From: Skeletonema tropicum
Lineage: Eukaryota; Bacillariophyta; Thalassiosirophyceae; Thalassiosirales; Thalassiosiraceae
Direction of reading: 5' to 3'
DNA: 64,000 nt
Assembly: GCA_037178625.1 (NCBI GenBank)
Contig: CM074146.1
Location: 124,001-188,000, forward strand
Shown in pieces: positions 1 to 64,000 of the stretch (position 1 is its first letter; every line of letters starts with the position of its first letter). Position numbers and translations under genes: made by a program. The notes under the pieces were generated by a model. That model did no database searches and was not told the origin of the DNA. It worked only from the letters and a program-made list of their open reading frames with translations.

Positions 1-2
1 AA

Positions 3-503
3 ACTGATGAGGAACGTGAGAAACTGATGATGAAACGAATAAAGGCAAATGATCCGGTTGCGATGTTATATCAAGGAAACGTAGAAAAAAAGGAAGGAAA
101 TTATGATGCTGCATTTGGGTTGTTTTCAAAGGCTGCTGAATTGGGAGATGTGGAGGCGCATTTTTGGCTGTCACAATCGTATCAGGATGGCCTAGGTGTT
201 GACGAGGATTGGGGGAAGCAAATATATCATCTGGAAGAGGCAGCTATCGGAGGGCATCCCCAAGCTAGGCATTTTCTTGGAATCTATGAGATGGGAGATA
301 ACGGCAATATCGAGAGAGGACTGAAACATTTCCTCATCGCTGCCGCACAAGGAGCAGATAGATCAATCAAATCCCTGATGGACATGTTTAAGCAGGGGTA
401 TGTGAGCAAAGAGGACCTTGCTACCGCTCTTCGTGCGCATCAGGCCGCTGTAGATGCAATGAAGAGTCCACAGAGGGAGGCAGCCGAAGACTACGGGAAG
501 TGA
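3..503 (+). CDS. Sel1-repeat protein, C-terminal part (5' end outside window)
   Basis: The frame is open from the window edge, so the ATG at 27 is probably not the true start. The visible part holds about three Sel1-like helical repeats, with motifs such as AAELGDVEAHF, AAIGGHPQARHFLG and AAAQGADRS. It ends in a conserved tail, KSPQREAAE. Sel1 repeats are alpha-solenoid protein-binding units. In the diatom family I recognise, they follow an N-terminal MYND and a RING-like zinc domain. A spliced paralog lies at 10006-10821 on the minus strand, and broken copies lie at 49800-50870 and 58728-58780. This copy has no insertion at the position where the 10-kb paralog carries an intron, so it serves as an empty-site reference. 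The substrate or partner is unknown. Confidence 0.85.
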   Translation, partial: TDEEREKLMMKRIKANDPVAMLYQGNVEKKEGNYDAAFGLFSKAAELGDVEAHFWLSQSYQDGLGVDEDWGKQIYHLEEAAIGGHPQARHFLGIYEMGDNGNIERGLKHFLIAAAQGADRSIKSLMDMFKQGYVSKEDLATALRAHQAAVDAMKSPQREAAEDYGK

Positions 504-938
504 AGGGCATTCTTACAAAAGTGAATAGGCAAAATTACGTTGAATAATTTTGACGGATTTATGAATTCGGACACGTTTTGCACCATTGGACAACTTCTTG
601 ATCGCCGCCTGTGTAGACGATCTCGTCATCGTCTTGCACCTCTGTGTATATTGGATTCACTTACTTTGAACTTGCACTTTTTTAAGAGTAGCCGTTTTGA
701 TGCAACTGACATCATCCTCATCTATCTATCATGCCGTACTATAAATTATTATTATCATGCTCGATGCAACGAACTGTTTTACAAGAAATCGCACGCAACA
801 TACAAACGACGGGCGCAGGCAAACTGCCACTTTCGCGTAATAATCTATCAAATTTCACCCCATCTAAAACACTTCTTGGAGTACAATAAATTCATAATAT
901 ACAAATAACAAAAGAAGGGATAAAAACCCATTTTAGAT
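504..938. other. intergenic, nothing recognised
   Basis: Downstream flank of the Sel1 gene. A 122-codon open frame (540-908) has no recognisable motif and starts without a usual ATG, so I treat it as chance. Confidence 0.6.
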
Positions 939-940
939 TA

Positions 941-1139
941 CTACACATTCGGGATCAATTTATTTTTTTTACACCTTTGGGTAGATTTTTTACATCTCGA
1001 TCTACTGTAGGAATAGTATAAAAGATTTTTTACATACGATTTTTGCTTTTACTAGCGGTCGTACTATTCCTACAGTAGATCAAGATGTAAAAAATCTACC
1101 CAAAGGTGTAAAAAAAATAAATTGATCCCGAATGTGTAG
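941..1139. mobile_element. TA-flanked MITE with 78-bp inverted arms
   Basis: The arms at about 941-1018 and 1062-1139 are near-perfect inverted repeats around a 43-bp spacer. The ends read CTACACATTCGGGATCA and its complement. A TA dinucleotide flanks each side (939-940, 1140-1141), as expected for a Tc1/mariner-type target duplication. There is no coding capacity. It lies 70 bp upstream of the next gene and could form a hairpin in any transcript crossing it. Confidence 0.75.
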
Positions 1140-1209
1140 TATTCAAAAGGGTAAAAATGAAGGAAGGGGTCCATTTTAACACTTCTCAAGAAAATCAAGA
1201 CCAAAAATA

Positions 1210-2067
1210 ATGGCCGTTGCAGCGATGGATGGCCATGTACTTTTGTGCAACAACGGCAACGGTCACCGGCTTTGTGTTGTGCTCACAACTAACAACTTCC
1301 TACAACATACTCACATCATCATATTATATTGTACACCTACTTGGACGATGACCATGCAGAGACGGACAAAGGCAAACAAGCAGCAGCAAACTGCATCAGC
1401 TGCCAAGGCTTCCAAAAAACACATCTCCTCATTCTCCTACAACCATGCCAAATCATCTCTAAAGAAGACTAAATCTGCCAAGAAGAAGAAAAACAGCTTG
1501 AGCTACAGTTTGAGCTACGACACTACTACCGATGATGATCCATTAATCTTTGTCGATGATGATTTTGAACCAAATAATGTTTCTACTGACACAACAGATG
1601 ATGATCCATTAATCTTTGTGGATGATGATGTTAATCCAGCATCCTCTTCGGATTTGACAGTATCCACCACCACCACCATGGATGATGTTTCACCACAACC
1701 ATCAATGACATATCTTAAAATGTCAGGTGTAGATATTGCAGAAATCAAGGCGAAGGAATCCTTAGAATCTCAACCACCACCACCTTCATCTTCATCATTG
1801 CTACTACTTGATAATGATAATGATGCAGTTGCTTACGAGAGTAATAATTTGGGTGGTGTTATTGGAGTAGCAGTGGTGGCTGTTGGTATTATACTTGTGT
1901 TTACGGTGGTAAAAAGAGCGAGGCATCGATATTACTACAGGCAGCAACTAAATAAAAATAAAAGTCGAAGAGGAGATGGAGGAGAAGAAGTAGTAGTTAG
2001 TACTGATTTGGATTTGGAGGATGCTGTGGGTAATGGAAGTGATAGTGATGTTGTGTCGAGTGTATAG
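1210..2067 (+). CDS. acidic single-pass membrane protein, unknown function
   Basis: A 285-codon frame that I do not recognise. A lysine-rich stretch (about residues 50-95) is followed by two copies of an acidic motif, TTDDDPLIFVDDD (about 104-142). Next come Ser/Thr/Pro-rich low-complexity sequence and one strongly hydrophobic segment near residues 213-234 (GGVIGVAVVAVGIILVFTVV), then basic RHRYYYR. The last 40 residues are acidic. The positive-inside rule would place the C-terminal tail in the cytosol. There is no clear signal peptide. The ATG at 1348, after which the composition becomes typical for this protein, is an alternative start. The repeated motif and transmembrane segment argue for a real protein, but low complexity makes homology hard to judge. 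Confidence 0.55.
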   Translation: MAVAAMDGHVLLCNNGNGHRLCVVLTTNNFLQHTHIIILYCTPTWTMTMQRRTKANKQQQTASAAKASKKHISSFSYNHAKSSLKKTKSAKKKKNSLSYSLSYDTTTDDDPLIFVDDDFEPNNVSTDTTDDDPLIFVDDDVNPASSSDLTVSTTTTMDDVSPQPSMTYLKMSGVDIAEIKAKESLESQPPPPSSSSLLLLDNDNDAVAYESNNLGGVIGVAVVAVGIILVFTVVKRARHRYYYRQQLNKNKSRRGDGGEEVVVSTDLDLEDAVGNGSDSDVVSSV

Positions 2068-2577
2068 AGTGCAGCTGCTGACCAAGCTACATGCTGTAAT
2101 TACTAATAAGTGTAGCAAAGGGATGTGAAGAGTGACTTTGGGATAACATATAAGTTACTTGTTATATAGCAGTGCACACGTCCTTCTATTATTTGTTGTC
2201 GCTGGAGACATTGCCTGTATCAATAAGTAAATGTACGATAATGATGAACCTTATTCGACGCTTTTTGGCACTCCGAGTTTGCGTTTTTGCTCTAGAGTTT
2301 CAGCGCTCATGAACTAAAGTTTAAGAAGCGAGGCCATAACTTATTACATACACAGCAAAAGAAGTGTAATCAGAAGTGGCAACAACATGATCTTGATCAC
2401 AATGCTTTCAAAGTAACCCTTTGCAGCACTCTCCTGCAGTCGTGTTCTAACTCGACTCGACGGTCTTATCAGTCTAGGAACTTCATATTCAGCTTACAAG
2501 TTCAATCTAAAATGACTATTAGATCCCTCTTGCTTCGGCGACGTTAATTTACAGGCACGTCAAATGAGAAGCGGGTT
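2068..2577. repeat. copy of a Sel1-gene 3' flank
   Basis: About 2155-2430 matches 9755-10040, the 3' flank and last codons of the minus-strand Sel1 gene. Shared stretches include AGCAGTGCACA, GTAAATGTACGAT and GCCATAACTTATTACA. It is a diverged leftover of a duplicated Sel1 gene end. No complete gene is seen here. Confidence 0.6.
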
Positions 2578-3286
2578 GGGAGCTGATCCTCAGCCATCCA
2601 CTTGAAGTTGGGAAAGCAGAAACTGTCTTTTACGTCACTGTGACTTTTACTGATGAAAGGCCTTTCCCTTCTAGAAATCTGAAGAATGTGAATGCCGCTC
2701 TGTCTTCTCTTTCTCTCTTTCTTTCAAGTATACCCCAGCCCAATGTTTTTCCGTTGAAAATTCAACCGTCAGCAATCGGCTGGATCTTGTGTATCTATGA
2801 ATCGTTGAATCTTGTCCACAGCGTAGGCACTACTGCCACCATCCAATGCTGTTGGCATGCAGTTGAGCTGGGCAAGGCTTTGTGATGGCAAGAGTTCCGA
2901 CAGATGTCACTGTGTGCGAGAGAGCCAGGGACGCTGCACGACAAATGTTCACCCCACAGCTCCCTGATCATCTTGCCTACTAGACTCAAAATCAAAAACA
3001 TCGTCCTTTCCTACTCTGTCGCCACCAACACCACTGCCCTCACCTCTTCTGCCACAACCCAGAACCACAAAACAGCAGCACACCACCCACAACAACACAT
3101 CATGAAAAAGCACTATCATCTATCATACCCCAAACACCGCACTTTCTATCATAATACTCAAGTGGGGGTCTTCTCCATCTTCCATCATGATTACTATCTT
3201 CTCCATCTTCCATCTCCTGCTCCATCTCTTTCTCTGAAATCTCCACACTAGAGCGTATCTGGGACACTGGACAGATCCCCACTCAA

Positions 3287-5122
3287 ATGCTTTGGGTTGT
3301 GGTCGTTTTAATCCCCAAGGGTTCCGGGGGATATCGGGGCATTGGACTACTTGACCCAATGTGGAAGGTAATTGAATGTCTTATTGACGATAGGTTGAAT
3401 GAGATCCAGTTTCATGACTGCTTGCATGGCTTCGTGCGGAAGAGGGGCTGCGGCACAGCGGTCCTCGAGGCCAAGCTTTTGCAGCAGCTCACATATCTGC
3501 GGCAGACTCCCTTGTTCGGTGTCTTTATTGATCTGAAGAAGGCGTATGATGCTATGGATAGGGACCGGTGCATTCAAATCTTGAAGGGATATGGGGCAGG
3601 GGACAAGGCTATGAGGCTGATTTGCAATTTTTGGGATGAGGCCTCGATGGTCTGCCGAGCGCAGGGTCGATATGGCCGGATCTTTAAGGCTGGCCGTGGG
3701 GTCACCCAGGGCGGCCCCCTGTCCCCAAAGATCTTCAACGTCATGGTAGATGCGATCGTCCGGGAATGGCTACGTCAGGTGCTGGGAGAGGAATATTCGC
3801 TGCCGGAGGTAGAGATAGATGGGATTGTCAGGCTTTTCACTGCATTGTTCTACGCGGATGATGGATACATTGCATCAACCGATGCAGAGCTTTTGCAACG
3901 ATCTGTGGATGTTCTTACTGATTTATTTGATCGGGTTGGCCTCAAGACCAACGTGTCAAAAACGAAAGTTATGACGTGTGTGGATGCGAGGATTAGGGTT
4001 CGGCAATCCGATGAGGTGTACTACAACACGCGGCATGGTTTCAGGACTAGAGAGGAGTGGAAGCGGCGGCGGGTGGAGTGCGATAAATGTGGTATGGAAC
4101 TATCTGCAGCCTCACTGAACTCGCATTTGGAGACGCAACACGGTGTGTTTCGATCAAGGGTGTTGAATCGGGACTTTCTATTGAATGATGGAGAGCCGGA
4201 GACATATACTGCGCATGCCAGCTTTGGCGGGAGTTTTTTCTGCCCTGTGCCAGCGTGCCAGGAAGCCACTGATTGTTTCAACACTGCGTGGGCTCTTCGT
4301 CGGCACTTCCGTGATCGTCACCCGCGGGACTATGTGGACGTCGAGGGATCTGGAGTCTTCCCGAAGTGTCATCTCTGCAATATGCAGACTGACCCACGGA
4401 GGGCTGCCAGACACGAGAGGTCAGAGTTCTGTCGGACGGGGAGGGAGAGGATAGTGCAAACTAATGCGGCTATTGCAAACCAGCGGGCTCTTGAAGTTGG
4501 CTTCACGGCGTATGGAGAGGACCTCGAACGGGTGGAGGTGTTTAAGTATCTTGGTCGGCTCATGTCGATGGATGATACTGACACGCAGGCGATCCGGAGT
4601 AATCTGACCAAGGCCCGAAAGGCGTGGAAAATGATATCTCGTCTCCTGCGTAGCGAGAACATGAAACCCAGGGTTTGCGGTATGTTTTTTAAGGCAGTCG
4701 TGCAGGCAGTGCTTTTGTATGGGAGTGAGACTTGGGTATTGACGGATTCGGCGTTGCGGTGTCTGGAAGGCTTCTATTATCGAGCTGCTTGCCGCATGGC
4801 ACGCAGGAATCGACCTAAGAAGAACGAACGGACTGGAGAGTGGAGGTATCCGGATAAGAAGGAGTTATTTGAGGAGGTTGGGCTGTATACTTTGACGGAG
4901 TACATCGAAAAGCGGAGAAAGACTATTGGGGCATACATCAGGGACCGCCCGATTCTGGATCTTTGTAGGGATGGTGAGAGACAACGTGGTACCAGCAAAC
5001 ACCGATGGTGGTGGGAGCAGCCATATGAGGCGGACCCGGAGAGGGAAGAGGATGCCTCTTCTATTGTATCTGGAGCCGCGTCTGAGGTGGAATCTCTGTT
5101 GTCTGTCGAGGATAGTGCATAA
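3287..5122 (+). CDS. reverse transcriptase with three internal zinc fingers (non-LTR type, 5'-truncated)
   Basis: A 611-codon intact frame. RT blocks are visible: LIPKGSGGYRGIGLL (residues 9-22), the palm motif FIDLKKAYDAMD (80-91, catalytic Asp 82), QGGPLSPKIFN (141-151) and FYADD (188-192). After the palm come three zinc-binding units: C2H2 at about 265-285, C2H2 at about 319-345 and a C2HC-like unit at about 361-382. A thumb and connection region follows, with YLGRLMS and LLYGSETWVL. The frame stays open upstream of the ATG (about 3230-3286, reading ...IWDTGQIP), so the start is probably not original. No endonuclease or RNase H domain is seen. I recall similar RT-zinc-finger proteins in diatoms and other protists. 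Its position inside terminal inverted repeats is unusual. Confidence 0.8.
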   Translation: MLWVVVVLIPKGSGGYRGIGLLDPMWKVIECLIDDRLNEIQFHDCLHGFVRKRGCGTAVLEAKLLQQLTYLRQTPLFGVFIDLKKAYDAMDRDRCIQILKGYGAGDKAMRLICNFWDEASMVCRAQGRYGRIFKAGRGVTQGGPLSPKIFNVMVDAIVREWLRQVLGEEYSLPEVEIDGIVRLFTALFYADDGYIASTDAELLQRSVDVLTDLFDRVGLKTNVSKTKVMTCVDARIRVRQSDEVYYNTRHGFRTREEWKRRRVECDKCGMELSAASLNSHLETQHGVFRSRVLNRDFLLNDGEPETYTAHASFGGSFFCPVPACQEATDCFNTAWALRRHFRDRHPRDYVDVEGSGVFPKCHLCNMQTDPRRAARHERSEFCRTGRERIVQTNAAIANQRALEVGFTAYGEDLERVEVFKYLGRLMSMDDTDTQAIRSNLTKARKAWKMISRLLRSENMKPRVCGMFFKAVVQAVLLYGSETWVLTDSALRCLEGFYYRAACRMARRNRPKKNERTGEWRYPDKKELFEEVGLYTLTEYIEKRRKTIGAYIRDRPILDLCRDGERQRGTSKHRWWWEQPYEADPEREEDASSIVSGAASEVESLLSVEDSA

Positions 5123-6284
5123 AGGGGTTGGCTAGCTGGATCTTCACGTGTGGGGTTTAGTATAGTCTTTTATTTCTATAACAGCAAGCGCCTAGGGGTT
5201 GCATGAGCACTGCCCGCGGACTTGTTAGTCCATTCGTTGGGAAAGACGTGTAATGCCCGAAGGCCAAGTTACACACACACACTAGAGCGTTCCCTCCAAG
5301 CTGTAGTCACTCTAGCACTATGTCTCCTCCGATTACTCTCCTTTTCTGTGTCCCTTACGGAAATCAATGCGTTTGAGAGAACGCTAAGTATGTTCACATG
5401 AAGATGTCCTGGTGCCTCTGAGCTCTGAGTGCCAAGCGTCCCAACACGAGGACGAACTAGGTGGATGAATCTTTGTGCACAATGCAACTTCGCATATGCT
5501 GCAGGCATATCATACCTTCTTCCGCTGATTATCAGTGCTGGAACATAATGCACCAGATGAACAGACATTCAAAGATTGGTTACAGCAAGCTACAAGTGAC
5601 ATAAGAAGAGGTAGCATTGGCCTGAAACTTTCTCGTATAAAAGTTCGTGTGTGGACAATCAAATCCTTATTGATTTCTTGTGTGGTGGATGAATCCAAAA
5701 AAGCATCGAGCTTCTTCAACGAGTCTTTCATTTGTGGCTCGGTTTCTATCTCATTCATGAAATGATACAACCAATTCAGTATCGTGGATATGAGGCACAC
5801 TGTACTACATCAATACTTCGATAGTCGAGTAGGACGCACAACAGCAGAGCTTCAGTGCTTCGTGTCCGGCTTCTTAGGAATTTGACGTCATCACTCCCAG
5901 CATCTTTACCAGTCCTAATCCAACGCTTCATCGGGTCATCCTCTCGCTTCGGCTACGTTGACTTCTTCTAGTTAGTTTGACCTTCGGGTACTCGCATTGA
6001 TTGTATGACTTTTGACAGATAATTCTCATGTAAGAAAGATCTAGACAAAGACACGGGGTATCCCACTCTTCCCTGTCCTTCAAAGGCTTGTTAATGCATT
6101 CCAAGTCCATGTTCAGTATTACTAAATGACTTCATCAAATCCACCACCAAGAAAGTTTGCTGCTTGTCTTCGTCATTGAAGGAGCCAGAAGCGTTTCCAG
6201 CCCGCCGGCTGTGCAAAGATGATGCCGTGTATTGTGACGTGGGGCTGTTGGTGGAGGACAAGATAGAGAGGAGATGAGAGGAGC
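5123..6284. other. non-coding interior of the inverted-repeat element
   Basis: Between the RT stop and the right inverted repeat. Several short open frames exist on both strands, but none shows a recognisable motif or composition. Confidence 0.5.
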
Positions 6285-6382
6285 TCTAAAAGGGAAAGGC
6301 CTTTCATCAGTAAAAGTCACAGTGACGTGAAAGACAGTTTCTGCTTTCCCAACTTCAAGTGGATGGCTGAGGATCAGCTCCC

Positions 6383-6719
6383 GAGCGTGGTCGCCACCTC
6401 GCGTTGGGATCCATGAGAGGAGGCCTGCAAGAAATGGTCAATTTGGGAGTCCTGACTACTTCAACTCTGATCGGAACTCAAGTTTGCGTCGAAGAAGAAG
6501 CGGTTTCTCCGGTAGTAGGGTTTTTGATGAGAACCGAACCCCGAGAGATTGGGCTTGATCATCGAGAGAACTGGAGAGACCCGAACTCCAAGTTCGGTAG
6601 GGCTATCGATGATCACTACATAGATGATTTACGTGAGTTGCTTCCATAATTTATATGCGATTGCCTGGCCAGATTCTTTGGAAGCTGTAGAGAATATAGC
6701 GAAGAGAGAGTTTTTTTCT
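6383..6719. repeat. dispersed repeat B, copy 1
   Basis: Starts GAGCGTGGTCGCC immediately after the right inverted repeat of the RT element and ends at GAGAGAGTTTTTTTC. About 98% of it recurs at 8331-8661. One copy has a 4-bp difference near its end. Possible coding content is not convincing. Confidence 0.75.
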
Positions 6720-8035
6720 GTGCCACTCTCCGCTTTGTGCGGAGCAAGAAGGGGTGGGCAGGGGTCGTGTGATCAAGAGGGGTGGGCAGGATTATTGTCC
6801 TCAGGAGACTCCGCTGGCTGCTGGAATTTCATCAGTTTTGGCAAGTGAAGGGACTTGACGCCCTCGCATAGATTCATTATCACATCAGGATCTACGCCTC
6901 GAATGCAAGGTGCCTACGGCTAGAAAATAGTTGGGTCGATTTCAGTATGTCTGTGACGGAGACTCGCTTTAGAGATGGTAATCTACGCTCATCGAACCAT
7001 CGACACGATGAGCCATCTCTGGTTTTCATGTAGACTTGTTGGAAGGAATGGACACACCTTGCCCAGGGATTGCTGACTATCATAATGCATCTCTGGAGGA
7101 ATGGAACCATGTTGCGGGAAGGATGAAGATACTGAGGGGAGAGTCAGGTCGTTCATCATTCACGGATCGATGATGTGTTAACAGTTTGAGAAGGTCTATC
7201 TCTCAAACATCGTAAATTGGGACCTGCATTAAAGACTTAGGCAAGGGGGAATACAGACAATAACAGCAATGTCTTTATGCAGAAGGGGTAGGACGAAGTA
7301 GATCGTTTCTATCGCGGTGGAATCGGTAGTGTTGACAAATAGTTGGTTTGACGACAGCCAGCTATTTGAGGTGAAACTCCGGGCCGGGATGAGCATTACG
7401 CCCCCTGGTTGCGGAACTCCTCGCGTGGAAAGTCGAGAAGGAAGTGGGGTTGGTCAAACAACCATGACTGATTAAGATTGAATCCAAGCCGACCTCAAGA
7501 GCCCGTTCCCTCCTCTGCGCGTTCGACGCCCAACGCTGCATGGGGGATAAATCTACGCAAGGGAGTTCTGGGGTTGTGCCACACTGTATCATGATGCCGA
7601 ACACTATACCTCTCTTTGATGTGGTGTTGGTTTATCACCGCGCTTATCCTCCAAAGCATGTGATACAGTGTATGACAATGGATGCAATAGTGTGATCTGT
7701 GGTTAGTCTTGGCAACATGGGGGTTGATAGCATCCCAGTACTGACCATCACTAGGGAGGAGCCGTAGGTAATGGGAGAGACACCATGTGTCTTTTACCGA
7801 GGCTACTTTGCTGCTGGAGATCGTTGAGTATTGCGACAGATGATACGCTCAGCTTGAGAGGAAGATTGCTGAAATCATTCTCAACGGCTACCGAAGTGAG
7901 CATATGAAATCTGCGCGATCTATCAATCAAACGCTTTCGGAAGATGATAGTCCTAAGTCCCTTGGCCTGGAGGATGGAAAGGTTATCATCAGGACTTGTC
8001 GTTATCTATTGTGCAGAGCAAGAAGGGGTGGAGGT
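6720..8035. other. non-coding stretch between repeats B and C
   Basis: No gene recognised. A short motif, AGCAAGAAGGGGTGG, occurs at about 6745 and again at about 8017. This suggests that repeat modules B and C were once joined through it. Confidence 0.45.
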
Positions 8036-8327
8036 GCCTGCCCTACGTCACGGTACCCTGCGACATTGTTGGGCATGTTTGTTATAGAGACGTCTCCCTG
8101 TCTAATTCAGGCCAGGATGAGCAACACGTCCCCCTGGTTGTGAACTAACTATGACTATGGCATGTTCGCAATGAGTTCGTGTGAGCTGGCAATACCAGCC
8201 ATGTGGACTACTGGAGGTGTATTTGGGTGCGACCCTGACACACTTTTTGCCCTTCATACGATTGCATAATAACAGTAGTTAGGATTCCTTTTGACTATTT
8301 ATGAAGCCTGAGGACTTTATGATCCCA
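8036..8327. repeat. dispersed repeat C, copy 1 (second copy 8681-8972)
   Basis: A 292-bp block starting TGCCTGCCCTACGTCACGG and ending TTTATGATCCC, almost identical to 8681-8972. The two copies bracket repeat B copy 2 as direct repeats. Confidence 0.8.
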
Positions 8328-8330
8328 GAG

Positions 8331-8661
8331 CGTGGTCGCCACCTCGCGTTGGGATCCATGAGAGGAGGCCTGCAAGAAATGGTCAATATTGGGAGTCCTG
8401 ACTACTTCAACTCTGATCGGAACTCAAGTTTGCGTCGAAGAAGAAGCGGTTTCTCCGGTAGTAGGGTTTTTGATGAGAACCGAACCCCGAGAGATTGGGC
8501 TTGATCATCGAGAGAACTGGAGAGACCCGAACTCCAAGTTCGGTAGGGCTATCGATGATCACTAGATGATTTACGTGAGTTGCTTCCATAATTTATATGC
8601 GATTGCCTGGCCAGATTCTTTGGAAGCTGTAGAGAATATAGCGAAGAGAGAGTTTTTTTCT
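8331..8661. repeat. dispersed repeat B, copy 2
   Basis: Near-identical to 6383-6719 and enclosed by the two C repeats. It is followed by a short C-rich stretch (8661-8680) before C copy 2. Confidence 0.75.
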
Positions 8662-8680
8662 CCCACCCACCCTCCCTTGG

Positions 8681-8972
8681 TGCCTGCCCTACGTCACGGT
8701 ACCCTGCGACATTGTTGGGCATGTTTGTTATAGAGACGTCTCCCTGTCTAATTCAGGCCAGGATGAGCAACACGTCCCCCTGGTTATGAACTAACTATGA
8801 CTATGGCATGTTCGCAATGAGTTCGTGTGAGCTGGCAATACCAGCCATGTGGACTACTGGAGGTGTATTTGGGTGCGACCCTGACACACTTTTTGCCCTT
8901 CATACGATTGCATAATAACAGTAGTTAGGATTCCTTTTGACTATTTATGAAGCCTGAGGACTTTATGATCCC
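8681..8972. repeat. dispersed repeat C, copy 2
   Basis: Direct repeat of 8036-8327; differences are single bases. Confidence 0.8.
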
Positions 8973-8987
8973 CGCACACATACAATA

Positions 8988-9549
8988 CAGTCGAGTAGCA
9001 CGAACAGTACCCGGGGGGGGGGTACAGAAATTTTGGCTAGGCTGAGTTCTGGGGGGGGGGTACAACTCGAAAATCACCACCTCAATGTCGACACCACCAC
9101 CACATAATGTCGGAGGACTTTGCACATGCTACTACTATGAATTGCATCTTATGTACTACTGAATTAAACGAAGCACTGGAGTGACAGTCCGTTCCATTCA
9201 TACAAGTGCAATGAATTCCAAACATACTACAAGACTGTGAAGAAAAACAGTAAACTAACTTGCGTCAAATGCAAGTCTGCTGTAGGGAACAAGATGTGCT
9301 CAAGCAAAATGTGCAAGAAATGTTGTCTTCAAGCATGACGTTCCCTGTGCTCAACACAAAAGAAAGAAGTAGTAAGGTATTCATTAAGATAGATTTGTGT
9401 TCAATGGTCCTACATAACGCAAGCGAGCGTTTACCTACTAAGAGCCCACAATTATGTCGATGAGGGGGGTACAAAACTTTACCCTAGGCTGAGATTTGGA
9501 GGGGGGGTACAAGCAAAGTTAGGGGGGTACTGTTCGTGCTACTCGACTG
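8988..9549. mobile_element. 562-bp Tc1-like MITE
   Basis: The ends are inverted repeats of CAGTCGAGTAGCACGAACAG and a few further bases, flanked by TA (8986-8987 and 9550-9551). The CAGT start with a TA duplication is typical of Tc1/mariner-type elements. Subterminal G-runs followed by TAC, plus a TTTTGGCTAGGCTGAG-like sequence, occur near both ends. A related single end lies at 15015-15100. There is no transposase gene inside. Confidence 0.8.
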
Positions 9550-9754
9550 TATGCCATGGTGATGCATGGTGTGGAGCTGCGCGCCAGCTGCCAGCTGCGA
9601 CCTGCGACTGATTCATGGGCGCGCCAAGATTGAGATGGACATCTTCTCAAGTTGATGTTTTTACTCCCACCTCCTACCGCCTTCGCTGGCTGGAAACAAA
9701 GTTGCGGCTGCGGCTTTGACTTTGTGTTGAGTCGGTTAGCATAATCTATGTTAC

Positions 9755-10005
9755 TGGATTATATATTAGCAGTGCACATCGTCTATTGTCGCCTGCGACA
9801 TGGCCTGTATCATAATAGACTGAGCGAGTAAATGTACGATGATGAGCTCGATCTTTTTCAAAGCTTTGGCACTCCCAGTTTGCGTTTGCTGCTTGTCTAG
9901 CTCCACTTTTAGGTAGATGGCAATCATTTACTAACGATCAGAAGGGAGACCATAACTTATTACAGCAAACAAGTGTAATCAACTGGGAGAATTGGCAACA
10001 TCATC
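9755..10005. repeat. 3' flank of the Sel1 gene, repeated at 2155-2405
   Basis: Downstream region of the minus-strand Sel1 gene, homologous to about 2155-2405. It contains no separate gene. The stretch 9550-9754 to its left is unremarkable apart from GGGCGCGCC at about 9616, also seen at about 58943. Confidence 0.6.
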
Positions 10006-10821
10006 TCAATCACAGTGCTCAGTATGAAAGAACCATCCTTCAGCTGCCTCCCTCTGTGGACTCTTGGTTGCATCTACAGCGGCCTGATCCGCACGTAGAG
10101 CCGCGGTAAGGTCCTCTTTGCTCAAATAATCATAGCCCTGCCCCTGCTGCTTAAACACCTCCATCAAAAAAAAAAAAAAAAATTAACGGAAATCTTAAAG
10201 TACGTCATGGTTGGCCCTCCAGGGGCGAAATTATCTACAATTATCTAGAGCAATGTCACAAGTTACTACCCTTCGAGTGTAATTAAGCAAATAACCAACA
10301 GTTTTTCCATCACCCCGGAATTAGCAATTAAACACCTCCATCAGCATTGTGATTGAATCATCAAGTCCTTGTGCTGCAGCTATGAAAAAATGTTTCACTG
10401 CTCTCTTGATGCCGTTTTTATCCAACTCGATGCCTCCAAGATAATGCCTAGCTTGGGGATTTCCACGAATAGCTGCCTCTTCAAGATGGAATATTTCCGT
10501 CTCCCTGTCCTTCGCAACACCTTGCCCGACAAGATACATAACCGCCAGCTTAAAATGCGCCCTCGCATCTCCCAGTTCAACAGCCTTCGAAAACATCTCA
10601 AATGCTGCATCATAATTTCCTTGCTTGTACTCTTCTGCTCCTTGATCGGCCATCGCAACTGGATCGTTCGCCTCCACTCTTTTCAACGTTAATTTCTTCC
10701 GTTCCGCTTCAATTTCTGGAACAGGTTTTCTACAAAACAGACAAGATGGACAGGATGGAACGAAACTTGCTTCCTGATTGTAGAGTGCTGGCCACGAATG
10801 TAAGGATGGACCACTTATCAT
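10006..10821 (-). CDS. Sel1-repeat protein with intron-like insertion (212 aa when spliced)
   Basis: Exon 1 is 10336-10821 (ATG at 10821) and exon 2 is 10006-10158, with an intron at 10159-10335. Splicing joins MLMEV to FKQQGQGYDYLSKEDL and then KSPQREAAE, which matches the tail of the paralog at 3-503. Without splicing the frame stops after MEVFNC. The N terminus keeps only the end of a RING-like finger (CPSCLFCRKPVP) before the Sel1 repeats. The MYND domain found in full family members is missing. The first residues derive from sequence resembling a Sel1 3' flank (compare 50311-50375), so this looks like a 5'-truncated, chimeric paralog. It may still be expressed, because all splice signals are intact. 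Confidence 0.75.
10159..10335 (-). mobile_element. introner-like insertion forming a GT-AG intron
   Basis: A 16-bp direct repeat (TTAAACACCTCCATCA on the plus strand; 10151-10166 and 10328-10343) flanks a 161-bp insert. On the coding strand the repeat contains GAG|GTG. The first copy therefore supplies the 5' splice site and the second supplies the AG acceptor, preceded by a run of 17 T. Paralogs at 3-503 and 50430-50590 read straight through this position, so the insert is derived. Parts of the insert recur at 49507-49556 and 49931-49957. Confidence 0.8.
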
Positions 10822-10912
10822 AACTACTTAGATTTGAGTCTCAGATATTAGACAATAGGCTTCTAAAAAGCCAAAACACAATTCACTCCAGAATAAAGTT
10901 GCCAGCAGCAGG

Positions 10913-10949
10913 TGATGGCAGGTGATGGCATGGCATGGCATGGCATGGA
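10913..10949. repeat. GGCAT microsatellite
   Basis: Short run of AGGTGATGGC and GGCAT units upstream of the minus-strand Sel1 gene. Confidence 0.7.
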
Positions 10950-11119
10950 GATAGGAATTGTAGAGTAACAAAATCAAAAAAGGAAAAGAGTGTGCGTGAA
11001 TGATAGATGGGCGCGCAAGGTTGGATTACATATAATTCAACTTTAGCAATGTTACTTCTTACTTCTTTTCTGTTCTGCTACTATTCTTGTACAAAGTAAT
11101 CTTCTATCCTACACGGTGA

Positions 11120-11575
11120 TCATTTCGCGTCTTGCGGCTGTCTGTAACCAGCATATGCCAGACCAAGCAACTCAGAGAATTCAAGATCCAACTGATCCAA
11201 AGCTGATTCATCACATTCGTCGTCAAAGTCTCCCAAAAGATCATCCATCAGTAGGAGATCTGAGTGACACTCGTAGGACACTCTTGTACGTCGCTTGATC
11301 GTAGTGCAGCCTGATAGGTTAGAATGAGACATATCGGGCTCCTCAAACCTGTACGCTGACTTGCGGACAACGGGGATAGAATAGTAGAGGAACGAGTCAT
11401 CTTGCTTCAGTGATTGGAGGTCTTCTGCACTCAGGGTACTGATATCGATTTCTATTGGTTCTGGATTGCAGGCTGCAGTAGCTGTGTGTACGGATATGGA
11501 AGAAGAAGAAGAAGCCGAGGATTGGTCCTTCTTGATGAAGGGAGTTGTGGTCTTGGTTGATCTGTCGTTGCACAT
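11120..11575 (-). CDS. small diatom-type protein, tandem copy 1 (altered C terminus)
   Basis: 151 aa. A Ser/Thr-rich N terminus is followed by IDISTLSAEDLQSLKQDD, FLYYSIPVVRKSAYR, a basic RRTRVSYECHSDLLL and an acidic DDLLGDFDDECDES tail. I recall proteins with a YYSIP motif and a nearby SxExHxDLLL motif as a diatom-restricted, multi-copy family of unknown function. A 4-bp difference close to the 3' end shifts the frame relative to copies 2 and 3. The last residues are therefore YAGYRQPQDAK instead of CAA. The promoter region is shared with copy 2. There is no signal peptide or membrane segment. Confidence 0.7.
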   Translation of the reverse strand: MCNDRSTKTTTPFIKKDQSSASSSSSISVHTATAACNPEPIEIDISTLSAEDLQSLKQDDSFLYYSIPVVRKSAYRFEEPDMSHSNLSGCTTIKRRTRVSYECHSDLLLMDDLLGDFDDECDESALDQLDLEFSELLGLAYAGYRQPQDAK

Positions 11576-12642
11576 TGTATTGTGAGGATGTAAGTAGATG
11601 TGTGACTTTTAGAAGAGTAAGTTGACAATTTAGTAGCTTGTTAGGCTTGATGGTTGAATAATTTATGCGATGTACAAAAGCTGTTTTGCTCTTGCCTTGC
11701 TGAGAGAGTTACGATTACCAATTCACTTGATTGAGGCCAAAGCGAGAGCTGACAAAGGAATAAGATTGAAGTTGGTCAGGTGCTTTGAGGGTCTCTGCTT
11801 GCAGTAAATATGTATGAATCGAAACAAGCCCAGGCTAGAAAGAAAACTTTACTTAGGTATGTAGTAACGGTGATTTAGCTGAGTGGGGCAAAGTAAACTG
11901 AGAGCTGATAAATGATGCATGCAATAAAAATCTTTTATATATTGTCTACTTATATTGAGAAGTAAACTGCCTATCTAGTCAGTGCTAGTATTTTGATAAT
12001 CAAGTACATATCTGCAGCTTTGATGTCCAATACTGAGGTATCCCCTCTCTTCTTTAAGTACGATTACATACTTTTCTACTTCTCCGTTTGAAAGACGAAC
12101 GCCGAATGACCGGTACTTACCCAATGACCGACCATACTAATTCTAGAGCCTGCATAAACAAAAACAGGTTAACCTGATCGTCAAAGACATTATCAGGTAC
12201 TGTGTTGTAGAATTACTCCGTCATGAATTATCACAGCTCACAAATTCTTCTTCTTCTCATGTTGACCTCACCTCCACGGCTAAACATAACTTCACGGCTT
12301 TATTTTCGGTCTTATTGTTGAAAGAAGTAAAACATTGTTGTGCAAAGAAATTAATCGTTTTAGAACTAGCCAACACATTCATTTGTTCCAGAGATGCAGT
12401 ATGTGAAGATGATAGAGGAGTGTGCAAGTAGTGTCTGGTGAATTCCAAATCATTGAAATAAAGGGAAGAAATCTGAAATCAGTTACTTAAATTGATTGAC
12501 ACATCGAACATGAAAAAGACGATCAGATTATGACTTAACAAGCAGATTTACTGTTACTTCTTTACTGTTCTGCTACTATTCTTGTACAAAGTAATCTTCT
12601 ATCCTACACGGTGATCATTTCGCGTCTTGCGGCTGCCTATGC

Positions 12643-13074
12643 CTATGCAGCACATGCCAGACCAAGCAACTCAGAGAATTCAAGATCCAACTGATCCAAA
12701 GCTGATTCATCACATTCGTCGTCAAAGTCTCCCAAAAGATTATCCATCAGTAGGAGATCTGAGTGACACTCGTAGGACACTCTTGTACGTCGCTTGATGG
12801 TAGTGCATCCTGATAGGTTAGAATGAGACATATCGGGCTCCTCAAACCTGTACGCTGACTTGCGGACAACGGGGATAGAATAGTAGAGGAACGAGTCATC
12901 TTGCTTCAGTGATTGGAGGTCTTCTGCACTCAGGGTACTGATATCGATTTCTATTGGTTCTGGATTGCAGGCTGCAGTAGCTGTGTGTACGGATATGGAA
13001 GAAGAAGAAGAAGCAGAGGATTGGTCCTTCTTGATGAAGGGAGTTGTGGTCTTGGTTGATCTGTCGTTGCACAT
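12643..13074 (-). CDS. small diatom-type protein, tandem copy 2
   Basis: 143 aa, with the same features as copy 1: the SAEDLQSLKQDD helix, YYSIP motif, SYECHSDLLL motif and acidic tail. It ends GLACAA, as in copy 3. It differs from copy 3 by one Asp to Asn change in the tail (MDNLLGD) and lacks copy 3's two-residue Asn-Lys insertion near residue 15. It starts at an ATG with the same upstream sequence as copy 1. Confidence 0.75.
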   Translation of the reverse strand: MCNDRSTKTTTPFIKKDQSSASSSSSISVHTATAACNPEPIEIDISTLSAEDLQSLKQDDSFLYYSIPVVRKSAYRFEEPDMSHSNLSGCTTIKRRTRVSYECHSDLLLMDNLLGDFDDECDESALDQLDLEFSELLGLACAA

Positions 13075-14141
13075 TGTATTGTGAGGATGTAAGTAGATGT
13101 GTGACTTTTAGAAGAGTAAGTTGACAATTTAGTAGCTTGTTAGGCTTGATGGTTGAATAATTTATGCGATGTACAAAAGCTGTTTTGCTCTTGCCTTGCT
13201 GAGAGAGTTACGATTACCAATTCACTTGATTGAGGCCAAAGCGAGAGCTGACAAAGGAATGAGATTGAAGTTGGTCAGGTGCTTTGAGGGTCTCTGCTTG
13301 CAGTAAATATGTATGAATCGAAACAAGCCCAGGCTAGAAAGAAAACTTTACTTAGGTATGTAGTAACGGTGATTTAGCTGAGTGGGGCAAAGTAAACTGA
13401 GAGCTGATAAATGATGCATGCAATAAAAATCTTTTATATATTGTCTACTTATATTGAGAAGTAAACTGCCTATCTAGTCAGTGCTAGTATTTTGATAATC
13501 AAGTACATATCTGCAGCTTTGATGTCCAATACTGAGGTATCCCCTCTCTTCTTTAAGTACGATTACATACTTTTCTACTTCTCCGTTTGAAAGACGAACG
13601 CCGAATGACCGGTACTTACCCAATGACCGACCATACTAATTCTAGAGCCTGCATAAACAAAAACAGGTTAACCTGATCGTCAAAGACATTATCAGGTACC
13701 GTGTTGTAGAATTACTCCGTCATGAATTATCACAGCTCACAAATTCTTCTTCTTCTCATGTTGACCTCACCTCCACGGCTAAACATAACTTCACGGCTTT
13801 ATTTTCGGTCTTATTGTTGAAAGAAGTAAAACATTGTTGTGTAAAGAAATTAATCGTTTTAGAACTAGCCAACACATTCATTTGTTCCAGAGATGCAGTA
13901 TGTGAAGATGATAGAGGAGTGTGCAAGTAGTGTCTGGTGAATTCCAAATCATTGAAATAAAGGGAAGAAATCTGAAATCAGTTACTTAAATTGATTGACA
14001 CATCGAACATGAAAAAGACGATCAGATTATGACTTAACAAGCAGATTTACTGTTACTTCTTTACTGTTCTGCTACTATTCTTGTACAAAGTAATCTTCTA
14101 TCCTACACGGTGATCATTTCGCGTCTTGCGGCTGCCTATGC

Positions 14142-14579
14142 CTATGCAGCACATGCCAGACCAAGCAACTCAGAGAATTCAAGATCCAACTGATCCAAAG
14201 CTGATTCATCACATTCGTCGTCAAAGTCTCCCAAAAGATCATCCATCAGTAGGAGATCTGAGTGACACTCGTAGGACACTCTTGTACGTCGCTTGATGGT
14301 AGTGCATCCTGATAGGTTAGAATGAGACATATCGGGCTCCTCAAACCTGTACGCTGACTTGCGGACAACGGGGATAGAATAGTAGAGGAACGAGTCATCT
14401 TGCTTCAGTGATTGGAGGTCTTCTGCACTCAGGGTACTGATATCGATTTCTATTGGTTCTGGATTGCAGGCTGCAGTAGCTGTGTGTACGGATATGGAAG
14501 AAGAAGAAGAAGCAGAGGATTGGTCCTTCTTGTTCTTGATGAAGGGAGTTGTGGTCTTGGTTGATCTGTCGTTGCACAT
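14142..14579 (-). CDS. small diatom-type protein, tandem copy 3
   Basis: 145 aa, with the same motifs as copies 1 and 2 plus an NK insertion (KNKKDQ) in the N-terminal region. Its upstream sequence is alignable for only about 230 bp and is clearly diverged, in contrast to copies 1 and 2. Copy 3 therefore probably keeps the ancestral promoter junction, while copies 1 and 2 arose from a later duplication. Regulation may differ between them. Confidence 0.75.
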   Translation of the reverse strand: MCNDRSTKTTTPFIKNKKDQSSASSSSSISVHTATAACNPEPIEIDISTLSAEDLQSLKQDDSFLYYSIPVVRKSAYRFEEPDMSHSNLSGCTTIKRRTRVSYECHSDLLLMDDLLGDFDDECDESALDQLDLEFSELLGLACAA

Positions 14580-15014
14580 TGTATTGTGAGGATGTAAGTA
14601 GTTGTGTGACTAATAGAGAAGTAAGTTGACAATGTAGAGCTTGTTAGGCTTGATGGTTGAATAATTTATGCGATGTACAAAATGCTGTTTTGCTCTTGCC
14701 CTGTTGACAGAATTACGATTACCATACTTCATCGCGCTTGATTGAGGCCAAAGCTAGAGCTGACAAAGGAACGAGTCAGCTGCTTCGAGGCTCTCTGCTT
14801 GTAGCAAGCCGAGCTGGTCCGGTCTAGTAAGTAGTAACTAGATCGGTATAAACCACCAAGCGCCAGGACGGTGTCATCCGTAGAACTTCTACGTAGGAAT
14901 TCTGTGATAACCCAAGTACCTTTTTTGCCCGCCTGAGCCATTTTGGAACAGCACCCGGGCGGGTGCCAAACTGAAAATTCCGTCCGCCGATCGCGATTTT
15001 GCTTTTTGCTTTGG

Positions 15015-15105
15015 TACAGTCAAATCCCACGAACTATCCCCCCCCGGGGGATAAGAATTTTGGCTAGCCTGAGATTTGGGGGGGGTAACTCAAAGTTGAA
15101 CCTCA
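15015..15105. mobile_element. single end of a Tc1-like MITE
   Basis: TA followed by CAGTCAAATCCCACGAACTA, a C/G-rich run and a TTTTGGCTAGCCTGAGATTTGG sequence resembling the subterminal part of the MITE at 8988-9549. I did not find the matching opposite end nearby. Confidence 0.45.
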
Positions 15106-15310
15106 AAAAGTTCCACCTCCCACCTCCCAATAGGTTACTAGTTAGCACTTTTTAATCTAGAATTTTTTATTCCGGCAACTTTTATTACTATCCCAGCAAG
15201 TTATATATTTAAAGAATAAAGAATCATCTCTTTCTGACAGCTTTTGGAGACACTAGTAATTTATGTACCCGGACAACTTTTATTACCCGCTCTTACCAGC
15301 ACTTTTTATT

Positions 15311-15381
15311 TTTGTTGGCGTTTCGTGGGCGTGGGCCAGCGTACAAGGCATATCTTTTCCATCGGGAGGATCCAAAGTAGC
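15311..15381 (+). repeat. 71-bp fragment shared with the Helitron-like elements
   Basis: Almost identical to 32259-32330 and its copy near 38451-38522, from TTTGTTGGCGTTTCGTGGGC to TCCAAAGTAGC. In the Helitron-like copies it encodes the end of a signal-peptide-like stretch. Here the matching upstream part is absent. Confidence 0.7.
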
Positions 15382-15849
15382 TCGGTAGCGTCCATATGCT
15401 ATCTATCTTTGTTCGTCGAAGACATCGGTTCCAATCCGAACGAAACCACAGAATTGATGAAATCAGCCGACATGATTGCTACAACTTCTTTGGTCTTTAT
15501 CCCAATCAGTTCATGCAACTTTTCCGTCATTGTCGTATACCAGATCGAACCCAATTCTACTAAGTACACTGCACCACCAACAAGTCCATGACAAGTAAGT
15601 CCATGACCATGACAATTAAGTTTATAATGACAAGTGTACGACAATTCTGACATGCACGACAATGGAGCTTCTAGTAAGTAATAGAGTATGATATTAAGAG
15701 AAAGAGAGTAGAAAATCCTGCAGGTATGATACACCCTAGATCTGTTAGTGTTAGTTTAGCAACGGAGATGAGAGAGAGAGAAGATGAAAAGCCGCTAGTG
15801 TGGCAAGAGAGGGCATTGAGCCAGAGAATGAAGCGGTCGTCAAAGAGTC
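15382..15849. other. intergenic, nothing recognised
   Basis: Contains short ATGACAAGT-type repeats around 15590-15650. No supported gene. Confidence 0.5.
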
Positions 15850-18591
15850 TTACTTTGTCGTATGCTTGTCAGAAAATTTCTTAATGACTCTTGTCCAGTC
15901 ATTGTCCAGTGGAGCTTTCCGCTCGCCTGCAAGCCAGTTCTTGAAAGTTGTCTCACTCATAAAGGAGCTATCAGTTTCATCTGCAAATTTCCTCATCACT
16001 CTATACTTGGATATTCTCACATTGTCTTTGTATTCAACTTCTCCATTATCTCGGGCAATCCTGAGAGCTCGGTGCATCATGTCATTCCACTGATCAAGCA
16101 TACCTTTGACTGAGCGAGGCGCACCCTTCCATACCATGTCGTCCGAATCATCATCTTTCTTTGGGTGTCCCTTTTTCTGACGTTTCAATCGCCTCGACTT
16201 TAGAAGGGCCTCTGATTTCTTGATTTGCATCGCAAATAATCTCCCTTCTTCGATGGAGTCATTGTATCTTCGATGAACCATGGATGGTATGTCTCCAAAA
16301 TCTTCTGCGACTGTGCTCACCCCATGCTTTTCACAGCAAAATGTACCTTCTAGACTTTGATTGTTGTTGAATATACGTGCATCCATAGCCTTTTCGGCAA
16401 CACTGATGGGCTGCTGTGACCACAATGCAGAACGGCTCATCCACTCTAATAATAGGTATCTCGCAGCAGTTGGAGAGTACAGTGGGTTACGCAACTTGCC
16501 ACACATGTGTGGCAAATCTACTTCCACAGAGAAGCTTCCGTATTTTCTTGGTGACACGTGTACTGTGTTGTCCGCCTCTCTTCTGTAACAGTAATAGACC
16601 AAACAAATTTTTACCTTGCCTTTCTTTGCACTACTGTCGATTGATTCCAGATATGTCACTCCAAAATTGATATCCTGCTTCATTCTATCGATAACAGTAC
16701 GAGCGTCAAGGTGGCTGTTAAAAATGATACGCTTGCCTTCCCTTGCATTATCCAGCTCCCTCTGAATACAAGAATCCATTTCTTCATCTGTTGGAATCAG
16801 CATCTTCTCCATCTCTTCTGTTGCAACTGTATTCATTTTTGCAGCAACTGTTTCTGCCAGTTGTGTTTCATGATGAGCGTGCACTTCAGAGTTCATATCA
16901 AACAAAGGACATTGTATATACTCTGTTTCAAATAGCGCAACAAAGATGCTTAGTCGCACAATCAGCTCGGACATGCTGCCTATTGCCGTCATTTCATTCG
17001 CAATAAGTAAAAAGATCTGGTCGAAAGCTTCAGAGTGAATCCGGAACTCGATGGGTTTATTTGTCTTGTTCTTTCTGTAGCTACTCACAGCCCGGTGCAC
17101 ATGTGATTTGCACTGCTTGATAATGCAGGGACTGTGTGCAAGTATCCGACTGTATGTGATCTTTGACACTCTTTTCACATCAAAGTCATCTTTGGCGTCC
17201 AATATGAGGGAATCATGGCGACGCAAAATGTAGTTAAAAATGTTGTTGTACAATTGGCCTGTTGCAACATGATGATTGCTGCGAAATCCCTCTAGACATC
17301 CATGTGCTAATTCCAGTGCACAATCCATCTTCACTACAGACGGAATAGGGTCGATACCATCTCCAGCGCCAGGATATGATTCGGTGACTGTCATTGTATC
17401 TTTCCTTACTTGTATAATCCATGCAGAGAAGTCTGATGTCTTGTTGCTCGGAGATGCCCGCTCAGCAACTCTTACAGGGTGAAACAAATTGTCGCCGTAA
17501 TTTCCGGCATCTTCTTCCTGTAGGAGGCACTCAGATGCTTGAATTGTCATGAGAGTATGCTGAATTTTACCATCAAAACTTGAGTTGGGGACATTGAGCA
17601 AATTGCCCGTAGCATCAATGCCCATAACAAGCCGCTTTTCTGAAGCTAAAAGAGCAGCTACCAATAACATATTTCGTCCATGAAGATGTATATTGAATGT
17701 TGGATATACTTCAAATGTTTGAAGTATCCCAGGGATAGCAATGCAATGATCACCATTGGCTTTGCGCATTTCGAGGTCTTGCTCCCGTGTATTCTCTGCT
17801 GCATAACGAATATTTTCGTAGTTTGGAACATCTGGACGTATCCCCTTCCTCTTCTTTTCCAGCTGTTTTGCCTCATATCTGAGGTTGTATATTATCTTCA
17901 CATCTGTTACCTCCCCGCTGGTATTGTTACAGCTGAGCTTGGTACGGCACATCTTTCCTATGAGATGTTTCGTCATCTCTTTCGGTTTCTTCTTAGATTG
18001 AAACACCTATGCAGATACAAATAAAGAGATAAGAACAAAAGGAACAATATTCTTATGGATTAGAATGAACTCTTACACGGCAGCCAAGGCCAAATTCAAA
18101 ATAAGTCAACTGACCTCGTCCCTTCTCCTCTTTCTTGCACGCCCTTTGAGAATGCCATGACTATCTCGTGAATGATGGAAACATCTACCTGTGAATTTGA
18201 CCCTGAATTTGATGAGGGTCGTTGTTGATGAACTGCTCTGGGAAAATTTGAGTAATTCAGCATAATCAAGTCCGCCTACGTATTCGGTAGTGCAGAAATA
18301 CTGTCTCTCCTTCTTCCTGTAGTCTGAACCTGTACAGCATCCTTTCCAAAGAGCAATGAAAGGATGAGAAGGTCGCTTTCCTCTCCTACCTTGTTGCTGA
18401 GAAGGAACTTTCAAAACGTGGACTCGAAGCTTGCAGATATCATTGCTCCAATATGCAATGAAGCAGTGTCTACCTCCATTTGGAGGTGATGAGTAGTGGA
18501 CAACAGTTCGCCTCCAGAAATGACACAAGACAAGAATGACTGCATTCCCATTCCAAAAATTTGGTCCCACAGCTGCGAAGTACCCCGACAT
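15850..18591 (-). CDS. MULE-like DDE transposase-like protein, two exons
   Basis: Exon 2 is 15850-18006 and exon 1 is 18115-18591 or longer, with an intron at 18007-18114 (GTCAGT...TGCATAG) joining RRRDE to VFQSKKKPKEM in phase 0. The joined frame is about 877 codons. Exon 1 has Cys/His/Trp-rich sequence (CHFWRR, GGRHCFIAYW) that could be a DNA-binding finger. Exon 2 has LVMGIDATGN and, later, KMDCALELAHGCLEGF, which resemble the first and second Asp regions of MULE-type transposases. A C-x-x-H-like motif (QCKSHVHRAV) follows, then a basic C-terminal region. The N-terminal 19 codons overlap an opposing transposase at 18536, so the true start is uncertain. The family assignment is tentative. 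Confidence 0.5.
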
Positions 18592-19870
18592 GGAGTATCA
18601 CCTTGCTGCTTGGATCCGTGGCATGAGACAAATGGGGTATGTTGTTGAGACTTGGATGGTGAATGCTGAAGCAAGAATGTTACTTCATGTGCATTATAAG
18701 AACCAATTTCCTAAACCAAAGGATGATGGGACTGATGATAAAGACTATCCATTTAAATGCAGGTGAGTATGATAATTGTGTGTCTTTGACGCAAAATGGA
18801 CGTTTGTACTCATCTTTTCTCTTTCCTCTTCTGCACCGCACAGTGATTCTTGGAGCAAGAAATTTTTCAAACGTTTTAACTTCTCTGTGAAGACGATTGG
18901 AAAAAGGTCAATATGCCGGCTACCTCTGAAGAGAGATGATGACTAGTATAGCTGACTTCCACATTAGAACTCGAGTACTCCAGCTTTCTCGCATCCGTGA
19001 TCCTCACTTTGGCTTCACGTCTCCCTTCTATGTGTATTCGCATGATCAAGTCCCCTTAGAACTGGCCAATAGCCGAGCCAAAACTGTTCATGATAAAGGT
19101 GATTACCATGTCTATGATGCAGTGGGAAAAGACAATGATGCAAAAAGATTCTGCACTCTCAACTTGTTTGGAGCCATGCAGTATCGTGCAGATGGATTGA
19201 ATGTTCCCAAACCTCACATTGTCTTTCAAGGTAAATTTCAACCTGGATGCGACTGGCACGACAAGGAAGAAGTTGCCCTGTGGGATTCTCGCGTGTTGTA
19301 GTCTCCTTTCAGGAGAATGCCTGGGTCGATGGACCAACTCATAGGTATGGATTGAAGGAGGTCCTTGGCCCAATCAATGCCCATCTTGTTGAAGAAGATA
19401 TGCAGGGAGTCGCTTTTGAGGATAATTTGTCTGCACACAAGATGGAATCAACTATGCAGTTCTGGGGGAGTGATCCATCTGTGTCAAACTTCATCCCCAC
19501 TCAATTCCTTCCGGCAAAGTTGACGGACATCGTCCAAGTAATTGACCGTCACATTGGTATCATCTACAAGAGGGCAGTTTATCATGCGTGCAGGGTTGAA
19601 TATATGAGAAGGTTTCGAGAGGCAGAAGCAAATGCAGTAGACGGAAAACCGCCAATGACCAAACCGATGACCCCCCGTGAGAAGCGCATTATCACCACCA
19701 AGGCAATTGCGGACTGTCACGCTAAACTGACGAAATCAACGTCTAACACTTACTATCGTGCCTTTATTGCTACTGCAACATGGACTCCCGTAAGTCGCAT
19801 GTACGATGATCCAATCTTGATGGCAACGACAGCCCCCGATGAAGAACCCTATTTGTTAGCAAAGTCTTGA
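18536..19870 (+). pseudogene. broken pogo/CENP-B-type transposase
   Basis: The first part (18536-18762) ends at a GTGAGT donor. An acceptor near 18841 leads to SWSKKFFKRFNFSVKTIGKRS, typical of the CENP-B-like DNA-binding region. The frame is then lost (stop at about 18930) and resumes with DFHIRTRVLQL, SHDQVPLEL (first Asp) and KRFCTLNLFGAMQ...KPHIVFQG. A second frameshift near 19295-19305 separates this from SFQENAWVDGP, FEDNLSAHK (second Asp) and VIDRHIGIIYKR (third Asp), ending at 19870. The order of motifs and the DDD triad fit the DDE_1 superfamily. Two frame breaks make it non-functional as read. No terminal repeats were identified. Confidence 0.7.
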
Positions 19871-20386
19871 CGTGACTAAACCAACGAACAATCCAAGAGT
19901 CTACGACTCCTGTATAAAACCCAGAAAGACCGACATTCCAACCATGTCAAGTCTCAGAATATGATGGGGCAAATCTCCTGCCAAAATCTCTATCTTGTAA
20001 GATATAATCTCCAAAGATGTAGTCAAGTAACTACCTGTCAAAGGCATACCATCCACTCCGATTCCTCTGTTAGTACAAGCGTTTCTACCCGTATGAAGTA
20101 AACTCCAGGGAGCTGAGCTATCAATGGAGCTCATCCATACGTTGATAGTAGCAAACCTTGAACCTCCAAAAGACAGCAAGAGCCAGAAATCTCATATCAT
20201 TTCCAGATGCTTGAATCGCCTTGGCGGTCTAAACAGAACCACTTTTCGAGAGATAATGTCGAATAAGAATCCCCATCCCCAAATTTGTATACCGGTAACG
20301 TCGGATTGTCCCGGTGTGACTTTACTCTCATGCGTTGAAATGCCCTATTCTCTCCCCGATCAGCGCTCGGTATGACGCTGCCTCAT
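19871..20386. other. intergenic, nothing recognised
   Basis: Between the pogo relic and the recombinase relic. Only short chance frames are seen. Confidence 0.5.
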
Positions 20387-20998
20387 CTAAAGGGCATAAG
20401 AGTATCGCCACGTGTTTGGCATCTCACCAACCGCTGACGTATACGTGTCCCGAGTTGCCTTCCACCTAGTCCTCCTACCTTGAGCGCTCTCTACCGTGCT
20501 CCACCTATTCATTGCATCCTTTATCTCCTTCGGATTCGGAATACCTGCTTGCGTTGCCCTAGTCTCAGCCGTCTTACGAGGCGTTCTGCTGATGCTCAAC
20601 CACGTATCCACATCCAAATCCGCTGGGATATAATCTGTGCTCTCCTGCACCTCCTTAGCTACTTCTCTGAACGTTGCATCGTAATCCATTGAAGATTCCA
20701 ATTTCCCATCTGGTCCAGCAAAAGCAGGTCCTTTCTTGCGGCCCTCAGTCTCACATACTTCAACTAACTTTTCCACCCACCATCGAATGTTTAGACCAGA
20801 CGTCGTGACATTGGCTACACTTAACATGTGGTAGTCAGCTCCATTCTCCCCTTTGAAATTACCAAGGAGTGTAAGCACCACATGAGGCAACAACCTCGCT
20901 TCCTCTTCCGAGAATACATAACGGAGGTTGTACTTCGTTGGAATGATGCCTTCCTTCCCCTTTTTGAGATGTTTGCGAAGACCAACTAAACACATATA
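20387..20998 (-). pseudogene. tyrosine-recombinase C-terminal part, cut off by Copia-1
   Basis: About 200 codons (VGLRKHLKKGK ... WRYSYAL) that continue directly from the part at 26669-27183 once Copia-1 and one ATATA copy are removed. The joint then reads GGSLRGTEGFY|MCLVGLRKHL. GGSLRGTEGF resembles the box I Arg region, and the SISRTPRKTAETRA region corresponds to the box II side of integrases I recall from diatom and fungal YR elements. The terminal Tyr is probably in WRYSYAL. Family assignment by memory of motif patterns, not by search. Confidence 0.55.
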
Positions 20999-21192
20999 TG
21001 TTGAAACAATACCGAAGCAGACAATAAACCCAACCCCAGCATGAACCGTAATATCTTTATACAGTAGATATTATTTTAATTATGGTCATTGTCTGGTCAT
21101 TGTCTTCATTCTTCCTCATGGTCAAAACACGACGTGTCGAAGTGTTGTTGAAGGAACTTCAACTTAGTTCCTAAAATGTATATTTCTTAACA
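20999..21192 (-). repeat. Copia-1 LTR, 3' side of the element
   Basis: 194 bp, identical as read to 26475-26668. ATATA duplication on its outer side. Confidence 0.95.
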
Positions 21193-21202
21193 CACTCCTG
21201 TG
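21193..21202 (-). promoter_or_regulatory. Copia-1 polypurine tract
   Basis: On the element strand CACAGGAGTG lies directly before the 3' LTR (TGTTAAG...). The same 9-mer ACAGGAGTG recurs three times in the coding linker of the element. Confidence 0.75.
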
Positions 21203-21215
21203 ATGTCATGGTGGT

Positions 21216-24200
21216 TTACTCGCCCATAGACATCAGTAACTCCAATGCGTCTAGGAATTCCTGGTTGAGTATCTTTCTCCTGTCTGGTAGTAGTTCGATT
21301 GGTGTATCTAGTATCTCTTTTTCATCAGAGTAGTTCACCGCCACGTTCATCAAGGCAGCCCTCATTTTGTAGAATTTGCTTCCCTGTAGTGGTTTAGTGT
21401 TGATATCTGCCCACATATCGTCAGTCGGACAATATTCTATCTCCAGATCACCTTGGTCTATTTTGTCCTTCACTAGAAAGTATCGTGCTTTGATGTGTTT
21501 TGTTCGCTTTGAGCTCGACATTCGCCCATTCTTCTCCATTAGAATTGCTGACTTGTTGTCCTGCATCAGGATGTTGTGCTCAACATTGTAGCCCAATGAT
21601 TCAAGGAAGTATTTACACCACAAAATTGTTGGTAGTAGGTCGTACACACCCACCAGCTCGCCTTCGGTACTACTTCGTACGTTCAGCTTCTGTTTCCCGG
21701 ACATGCTTACTATAGCTCCTTTCCCCATCGACATCATGCCACCGTTATGTCCCTTACAGTCATTGTGTGTCATGTATGATGCGTCGACCCACCATCTTAT
21801 CACGTTCAGCGAGTCCACGCTCAATGTCAGTTTCATGTATTTGGTTCCGTTTAAGTACTTCAACACTCTGAGTAGTTTCTTCCAGTCATCTTCGTCAGGT
21901 TCCTTCACTCGAGTTGTTAGGAAGGCCACTGCTGTTTGTATGTCTCGACGCGCCCTGCACGACAAGAACAAAAGCTGTGCCACGGTGTGGTGGAACTGTC
22001 TCGCCTGTTCCTCTGGTAGAAGCTTACGCTCGTCATCATCTCTAACTTTGAATAGGTTTTCCCCGGCCGGTGTAGCTGCCGTACCTGTTATACTTTCCGG
22101 GAACGCCTCAAAGATTTTGTATAGATATTTGATCATGGATACGCGTGCGACTCCCTTCTTACTGAAGTCTAGGTCCATCCCAAGGTAGTCATGTATCTTG
22201 CCTCGACGCACCGTGAGCTTCTCCCCATATATACTAGCCAGGTACTCCGCGAATAGTGTGATTTCAAATGGATCCTTGTGCGATACTTTAAGATCATCGA
22301 CGTGCCATGTTACCGTCATCTGTTCCCCTGATTCAGTTGTTTTTGTTGCAACACAAGGGTCATAGTCAGATACTTTGAAACCGTATGCTTCTAGATCTTT
22401 CACAAGCTTCTTGTAGAAAAGTAAAGCCGATCGTAACAGGCCATATAGTGCTTTGTTGATCTTCACGTAAAGGACTGGTTTTCCGTTCTCCATGGTAACG
22501 TACTTCCTGTACAGTGTTGGATCCACAAGAACCATTAGTTCTGCCATTTTCCCTTTCAGTATCATGTGTACGTGTTCATCTGTTAAAGTCGATAAATATG
22601 CCCCTGGAATATCCATTGTTGCGACGTCTCGTCCTTCATGAGCTTCAATGGCTGTTGTCATCATCATGCCTTCTAATGTTGCAGTTGGTGAGGTTGCATC
22701 TTCCTTAGATATATCTTTCCGTTGTTGACTACCGTTTGCTACCCCCCTTCCTTTGATGGTTCCATCTCTTTTCTCAGTCAAAAACATTAATGCCGCTAGT
22801 GCCTTTTGCCGTTCCTCTTCGGATAGGTCAGTAGCTTTGACTGGTAGGAATGCTACTAAATCGTGTAGTTGTTTTAGCTCTTTCGACACGGCCTTCTCGC
22901 CTCTTTCACCGAATTTCTTCAGACCGACATGCATCATAAATTGTTGTGCGAGTATTACTCCCAGTATGTGATCGTCTGCATCTTCCTCCGACATCGGCGT
23001 AACTTCCATCTCCGCCGTGTTCACATTTACCGTACCATTTGTTGTATTTACGTTCACCACACCATCTTCGTATCTTTTCCCGGTCATACTCGGTTCGTAG
23101 TTACTAGGTGCCTTACGTACACGGATTGGTCTCCTCGCCTCAGCCATTTCCGAAGTTCTTGTCTGTAGAGTCTGTTGTAGTGCTCGTCTTTCCTCTCCTA
23201 GGCTTGTATCCTCCTCTGTTGTATCATCCTCTAGTTCCGGTTGTGGATCATACCATTCTTCATCAGCATTTTCGACAGGTTGTTGTAGCACTCCTGTATT
23301 TTGATCGTCATCACCATTCACATCAGTATGCACTCCTGTGCTCTCATCGTCGTCTTCGGCTTCATTTTCGGCCTCGTCGTCCGTCACAGCAATAACATCA
23401 TAGTAGTTGTCGTGATTCACTCCTGTAGTCTGAGCGTTCATACGCGGAAGACTAGCATTGTTATTTTGAGAGGCAATAATATCCTTTGTGGCTGTACTAC
23501 CAGGAAGCACCTCGACCCATGATTCTGCCGGGTTCTCATCTTCATGATAGCGTGTAAGGTCAATACCTGGTAGTTCTGCAGGTGTGTGTGAGTGTCGTTC
23601 AATGTCACTAGGGAGCGTTTCGGTAGTAACTTCATCATCTAGGTCCCAATCGTATCGTTGTTTCATGCTATCCAGGAATTCAAGCTTGCGACCTGCGTTA
23701 TTCCGTTTAGATTTCCGTCCCCAGGCGTTCATGCGTTTAATGATGTCATCGGACATGCTGACTGCTTTATTCACATGACGTGACAGGAGCTTTCCTGTCT
23801 CGATACAGAAAACATAGTACGTCCCAGTTGCACTACCAGTGGGGCCAAGAGCAATACCTGGACGAGTTCTTGGCTTGTTGTCGTTAGTGATGTTCCTGAT
23901 ATCAGCTGCCTCGACATATTCTCCAAAGAGAAATTTACACGAGAGGGTAAAATCTGTTACCTGTCCAGTAACAATAGTCCGAGGACTCCATTCTTCGGAG
24001 ATTCCTTGTGCAGCCGGTAGTGCATTCAACCACCACACTGCGAACTCCACCGCTCTAATAATGATCCAATGATGAAGGATCTTAAAAGGTAAAACTGATG
24101 TGACACAACGTGCCCTTTCCTGAATAGTCCGGAGGGCGCGTTCTATTTCCCCTACATGTTCACGTGGTGCAACGCATTCAATATCCACAAGGCAGTGTTC

Positions 24201-26447
24201 TCGCGCCTTTTCAAATTCCACGTCGGTGAGAATCAGTCGGACCTCATAACCATGTCGTGCATAACGTTTAATAACAGAGTTTAAAGAACTACCTAGACAT
24301 TTCGCTTTTCGTGATGGTACAACCTCGGCAGTAATAAGCCGTATGTTGCGTGACAATGTTATTAGGAAAGGATTTCCATTCACATACATGAGATCTCCCA
24401 CAAGAGTTACAATACGGTGTTGCAGGAAGAATGCCCGAGGAATTGGAGACGCCGGGAAATGTACCCTTTTAGATTTGGGTCTCACCGTCTTCCCTCTTAT
24501 TGTTCCGACGTCAGGGCCAAAAATATCGTTAGCGACAGCGATATCATTCAGCGTAACAGGGCAATTTCGGATCAAGTTCTTGCTCACCATGTTTTGGAAG
24601 TCTCGTTCGGATGGATATCCCATTGTCGCCATCAAGCGTCGTGCCAAGGTAGCCTTCTCAACTTGTTTCTTCGTGTACCCCTCACGCCTGTCTCGCACGG
24701 TAGGAATCTTCGCATTGACACAATTGATACCCTTAATCTTCTGACGTAGATCCACGTACGGCATACGATCCGTAACTCCCCCATCATCACTGTTGAAATT
24801 GATTACTGTCCCCTCTGGGGTGACGACATTCCAGCACCCTCCGGTTTGGTAGGCCACACTGTAACCATCACGTTCCAACTGAGGAACAGAGAGGATGTTA
24901 GCAATACCATCCTCATAGTACCAACACTCAATATTCCCAACCTTGATTTTGTAATTCATGGTCGTCTCTCCTGCATTACAGTTACTCTTCATCACTGTAT
25001 CCGATTCGTATGGTCCCTTCTGGCAATGAGCTGCGGAGTTGATCATGTGGTGTGATGCCATGGTATCGAGATAAAGTTTGTTGGGATCCAAAGCAGAACG
25101 GTTTCCAGTACCGGCACCAGCACAGAGAAGGCCTCCAATAGTTGCCATGAGCGCACCATCCTCTTCTTCACGATCGTTGTAATCAAAGTCATCACCTTCA
25201 TCATCCTTGACGTTGGCGTTCACCTGACCCTGATGAATACTTTTAATATTCTGAGAGAGCTGCTTGAGTTTGTCTCGTTCTTCTTGTGTGAGATGCGGAC
25301 ACTCGAACGACCGATGGTTTTCTCCACACCCGAAACACTTATCCTTAGTAGTACTCCCCTTGTCATCATCTTTAGCAGACTCGGCCGCTGTCTTTGCCGC
25401 TTTGGCCTTTGCAAAAATAGCTTTTTGTTCAGCCTTAAGTTTCTTCAGCTTTGCCTCCTTTCCCTGATTCACCATAACAAGTCCAGATCCTCTCTCACCC
25501 CCATTACCAGCACGCGGGTTTTGAATCGGTGTGGGTGGGACATACATGCGTAGGAAAGTCAATACACTCTCCACTGTCTTCGGGTATCCTTTCCCCCTGA
25601 CGGCGTCGTTATGGAGTTGTTTTTTATGTTGGCCGTACCGCTTGCTATCTAGACCCTCTATGAACATACATGCGAGGATTTCTTCCTTAAGTGCTGCCTT
25701 GGCCTTCTTCACTGCATCTGCATCCGTCTGGTCGACACTGTTTTCACTGCAATACATTTCATACAGTTTTTCGTTCCAACCAATGTCAAAACCAGTTGCA
25801 TCCAGAGTCTCAACTTGTGATGTAAAGTCCTTTTTGAAGTCAGCCAGTGGTGCTGTACCGCCCTGCCAAAAACTCGCAGTTGCCCGCAAAGTCTGGGTTG
25901 CATGCATCGTTTTGCACACCTCCATGGTTTCATTCTTTGCTACCTTTAGCAATAGGACCGATAGTAGAACCCCGTCACGATCCTTTTTGATCTGCTCGAA
26001 TTCTGACACGCTCTCCAAGTGCATTTTTAGATCATCCGTACAACGTTGAAACATTATGGAGTACGCTTTGTTGTTGTTCTCATCGTAAATATCTTGTTCC
26101 TTTTTGTTCTCAGCGTGTAAAACCTTCCATTTCTCCACTTCGAACGTATCGTAGTTACCATCCTTGTCCGGTGTTGGTTTCGCCGGTTCAGTGAATGTCT
26201 TCGACTTCCCTTCGGTCATCGCATTCTGGATATCTCTAGACTTCTTATCAAGGACTTCCGGTAGATAAAGCTGGATCTTCTCTAGGTTCTTCAAGTAGAC
26301 GGTCACCTTTTGCTTTCGATTTCCGTTATCATCTTCTCCATACTCGAATATTACATCGTCAATGCTCCCCAGTTTCTCACTCTTTTTCACATCATTATTC
26401 GTTGACGTGGATCCAGCCTTCCGCTGGAAATACTTCTTCTTTTTCAT
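21216..26447 (-). CDS. Copia-1 Gag-Pol polyprotein
   Basis: 1743 aa from the ATG 28 nt inside the 5' LTR edge. The order of domains is Copia-type. Gag is followed by a CCHC knuckle (C371, C374, H378, C383) and a protease LYLDTMASHH with Asp 461. Next come integrase with VGDLMYV, ILTDVEFE and EHVGEIERALR as the D, D, E positions, an acidic Thr/Gly/Val-rich linker, RT with WHVDDLKVSH (HVDD instead of YVDD), and RNase H with VDASY, STEGELV and DNKSA. The zinc-binding HHCC part before integrase looks degenerate (ARRLMATMGYP). The linker carries three TGV motifs whose codons equal the polypurine tract. There are no stops or frameshifts. I assign it to diatom CoDi-type elements by resemblance. Confidence 0.95.
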   Translation of the reverse strand: MKKKKYFQRKAGSTSTNNDVKKSEKLGSIDDVIFEYGEDDNGNRKQKVTVYLKNLEKIQLYLPEVLDKKSRDIQNAMTEGKSKTFTEPAKPTPDKDGNYDTFEVEKWKVLHAENKKEQDIYDENNNKAYSIMFQRCTDDLKMHLESVSEFEQIKKDRDGVLLSVLLLKVAKNETMEVCKTMHATQTLRATASFWQGGTAPLADFKKDFTSQVETLDATGFDIGWNEKLYEMYCSENSVDQTDADAVKKAKAALKEEILACMFIEGLDSKRYGQHKKQLHNDAVRGKGYPKTVESVLTFLRMYVPPTPIQNPRAGNGGERGSGLVMVNQGKEAKLKKLKAEQKAIFAKAKAAKTAAESAKDDDKGSTTKDKCFGCGENHRSFECPHLTQEERDKLKQLSQNIKSIHQGQVNANVKDDEGDDFDYNDREEEDGALMATIGGLLCAGAGTGNRSALDPNKLYLDTMASHHMINSAAHCQKGPYESDTVMKSNCNAGETTMNYKIKVGNIECWYYEDGIANILSVPQLERDGYSVAYQTGGCWNVVTPEGTVINFNSDDGGVTDRMPYVDLRQKIKGINCVNAKIPTVRDRREGYTKKQVEKATLARRLMATMGYPSERDFQNMVSKNLIRNCPVTLNDIAVANDIFGPDVGTIRGKTVRPKSKRVHFPASPIPRAFFLQHRIVTLVGDLMYVNGNPFLITLSRNIRLITAEVVPSRKAKCLGSSLNSVIKRYARHGYEVRLILTDVEFEKAREHCLVDIECVAPREHVGEIERALRTIQERARCVTSVLPFKILHHWIIIRAVEFAVWWLNALPAAQGISEEWSPRTIVTGQVTDFTLSCKFLFGEYVEAADIRNITNDNKPRTRPGIALGPTGSATGTYYVFCIETGKLLSRHVNKAVSMSDDIIKRMNAWGRKSKRNNAGRKLEFLDSMKQRYDWDLDDEVTTETLPSDIERHSHTPAELPGIDLTRYHEDENPAESWVEVLPGSTATKDIIASQNNNASLPRMNAQTTGVNHDNYYDVIAVTDDEAENEAEDDDESTGVHTDVNGDDDQNTGVLQQPVENADEEWYDPQPELEDDTTEEDTSLGEERRALQQTLQTRTSEMAEARRPIRVRKAPSNYEPSMTGKRYEDGVVNVNTTNGTVNVNTAEMEVTPMSEEDADDHILGVILAQQFMMHVGLKKFGERGEKAVSKELKQLHDLVAFLPVKATDLSEEERQKALAALMFLTEKRDGTIKGRGVANGSQQRKDISKEDATSPTATLEGMMMTTAIEAHEGRDVATMDIPGAYLSTLTDEHVHMILKGKMAELMVLVDPTLYRKYVTMENGKPVLYVKINKALYGLLRSALLFYKKLVKDLEAYGFKVSDYDPCVATKTTESGEQMTVTWHVDDLKVSHKDPFEITLFAEYLASIYGEKLTVRRGKIHDYLGMDLDFSKKGVARVSMIKYLYKIFEAFPESITGTAATPAGENLFKVRDDDERKLLPEEQARQFHHTVAQLLFLSCRARRDIQTAVAFLTTRVKEPDEDDWKKLLRVLKYLNGTKYMKLTLSVDSLNVIRWWVDASYMTHNDCKGHNGGMMSMGKGAIVSMSGKQKLNVRSSTEGELVGVYDLLPTILWCKYFLESLGYNVEHNILMQDNKSAILMEKNGRMSSSKRTKHIKARYFLVKDKIDQGDLEIEYCPTDDMWADINTKPLQGSKFYKMRAALMNVAVNYSDEKEILDTPIELLPDRRKILNQEFLDALELLMSMGE

Positions 26448-26459
26448 GCTTCTGTTTCG

Positions 26460-26474
26460 ATAATTAAAATAATA
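26460..26474 (-). promoter_or_regulatory. Copia-1 primer-binding region, complementary to its own LTR
   Basis: The first 15 nt after the 5' LTR, TATTATTTTAATTAT on the element strand, are the exact complement of an LTR segment (plus-strand 26544-26558 and 21068-21082). No match to the usual initiator-Met tRNA site (TGGTATCAGAGC) is seen. Confidence 0.7.
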
Positions 26475-26668
26475 TGTTGAAACAATACCGAAGCAGACAA
26501 TAAACCCAACCCCAGCATGAACCGTAATATCTTTATACAGTAGATATTATTTTAATTATGGTCATTGTCTGGTCATTGTCTTCATTCTTCCTCATGGTCA
26601 AAACACGACGTGTCGAAGTGTTGTTGAAGGAACTTCAACTTAGTTCCTAAAATGTATATTTCTTAACA
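26475..26668 (-). repeat. Copia-1 LTR, 5' side of the element
   Basis: 194 bp, followed outward by the ATATA duplication (26669-26673). The segment 26544-26558 pairs with the primer-binding region. If transcripts start there, nt 111 of the LTR is the RNA 5' end. Confidence 0.95.
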
Positions 26669-27710
26669 ATATAGAAGCCCTCAGTTCCTCGCAGAGATCC
26701 ACCTGTCAAGACGGCAATCATGGCACCGACACGATAATAGTAATTGCTCAAAACAACGTTGGGTTCCTCCTCCGCTTTTAACTTCAAGCGAGACAAAACT
26801 TCGATTGTTGCTCTCATAGAAAGTGGTTTGTTGCCTCTACCTTCATGACCCATCCTAAATTCAGCGCCGCGAAGAAAGTCTCCAAACCAAATAGATTGAG
26901 TATTGCAATTTGTTGGCCGAACTCTAGCAGTTCCCCTAGAGAAGGAAGATCCCTCCATCATTCCAATAGAAGATGACTGATAAGAGACCATTGCACTTGA
27001 TCTGATTTGACGCAACGTATCAAATTGGACGTAATCTTTTGTGCGTCCCTTGGAGTACAGGGATTTGTAGAGCATGTCTACCACTGTACCCATCCCGACG
27101 CAATCATAATCAGGAAACGGGCCACGAGGAGGATATGTGGGTGTCCTCCTTAGCTTGACGCAATTCCGAATAACCTCAGCCATTCTAATATTGTGCCTTT
27201 GGATCTGCCTGCAAACGCGTCCAGGTTGGCTCGACGTATACAGGCGAGAAACTCTTTGTCACCAGCGTCGGGGTCCCTTCCTTCAAGCAGTCGAACCCAA
27301 CATGTTTCACACTGAAACGTCACCACAAGATGAGCTCCCTTCACTGCGTAGTTCACACGCCTCAACTTCTCCTCATTAGTGTGCCAGGGGTTCCCATCCT
27401 CATCCACCAGATTATCCATCGGAAACCTTCCTATCCCGAGGCATTTGTAACAATCCGGATGCCAAACGTTTCGACACGGAGACCAACCTCTTCGGGAGAC
27501 CGAGAAGTTGCAACAAAATATCCCTTCCATCGCCTCCACCTTCTTTGAACAATTTCGACAATTTCCTCTCCATTCCCACCACATATGGGGCTCGACCGAG
27601 CTTCCACGGCCTGTGAAAAGTGAAGGGGAGAACGATGCCAACCCAGAGAGGTTCAAACATCGTTTCCGGCCAAAAGGATTTGTTAGCTGGAATAGGAAAG
27701 TGTACATCAC
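26669..27710 (-). pseudogene. YR retroelement: Cys-rich region and N-terminal recombinase part
   Basis: The upstream frame (27150-27710) has Cys pairs (CRNCSKK, FCCNFSVSRRG, CRNVWHPDCYKC, FQCETCW) and then GRDPDAGDKEFLACIRRANLDAF. The frame shifts near 27150-27183 to ...TPTYPPRGPFPDYD ... LTGGSLRGTEGFY, where Copia-1 interrupts. This layout (Cys-rich segment, then recombinase core) matches proteins I recall from diatom DIRS-like elements. The frame change and Copia insertion make it a relic. Confidence 0.55.
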
Positions 27711-28230
27711 AAACTTTAAAGAACAAACGTCTCCAGCGTGGTGTCATGATCCTAGGAATAACCAAGATGTGATAGGTGTCGGTGCGTTTGTGCCGAGCTT
27801 TCAGTAACTCTTCCAGAGCTACGTCAGCTAGTGCCGGGGGTGGTGCCCATAGGTGCAAGTTGCTACCTTGTTCATGATTTGGAATCCAGATGCCATGATC
27901 GTCTTTCTGACCTCCTATTATTCCATGAGCTCGCTCAAACCAATCATCCACTGACAAGGGTTGCAGATCTGGTCTGCTAGTCCAGCTCCGAATCCAGTCA
28001 AGTAGTGGAGGATGTCGTTTGATGGCTGATTCTGCAAGAGGAGCGAAACTCAACATGCTTTCTCCTGCCATAACTCCCTCATTTCTGGAGCCCCTAGAGC
28101 AGGCGTCAGTTCCTTGAGCCATCATGCGCTTCCCTGACACGTGAACAACATAAATAATAACACTGTGCTCAATCTCCAGGAGCCTGAGCCTCAGTATCAA
28201 CTCATGAAGTGTGTGGGGCTTTAGGTTATT
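27412..28230 (-). pseudogene. YR retroelement: RNase H-like tail and downstream region
   Basis: Reads LHELILRLRLLEIEHSVIIY, then HVSGKRMMAQGTDACSRG, a pattern like the end of RNase H in DIRS-type elements (HV-G---A-G-D--SRG). A few hundred residues follow, including WAPPPALADVALEELL. The frame overlaps the Cys-rich frame (27412-27710) in another phase, as overlapping ORFs do in DIRS-type elements. An in-frame stop lies just upstream (about 28230), and the RT domain is absent from the window. Called DIRS-like with moderate confidence. Confidence 0.5.
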
Positions 28231-28366
28231 TCTGTGCTACGGTAAACTACGTATCAGTGGTATTGCAAACAAGAAAAGAATCGTGGATACGCCTTCGCTT
28301 TTGGGGGGCAGTTTTGATGAAGAGGAAAGTGCGTTTGTCAGTAAAGATAAACAACTCAGTATGAGT

Positions 28367-28422
28367 GGTGATGGACAGATATGGACATCACCAATCGGTG
28401 ATGTCCATATCTGTCCATCACC
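28367..28422. repeat. perfect 26-bp inverted repeat
   Basis: Arms GGTGATGGACAGATATGGAC plus ATCACC and their exact complement, separated by 4 nt. One arm recurs at 45466-45489. It could form a very stable hairpin. Confidence 0.9.
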
Positions 28423-28516
28423 GATTTTACCAGGTATGTATCCCCTTACCAGATGCAACGATTTCTACGACTTAATTTATGACACTAGTATTGTGACTAT
28501 TCTACAGAATAGATTA

Positions 28517-29496
28517 GAGTGTCCACACACGGCAAATTAGTAGGAAATTTTGTACAATTTGTAAGCATGGCTTACAAATTTGCAAAATCTCAAATTACAA
28601 ATTTGTAGGATTTTGTAACAATTGTAGAAAAACCTACAAATTTGGATTCATACCAATTCCTTCGTATGTATCCATTGCCTCCTAAAATGCGCCCTAAATT
28701 TGACCGTCACTGAGCAGCTGTCTCCAAGACCATCTTCAGCGTCTTTCTGGACACGATGATCACTCCGATCGCTCCGTCCATAAAATAGATGTGCTCATAA
28801 ATAATGGCAAGTCCATTTTATCACCAAGCTGTTCTCCTCATGTCTTCGACCAATCCCTCTGCTCCAAATAATCACCCTGCTGGTGGTAGCTTTCCATCCC
28901 TCGTCTCTCCTTCTGGCGTTGGGAGGCCGCATCGCTCCTCTGGTGCTGCAGCTGCTGCTCCTCTCAACAACCTTCACCTCAATGTTGCAGCGGCAGCCGA
29001 TACCGCCGAGCGAATAGGACGGCAATAATAAGAAGGAGTTGAGTAGAAAACTCTATCATATTGGCAGCAACGCGATAATGCATAGCTTGCTCCATCCTCT
29101 CAATTGGTGACAGAGAGCTAGAATCTCGATACTCCCAAGATACCTCGCGGCGTGCGCGGCGCTCACTGAATTGAAGTATCTCCTCCTCGTCTTCGTCGTC
29201 GGCATCTTGACGACGTCGCCCACGTCCTGACATGGTTCACGTAGTAGTATATGACGTATCTTTGTATCGATGAGGCGTACTACTTGTGGCCGATGTTTCG
29301 ATGAGGAGATGATGTGTGATGGAATTCGACTATTTCCTAGGAATTCGTCGAGCCCCCAAAAATCTGAGAGTGACCAACTGCAAATTTGGAAAGCTGTGTG
29401 GACACTTGGACACATAAAACTCGTCAAATTTGCAACTACAAATGTATTACAAATTTATTACAAATTTGTTACAAATTTAGCTTTGTGTGGACACTC
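28517..29496. mobile_element. 980-bp TA-flanked non-autonomous DNA element
   Basis: Ends are GAGTGTCCACACA and its complement, with TA on both sides (28515-28516, 29497-29498). Near both ends there are many ACAAATTTG / TTACAAATTT subterminal repeats, as often seen as transposase-binding sites. No transposase is found. A short membrane-type frame lies inside on the minus strand. Confidence 0.65.
28979..29233 (-). CDS. possible 84-aa protein inside the TA-flanked element
   Basis: An Arg-rich and acidic start (MSGRGRRRQDADDEDEEE) is followed by a hydrophobic stretch, STQLLLIIAVLF, close to the C terminus that could be a tail anchor. It begins with ATG. There is no homology I recognise. It may be chance or cargo carried by the element. 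Confidence 0.25.
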   Translation of the reverse strand: MSGRGRRRQDADDEDEEEILQFSERRARREVSWEYRDSSSLSPIERMEQAMHYRVAANMIEFSTQLLLIIAVLFARRYRLPLQH

Positions 29497-30096
29497 TATT
29501 CTACACTTTCCTGAACCCCACCACACCTATCGATCCTGCATGGAGTGCGGTCTGCCCCAACTTTTTAGGAGCGGTCTGCCCCAACTTTTTACAGCAACAA
29601 AATACGTAGGAATTAGTACTAATATTGGGCCGAAGAGATGAGACAAATCTTCTGTCTTCTCAGTACCGCATTCTCAAAGAAGTACCTACCCGCCCTCCAA
29701 ACTCCAAAATGAAAAATAATATTACCATACTGATGAAAAATATTACTCCTGTTTATGTACCTACACTCATACTCACTTTGACAAAGACCATGTCGCACGC
29801 CTGCGTAGCCGGGAGAAATAACTCGGTCGAACTCAAAGCAAGCGTACGTGTCGTAGAGTCCAATTGAGGCAACAAGAATTCCTCTCTTCGTGTAGCGTGC
29901 GTAATGCGATAGGAGTACTTATGATTTTGAGAGCCTTATCCAAGGTGTTTTGTGAGTGCGTTTGTGGTGAGAACCATGTGGTACTGAGAAGACAGAAGAT
30001 TTGTCTCATCTCTTCGGCCCAATATTAGTACTAATTCCTACGTATTTTGTTGCTGTAAAAAGTTGGGGCAGACCGCTCCAAAAAAGTTGGGGCAAC

Positions 30097-30403
30097 TGTT
30101 GAAGATAAAATCCGGTCAGGGCCCAACGACGAAGACTACCGCTCCAGCCTATTACCACCGACAAGATGCTCTATCCAGTAAACAAACGTATTACTATGTT
30201 ATTCACGAAGCACTAACATAGTTGATAAAGTAAGAGCATCCTTGGCTGTTGAGGCTCATGGTGCTCATCCTCCGTATCTTGAGGTCTTCCTCCATATCTT
30301 GGCTCTTCAAGATGAGCCTTTTACTACGTCACAGTAAGATAGTTTCTTGTTGGGTTTCTCACGTTTTGTGTTGTCTAGAGAACCCCGATTTACAGTTCCA
30401 ACA
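30097..30403 (-). repeat. Copia-2 LTR, 3' side of the element
   Basis: 307 bp, TG...CA. Preceded on the element strand by CACAGGAGTG (30404-30413) as polypurine tract. The pol frame reads into this LTR as far as 30307. Confidence 0.95.
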
Positions 30404-31719
30404 CACTCCTGTGAGTTCACGGACTGTTGTGGTGATTGTGGAACGTTCGTGGACTCATTCCCATTCTCTCTCTCAAATCTTCTCTGTAATTTATCATGAT
30501 GGATGCCCATTAGTTCGTCCACGTCCACAGGGCCATGTTCATCGTGTTCAATGTTCATGATGATGTTCCTGAACCGTCTGAATTTGGATCCTCCTAAGGG
30601 CTTGGTAAAGAAATCACCGATCATCTCGTCTGTGGGACAATACTCCATAGTGATTTGTCTTCTCTCCTGTACGTCTGCCACGAAGAAGTATCTAATGTTC
30701 ATGTGTCTAGTGCGCTTTCCGCTCGATCCCTTTCCATTGGTCTCAAGGAGCATGGCGCTTTGGTTATCTTGGTGTACGACTGACGGTTTCATGGGATATC
30801 CTTGTGCTTCCATGAAGTACCTGGTCCACAGGATCCCAGGCATATTGTCATGCACTGCGACTACCTCCGCCTCAGTTGAGCTTGTAGTGTTGATCTTTTG
30901 TGCGCTGGACATGCCATTCACCATTCCCTTTCCGAACGTCATGTATGCACCAGTGTGGCTTTTCATATCATCATGTACCGCGAAAGCTCCGTCGATAAAC
31001 CAATGATTCTGATCAAGTCTATTCGCCTCAATCTTCAGGCGCAGGAATTTAGTTCTTCTGACGTACTTGATGACGCGTGCGAGCTTCTTATAGTCATCTT
31101 CATCTGGTTCCTGTACACGCTTGGTCAGGAATGATACAGCGGTTCGGAGGTCAGGTCTTGCGCGTTGTGATGCGAATAGTAATTGGGCTGTAACGCGGTG
31201 GAACAATGCAGCTCTTTCTTCATCAAGCTTCGGTGCATCGTCCCGTGTTTTGAATAAATGACTTGCCGCAGGAGTCGCTGCCGTACCATCCATGTCTTCA
31301 GGAAGGTCCTCCAATACTTCGTTGAGGTATTTTTCCATATTCACCATCACGCTGTTCTCGTCCGAAAAATCGAGCGTCATGCCCAGATAATCGTGCACCT
31401 TTCCCCTTTTGACAGTTAGCTCTCCAACTTTGCCGAATTCCTCTTTCAGGGATGACAGCACTTCATCTACAACCTTTGAATCGACGTGTGATATCTTCAG
31501 ATCATCCACATGCCACACGATGGTACATTGTTTCCCATTTATCTCCTTGTTGGCTACGCACCAGTCGTATGGATTGACGACGAAACCTTGGTCCTTCAGG
31601 TATGATGAAAGCTTTTTCCAGAAGAGGACGGCCCCCTTCAGGGTTCCGTATAGTGCAACATTCAGTTTGCAGTATATGTGCGATTGTCCTCGGTGATTGT
31701 GGACGTATTTTTGATAATA
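30307..31719 (-). pseudogene. Copia-2 Pol: RT C-terminal part and RNase H
   Basis: The frame is open from the Helitron-like junction (YYQKYVHNHRGQ) through LNVALYGTLKG, IVWHVDDLKIS (HVDD active site), VHDYLGM and SQRARPDLRTAVSFL. RNase H follows with FIDGAFAVHDD, STEAEVVAVHD, HQDNQSAM and the C-terminal DFFTKPLGGSKF. It continues upstream in the piece at 35612-37911 once the insertion is removed. The last 32 codons lie inside the 3' LTR. Confidence 0.9.
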
Positions 31720-32193
31720 AACAGGGGCGCGCAGAATGGTGCGATAGTGGTGGCGTGCAGCGGTGTATGTGGCGGGTTCAGCGCGGGCCCTCGGGGCCTG
31801 TAAAGTATTGTGTCGTCATCTTGCTGTTGGCCATTTGCTGTGTGGCTTGTCAGTAGTCTTTATACAACGGAATTCGGCTATAAAGTTGCTCTGCAATGAC
31901 GTTGGCCTTAATTGGTATAATTGTGCTGTGCACAATTTTACCAATTAGTCTCTTTACAATAGAATACGGCTATAAAGTTGCTCTGCAATGACGTTGTCAA
32001 TCTTTATCAATGTGAAAAGAAATGTCTTGAATGCAATAAGCCACGAAGTCCTTATTACAAGCTAGGAGTTTTTCCAGATGATGGTAGTAAGCAATATAAC
32101 CGAACTCTTTATGATTCATTAATTACGAGTTTCGGTGGAGCTTAGCCACCTTCATCAGCGGTTCTAATTGCGTGGAGACAGGCCACAAAAAAT

Positions 32194-32409
32194 TTGAATC
32201 AAAAGGTCTCAAGAATGAGAAAAGGCGTGGTAGCTGTCATTGTTCTAACGGTCGTAAGTTTTGTTGGCGTTTCGTGGGCGTGGGCCAGCGTACAAGGCAT
32301 ATCTTTTCCATCGGGGAGATCCAAAGTAGCGAGCAAATTACTTCCGGAACTTCAACTTGAAGTGTTGGGATTTTCCCCCCTCCTATCCCCGCTGAAATGC
32401 CAATTTTGA
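32194..32409 (+). CDS. signal-peptide-like reading frame in Helitron-like copy A
   Basis: 71 codons. From an internal Met it reads MRKGVVAVIVLTVVSFVGV then SWAWA-S, a good signal-peptide shape with an A-x-A-like site. The remainder has no known motif. A 71-bp part recurs at 15311-15381. In copy B the frame changes after the shared part. It could be a captured host exon, or chance. Confidence 0.3.
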   Translation: MNQKVSRMRKGVVAVIVLTVVSFVGVSWAWASVQGISFPSGRSKVASKLLPELQLEVLGFSPLLSPLKCQF

Positions 32410-33128
32410 TTGTCATTTAGATGCTATATCTTATGATTTAGATCTAAAAATCGCTTGATTTGTGCTAAAAAGGACTTTTCCAGGCTAATTAAGTCAGATT
32501 GTCGATGAGCTTCTTCGTTCTTTCCGGTGTGCATCCCCGTCACCCTCTATTTTCTTAATTTTTTCTCTGAGTGACGTGGTAAACTTCGTTACTTAAGGAA
32601 TTAGTACACTTGATTCCAATCGTCTTACGTCACAAAGTACCAGAAGTCAGGTGTTGGCAAAATCCAATGAACAAAAAAGTATTTAAGTTCATGCAGCAAG
32701 TACTCAGGTCGACATTGGCTCAATTACATTATCTGCCGAGTCGTCTATTGATGCAAGTCTAAATAGACGCCGACGTTGGTTGCCGACGTGTTTGCATTTG
32801 AATAACTGCCGATCTTTGGCCACGTACTGATCAATACGTCAGTTCTTAACTCCACGTCGACGTCTTGTGTTGAGCTGAATCTTTTTGTCGACGTGTTGTC
32901 GATGTGTTGAACCACAAGATCTTGTGTTGCCGACGTAGCTTACGAAGGAACTCGTTTACTTCATGACGTGGTTGGTTATTGATTGCATTGTTCTCTGCTG
33001 ATTATTGCGCTGGTGCGTTGGCGGCGGTTATGTAGGCAGTTTGTACGTTGTCGAGCCGTTCAACAGCTCTCATAAATTATGCATTGCATCATTTACATCA
33101 TCACATTTCTACATTGTCCGAATAAATA

Positions 33129-33908
33129 ATGAAGTTTGGCAACACAAATCCAGTTATATCCACCGTTGGTAGTAATGGTAAGGGCTTCCATGCCGTGCGG
33201 AATCGGAGCAATGTCGATGCACGTCTTACTTCGTCAGGGGTCAAGACTGCCGCTAAACCGTCGGCTCCTGTCATTGCATTGAGCGTAACAGACATCAATT
33301 GGCGTTTGGTGCGTACCGACGATCGTATCTTCTTGCTGCTAGCGTCTGTTGCATTAGGCGATGGGTTTGACGTTGCCAAGTTGGAGAAGGAACAACTGCT
33401 CTTTTCTGCTCTTTCCGTCTTTGAAGTCGGGTCAATCAAGTACATCCTGAATGAACTGTCTGAACATTACCCGAATGTCCCAGTTGGTAAGACTGATTCT
33501 ACTGACAAAGATGATCTGGTGTCTGCAGCGGTCAACTTCTTAATGTTTGCCGCTATTGCTCAGAAAGGAGGTACAAGCCAAGCGCCGTACACTTCAAATT
33601 GTGAGCATTTTTGGTAAGAGAGAAGGTTAACCTTCGTGTGGTTCAATGATTTTGGTATTTTTGTTCATTGTACAGTTTTACAAATTCTGTCTTTCCTTTT
33701 TACTTACAAGTTTTTTTTCAACCTTCAACTTCACACCAGTGATGAGAACGGGAAACTTGTACTTGAAGACAAAACTCATTCGGGCTCCCGTGATCAACCT
33801 GTTCAAGATGATGATGAACCGGATTTGTCCGAGAAAGGTGCTGTCACGAAAAAGTCTAAACCGGTACCTGTCGGAGAGAAGGCCTCTCCTGATTCAACTA
33901 TCATGTGA
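33129..33908 (+). CDS. unknown two-exon protein in Helitron-like copy A
   Basis: Exon 33129-33613 begins at an ATG and encodes MKFGNTNPVIS ... DDRIFLLLASVALGDGFDVAKLE ... EHYPNVPVGKTDSTDKDD. An intron with a GTAAGA donor (33614) and a pyrimidine-rich CACACCAG acceptor (ending 33739) joins in phase to DENGKLVLEDKTHSGS and an acidic tail ending at 33908. A GTGAGT donor overlaps the stop, so more exons are possible. I do not recognise the family. The same exon structure in copy B suggests it is a real gene, and perhaps a captured host gene. Confidence 0.5.
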
Positions 33909-34025
33909 GTTTATTTTGTGTGCATGTGCACTGCCGCACTAAGTATCGCTTGCTTATTGAATCATTTTAGTATAATCGATCACTGAACAATTTTACCTAA
34001 TAAACAAATGCAACTGCCTACGTAG

Positions 34026-35116
34026 ACATGCTGATCAAAACACACGAACGACTGAAAGTACCAATAGCTAGGCTCAGGTGTCAATTCAGCAGCAGGATGG
34101 CGGGCAATAACACAGCATACCAGTCGCACTTTTACGGCAGGAGGCTATTCTACACCTTTGATGTGTGCGTAGGTGCACATGTTTGCTTGGAGTCAGCCAA
34201 CATCGATCCCAACTCAGGATTGTACGTCTCAGCTATTGGGGTAGTAGTCGAGATCGTTTACGATAAGGATCGCTCCGTTGGACCAAACAGTAAAGGTGAG
34301 GTTAGCCTACCGAAGTACATTGTTGTGGATTTCCCTACATACAAACCACCACCAGGCGAGGACCCATGGGACAAGAACAACCCAACGGTGAGTAAAAGTT
34401 GACACACGAAAGACACAAGACAATTGCCACTCTCTGCGAAAACACTACTAACTCATTTCATACTGATACAAATGCATCCTACCCCAACTTATTGCGCACA
34501 GCACGTGCCAATCCCACCCTACGAGCAGATTTGCAACAGGGGATGCTGCACCGCATTATTCATGCCATTGCAAATTGCCTACGCCATCACCATTCACCGC
34601 TGTCAAGGACTCGAAGCTGGATGCGACAAAGGAGACCGCTGGAACCGCATGATAATAGATCCTGCAGATGAGTTGTGGGAGATTAGCAAGTTTCTTGGGA
34701 CAATGTACGTGGCTACCAGCAGAGGCAAAACACTTGGCTCCAAAGATCAAGCATACCCGTTGGACAGTGCCATATACTGGACGGGAAGCAACATTTCAAC
34801 CAACCGAATAAAGAATTGCAAGAGAAAGCAAAATGGCCAGTTCTGCGAATCGTACAAGAAGCGAGCAAAGTGGGTGGAATACTTGGAGGGAAAGGCAGAA
34901 GAGTCGAAGACGAGGTATAGCAAGAGAAAGTTAGAGGAAATCACAAAAACATCGTACGCAGCAGCAATCAAGGGCGATTTCATCAAAGACAGGGAAGACC
35001 TGACAACCAGGATTACTGACATCATAACCAATCCGAACAAGAAGTGGAAAGAAGCGAAGAAGGATCACGAAATCCCAAATGATTACTTCGCAGGATCTGC
35101 ATCTGGTGATGAGTAA
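34026..35116 (+). CDS. Pif1-type helicase, C-terminal fragment (copy A)
   Basis: Exon 34026-34387 carries KVPIARLRCQFSS ... CVGAHVCLESANIDPNSGLY ... LPKYIVVDFP. A GTGAGT...GCGCACAG intron (34388-34501) leads to exon 34502-35116 with MPLQIAYAITIHRCQGLEAG (motif VI-like) and FLGTMYVATSRGKTLGS, then a basic, coiled-coil-like tail. These match the last third of Pif1/RRM3-type helicases used by Helitrons. The Walker A and B part and the Rep nuclease are absent, so the element cannot encode its own transposase. Intron positions agree between copies. The tail here stays in frame to 35116. Confidence 0.7.
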
Positions 35117-35611
35117 AATTGATCACTGCACAATTTTACTAAAAGGACAATTTCTCACAACGAAGAATACGAAAACTAAATCCAGCGTCTGCATCTGGTG
35201 ATTAGTAAAATTAATCGCTGCACAGTTTTCCAAAAAAGTCAATTTCTCGCGACGAAGAAATAAGACAACTAAATCGACTAACACCAGTGCAAAACCTGTA
35301 TTTCTTTCTCGTACAGACCGATTTAGATGCTCAAAAAGCGGCTTTAGTACAGTAAATTTCTCGCTTTCAACAGGTACTTCTCGCTTTCTACGTAGGAACA
35401 CATACAGATCCTACGCCGGTAGGCTCTACTGAGGACTCTACGTGTCATCCAGGTAAACCTTCTCACTAAAAAGCACATATACTGATTCCTCAATTAAACC
35501 CTGTAGAAAATTTTGGCTGAATAATTCTGAATTTCCTACCTGTAATAGAAGGGCACCTGCGGCCCCCTATTACGCTGCTCTGCGCTCCATGAACAGGGGC
35601 CCCGAGGGCCG

Positions 35612-37911
35612 ATCATCCGGAGATATTTTGGCTAGGAGTTCCGCCATTCGACCATCTAGAACGACGTGTACGTCCCTGTCTTCCTTGGGCATCTTCGTTT
35701 GAATGAATGCCCCTGGAATGTCCGCCGTGGCTACGTCTCTTTTTTCGTAGGCGTCTACCATACATGTAAGCATAATACCAGCAAGCGTTGCAGTGGGTGA
35801 TGATGCCTCCGCCTTGGGTATATAGGCTCGTTGTTTTCTACCGTCTGCGCATCCTCTGCCTTTGATTCTGCCGTCTCGCTTCTCCTTCAGATACATGAGG
35901 TACTTGAGAGCCTCTGCCCTCTCCTCTTTGGTGAGTTCATACCAGTGCTTGGGTTGAAAACCCTCCATATCGTGAATCTGCTGCAGTTCCTTTTGAATGG
36001 CTTCCTCTCCTTTTTCTCCGAAAACTTTTAGTCCTTTCCTCCAGTTCATCTGCTCCGTGGTGAAGAGGTACTCTGGCTCCTGATCGATTTCACTTTCATC
36101 CCCTTGTAGTCCTTGCTTCCATCCGAGGTGATCAGTTAAAAACATCCATTCCGCTTCACTCTGAGCAATGAGTATTTCGCTGTATCCATTGTCCTCCTCC
36201 CCATCCATGTTGAGTAGTAGGAATTGATCAATGTCTCGTGGGATCTCACCGAATGTGGCAAACATGTTGTATTCTGAGCTGAACTGATCGTTGAGGGGTG
36301 ATTGCGTTGCCTTTCTTACCGCTGCATTGCTGAACATTCTCGGATTCATCACGTGAACTCTTCCACTTGTGACGTTGACGTATTCAGATGTTGAGTAGAG
36401 GGAGTTGGGCTTTCTTGCACGTGTGCTTCTTCGCACTCCTGTGGTTTCACCTTCTTCCTGGTTGACATCTTCCGTAATTGTTTCATCTGCCATTCCTGTT
36501 GCTTCATCATTATCCACTCCTGTTGTTTCATCATCATTTACTTCTTTGTACACTCCTGCTGTTTCGTCATCGTTTATTTCTCCTGGCTCGTCGTCGTCCA
36601 CTCCTGTTGTTTCCTCATCGTCCACTCCTGCTGTTTCGACATCTGGCGCATTATTCACTCCTGCATTTGTCGTGTGGTTTATTTCATCGTTTTCATTTTC
36701 ATCTGCCTCGCTGCCATAGTCGTCATCATCATCATCATCATCAGAATCTGCGTCGTCGTCGTCTTCGGCAGGGTCATAATCCTCATCACTTTCATCATTA
36801 TCATCATTATCATCATCCACTCCTGCGGTCTCCGCCTCATCAAGCGGAAGATCGTCCTCATCACGGTCTAAGTCGGCGTATAGGGTATCGAGATCAATAT
36901 TATCACGGTTAGTAAAGGTAAGATTCCGTGCTGCCTTGGCACGGCGTGCCAGATGGTGGACCCTTGTTATGGCATCCTCAGGTAAAGGGAGGCGGGTGAA
37001 GCTGCGCCTGTTGATGACGCGTCCCATAGATAGGCTGATGAAGTTGTACGAACCGTCCCCAGTAGGGCGGGTGGCAATAGCACCAATAGTGCGAGGGGAC
37101 ATGGAATTGTCATGCTCTTCGTGTGTCTGAGCATACTCGAAGAGTTCAACCCCGCAGTGTTTGTTGTAGTCAAGCTTACGATTGAGAACAATCTCAGCAG
37201 GACTCTGAGTGGTGGAGATGCCCGTCGACAGAGGGAACATATTGCGCCACCAGACGGCGCTGTACACCATTTCGATTACGAAGATAGGCGGGACATGCTG
37301 GAAAGGCATAATATTGTAGGATGCACGGGTACGCTCCTTGATGGTCCGGATGTAACGCTCGATCTCGGGCACGTGATCATCACGAGCAACCACATGAAGA
37401 TGAACATGTAAGTCTGCAATGTCTCCTCGCATCGATTCAAATTGGCCATCCGCTAGCATGATTGTTACCCTGAAGCCTCGAATGGCATAAGCACTGACAA
37501 TCGCCTTGAAGTGTTTAAGGATGTGAGCGTCTTTCATTGTGTCCAGCTTACCGGCCGATCCAAACTTGATGTGTCGGCTGATAGATAACAGGAAGGGAAT
37601 GCCGGTCACTTTCATTATGTCAACAGATAGGGTGACGTCACGGTAATTTGGCATGATCTGCGGTGGTAGATCAGTAACGGTGACACGAATGGGTGCCGGA
37701 CGTTGTCGCACCGTCTTTCCTTTGAGGGATCCAATGTCAGGGCCCCAGATTGTCTCCGCGTTCAAGATATCCCTAGTGGTGATGGGACAGTTGGGGATAA
37801 GATTCTCCTTCAAATACCGCATGAAATCTTTTGTTGACGACCGATGATCCGCTGGAGACTGCGAGCTTTCCGTGCATTCGCAACATCATAAGCAGAAAAT
37901 TGATTTATATA
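35612..37911 (-). pseudogene. Copia-2 Pol: integrase and RT N-terminal part
   Basis: Frame 35612-37822 carries integrase D, D, E positions (TLSVDIMKV, IMLADGQFE, DDHVPEIERYI). A long acidic linker with repeated TTGVDD/TAGVDD motifs follows, then the RT fingers (KEKRDGRIKGRG, SPTATLAGI, VATADIPGAF) up to LLAKISPDD at the insertion. Upstream, 37823-37911 encodes the end of the pre-integrase region (QFSAYDVANARKARSLQRI) in another frame, so a one-base frameshift lies at about 37830-37840. The linker holds eight close copies of the polypurine-tract motif. Confidence 0.9.
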
Positions 37912-39335
37912 AACAGGGGCGCGCAGAATGGTGCGATAGTGGTGGCGTGCAGCGGTGTATGTGGCGGGTTCAGCGCGGGCCCTCGGGGCCTGTAAAGTAT
38001 TGTGTCGTCATCTTGCTGTTGGCCATTTGCTGTGTGGCTTGTCAGTAGTCTTTATACAACGGAATTCGGCTATAAAGTTGCTCTGCAATGACGTTGGCCT
38101 TAATTGGTATAATTGTGCTGTGCACAATTTTACCAATTAGTCTCTTTACAATAGAATACGGCTATAAAGTTGCTCTGCAATGACGTTGTCAATCTTTATC
38201 AATGTGAAAAGAAATGTCTTGAATGCAATAAGCCACGAAGTCCTTATTACAAGCTAGGAGTTTTTCCAGATGATGGTAGTAAGCAATATAACCGAACTCT
38301 TTATGATTCATTAATTACGAGTTTCGGTGGAGCTTAGCCACCTTCATCAGCGGTTCTAATTGCGTGGAGACAGGCCACAAAAAATTTGAATCAAAAGGTC
38401 TCAAGAATGAGAAAAGGCGTGGTAGCTGTCATTGTTCTAACGGTCGTAAGTTTTGTTGGCGTTTCGTGGGCGTGGGCCAGCGTACAAGGCATATCTTTTC
38501 CATCGGGGAGATCCAAAGTAGCGTAGCTACGTGCTTTGCTCTGAATTACTTCCGGAACTTCAACTTGAAGTGTTGGGATTTTCCCCCCTCCTGTCCCCGC
38601 TGAAATGCCCATTTTGATTGTCATTTAGATGCTATATCTTATGATTTAGATCTAAAAATCGCTTGATTTGTGCTAAAAAGGACTTTTCCAGGCTAATTAA
38701 GTCAGAATGTCGATGAGCTTCTTCGTTCTTTCCGGTGTGCATCCCCGTACCCTCTATTTTCTTAATTTTTTCTCTGAGTGACGTGGTAAACTTCGTTACT
38801 TAAGGAATTAGTACACTTGATTCCAATCGTCTTACGTCACAAAGTACCAGAAGTCAGGTGTTGGCAAAATCCAATGAACAAAAAAGTATTTAAGTTCATG
38901 CAGCAAGTACTCTGGTCGACATTGGCTCAATTACATTATCTGCCGAGTCGTCTATTGATGCAAGTCTAAATAGACGCCGACGTTGGTTGCCGACGTGTTT
39001 GCATTTGAATAACTGCCGATCTTTGGCCACGTACTGATCAATACGTCAGTTCTTAACTCCACGTCGACGTCTTGTGTTGAGCTGAATCTTTTTGTCGACG
39101 TGTTGTCGATGTGTTGAACCACAAGATCTTGTGTTGCCGACGTAGCTTACGAAGGAACTCGTTTACTTCATGACGTGGTTGGTTATTGATTGCATTGTTC
39201 TCTGCTGATTATTGCGCTGGTGCGTTGGCGGCGGTTATGTAGGCAGTTTGTACGTTGTCGAGCCGTTCAACAGCTCTCATAAATTATGCATTGCATCATT
39301 TACATCATCACATTTCTACATTGTCCGAATAAATA

Positions 39336-40116
39336 ATGAAGTTTGGCAACACAAATCCAGTTATATCCACCGTTGGTAGTAATGGTAAGGGCTTCCGTGC
39401 CGTGCGGAATCGGAGCAATGTCGATGCACGTCTTACTTCGTCAGGGGTCAAGACTGCCGCTAAACCGTCGGCTCCTGTCATTGCATTGAGCGTAACAGAC
39501 ATCAATTGGCGTTTGGTGCGTACCGACGATCGTATCTTCTTGCTGCTAGCGTCTGTTGCATTAGGCGATGGGTTTGACGTTGCCAAGTTGGAGAAGGAAC
39601 AACTGCTCTTTTCTGCTCTTTCCGTCTTTGAAGTCGGGTCAATCAAGTACATCCTGAATGAACTGTCTGAACATTACCCGAATGTCCCAGTTGGTAAGAC
39701 TGATTCTACTGACAAAGATGATCTGGTGTCTGCAGCGGTCAACTTCTTAATGTTTGCCGCTATTGCTCAGAAAGGAGGTACAAGCCAAGCGCCGTACACT
39801 TCAAATTGTGAGCATTTTTGGTAAGAGAGAAGGTTAACCTTCGTGTGGTTCAATGATTTTGGTATTTTTGTTCATTGTACAGTTTTACAAATTCGGTCTT
39901 TCCTTTTTACTTACAAGTTTTTTTTTCAACCTTCAACTTCACACCAGTGATGAGAACGGGAAACTTGTACTTGAAGACAAAACTCATTCGGGCTCCCGTG
40001 ATCAGCCTGTTCAAGATGATGATGAACCGGATTTGTCCGAGAAAGGTGCTGTCACGAAAAAGTCTAAACCGGTACCTGTCGGAGAGAAGGCCTCTCCTGA
40101 TTCAACTATCATGTGA
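39336..40116 (+). CDS. unknown two-exon protein in Helitron-like copy B
   Basis: Counterpart of 33129-33908, with the same first exon, GTAAGA donor and CACACCAG acceptor. Protein differences are few (for example His to Arg near residue 20). Function unknown. Confidence 0.5.
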
Positions 40117-40233
40117 GTTTATTTTGTGTGCATGTGCACTGCCGCACTAAGTATCGCTTGCTTATTGAATCATTTTAGTATAATCGATCACTGAACAATT
40201 TTACCTAATAAACAAATGCAACTGCCTACGTAG

Positions 40234-41210
40234 ACATGCTGATCAAAACACACGAACGACTGAAAGTACCAATAGCTAGGCTCAGGTGTCAATTCAGCAG
40301 CAGGATGGCGGGCAATAACACAGCATACCAGTCGCACTTTTACGGCAGGAGGCTATTCTACACCTTTGATGTGTGCGTAGGTGCACATGTTTGCTTGGAG
40401 TCAGCCAACATCGATCCCAACTCAGGATTGTACGTCTCAGCTATTGGGGTAGTAGTCGAAATCGTTTACGATAAGGATCGCTCCGTTGGACCAAACGGTA
40501 AAGGTGAGGTTAGCCTACCGAAGTACATTGTTGTGGATTTCCCTACATACAAACCACCACCAGGCGAGGACCCATGGGACAAGAACAACCCAACGGTGAG
40601 TAAAAGTTGACACACGAAAGACACAAGACAATTGCCACTCTCTGCGAAAACACTACTAACTCATTTCATACTGATACAAATGCATCCTACCCCAACTTAT
40701 TGCGCACAGCACGTGCCAATCCCACCCTACGAGCAGATTTGCAACAGGGGATGCTGCACCGCATTATTCATGCCATTGCAAATTGCCTACGCCATCACCA
40801 TCCACCGCTGTCAAGGACTCGAAGCTGGATTCGACAAAGGAGACCGCTGGAACCGCATGATAATTGATCCAGCAGATGAGTTGTGGGAGATTAGCAAGTT
40901 TCTTGGAACAATGTACGTGGCTACCAGCAGAGGCAAAACACTTGGCTCCAAAGATCAAGCATACCCGTCGGACAGTGCCATATACTGGACCGGAAGCAAC
41001 ATTTCAACGAACCGATTAAAAAATTGCAAGAGAAAGCAAAATGGCCAGTTCTGCGAATCGTACAAGAAGCGAGCAAATTGGGTGAAATACTTGGAGGGGA
41101 AGGCAGAAGAGTCGAAGACGAGGTATAGCAAGAGAAAGTTGGAAGAAATCACAGAAACATCGTACGCAGCAGCAATCAGGGCAATTTCATCAAAGACAGG
41201 ACAGACCTGA
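40234..41210 (+). CDS. Pif1-type helicase, C-terminal fragment (copy B, shortened tail)
   Basis: Same two exons as copy A (to 40595, then 40710-41210). A single-base loss near 41175 shifts the frame, so the tail ends ...AAAIRAISSKTGQT instead of continuing for about 38 more residues. The helicase motifs MPLQIAYAITIHRCQGLEAG and YVATSRGKTLGS are retained. Confidence 0.65.
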
Positions 41211-41838
41211 CAACCAGGATTACCAACATCATAACCAACCCGAACAAGAAGTGGAAAGAAGCGAAGAAGGATCATGAAATCCCAAGTGATTACTTCGCAG
41301 GATCTTCATCTGGTGATTAGTAAAATTGATCACTGCACAGTTTTACAAAACAGACACTTTCTCACCACAAAGAATACAACAACTCAATTAAGCGTCTGCA
41401 TCTGGTGATCAGTAAAACATCTGCAAGCGCACGATTCGATATATCAAGCACAGTTTTACAAAAAGACATTTTCTCGCGACGAAGAAAGACAAAAACTAAA
41501 TCGACTAACGCCCGTGTAAAACCTGTATTTCTTTCTCGTACAGACCGATTTAGATGCTCAAAAAGCGGCTTTAGTACAGTAAATTTCTCGCTTTCAACAG
41601 GTACTTCTCGCTTTCTACGTAGGAACACATACAGATCCTACGCCGGTAGGCTCTACTGAGGACTCTACGTGTCATCCAGGTAAACCTTCTCACTAAAAAG
41701 CACATATACTGATTCCTCAATTAAACCCTGTAGAAAATTTTGGCTGAATAATTCTGAATTTCCTACCTGTAATAGAAGGGCACCTGCGGCCCCCTATTAC
41801 GCTGCTCTGCGCTCCATGAACGGGGGCCCCGAGGGCCG

Positions 41839-43623
41839 ATTATCCGCTACAGTATTGACTAAAAGACTATGCTCCTCATCCCGATCAGCAGTGTTGAAAT
41901 AGTACAGCCGTCGTGATGCCTCCCTGAAATTAAGAATCTTCCCATTGTTCTTGTGAACTTGGAAGCAGTTGTTGGTAGACGAGTCGTATGTGACCCTGAA
42001 CTGCTCCTTGACCCGGCTAAGCGATAGAATGTTGGCAATCCCTTAAGGATAATACCACACCCATCCATAACCAGACAGATAACCCCTTAAATTTGTTTGC
42101 TTCACCCCTGCGTTGCATCGAATCCTCATAGTCGTCTTCGCCGTGTAAATCTGAGACAGAAGCTGCTCATTGCAGAACACGTCAATGGAACTTTGAGAGT
42201 CTAGCAGTATCCATTCCGCAGGGATTTCATTTCCATTCTTAGAACACGTGCTGTAGGTGTCGGATTGGTGGAACATGAGCTCGTCATAATCATAGTCAAT
42301 ACTGCAACGAATAATATCATCATCTGCACTTACTTCGACCGATGCATCCTCATTCTCAATCACCTCCTCATCCTCGACTTCACCAACTGATTGTGTCTCT
42401 TCCATGTGAAGAAGTGTACCATCATCAGGAGGAAGGCGCTCACCATTATCATGCCACTTGGCACGGCATTCCTTCCGGGGGTGGTTGGTTCTGCCACATC
42501 GGGGGCACGGCGGCCATACTTTGTTTTTATCGTCATCGTCTCCATCGTTCACTAGGGACTCTCCATTCTGGTTAAAAGTGTGCCCAGTATCGCTAGGGAC
42601 ATAAGGCGCCTTTTTCGTGACCTTCACTGATCTGAGTAGGGCGTATGCAGTGCTGAGATTCTTGGGGTACGATGACGTTCCCTTGATGTAATCTTGGCGC
42701 AGGGCATCGACAGTGGTACCATACCGTGAGCGGTCAGCATTGACAAGGAATAGCATGGCTTCCATCCGCTCGCGTCCTTGTTTCTCGTAATCCTTCTTGA
42801 TGTCAGGGCTGAGTGAGGCCTCCTCAGTACCCTTCTCCGTGCAGATAAGTGTAACATATCGGCCCAACAAAGCATCCAATAATTTGTTCTTGCCACCAAA
42901 CGCTTCGTTGCAGGCCTGGAGAGTCTCGGAGAACTTCTTGTAGTAGGTATCCAGGTGACGGTCACCCTGCTTAAAGGTGAGTAGGCTAAGGAGAGCCTGT
43001 ATTAGTGCAAAGAAGGGCTCGGTGGTGGAATCACTGTTGAAGCACATGCTTTCAAGCATCTTAAGGAGTTTGATGACGTCCATGCTGGCCTTCACATCTG
43101 CAAAACCGGGATTTTCCTCCAACGTTGCCTTTGACGCTTCGTCTATCTGGCCGAGGGCGATGTGTTACATTCTCCTGAGGTGTTCGTCCAAGGTTTTCTT
43201 CTCCTTTGTGTAGATGTCGTAGTCCTTGGTAAACTTCAGCTCATCGATTTTTTTCATGGGTAGCTCATTACCCTTTTCGTCCTTCTTGACGTAGTCCGCA
43301 TCGACAGGCTCCTTCACCTCCACTTTCTTCAAGTTTTCTATTGACTGCGCAACCAGACTGCCGAGATTTTCCGCGGCATGCGTGCTGAGACTTTGACGGA
43401 AGTCGGTGAACTGTGTGACCGTATCGGAGGGCGGTCCGCCACTGGTGATGGTTCCGAGCGATTTGTTGTGGCCGGTGAAGTTGCTTTTGCCATAGTTGGT
43501 CTGGTGGTGTTTATTACCCTTTTTCTTTCTATTCCTGCCACCTTGCCTGTTGTTGTTGTTGTTGTTGTTACTGTTGGTGTCGGGCTTAACGTCCCCACCC
43601 TCGGTGGGAGATTCGGTTCCCAT
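41839..43623 (-). pseudogene. Copia-2 Gag and protease region with two nonsense codons
   Basis: ATG at 43623 (MGTESPTEGG), an Asn-run and basic stretch, and Gag helices. A CCHC knuckle (CPRCGRTNHPRKEC) and protease-like WILLDSQSSIDVF follow; the Asp-Ser pair is a variant of DTG/DSG. A TAA interrupts LRRM*HIALGQ near 43164, and a second TAA interrupts WYYP*GIANILSL near 42043. The frame then runs to VADN at the insertion. Both stops are explicable as one-base changes of Gln and Glu codons. Confidence 0.9.
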
Positions 43624-43637
43624 TCTGACAACCTGTG

Positions 43638-43652
43638 ACTTTATCAACTATG
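43638..43652 (-). promoter_or_regulatory. Copia-2 primer-binding region, complementary to its own LTR
   Basis: On the element strand CATAGTTGATAAAGT directly follows the 5' LTR and is the exact complement of an LTR segment (plus-strand 43773-43787 carries the same 15-mer). The LTR partner begins at an initiator-like TTACTTT. Confidence 0.7.
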
Positions 43653-43959
43653 TGTTGAAGATAAAATCCGGTCAGGGCCCAACGACGAAGACTACCGCTC
43701 CAGCCTATTACCACCGACAAGATGCTCTATCCAGTAAACAAACGTATTACTATGTTATTCACGAAGCACTAACATAGTTGATAAAGTAAGAGCATCCTTG
43801 GCTGTTGAGGCTCATGGTGCTCATCCTCCGTATCTTGAGGTCTTCCTCCATATCTTGGCTCTTCAAGATGAGCCTTTTACTACGTCACAGTAAGATAGTT
43901 TCTTGTTGGGTTTCTCACGTTTTGTGTTGTCTAGAGAACCCCGATTTACAGTTCCAACA
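43653..43959 (-). repeat. Copia-2 LTR, 5' side of the element
   Basis: 307 bp, followed outward by GCAAC (43960-43964). The self-complementary partner of the primer-binding region is nt 173-187 on the element strand. Confidence 0.95.
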
Positions 43960-43976
43960 GCAACCGCACTCCATGC

Positions 43977-45455
43977 CACCTATCCTACACCCCCTACGGC
44001 CTACATCATGGCACTTCTACACCCCATGGGCGACCAGCCACTGCAATCACCGGTCATATTCTGTTAGCGCATGTTATGAGCTTTCGTTAGAGCCGCCGGT
44101 CGGCGTTGTAGGTGGCGAATTATTCAAAATATAGCGTGTAGTGTCGAAAAATGAGGACATCGATCGCAACAAGATATTATTATTATTGATGCACATTAAA
44201 TGTTGGGGCGGATGAAACCACAAATCAATGAAAGCCGTGGCATAAATCGTCTCATGATATATAAGGAGGGTATTTGCAACATGGCGGTATCGGTCGTCAG
44301 CGTCGATTGATGCGTTATTGGGGGCCGAAAAAAGTGCACTCGGACGACGCTGCAGACGATGTCATCGTTATATATAAAGGTGTTTCGCTTACCTGTTAAT
44401 GATACTGCCAAACTCAATGATCAACAAAATAATCAGCTTGAATTTACCGCCGGGGTGGACTATCCATGAGCTAGCTATGTCAACGAAATAATCCTTGAGT
44501 ATCTACCTGTTATGCAAGAAATGGAAGTTGTGGAGTTATTGGCATAATTAAATGGGAAGAGACGTTGTACCAGGCAACAGTCTTTGTAATTATTCTATAA
44601 GAGCGAGGAGGAACAATAATTTGGTAACCTGCATCTTGAAACTACGAATAAGAATTCATTATTGATGAAATACATGATGCTATTTAGTTCGAATAATTTC
44701 AACACGCACAATCTGTCGACTTATTTCGTTATAATGGCAATATTCGTGGTAATATGTGATCACCCAAACTACCAACGCATACATGATGTCTCCATAATGT
44801 GCTCTTGGCCAAAATATATTGTAAAGAGTACAAATATGCTGTTGACCTATTCAGCTCTACTCTGTAATTCAAATCTTCAGAGATACTTTGTTGGCATGTA
44901 CTACCTCAAATGAGCATAAACATAGTCTCCCATGCAGATTAAATACATGTTGTAGGATTTGATAATATGATTTTGTTGTGTAAGCATTGATATCATATTA
45001 ATTGAAGACATTTAAGTCGCTTGCAGCATCTTGATGAGTGCCGTAATGGTGTTCAAAACCTCAATAATGGGAGTTACGAAGGATGACCTCCCAAAAATTA
45101 CCGGCGGCATTCATTTATGATAGTCACATGAAGGATATGCAGGGGTAGTACTCCATGGCATCCATCATAACATGGATTAATGACCCTCATTGACCCTCTG
45201 ACGCATGCTCGGATTATGACGAATTTCCATTTAGTGACCAAATACGTCGCCACAGGCTAAATATCGAGACCTTCCGACTGGACCATTGGATTCTGCGTTA
45301 AAAATGGGTTCAGAGACAATATGTGTATGGTTGCTGGTGTTAATGGCGTTGTACTTCTGATAGCGGCATTGTGGTTTTGTGATGGGTTACTAGTGTCCAT
45401 CAGCTATGTGGGTTCTCATGGTGTAACTGCTTCTGTTTTTACTACACAGTGCACA
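43977..45455. other. AT-rich intergenic, nothing recognised
   Basis: No frame with a recognisable motif. There is a small TTATTATTATTG run near 44175. Probably non-coding. Confidence 0.5.
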
Positions 45456-45465
45456 CTAGTATTTT

Positions 45466-45489
45466 GGTGATGTCCATATCTGTCCATCA
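45466..45489. repeat. 24-nt motif shared with the 28.4-kb palindrome
   Basis: GGTGATGTCCATATCTGTCC followed by ATCA, identical to the right arm at 28397-28420. It lies within an imperfect inverted repeat (CTAGT.TTTTGGTG ... CACCAAAAACTCACTAG, 45456-45510). Confidence 0.8.
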
Positions 45490-45795
45490 TCAACACCAAA
45501 AACTCACTAGGGATATTCACAGATGGCAGATGGGTACAATACTCTTCTCTCCAGAGAGTTAGAAGCTAATTGGAAGCTGTAAGTAGGTACTTACATACTT
45601 ACACAAGCGATCCCTGAAGATCAAGTAGGTGCATCGCATGGATGGAGTGCAGCGGTAAGTAATGCTCGAGCTCGCTTTACATCGCTAGAAGTAGTCAGGG
45701 TGCTGCGGGAAATTACAGTTTGGTAGTTTTCTTACGTAAGTACTGTATCGGTACTGACGCTACTTACGTACTTTTTTTTTCTTGAATTTCTCGTA

Positions 45796-45899
45796 CTCAC
45801 TTTACATGCTCAACCGAAAAATGTAAAGTGAGTCCGACTACGAGTTCGTACTCAGCCTCACTTTACATGAGCGATTTCGTACTCGGCCTCACTTTACAT
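45796..45899. repeat. cluster of CTCACTTTACAT motifs
   Basis: Four copies of a 12-mer: 45796-45807, inverted at 45821-45832, then 45857-45868 and 45888-45899. The first two can form a hairpin. They may be binding sites or a small repeat. Confidence 0.6.
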
Positions 45900-46102
45900 A
45901 GTGACGAAGGTGGCATCATGAGCAATGGCTGGTTGTAACGATATAGGAACCCCTCCAATCCCCCCTCATTCAGATAACATTATTACCTACCCCCCTCGCT
46001 CTGATTCCACCGCCGCCGCCGCTCCCGCCGTTGGCGTTGGGTGGTATTAATTATTATATTTTTATTATGTAAGACCCATCGCCACAAGTTTTCGTCACTG
46101 CA

Positions 46103-46639
46103 GTGAACTTGGATTCCAACCGCAAATACGTGCTTCCATTCAACGATGTCCAGGAGCGCCGGTGGAAACATTTTTATGGGGTGTTGCCGGATCTTTGCTG
46201 TATCATATGGCGAAAATTAGATGCCCACAACTCAATCCACGGAGGTGATTTCAAACATCTCATGTGGGCTCTTTATTTTCTCAAGGTTTATGGTAAGGAG
46301 GAAGATAACTCGAATTATTCAGGTGGAGTGGACGAGAAGACATTCCGGAAATGGACGCATATTTTTGTTGAAGCTATTTCCTTTCTAGAATCATCAGTGG
46401 TGAGTGTCGTTTCTTTCCTATTTGTAATTCATATCTCCCCTCAATGACCTCATCTCCCACTTTCCCCTTGTCTTCATGCCCTGCGACAGATAATCTGGGA
46501 CGCACGGATCATCGAAGAAGATCTATTGTCTAGTTGGTCAACCTCATCAACAAGTATGGTATCTCCCACGAGCCTACATGATAGAATCTCAGCTGCCATG
46601 AAATCAAATAGAGAGTACTCAAGCTTCGTGAAAGGGTGA
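46103..46639 (+). pseudogene. PIF/Harbinger-like transposase, N-terminal fragment
   Basis: The exon ending 46399 reads YVLPFNDVQERRWKHFYGVLP, MWALYFLKVYG and GGVDEKTFRKWTHIFVEAISFLESSV. I recall the last pattern from diatom and other protist DDE transposases of the Harbinger/ISL2EU type. A GTGAGT donor (46400) and a GCGACAG acceptor (46489) join to IIWDARI, as expected, but the match is then lost and a stop follows. The catalytic core is missing. The frame start at 46103 is GTG, so the beginning is also missing or lies in another exon. A gene relic or dead-end fragment. Confidence 0.5.
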
Positions 46640-48057
46640 ACGTAGAGGTGAATAATGAAGTATTCCGACACACTCTGATCTGGCGTGCCTTGTCCTTGGC
46701 CCTGTGCAAAGTATCTATGTAACCAATCGATTTGGCCTTTTTCACAGTCTCACGTACAAGCCAGCTTTCGGGTCTTCATCCAACCCAACCCGGTCCTAGA
46801 GCAACCCTCTCTAGATAGAGCATCGAGTCCTGTCTGGCTTTCTTCTTCCTCGCTCCAATTCTGATATGTACAATACATCCTTCACATAACACACTCGTGT
46901 AGAAGTTGTCTCTTTTTCAGAAATGCGTTGGGGAGCTGTTACAAATTACAAGCACTTGTAGATACAGAAGAGAAGAATTGAGTAAGTGATACACAGAAAG
47001 AGAAAGAGCTCATGGGATCAAGCGTGTATGCGATCGATGGGTCACAGTGAAGGAGAAACAATGTACGTGCAGGTACAAGTACAAGTGGAACAAAGAGATT
47101 GGAGAGACAAATGATAGTCTGAATGATGAGGCTGAGATTGAGATGCCGAGATGCCAAGATGCCAAGAAGAAGAAAGAAAGTTATTCAAGAAGCTTGAGCC
47201 TGTGCACAATTCCTGTCCGTGTTATGTCATGGACAGAAATTTGGCGGCCAAAACCACCGGCTGAATGACACATGAGTGCTACGTGCACATAACGTCATCG
47301 CTAAGCGCTACGATACCAAACTTTAGACCATCCACATCGACAGCCTAGTCCACACTGAGAGTCCAGTCCAAACGGAGCTGCAGCGGAGCAGCAGCAGCTC
47401 GGCGTCAAAACGAATGGGGCCAAAGACGAGAATTGGTAGAGGTTGCAAACTGTACACAAATCCTCAACCACGTCAAGTGAGCATTCAGATGCGGCGAAAA
47501 ACCAGCAGTGTTGACAAAATATGTGCCGAAGATCCTAGCACTTCAAAGGGTGGCGAGAGCATAGACCATGGCATAGGCACGGAGAATGCGTCACCTCAAA
47601 GGGTGCAAAAATCTTGGACTACGGAGGGAGAAGTGTATTGGTATCGTAGTTGAGTTGAGTAAATTCTAAGTTTTGATTATTACACAACAACTTATACATA
47701 ATGTATTCTCTACTGGATTTCAAGGCAACTGAGATTCTAGCCGGAGTGGGAGATTACTATATGACTATATGTACTGTGAGAAATCAACTGGCATCAGAGT
47801 TAGAGGTATGATATGATCAAGATCAAGTCAACGAAACTGTTTTATAGGCTTACTCTTGCGACTGAGATATTGATATTGTCAGGAGGGTTTATATCGTGCA
47901 GCCATTCACTTGGCCGTAAAAGAACCTGCATTATAAATTTCAACAGTCTGCTTTACTTTATATAGGCTCTACTACTACTAACCACTACCTATGACTATGG
48001 CAATACTTATTTACTTACTTTACTTGTAGCGGTCCTATTTACAACAACAACGTTCCC
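46640..48057. other. intergenic, no supported gene
   Basis: Short frames at 46474-46671 (minus), 47047-47268 and 47414-47653 (plus) show no motif I know. The last has a basic, low-complexity composition and might be a small gene, but I cannot support it. Confidence 0.4.
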
Positions 48058-48630
48058 CTATGACAATATCTCCCAGTAACCAGCTGCAAGCTTCTGTGCT
48101 CTCTCTCTTGACTGTGATGAATGACTCGCCGCATATGCAGCCAGCTGCTCTTCACTCAGGCAATACTGCATCTCCACTATCGAGCGGGCATGTCGCCTTT
48201 TCTTTTCCTTCAAGAATCTCGTGACTTTGCTCGACACGAGAGCTTCCAATCCAACACAATCATAGAGAAACTCCTTTTCGTGATCTTCCATTTGTGTGAT
48301 AGACAGTAGACAACGAATGTTTTGGACGTCGCGTGCCATTTCTTGTTCAAAAAAGTACTTGTCTCTCTTGGAGTTCCAGCGCATAGACACCTCATCCCTT
48401 GACGGGTATTGAAAACAATGTACAATGATGTCTTCAGAGAAGCTCACTTTCCTCTCCATTGTCACGGCTGTTGTGTTGTTCGTTGCAGTTGCAGTCACCT
48501 TTCCACCACCACCACCACCACCACCACCACCATTACCAGTATCTGATTCTGATGTTCGCCTCAGATGCGGACGGCGATGGCCGAAGTCGACTATTAGATC
48601 GCTGCGATTGTTGGCTCCAAGCTGTGACAT
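48058..48630 (-). CDS. diatom-family protein with AQKLAAGYWEIL-type C terminus
   Basis: 190 aa from the ATG at 48630 (MSQLGANNRS); a further in-frame ATG at 48696 would add 22 residues. After a poly-Gly run (ten Gly, from a GGT microsatellite) it reads VSFSEDIIVHCFQYPSRDEV, then RWNSKRDKYFFEQEMARDV, DCVGLEALVSSKV, RFLKEKKRRHARSIVEMQ, LSEEQLAAYA and SRERAQKLAAGYWEIL. I recall this series of motifs from many paralogs in centric diatoms, of unknown function. It is charged, soluble and mostly helical, and the sequence looks intact. Confidence 0.8.
   Translation of the reverse strand: MSQLGANNRSDLIVDFGHRRPHLRRTSESDTGNGGGGGGGGGGKVTATATNNTTAVTMERKVSFSEDIIVHCFQYPSRDEVSMRWNSKRDKYFFEQEMARDVQNIRCLLSITQMEDHEKEFLYDCVGLEALVSSKVTRFLKEKKRRHARSIVEMQYCLSEEQLAAYAASHSSQSRERAQKLAAGYWEILS
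48508..48536. repeat. CCA microsatellite (poly-Gly codons)
   Basis: (CCA)n on the plus strand encodes the Gly run of the minus-strand gene. Confidence 0.9.
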
Positions 48631-48730
48631 GATTGTAGATGTATTCCAATTTGTTGATTGTGAGATACTTAAAGTGAGATACTGCGTAACTTGCATCTGT
48701 TGTGAGATCGAGATCACGATTAAGTATTAA

Positions 48731-49486
48731 GTAGGTTCGAAAAAAGCACAGCTGCTTCAACTTAAGCTGCGTAAGTGTCTGTCATACTTTCACTGAGCTG
48801 GGTCAACCATGTGTCTTGAAGTTGTAGACATGACGATCATCACAAAATCCACGACTACAGAAGTTTCTCCGCAGCTAGCTGCTATCCATGACTAAAAAGT
48901 TTCTCCGCTACATGTCACGATTACAAAACCGAGCACAAATCACAATGAGACCAGGGAACCTGGACACTGCTCTCCCTATAAAAAAATACGAACCGGGACT
49001 CTTTTTCTTACCATCTGTTGTCGTACCATCTGCTTTCTGATGCATCTGCCATGTGAGTGATGATGATGATGTGGACAAAAATCAAGCATTGTCAACCCCA
49101 GCAGGTTCCCATGCTACTGCGAGTATGCAGTAAGAGAGTAGTAGAGGTTGTTGTGTAGTTACTTCTGATGGTTCGCAAACGGGCGGGCTCTTTAGGCCAA
49201 GCTGTATCGCAGTAAACCCACATGACGTTTATCACAAAATCCTTTCTACTACAAAAGTTTCTCCGCTACAGTCACGATGACAAAACAGAGCTGCTGCTAT
49301 CCAGGAGTACCTACATAGAAAGTGATAGCTTGATGTCTGAGATGGTTCGCAAGCGGACTTTTTCATGCCACAGCTATCGCAATATGGGGTTAAAATCAGC
49401 GCTTCGGTAAAACTTAGACTTCTTTCCGCCAAACCAAAACGCTTATTAAGGATCTCAAAACCGAGGCCTTCAGCTAGCGTGCTATT
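48731..49486. repeat. intergenic with a diverged short duplication
   Basis: A segment near 48830-48920 (CATCACAAAATCC...AAGTTTCTCCGC) recurs at about 49222-49300. Otherwise no gene is seen. Confidence 0.45.
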
Positions 49487-49576
49487 ATGAGACTCTAGAG
49501 ATAAGAATAAGAGAAATTTTAAAGTACGTCTGATTAGCCCTCTAGAGGGGCGAAATTATGAGACTAGAGATAGAAG
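49487..49576. mobile_element. short insertion related to the introner-like element
   Basis: The core AAAGTACGTCTGATTAGCCC and following TCTAGAGGGGCGAAATTAT resemble the middle of the 10.2-kb insert. It is flanked by near-identical direct repeats (ATGAGACTCTAGAGATA / ATGAGACTAGAGATAG, about 49487-49504 and 49558-49573). Confidence 0.5.
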
Positions 49577-49799
49577 CTGATTGGAGGCTGCAATGATCCG
49601 TCGAGATGGAGTGCAGCTGACCGAGCTGTAATAGAGCAAAGGCTCCAGTTAGCAGTGCACATCTACAACGAAAGCTTCAGTGAAGTTGTGTTGAGCAGGA
49701 TTAGTACATAATTCAGCCAAATGAGACTGGATAGTAAGTAGATTATTAGGATTGTTGATGAAACACTATCTAGACTCAAACATGTGCATACATTTGCCA

Positions 49800-50010
49800 A
49801 CACAAAGAGCTGACCATGAATGGAAGGATAGAACGCTTCATCAGTATAACAACTTTGGCTTGTGTCTCTAGGATGATAGGTAGCAGTTTATCAGAAACTG
49901 TCTATCGTACTTTCTTTTGTAAGCATGCCTTTAAAATTAAAATTAACGGAAATCTTAATGCCTCTTCATGAATTCATGAATTCTTCGGCCAACTCTCTCT
50001 GTGGACCAAT
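49800..50010 (-). pseudogene. Sel1-gene 3' end remnant
   Basis: The last codons (PQRELAEEF) and the 3' flank resemble those at 50311-50450. A 27-bp insertion with the 3' end of the introner-like element (TTAACGGAAATCTTA) lies at about 49931-49957, between AGGCAT direct repeats. Confidence 0.55.
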
Positions 50011-50429
50011 ACTACAAGAGAACGCAGTGAGCACTTTCAATTATCATTTTCCTTAGTCAAAAGAAGAGCAATCACTTCTCTTTAGCGACAAAGAACGAAA
50101 GTGGCCAAGCTAGCTGTGCGCCATTGATTACAACACATTTTTTTGTGCTTTGATACATATCGTTGGTTGAGGTGGTTGCTTGTTCACTCTGTAAGGGAGG
50201 CCCCACTGATACGAGAATACTTGGGGTCTTTGAAATATTACGTTACGTTTGATCATAAAGTCAGATAATAGCTACGAAGAACTTAGGAACGAATGCATTT
50301 GCTAAAGCAAGAGAGCTGGCCACGAATGAAAGGGTGGAACGCTTATCATTATTACTTTGATTTGTGTCTCGATCACTCCTAGGATTTTCTTTTGTTTTGT
50401 CTTTACTTGTGTAAGAATGCCTTTATTTC

Positions 50430-50870
50430 TCCAATTCTTTGGCTGCCTCCCTCTGTGGACTCTTTGTTGCATCTACAGCGGCCTGATGCGTAGAGTAGCA
50501 AGGTTCCCTTTGCTCACAATCCCCTGCTTAAACAACTCCATCAGCATTTTGATTGGACAAGATGATACTAATGAAGCTTTGTGATTGGCAACACAGCATC
50601 CGCTACAAATAACTTTACTGCAACAATTGATTAAGGTTGATTTCGTTACATCAATCTTGGTTAAGGGGTCATGCAGATCGGACAGTCACCAAGTTGACTG
50701 CTTTCCGGTTGCTTGAATAATAATTCGTCACGTATTTCAGCTGCTCGTATTTTGCACGCTTCTTCATGCTCTGATTTGTGATCCATCTGGCAAGCATCAC
50801 TGCAATATTGAACGAGATCGCAATGATCACAATTCTTCAACTTGATGTCATCAACTTCCGCGATGCCGCA
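50430..50870 (-). pseudogene. MYND-RING-Sel1 pseudogene, main part (continues at 58728-58780)
   Basis: Joined across Copia-3, the frame runs from an ATG at 58780 (MSEVKEMDTSIISCASCG) into IAEVDDIKLKNCDHCDLVQY and CSDACQMDHKSEHEEAC, a MYND-type zinc finger. AAEIRDELLFKQPESSQLGDCPIC follows. A one-base shift follows at about 50665. The RING-like part (NCCSKVICSGCC, SSCP) is then fused directly to MLMELFKQG and the SPQREAAKE tail, so the whole Sel1 repeat array is deleted. It shows what an intact member of this family looks like, and it lacks the intron insertion of the 10-kb paralog. Confidence 0.75.
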
Positions 50871-51150
50871 ACAAGAAGGACGTCGATACTGATAGTTCCA
50901 TTTGAACAGAGGTAATAGTGCAATCGCTGCGGAGTGAATACGATAGTATTGCTTAACATATATCTACTTGGTTATTAATGAAATCTACGTGTAAACAAGC
51001 GCATGGGAAACTCCGCTACTTCGAGAGAGAAGTAGCCTGAAAACCCACACGATGGTCTTCTGACACCAGGTTGACACCTTTGGCGATCAACAGAGAAACC
51101 ATCTTATTTGTGTCGCTAAAGACACATCTGAATCACGGACACCTCCGTCA
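50871..51150 (-). repeat. Copia-3 LTR, 3' side of the element
   Basis: 280 bp, ACAAGAAGGACGTC ... CCTCCGTCA on the plus strand. It differs from the other copy by small changes such as a 2-bp GA repeat. Confidence 0.9.
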
Positions 51151-51196
51151 CTCCCTCTCTATCGACGAGAAGTATGAGCGGAGATAGAATGATTAC

Positions 51197-51782
51197 TTAC
51201 CATCCCGTTATTTTCTTTCGTAAATACTCATATTGAGGTTGGGGAAGGCATTTTGTGCAAATATCACCGAGCATTTCTTTAGTTTCACACTTCAGAAGTT
51301 TGATTCCTCGAGCCGCAATTTGTTCTCTGAACCAGTTGGTCTTGATTTTGATTGCATAGTGCTTGCTTCGGGGAGTAAACTCGGGAGGTAATGTTTGCGC
51401 TAGGATCAATGCTCCAGCATTGTCCTCATGCAATCGAATGTGCATGGATGCGCCATCTTCTGCAGAGAGACCGATGGCACTACTCAACTCTTGAACTACA
51501 TCCAAGATAGGAAAGAGTTCGCGACAACAAGAAGCCATTGCATTTATCTCAGCTTCCATTGTACTAGTAGCAGTCTCGCTCTGGAGCTGCGACTTCCAAA
51601 GAACAGGACTATCCGCAACATTGATGATGAATCCAGTTCGAGATCGAGTGACGACTGGATCTTGAATATCTTCATATCCGTAGAGACCACCGAAGTCACT
51701 ATCTGGGTATGCATCAACCTTGAGTTCCTTGAGGTCTGCATTCGGGGTAATTAGCATACCCTTGTCTCGTGTACCCTTGAGG
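51197..51782 (-). pseudogene. Copia-3 Pol: RNase H part
   Basis: Reads KGTRDKGMLITP, VDAYPDSDFGGLYG, WKSQLQSETATSTMEAEI, HEDNAGALILA and TKCLPQPQYEYLRKK, the typical C-terminal Copia RNase H. It joins the RT part at 54946 through RY|LKGTRD when the inserted element is removed. Confidence 0.85.
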
Positions 51783-51787
51783 TACCG

Positions 51788-52004
51788 TGACCTGGTTAGC
51801 TGAATTCAGTTCTAGAGGGAGTCTATGATCGATTGACAATATTAATAATTGTGAGTGTTACTACTACTGGACTTCTTCATGGTTGTTAATGGATATGGAG
51901 ATGATGCTGTCGACGTGGATCTTTCCTACGCACTTCTTCTGAATATCTACGTAAAGAGATCGATACATAAATACTATTATGCCAGTACCTATCGTACCTC
52001 GACA
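51788..52004. repeat. LTR of the non-coding element, left copy
   Basis: 217 bp, TGACCTGGTTAGCTG ... CCTCGACA. Confidence 0.9.
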
Positions 52005-52212
52005 TTGCTGCCCCATGGATCGAGCTCAAGCGTTGTTGTTGTTTGCTTTGATTTGGCTGATATTGAAATTTCATTCCTTGACTATTCTTGGATATTCTGA
52101 CTAATCTAGCGTGCACGCGAAGGTACTTTTTATGCGGGAATTTCCGCTGTGGAACCCATAACCACGGAACCTACTCAAGGCAGGGGGTACGCTATTCTCT
52201 TTCTCATTCTAC

Positions 52213-52261
52213 CTATCTATCTTTCTATCTCAGTATCTCTATCTATCTATCTATCTATCTG
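52213..52261. repeat. TATC microsatellite
   Basis: Mostly (TATC)n with a few interruptions. Confidence 0.9.
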
Positions 52262-54327
52262 CTGATGCTGTTGCCTCTACTGTGCTAACAATTCGAAGAT
52301 TCTGGCTCTAACGTGTTGATTGTTATTCCTTTGCTGACCATCGGTTGGTCATGAAAGTTCGATACATACATGCTCAGTATGCCAGCAACTACTGTACTTT
52401 GGCATTGCTGCCCCATGGATCGAACTCATGAGACATTGCTCGTAAAAATTGCACTTGACTTCTAGGTCCTGCGACTTGAGAGAAACGAAAATGATATGTG
52501 AACAATTGAAAAGATTTGTTGTACCTGTAGCTTCGGACTGTTTTGACAGTATAAGGATAAGGACCAACCCATCGCTGGCCAAGCTTCACGATAGATGTAA
52601 ACTTTCTTGAGAACTCGAGCGCCAACTTTTGTCGTAGGCTTAGCGTTGCGCGTTTGATATAATAGCATCCTTGAAGACACAAAGTTGTCATCGTTTAATT
52701 TGATCGATATTGATTGCCAACTTGGCGTTGTGTATATATTTTCCTGAGAGAACATGATTGGCTTGTTAACTCTATAGCTGTTGTAATGCACTGAGTTTAA
52801 GACTGAAATAAACTGTGAGCATCGCTGTGTTCGACAAATATTATTCTTCAAACGGACATAGTTACCGGATTTGGATCTGCTGTGTTTCAATAACTGCTTT
52901 TATATCAAACTCGGAGAGACGGAGACCATTCATTGTCAACTTTCCGTGGAGGCTTCTAGACCAGCTGCTGTGCTGACCAGCTCCTGACATTTCTACAATT
53001 GATCAGCCTTGGAACCCGTAGGGATGAGGATAATGGCTGGTATTAAACCAGTGTCTATTAGGGCCTTGAAGTACCCAAAGTTGTTGCGTTCACTTTGCTT
53101 GCTGATTCACTTGTCGATCACACCTCTTTCGGGCTGTTGTATGTAAAATGGATGTTCCGTAAAATGGCACGATTTCTGTATGCCTAAAAATAAGAAATTG
53201 AAATGATATTCGATAAATTGAAATGCTCTGTGGCTGTAGCTTGATTGGACTGGAGTAGAGGACAGTTCATCCTGCCCCCTCTCATTTCTCGGATAATTGT
53301 ATTTGCTTTTCGAAGGGAACTCAGAATTGCTAGCAAACTTGGCCAGCGCTTAAAGGACTGTTGTGACAATAGGACGTTTCTTGAAGACGGTGTAAAATTT
53401 CTTGATACCTCGAGCGTTTCGCAATTGCTGTAATAGCATCCTTGAGGACATGAAGTTGTCATCGTTTGAATATTGAGTGCCACATTGATATTGAAGTTGC
53501 GTATAAGAATTTCACCTGAAGCGGCACGTTGTACTGAACTGAGTGTAAGGCTTGAAAATACATAAACTGTGAGTTTTCACTGGTTTCGACAAAGATTGCT
53601 TTCAAAAGTGCACGCAAAGGATTTCTCATTACAGATGCATTCGCTGGACTATACCGTTGTCTTCAGGTTGCGTGCGATATTGGCATGAGAACCCTAATTG
53701 TAACTGTCGTGGTAACGAAATCCATTCCTACTTAGAATGAGGTCGAAGCGACAATCGGCTGAAAAGGCTTGGAGCTGCTGTATTTCAAATACTGCATTTC
53801 TATCAAACTCAGAGAGACAGGATCATTTATTGTTCAATTTTCCAATGGAGACTAGTAGATCAGCTGCTGGCTGACATGCTTCTTGCGTTTTTGCACTTGA
53901 TCAGTCTTGGTATCTTCGGGAATGATGGCTGATATTAGAACCAGCGTCTTGTAGCGCGTAACGAACAGAACCCTTGCCTTGAATAGGAGAACTTGTACAA
54001 TAACCATTGCAAGTGGGATGGATCTTTCATTGGCACCAGCAGTGAGTCTGGGCCTTCGATTATATTGATCGGTGTTGAAGATTGATAAAGATACTGCCCC
54101 AGTAATCGATTGGATGAGAACTTCTTTCGACTCTGCAATTTCAATAAGATACTCTTGATCCGCTTCAATAAGATACTCTTGATCCGCAACTGTACTAGCA
54201 AATATTTGTCAAGTAGGAGCGTAAGTCTACGCAATGTCCGCTTTTGTATGAAATTGAACTGGATCAAAGGACAGTTCATCCTGCCTCCTCTCCGCTCTCG
54301 GATAATTAAAGATAACTCATTTGACTT

Positions 54328-54663
54328 TCAAAAACTTTCCATAAATAAATCTGGCAAATAATAATGATGGTAGTCGGAATTGTCCGCTGGATTCTCTCCG
54401 TGAGCCATTTCACTTGGCTTCGCAATGTGCACATCTTGTGCAATATTCAACTCTAATTCTTGTGGTAGTGCGACGCATGGATCGCCTGTAGATAATCGTT
54501 TGAAAAGGAATAAAGACCTTTGGGTCATAACAATATTGTTAGTGATGCTCATGAAAAGACCTTCTGGGTCATAAACTGTAGTGTTGCTAGTGAGATTCCA
54601 ATTTGCTGGGTTAGTGTTAGTGTTAGCATTGTTAGTGTTAGCAGTCTCTCTTGGGTATGCCAA
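54328..54663 (-). other. 112-codon frame near one LTR of the non-coding element
   Basis: Asn/Thr-rich start (TANTNNANTNTN), then ...LNIAQDVHIAKPSEMAHGEN. It begins without ATG (TTG). It lies about 65 bp from the right LTR, where gag would start if the element is on the minus strand. No family recognised. Confidence 0.3.
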
Positions 54664-54693
54664 GGTGGATATAATTCATCTATTGAGTAAGTG

Positions 54694-54720
54694 GTTGTGC
54701 TGATATGCAGCACAACCAAG
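54694..54720. repeat. hairpin next to the right LTR
   Basis: TGGTTGTGCTG and CAGCACAACCA around ATATG, a few nt from the LTR, in the place where a primer site or packaging signal would be. Confidence 0.6.
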
Positions 54721-54728
54721 ATTATCAA

Positions 54729-54945
54729 TGACCAGGTTAGCTGAATTCAGTTCTAGAGGGAGTCTATGATCGATTGACAATATTAATAATTGTGAGTGTT
54801 ACTACTACTGGACTTCTTCATGGTTGTTAATGGATATGGAGATGATGCTGTCGACGTGGATCTTTCCTACGCACTTCTTCTGAATATCTACGTAAAGAGA
54901 TCGATACATAAATACTATTATGCCAGTACCTATCGTACCTCGACA
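54729..54945. repeat. LTR of the non-coding element, right copy
   Basis: 217 bp, TGACCAGG... One base differs from the left copy near the start. Confidence 0.9.
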
Positions 54946-56765
54946 TACCGTCCGATCCTCTTGAGTGCCTCTTCGTGAGACTTCTTGGGACAGAAAGAGA
55001 ATCGAGCTGCACAGTGCACACTGTACGCTAAATCAGGTCGGGTGTTGTTTGCTAAATAGAGCAACATTCCCACCACGCTTGAGTAAGAGAAAGATCCATC
55101 AGGAGGATCTCCTTCGGCATCTTTTACAAGAGGCTTCTTCAAGCACGGAGTTCCCTTTTGGGTCGAGTTCTCGTCGAGACCGAGCGCTACCAAAATGCGA
55201 TCGATGAGACCTTTTTGCGTCATCAAGATCTTTCCACCATTCTCCTCATTTGCGGGAATCCTCTTCATGTCAATTCCAAGAAATCCTGCAGAATCAGACT
55301 CTTCCTCGAGGTCAACTCCACGAGCTCGCAAGTCCTTTCCAAGAACGGTGATGTTCTCCTCGTCACGAGACCACATTAGAATGTCGTCAACAAAGATTAC
55401 GGCAATGGTAGTGTCTCCAATGAATAAACACGGATCAAAAGAGCTTTGGCGCATGCCACATTCTTCCATTTTCTCAACCATGAACTCGTAGAACGCTTTG
55501 GGAGAGTTCTTGAGACCGTAAATACATCGCTTCAACTTGAGAACGCGAGGACGACCATTCTTATCAAACTGCTTGAAACCTTGTGGCATCTCTAAATAGA
55601 TTTCTTCACCAGGCGCAAGCTTGCTGTGAAGGAAAGCTGCCTTCACATCTCCTTGCTTACTCTTCAATCCAAGAATACACTCCAGGATCAAAAGTATTCG
55701 CACGGTAGTCCACTGCACGACCGGTGCATATAGAGTGTCATCAAAATAGTGGATTCCTGCCTTTGCGAGGTCTCCACGAGCACACAAACGAGCTTTCATC
55801 TTCTTGATCAGACCGTCAGGAAAACGCTTGCATCGCATCGCCCAAGTAGTTGGTAGAGGATGCATCTCATCTGTTCGATCAACAATATCCCACGTGTCCA
55901 TCTGTTCCAAAGTCTCCACTTCCAAAACTGCGGCTTGCCAGTACTCTTCTGCGAAAGGTCCATTCATAGCTTGCCACCAGTTGGGGTAGTCATCTTTGTT
56001 GGCATTTGCTTTAGCTGCTAACATCAAGGGATGCAGCCATTCAACAACAAGGTCGGAAAGACGACGTAGCTCACGATGATCCGACTTGAGACCGGACAAC
56101 ATTTCAATCGGCGAGTGATACCCAAGAACTTCTTTCGGAATACGGTTCCAAATATACACTGCTTGTTGTACGGCAAAGGGCCAAAGACGAGCGTTAACTT
56201 GACTCGTATCAGGCCAATGAATAGAGGCGTGTATCATAAAATGACGTGCCATTGAACCAATTACACGAATATCAGATTCGGCAACTGAGTTTTGGTGCTT
56301 AGCCCCAACTGCACTGAACGATTGGCTTTGGGACTTCACCTTGCAATCTTGTCTGAAAGCAGCACTATCAAATATTCCATTATCACTGTGATAGTGCTTC
56401 ACATCTACTCCTGCGTAATCACGAATCTCATTCTCAAAAGTAGACTTGCCGTCGATTGTTTCGTTGGCATTTAGGGAGACCTGAAGCTGGAAGCTCTTAT
56501 ACCGACTGTACGCATCACTATAAGTAGTAGCACCATGAATAGAAGAAGAAGGACCTTCTCTTCCATATCCCTTCAATAAACGACCAGGAGTACTAACAAC
56601 CATTTGGTCAGTATGGACCATCTTCCCCGGAGCATCGGCACCACGGGATAACGATCCTTCCTTTTCCGGAATAGCTCTGATTACAGATGTCTCTGTCGAT
56701 CTCGCCCGCTGATTTGCAAGCTTACACGCCATGCAAACAGGAATCTCACATTTTGCGGTAGACCC
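54946..56765 (-). pseudogene. Copia-3 Pol: integrase and RT
   Basis: Starts at the LTR-fragment junction with TAKCEIPVCMACKLANQRAR (zinc-binding pre-integrase Cys pair). Integrase core HTDQMV, HYHSDNGIF and NSVAESDIR supply the D, D, E. RT follows with ARLCARGD, KSKQGDVKAAFLHS and VIFVDDILMWS (FVDD), to LKRIGRY, where the inserted LTR element begins. The frame is open throughout this piece. The protease and the start of integrase are missing because of the gag-LTR-pol rearrangement. Confidence 0.9.
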
Positions 56766-56873
56766 ACAAGAAGGACGTCGATACTGATAGTTCCATTTAA
56801 ACAGAGGTAATAGTGCAATCGCTGCGGAGTGAATACGATAGTATTGCTTAACATATATCTACTTGGTTATTAA
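56766..56873 (-). repeat. 108-bp Copia-3 LTR fragment between gag and pol
   Basis: Matches the LTR end (ACAAGAAGGACG ... GGTTATTAA), same orientation as the LTRs. It joins Gag (EQGPV) to pol and replaces the gag end and protease. Confidence 0.85.
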
Positions 56874-57936
56874 CAGGTCCTTGTTCCTTAAACCGTTTAA
56901 GAACAAGCTTGAGCGCTTCAATGACATCATCATTGATCGCATAGAGATTCTCAAAGAGAAGCTTGATGAAAGTCGTTCCACCGTGATATCGTTTATCCAG
57001 CTTCTGCATAGAAGCTGATATCTCAATCTTCAAGCCAGGGGCACAAGAGTTTTCTAATTTTAGGAGACCCCAATCTTGATCTTGCTGGGTGAGACTATCA
57101 GCAAATTGGGTCTTCTCGGCTCCATGCAGCACGCATTGTGCGGTCCATTCCTGACATTCTTCCATCGTACGTTTACGTGGATACTCCAAAATATTCACCA
57201 AATCAGAGTAGTCCCATCTGTTGGGACTATCGGGAGGCTCATTTCTATCCTTCAACTTCGGGACCATGAAGACAGTTGATAAGTCACACTTCCTCATGTC
57301 GACTCCCATCTGCTGAGCCTTGAAAATGTTGAGCGCAATCGAGGTCTCAACTTTAGTAGCGTCAAGGTGATTATCGATGCTACTAGTAGCGCCTTTCTCC
57401 TTCGCTGCTTCACTTGCCTCTGCAAGCATGTTCATCTGAGACGCTAGCTGGACGAACGGAGTGTCAAGTCCCACGGTACTTAGGGCCTTGCTCTTTAGCT
57501 GCTCCTTCTGAGTGGTACCGCGTGCCGTGCGGTCAACAATCAGTGGAGGCGTAAGGTCTTCTTCAACTGCTGTAGGATCCTTGGAGAAGAACTTTTTGGG
57601 GTCCATACCCTTACCAACTCTCTGCGGAGCGGTATTCTGAGTGGATGAACCGGATGCAGACGACATTCTCGACACGTCAACAAGAATTGATGGGTCTGCT
57701 CGATGTTGTTGTTGGGCTCCCTCACTTATACTAGGGGAGTCAAATGACGCTGTGGCAGAATTAGTTTGCCCTGGGTCACCTCTGGGGCCGGCTGGTGACT
57801 GTTCAACTGATTTCACACTTGCTCCGAGAGAGTATGAATCACTTCTCTCTGATGTCCGTCGTTCTGGTTCTCGATGATCGGAGGATGCTGATAGATCTGA
57901 ATACCCTGATTCGGACCCTGATTCACTCAGACTCAT
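56848..57936 (-). CDS. Copia-3 Gag (C-terminally truncated)
   Basis: About 350 residues from the ATG at 57936 (MSLSESGSESGYSDL). A Ser/Glu-rich N-terminal region is followed by Gag-like helices (LDTPFVQLASQMNML, SIALNIFKAQQMGVDM, LLFENLYAINDDVIEAL). The last few residues (NNQVDIC) come from the LTR fragment. No CCHC knuckle is left. It lies about 190 bp after the 5' LTR, as expected for a leader. Confidence 0.75.
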   Translation of the reverse strand: MSLSESGSESGYSDLSASSDHREPERRTSERSDSYSLGASVKSVEQSPAGPRGDPGQTNSATASFDSPSISEGAQQQHRADPSILVDVSRMSSASGSSTQNTAPQRVGKGMDPKKFFSKDPTAVEEDLTPPLIVDRTARGTTQKEQLKSKALSTVGLDTPFVQLASQMNMLAEASEAAKEKGATSSIDNHLDATKVETSIALNIFKAQQMGVDMRKCDLSTVFMVPKLKDRNEPPDSPNRWDYSDLVNILEYPRKRTMEECQEWTAQCVLHGAEKTQFADSLTQQDQDWGLLKLENSCAPGLKIEISASMQKLDKRYHGGTTFIKLLFENLYAINDDVIEALKLVLKRFKEQGPVNNQVDIC

Positions 57937-58129
57937 TCAGACTCGACGTAAGGCAGCCAAGTACTACGACAATTATCAGTTGCGTTGGATTACCGATCTT
58001 TCGTGCCGGTATACGGATTAAGAACCTCACTTGATGGATTCACTTGCTGATGGATTCTTACGATCCAATTGATTCAATTCTTCTACTGATTCGATTTAAA
58101 CACTACGATGACGACTTGGGCTCATATCC

Positions 58130-58727
58130 ACAAGAAGGACGTCGATACTGATAGTTCCATTTGAACAGAGGTAATAGTGCAATCGCTGCGGAGTGAATAC
58201 GATAGTATTGCTTAACATATATCTACTTAAGACTGGTCCAATAAAAAGTGGCAGTAAAATAAAGGGGCTAGTGAGACGGACGAAAAACTCACACATCACA
58301 AAAAAAGTGTCAATAAGTAGTAGGTGAATGTGATATGAACGCTTTATGCAGTATAGATGTATGATATATCGTTGTAAAGCTCATTATATTGTCTTTCTAA
58401 AGATTTAAAGAAGAGCTTGATAAAATTTGCATAAGGCTGCTCCAACGCCAATCCTTTTTTACCCTTTTGTGAGTGGACCGTCTGTCCGTCTTTTCTCGTA
58501 GTTTGACTAAAATAGTAACTGCCACTTTTTATTGGACCAGTCTTACTTGGTTATTAATGAAATCTACGTGTAAACAAGCGCATGGGAAACTCCGCTACTT
58601 CGAGAGAAGTAGCCTGAAAACCCACACGATGGTCTTCTGACACCAGGTTGACACCTTTGGCGATCAACAGAGAAACCATCTTATTTGTGTCGCTAAAGAC
58701 ACATCTGAATCACGGACACCTCCGTCA
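58130..58727 (-). repeat. Copia-3 LTR, 5' side, split by a MITE
   Basis: LTR parts 58130-58228 and 58549-58727. The inserted MITE is annotated separately. Confidence 0.9.
58229..58544. mobile_element. 316-bp MITE with AAGACTGGTCCAATAAAAAG ends
   Basis: 27-bp inverted repeats (AAGACTGGTCCAATAAAAAG and GTGGCAGT). The target duplication ACTT (58225-58228, 58545-58548) is confirmed by the uninterrupted LTR at 50951-50970. Non-coding. Confidence 0.85.
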
Positions 58728-58780
58728 CCGCACGAGGCACAAGATATGATAGATGTGTCCATTTCCTTTACTTCGCTCAT
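58728..58780 (-). pseudogene. first codons of the MYND-Sel1 pseudogene
   Basis: ATG at 58780; reads MSEVKEMDTSIISCASCG up to the CCGCA duplication where Copia-3 entered. Continues at 50870. Confidence 0.75.
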
Positions 58781-59292
58781 TTGACCAACGCTGAAATACA
58801 CTTATGGTCAGCTAATCTCAAGACGATAAGCTTTTATGTTGATAAATGATTTACTCCACAATCAATTGCCAGCGGCTTGCATGGTAGCAAGTAGCAAGCA
58901 ACAAAAAGGAGGAGTAAGTACATACTGCAAGTGATTGATGGGCGCGCCAGAAATCCGGTCAGAGCTTCCACCTAACGTTTTCCTTATAGAAAGCCCTACC
59001 ACATTACCCACGAGAACTTAAATCTTGTGCTCCTCGCTTGGAAATAAGTAGGTAGGTGTCCTTTTTGAAGATAATACAGCTTCCTGTGCTTGCTTGGCAC
59101 CGTCAAAATGAAATAGCTGAACTAAACTATCAACCCTCTCGCTTTATTTTGGCTGAAATAAGTACATACAACCAACCATCAAAAGCAACTCATCTGCTGC
59201 CACAGAGTGCATAATAATATCAACATTCATAACTAATAACTATTATATTTATCCCTATCCCGTTTGATTCAACAATCTAGTGCGTCACAATT
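58781..59292. other. upstream region of the MYND-Sel1 pseudogene and 3' flank of the large gene
   Basis: No gene seen. GATGGGCGCGCC at about 58940 recurs near 9612 and, imperfectly, near 11007, in flanks of Sel1-family copies and could be a regulatory site. Confidence 0.45.
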
Positions 59293-62200
59293 TCACTTGG
59301 CTGGAGCGATACCATTTGTTTTGATACAGCTATACTCCCTCAAGAAGAAACGATGTGCCTTAAGATCAAGTGGCTTACGACGTGGAGGATCGTGACCATT
59401 CACGAATCCGATCAAATTGAGTGAATTGAATAGCCAAATGCTTCCCTCTCGACCACCAGATCCACTGTCATTCCAGATATTCTTCACAATCTTACTTTCT
59501 GTACACCAGTGCTTGCATACACATCTCATCATGCGAACATCCGGCGGCCTATCCGTCTTGGTTCCTATACAGCCCAATGCTACAAAATCATCGCTGGGAG
59601 GAATAGGTTCCCATGCGTAGAATGGATTGGCACCAGTAGTGATACTCCAAACTAGACGATAACGAGCGGGCCGAGGAAGGAAGCGATCCAATACGAATGG
59701 TAGCCAGCTGCTCCCTCCTACCCAACTTCCTGTCGTGTCAGTAATTTCCAGCGTTAATCGATCAGCCCTGTCCCTGTTAGGATTGTCATATCCAGTTCCA
59801 GAGTAATGTCCTAAATAGACGTATGCCCTGTTGCCTCTCATAGAGTTCTTGTGATCAGCAGGTTCCCACACACTGCCTTTCAATCGACTCATTGATCCCT
59901 GACTTGTCCATACATTGGAGAACTTTCCAACTCTCTTCACCTTCAACTTGATACCAGCTAGAACTGGCGCTGGAATAGCAAGTTTGTGCTTGTGACTCAC
60001 TTCCTTCGGTGGTGGTGGAAGAGGTACACCATTGAACTGAACTGCATTAGCCGCATCAGCATCTGTCTGCTCCCAACCAACAGCTTGTTTGAATTCTTCC
60101 AAGTTGATGTAACCGTCTCTGTCTTTGTCGAGTTCCATCATAAAATGGCGGAGGAGCATTGTGTCCAGCTTTAGTCCGAGCCAATTCAATCCAGCTTGGA
60201 GCTCACTTCCGCTCAACATTCCGTCACGATTTTGATCGAATGCCGCAAACGCATCACGAGCGTACATACCACGAGACTTGAGAAGAGCTGTGATCCTACC
60301 CACTGCAATGCGGTATTGCAGCACATTGTGCTCATCCTGTACGGAGAAGACCTTCTTGAGAGGCGTTGCATTCGGATCAGTTTGCTTTCGTCGACGGTTG
60401 GACCTGACTTCCATGAAGAATTTGGACCTTTCATCTGGTTGCTCCTCTTGCAAAGCTCGAAGCAAAACATTCACCTCCTTGGGTGCAAAATTGATAGCAC
60501 TATCGATGAAGCGATAGCACGCCTGAGCTGCAGTGTGTTGGTATGCCTGAGCATCCTCGAAGCCTACTGTCGAGTCAAGCATTGTTCTCTCCGTACGCAA
60601 AGCGACAATTGCATCAGTCCCTGGAAGGAACGGAGTCTTGTGCTGTCCGTGGATGGCAAGCCTCATGCATTGCGCCTCTGCCAAAGACAACGCGACGTAG
60701 TAACGTCCTGCCTGTACTTTGGTTTGGATCTTTCGGCTAAGCACTTGCTTCAACTCGTCGAACGAGACAGTTCCATTCGGATCAAGATTAGATAAAACCG
60801 ACTGCTTCTCCTTTTCATCATCACCAATAATGTCAACTGCTCGGAGAACTTCCTTCACTTCGGACACTTTGATTCGCTCGGCCATCTTTCCGTCTGAAGT
60901 AGCGAATGCCCTTTTCAAAATTTTCTCTTGCGCCACTGAGAATGACTTCCCTTCGTTGACGTCCACCAGAGCACTCTTTGATGGACAGAATTCCATAATT
61001 ATGATGACATTTTTGAGACGACGGTGCGTTTTAAGCCCCCATCCTTTCTCGTAGTAGTTGTTTGACATGTAGAGACTAAAAAAAATCGGACAGGGAGAGG
61101 TGAGATTGCATTCTTATTTTTGCAAAAATGGCAAGAAGAACAAAGTGATTTTGTACGAACTTACTACTCAGGGAACTTCATTCGCACTGCTTTGGCAAAC
61201 AAGCTGTTCTTCACTGAAAAATCTGTAGAAGGGAAGAAATTCTGCTCCCACGATTGCTCACTATTCATGAGATTTCGAGCTTGCATCTTGTGGTGAGGCA
61301 CACCCAAGGTACTAACCATCCAAGGTGTGGGATTTTCGCCATCTCTGGAATATTTCTTCTTCTTCGGGGCCTCATCAACTACTTCTTCTTCCTCCTCTTC
61401 CTCCTCCCTATTGTGCAAGATCAAAGTAGACAAATTATTATGAAACGGAGCAAAGCAAGTGAGCAAACTGAGGTGCAACGAAAGAATGAATGAACGAACA
61501 AATCTTGATACTTACTCTTCCTCCTCCTCTTCTTCTTCCTCTTCTTGCTCTTGAAGCACCTCCTCCTCGGCTACCTCCTCACGTTGCATGACGTGATCGC
61601 CATCGTTATCATCTGCTGAATCATCAGCACTAGCCAGCTGGCCTCGTTTCGCAATAGTTTCTGAATTGACTAGAACCATGATGATCTTATCCACAACTGC
61701 CTTGTCGTAGTCGTTGGTGATGAACTCTCGAGTGCGTTTGACAGTATTCTTCAGCGTCTCAGAGAGAGGCGTTGGCATAGGAATACTATTCTGCACGTTG
61801 AAATCCAATCGTTCCGTCATTACGTCGAGGCACCTTTGCAGTTTGTGGATTCCGACGGCCGTCTGGGCATTGCCCTGCAGGACACTTTGGATGGCAGCAA
61901 GATCCTCTTGGAAAAGTTGCCTTGATCCGTCAAAAAGAGCGCCCAAGTCAGCTGCCACGCTTCCGTGACCTTTCGCCGCCGATGTAATGGCTGCAATTTC
62001 TTTCACGCGACCACTGAACGCAAAGGCGGTGAGCTCCTTGTAAGATGCTTTCATGATGCTGAAGGCTCGTTTTCTAATCACATTTTCGACGGATTGGTGA
62101 CATAATAGTCTGAATTGCATGTTCTCAGACTTCATTCCATTCAAAGTCAGCCAAGATACGACGTTGACTAGAAGATTTCCTGATGGGACAGACCCAAGCG

Positions 62201-64000
62201 AGAGCAACTCACTTCCAGCACCCAACGCATTCTGTTGCGCACCAGGACGTGCGCTAGAAAGCAATTTGACATGTTTGTTAATGCGTTCCATAACTTCTGG
62301 AATGATGAACAACTCCAAAGTTTGACCTTGACCGATTCCCCTCATCCTAAATGCACCCTGAGCATAATCACGGAATGTCATGTCTTTTCCGAGTGTGATG
62401 GCAGCCCTGGCATCGATGCATTGCTTGATATCCATTCCTGTAGTGTGGATCTGGTCATAAAAGGAGAAGCGGCGATTATTTGGAATACCAGCCTGGTCTA
62501 GTCGCACTACATGCATACCATGCCTCATCAGAACCATTTTGCGATCACGGTGATCCAAGAAAACTACTCCATCAAAATCAGTCGACAGTCCATGAGTCAG
62601 CATGTATCTTGCCACTTTGTAGTTGCTCATACCTGTGATGAGAGCTCCCGTATCAATGAGCACGTGGAAAGGAGGGTCACTCTTGATAATATCGTCGAGA
62701 ACCTTCGTCACGGTCCAGTCAACTCCAAGTACTCTGCTTGACATGATGGAATCAGAACTCAAATAGTGGTAAATCTTGCCATCAACACCCTCATCGTAGT
62801 GACATTGGCCAAGTTCCTCAGGAAGCAAATCACTAGGCGTGCCAGAGAATCCCACCCGCCGAGAGAATAAAATATTACCACCCAAATCTTGACCAGAGGC
62901 GGCTATTTTTTCGCCGTGGCTCTCAAGAACCAAGGGGAAGACGAAGCAATCAAGGTAGAACTTCAAGATGAGCGGCGAGAATTTAAGGAGCTTGTATGTG
63001 ATTTCCAAGTGGTTTTCGTCACTCAAATCGAGCAAGTGAAGAGGCCAGATGTCATCGGACGGCCTAACTCCAGTGTAAGCAGGTGCTGCCAAGAATTCAG
63101 TCTCTTCGTCATCCTCAGACACGGAACTGGCTGACTTTTTGGGACCACGAACCTTCCCACCAGCAGCTTCAACCCATGAAATCCACTTCAAAGCTGACGG
63201 ACGTTTATGGTACGGTCCAAATTCTCCATCAAGCATATCCCTCAACTCCTGCAAGGCGGAGATAAAGTCAGTCATACGGATACCTTCGTAGCGATACGCC
63301 AAAATGGTCAGCCCTGTGACTATATCAGGGTGAGAAAATTGACTCGCCCTGCTTGGTACATCTTTTCCAATGAACGGAACTGCAGCAAGTCTTCTCGTCA
63401 TGGACATGTTAGGATCAGTTTCTTCCGCAATCTTCAAGTCACCCTTCGATAGCAGACCAAAAGAAACTCTGTTGATCTTCGATAGTACGTGTGGCACAAA
63501 ATTATTGATCAAATCATGCGAAAGGTTGAGCATCTTCATGTACTCATCTTCTAGAGCAACTTGACACGCCGAAGCAGCCTGCTTGTCTTTCAATGGGCCG
63601 TTGGCCATATAAGAGAGAAGGTGACGATCTTCGATGTTGGGGAGGCGCTTGCTGCGAAGATAAAGGAGTTGCCAGCGAACAAGTAACGGCTTCAAGTTGG
63701 TGTTGTAAAAGTCTCTATCCAACAGGACAACATGAGGAGTGTGCTGAAGTTTGTTCTCTGCTACACCACGTTGGATTGCAGATGAAACACTGTCGAGGAT
63801 GGAGAGAGCTTCTCGGCTATCACTGAACTGAACAGACATCTTCTTGGTTGATGCGTAAAAGATTGCATCTAACAAATGCCACTGCGTATCCCAACGCAGT
63901 CCTATTCCAAACTTCTTGCTCCTCGTGTAGTCAATTGGCTGTTTGTCGCCGATAGGCCAATTCAATTCACTCTTCAGAGGATGAAGAATCAAGTCGACTT
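59293..64000 (-). CDS. very large DUF3638/DUF3645-type protein with EF-hands and VPS62-like C terminus (5' end outside window)
   Basis: Three exons in the window: 61516 to beyond 64000, 61165-61407 and 59293-61075. The introns at 61408-61515 (GTAAGT...ACAATAG) and 61076-61164 (GTAAGT...TTTTTTAG) keep the frame, giving about 1500 residues. Exon 1 carries LILHPLKSELNWPIG, VLIDTGALITGMSN, VVFLDHRDRKMVLMR and FYDQIHTTGMDIKQ, patterns I recall from DUF3638/DUF3645 proteins, which are often labelled ubiquitinyl hydrolase without firm evidence. A Glu-rich run spans intron 1. Exon 3 has EF-hand loops DQNRDGMLSGSE and DKDRDGYINLEE (its residues 278-289 and 314-325) plus a degenerate one. It ends with a VPS62/VPS13-like stretch (WEPADHKNS ... 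WEPIPPSDDFVALGCIG). A calcium-linked regulatory role is inferred only. Confidence 0.8.

Follow-up and report, generated by a model that had tools for sequence, protein, structure and literature searches.

A truncated, T-tailed SINE-like insertion as a candidate intron in a Sel1 gene copy of the diatom Skeletonema tropicum

Introduction

The origin of introns is an old question, and few cases have been caught soon after the event. The locus considered here lies in a stretch of 64,000 nucleotides from the diatom Skeletonema tropicum (contig CM074146.1, positions 124,001 to 188,000; hereafter the window), in which a gene copy of the Sel1 family is interrupted by an insert flanked by direct repeats. 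A preliminary description of the window regarded this insert as introner-like, i.e., as an element that makes its own intron, and proposed that an intron had been gained by transposition. Two questions arise from this proposal. Could the insert be removed exactly by splicing, and does it belong to a family of elements that spreads as introns?

The insert and the intron it would form

The interrupted gene lies on the minus strand. The 16-bp direct repeat TTAAACACCTCCATCA is present at 10151-10166 and at 10328-10343, the two copies being identical at 16 of 16 positions. Read along the gene strand, the order is the upstream duplication (10328-10343), an element body of 145 bp (10183-10327), a run of 17 T (10166-10182, seen as an A-run on the plus strand) and the downstream duplication (10151-10166). 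The insert beyond the first repeat, T-tail plus body, amounts to 161 bp. This size had been given correctly; however, it is not the natural length of the element, because the copy is truncated and its body, SINE-like and on the minus strand, represents the 3'-terminal 145 bp of a form of about 306 bp.

On the gene strand, each duplication reads TGATGGAG|GTGTTTAA and includes GAG|GTG. Exact splicing is predicted because the 16-bp duplication holds this motif. The upstream duplication would supply the donor, with a candidate 5' splice site GAG|GTGTTT at 10336|10335, and the downstream duplication would supply the first AG past the T-tract, with a candidate 3' splice site at 10159|10158. The 3' end of the element, CCGTTAAT (10182-10189, minus strand), together with the T17 tail would supply the putative branch point and the predicted polypyrimidine tract. 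The TTAAT of this 3' end, located some 24 nt upstream of the predicted 3' end of the intron, presumably fits the yUnAy branch point, and we take the donor to be good on its exon side and weak at +5, where there is no G. The T-tailed end of the element itself carries no AG.

The intron predicted from this geometry runs on the minus strand from 10335 to 10159 (177 nt, GT-AG, phase 0 at GAG|GTG), and its ends are GTGTTTAA...TTTTGATGGAG. The predicted splicing would remove the insert together with one of the two duplications and recover the original codons, the exon join giving ...TMLME^VFKQQGQGYDYLSKEDLTAALRADQAAVDATKSPQREAAEGW... in a continuous frame of 212 aa, with a net change of 0. The insert is thus flanked by a duplicated AGGT with the reading frame kept, and the geometry initially described, i.e., identical 16-bp repeats holding GAG|GTG, a terminal run of 17 T and a removal of 177 nt that rebuilds the frame, is borne out. 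It should be emphasized that the restoration of the frame carries little weight: so recent an insertion has left the downstream exon no time to decay, and about 123 residues are missing from the N-terminus of the gene copy. The fold predicted for the 177-nt candidate intron is unremarkable (z -0.64). A second candidate intron, marked by TTTTGTAG near 10728, was dropped, as the paralogs align through it.

The genome searched is an assembly of 78.4 Mb in 125 contigs (designated C hereafter), in which the window locus is present twice, on C20 and C62. The C62 twin shares 99.9% identity with it over 3.2 kb and carries the same duplication, with a tail of T20 versus T17. According to the published account of the S. 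tropicum assembly, allelic redundancy may account for some of its contigs, and SINEs make up 0.065% of the genome (PMC11032307); the twin locus on C62 agrees with the former statement.

The element family

A genome search found the element to be multi-copy, as the proposal of transposition had supposed. Its 20-bp 3' end (tail end) has 245 exact matches in the genome, the reversed control having 0, and a search with a 35-bp core, two mismatches being allowed, gives 227 matches. Comparison of 38 fetched loci indicates that the T-tract end is fixed whereas the opposite end is variable, the longest form reaching about 306 bp.

Structure was studied in a sample of 48 distinct copies, taken in listing order from C1 to C6 (loci L009-L038 and L080-L099; 50 were fetched and 2 dropped as flank duplicates). 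Copy lengths in this sample range from 37 to 306 bp with a constant T-tailed end, 14 copies being full-length and 34 truncated. Target duplications of at least 9 bp (9-23 bp, median 16.5) were recognised for 20 of the 48 copies and none of at least 9 bp for the other 28. They accompany 12 of 14 full-length copies versus 8 of 34 truncated ones (Fisher p 1.9e-4), and T-tail length shows no significant relation to the presence of a duplication. The lack of a duplication of at least 9 bp in 26 of 34 truncated and 2 of 14 full-length copies perhaps reflects a second integration route.

The full-length copies are very similar to one another. Among 19 full-length rows compared with the reference L031 (the rows include L031 itself, L008 and L096 are one locus, and most compared copies were chosen by exact core match, which favours young copies), 18 show 99.3-100% identity and one shows 95.8%. 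The 145-bp body found in the window is 100% identical to another dispersed copy. The plain reading of these sequences is that the SINE-like family was recently active.

Full-length copies begin with GGTGGTGTGGTGTAGTGG, which contains many donor-like GTs. Two stretches of the 5' end, GTGTAGTGGTATC and GGGTTCGAGTC, are by eye what we take to be likenesses of the Pol III boxes A and B. No tRNA was found by ARAGORN in three loci or by Rfam in two loci. Comparison of the flanks (up to 1 kb) of the fetched copies disclosed no partner LINE; those flanks that are similar correspond to satellite-like arrays, to loci that are duplicated and to a few matches that are short or unexplained. Judged by its sequence, the element is likely a tRNA-derived, T-tailed SINE. 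Truncation at the end opposite the T-tract, together with duplications of variable length, suggests mobilisation by target-primed reverse transcription, which would start from the T-tailed end. Pairs of copies in opposite orientation within about 200 bp were also seen at C7:1172090-1172309 and C6:3545993-3546070.

Empty sites and condition of the host gene

The host gene belongs to a large MYND/Sel1 family, for which a first look gave 388 candidates, 150 being scored. A single open frame runs uninterrupted across the site in 17 of the 18 paralogous loci examined by alignment (L041-L058, which include duplicate pairs, e.g., L043/L044 and L045/L046); the exception, L049, has a stop within its match. 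The site is thus without an intron in these 17 loci of the same genome; the sign of an old intron named in the preliminary description was a homologous intron in distant relatives. The joined reading is carried by all 120 of the homologous proteins listed (the best 120 of 1029), which show the normal reading and not the absence of an intron from their genes. The closest named homologues of the gene product are from Skeletonema.

Two paralogs within the window had been offered as empty sites. The one at the left end, given as 3-503, stands, since a plus-strand paralog reads straight through the site at 12-494. The other, given as 50430-50590, is not an empty site because the site-bearing region has no match there. 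This paralog (50957 to 50434, minus strand) matches only residues 28-135 and 291-308 of the reference, the site being at residue ~272. The stretch 50310-50957 appears as a Sel1/MYND paralog without match to reference residues ~136-290, and is likely a deleted copy. Outside the window, a region of C7 at ~2.98-3.91 Mb holds well over half of the listed Sel1 matches, forming a very large cluster in which most Sel1 genes have a single frame.

The interrupted copy is itself a remnant, a point absent from the preliminary description. In its nearest paralog, L041, the open frame spans 310 codons and matches both MYND and Sel1. The first part of the remnant (10336-10780, minus strand) corresponds to residues ~124-272 of L041, with 68-70% identity and a Pfam Sel1 match at E 1.2e-9, and the second part (10033-10158, minus strand) to residues ~273-309. 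The copy begins in a cysteine-rich stretch, at about residue 124 of L041, and has lost the ~123 preceding residues together with the native start. The missing N-terminal part is absent upstream, and within the window an N-terminal match is given only by the second paralog (50957-50584).

The break at which the N-terminus was lost is marked by sequence resembling the 3' flank of a Sel1 paralog (10782-10842, minus strand), fused to codon ~124. Read from 10842 to 10782, it matches sequence located 0-53 nt past the stops of L046, L042 and the 50-kb paralog of the window, L045 giving the same match. For example, 56 bp are 89% identical to L046, 24 nt past the L046 stop, and 61 bp are 85% identical to the flank of the 50-kb paralog. 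Since these 61 bp upstream match paralog 3' flanks, a deletion or an unequal exchange probably fused such a flank to the Sel1 remnant. It is in this former 3' flank that the frame has its first methionine. Compared with L041 over 123 codons, dN/dS is 0.203/0.358 (~0.57) and the remaining frame is open. Constraint on this gene copy is weak at best, and the copy may be a pseudogene without transcription.

Insertion sites and splice solutions of other copies

If the family made introns through AGGT in its targets, this motif should be common in the duplications. AGGT is found 3-33 nt past the tail end in 21 of the 245 copies of the genome, and it falls inside a recognised duplication in three of these 21, namely the window locus, its C62 twin and C19:1517606 (two loci, the twin aside). 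At C19:1517606, the longer open frame is on the opposite strand (127 versus 71 codons). A search for copies inserted in genes at AGGT, in sense orientation and with duplications, which had been suggested as a check of the introner proposal, thus returns the window locus (C20, C62) as the only one among 245 copies that combines AGGT inside a duplication, sense orientation and an open frame.

The sample gives a similar picture. AGGT occurs in the 3-33-nt interval of 8 of the 48 sampled copies, somewhat above the mean of 5.1 over the 256 tetramers, so that a weak preference may exist. As many as 48 of the 256 tetramers score at least as high as AGGT, and scores of 2-12 are obtained for the twelve tetramers composed of the same letters. 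The genome-wide rate, 21 of 245, is below that of the sample. Within duplications of at least 9 bp, AGGT occurs in 0 of 20 sampled copies, 1.0-1.4 being expected. Neither the 48-copy sample nor the 245 copies genome-wide display a clear enrichment of AGGT beside the element.

Insertions in open frames (at least 150 codons across the rebuilt empty site) were counted among the 20 sampled copies with a duplication, the other 28 of the 48, without recognised duplication, allowing no empty site. Five are in sense orientation (L031, L082, L089, L096 and L098) and two in antisense (L019, and L095 with 171 codons); this 5:2 ratio is not significant (two-sided binomial 0.45, by hand). Of the six frames compared with Pfam, that of L098, a peroxidase, is the only one past a curated cut-off (54 bits versus 27). 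L096 gives a helicase match below threshold, and no Pfam match was found for L031, L082, L089 and L019. Among the copies without duplication, open frames are present on both sides in L028, L080 and L099 (sense) and in L035 (antisense).

Splice solutions were enumerated as GT-AG pairs with donors up to 60 nt from the 5' edge of the element and acceptors up to 40 nt from the tail. Rebuilding of the original codons is obtained for the window copy only, the five other sense insertions having no such solution. For L031 and L096, there are solutions with a net change of zero in which element codons replace original ones, and L031 also has an in-frame solution, with a donor at the 5' edge of the element and an acceptor in the duplication, that adds one codon. 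Such options are easily obtained by chance, since the GT-rich 5' end provides 15-19 in-frame options each for L031, L089 and L096. The sole solutions of L082 and L098 delete 5 or 10-11 codons. The lack of clean solutions at the five sense insertions indicates that SINE copies do occupy open frames without clean splicing. Inexact splicing may occur at copies other than that of the window.

Some of these loci deserve a mention of their own. At C6:725073 (L098), a 43-bp truncated copy with a T15 tail and a 16-bp duplication lies in sense orientation in the peroxidase frame, with no clean splice solution. Twelve loci were inspected by eye for other copies present as introns, and two of them, L026 and L029, were not counted. 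At L026 (C2:4413614), a copy of 37 bp that has no duplication lies 19 nt beyond the AACAG|GTAATT at which an open frame ends; this copy could lie inside a real intron, or the frame could merely end at a stop codon. At L029, oxidoreductase-like by eye, the frame in which the copy lies is also shifted upstream.

Weighing the explanations

The number of exactly spliceable copies expected by chance can be estimated roughly. Five sense-in-frame copies among 48 scale to ~25 among 245. The density of AGGT in the five sense frames and that of the window, 11 in 4782 positions, corresponds to 3.0% per 16-bp duplication, the uniform rate being 5.1%. This gives 0.8-1.3 exactly spliceable copies by chance, or ~0.2-0.3 if only the curated gene is counted, and one is seen. 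The presence of AGGT in the target is most likely due to chance, in which case the insert would be an isolated candidate intron, not made by a family dedicated to intron formation. The reading that we propose, with a rough probability of 0.5, is that a 5'-truncated, T-tailed element of ~245 copies, likely a tRNA-derived SINE, lies in a 5'-truncated Sel1 copy, in which it would likely form an exact 177-nt intron if this copy is transcribed. A plain disruption is a serious, if tentative, competitor. A SINE would then have inserted in a Sel1 copy that was dead or dying, the locus being silent or the insert retained, and GAG|GTG would be irrelevant. The loss of the N-terminal residues and native start agrees with such a history, as do the other copies lying in open frames without clean splice solutions, an insert so young that the downstream frame carries no information, and the ~0.2-1.3 exactly spliceable sense-in-frame copies expected by chance. 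However, the donor, branch point, T17 and first AG align well, which makes the predicted splicing plausible if transcription occurs, and 177 nt is not far from the mean intron length of 254 bp given for S. tropicum (PMC11032307).

That the T-tailed SINE forms a true introner family appears unlikely. Such a family would spread as introns, its 3' end providing the branch point and pyrimidine tract and the donor coming from the GT-rich 5' end or from the duplication. The 3' end does resemble a near-complete acceptor module, GGTGGTGTGGTGTAGTGG offers many possible donors, L031 has its solution adding one codon, and sense insertions outnumber antisense ones five to two among the 20 sampled copies with duplication. 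However, exact restoration is limited to one locus among 245 copies, AGGT is not clearly enriched, the orientation bias is not significant, the in-frame options of L031, L089 and L096 are easy by chance, and the solutions of L082 and L098 only delete 5-11 codons. The term introner-like thus does not suit the family, which displays the exact intron geometry in an open frame at a single locus and no clear AGGT preference. What persists of a gain by transposition is a recent insertion of a multi-copy element, with a target duplication and absent from paralogous loci; the idea of an intron-making family is not supported. A broader proposal, rather doubtful in our view, is that the 3' end of this diatom retroposon acts as a portable acceptor module, sense insertions becoming introns that would be exact at AG|GT duplications and add or remove a few codons when the donor is taken from the GT-rich 5' end. 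If true, it would represent a reverse-transcribed, SINE-type source of introns observed shortly after an insertion, in contrast to introners that resemble DNA transposons. An old intron whose terminal repeats arose by chance is highly improbable: intron ends are often alike through AG|GT, but a duplication of 16/16, a body of 145 bp that is 100% identical to a dispersed copy and 17 of 18 paralogous loci without interruption at the site argue against it.

Relation to known routes of intron gain

The window insert, as proposed above, is a candidate for a known route of intron gain, the insertion of a transposon into AGGT, for which Table 1 of a review lists 35 events in Oryza, Drosophila, Oikopleura and Zea (PMC3443670). 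The likeness to this route lies in the AGGT target, the flanking duplications that give both splice sites and the coding sequence unchanged after splicing. By contrast, splicing at the present locus is only predicted, the gene copy is truncated, and the T-tailed element adds a branch-point/pyrimidine module.

Introner families comprise from 5 to >2,000 introns per genome, most of these families being regarded as consistent with DNA transposition (Gozashti 2022, PMC9860276). According to the same source, introners of Florenciella co-opt both splice sites from the insertion site (PMC9860276). The present element is also multi-copy and would also take its splice sites from the target. However, duplications of 9-23 bp, 5' truncation and a T-tail indicate a retroposon, and a single locus fits the intron geometry. 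The words SINE, diatom and Skeletonema are absent from the main text of that article (PMC9860276). At the level of titles and abstract openings, no SINE-derived intron of a diatom was found among the papers listed by literature searches, which is no proof of absence.

Other parallels come from plants. p-SINE1 has a T-rich 3' end, and Iwamoto is said to have described, in 1998 and 1999, a p-SINE1-like intron in the rice catalase gene CatA. This case is alike in being a SINE-like intron in a coding gene. The SINE and the lineage are different, and the rice case is a reported catalase intron whereas the present one is a prediction in a truncated copy. More generally, the T-tailed tRNA-derived SINEs of plants have a box A/B-like 5' end, a T-stretch at the 3' end and variable target duplications. 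The diatom element appears alike in these traits, at the level of general description.

If spliced, the insert would be a young example in which the element, its target duplication, the empty sites and the splice signals are all visible, and would point to a retroposon source of an intron in a diatom. Furthermore, the estimate made above provides a rough baseline, according to which a randomly inserting T-tailed SINE would yield by chance, in this family, about one perfectly spliceable insert. This could serve as a yardstick for introner claims.

Other features of the window

Two other repeated structures are located near the Sel1 remnant. A segment of ~540 bp (9000-9537) has exact terminal inverted repeats, ACGAACAGTACCC, and several G-runs adjoining GTAC, and is MITE-like. 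At 11059-14807, a tandem unit of ~1.5 kb is present in about two and a half copies that are 92-99% identical, two of them containing an open frame of 154-162 aa.
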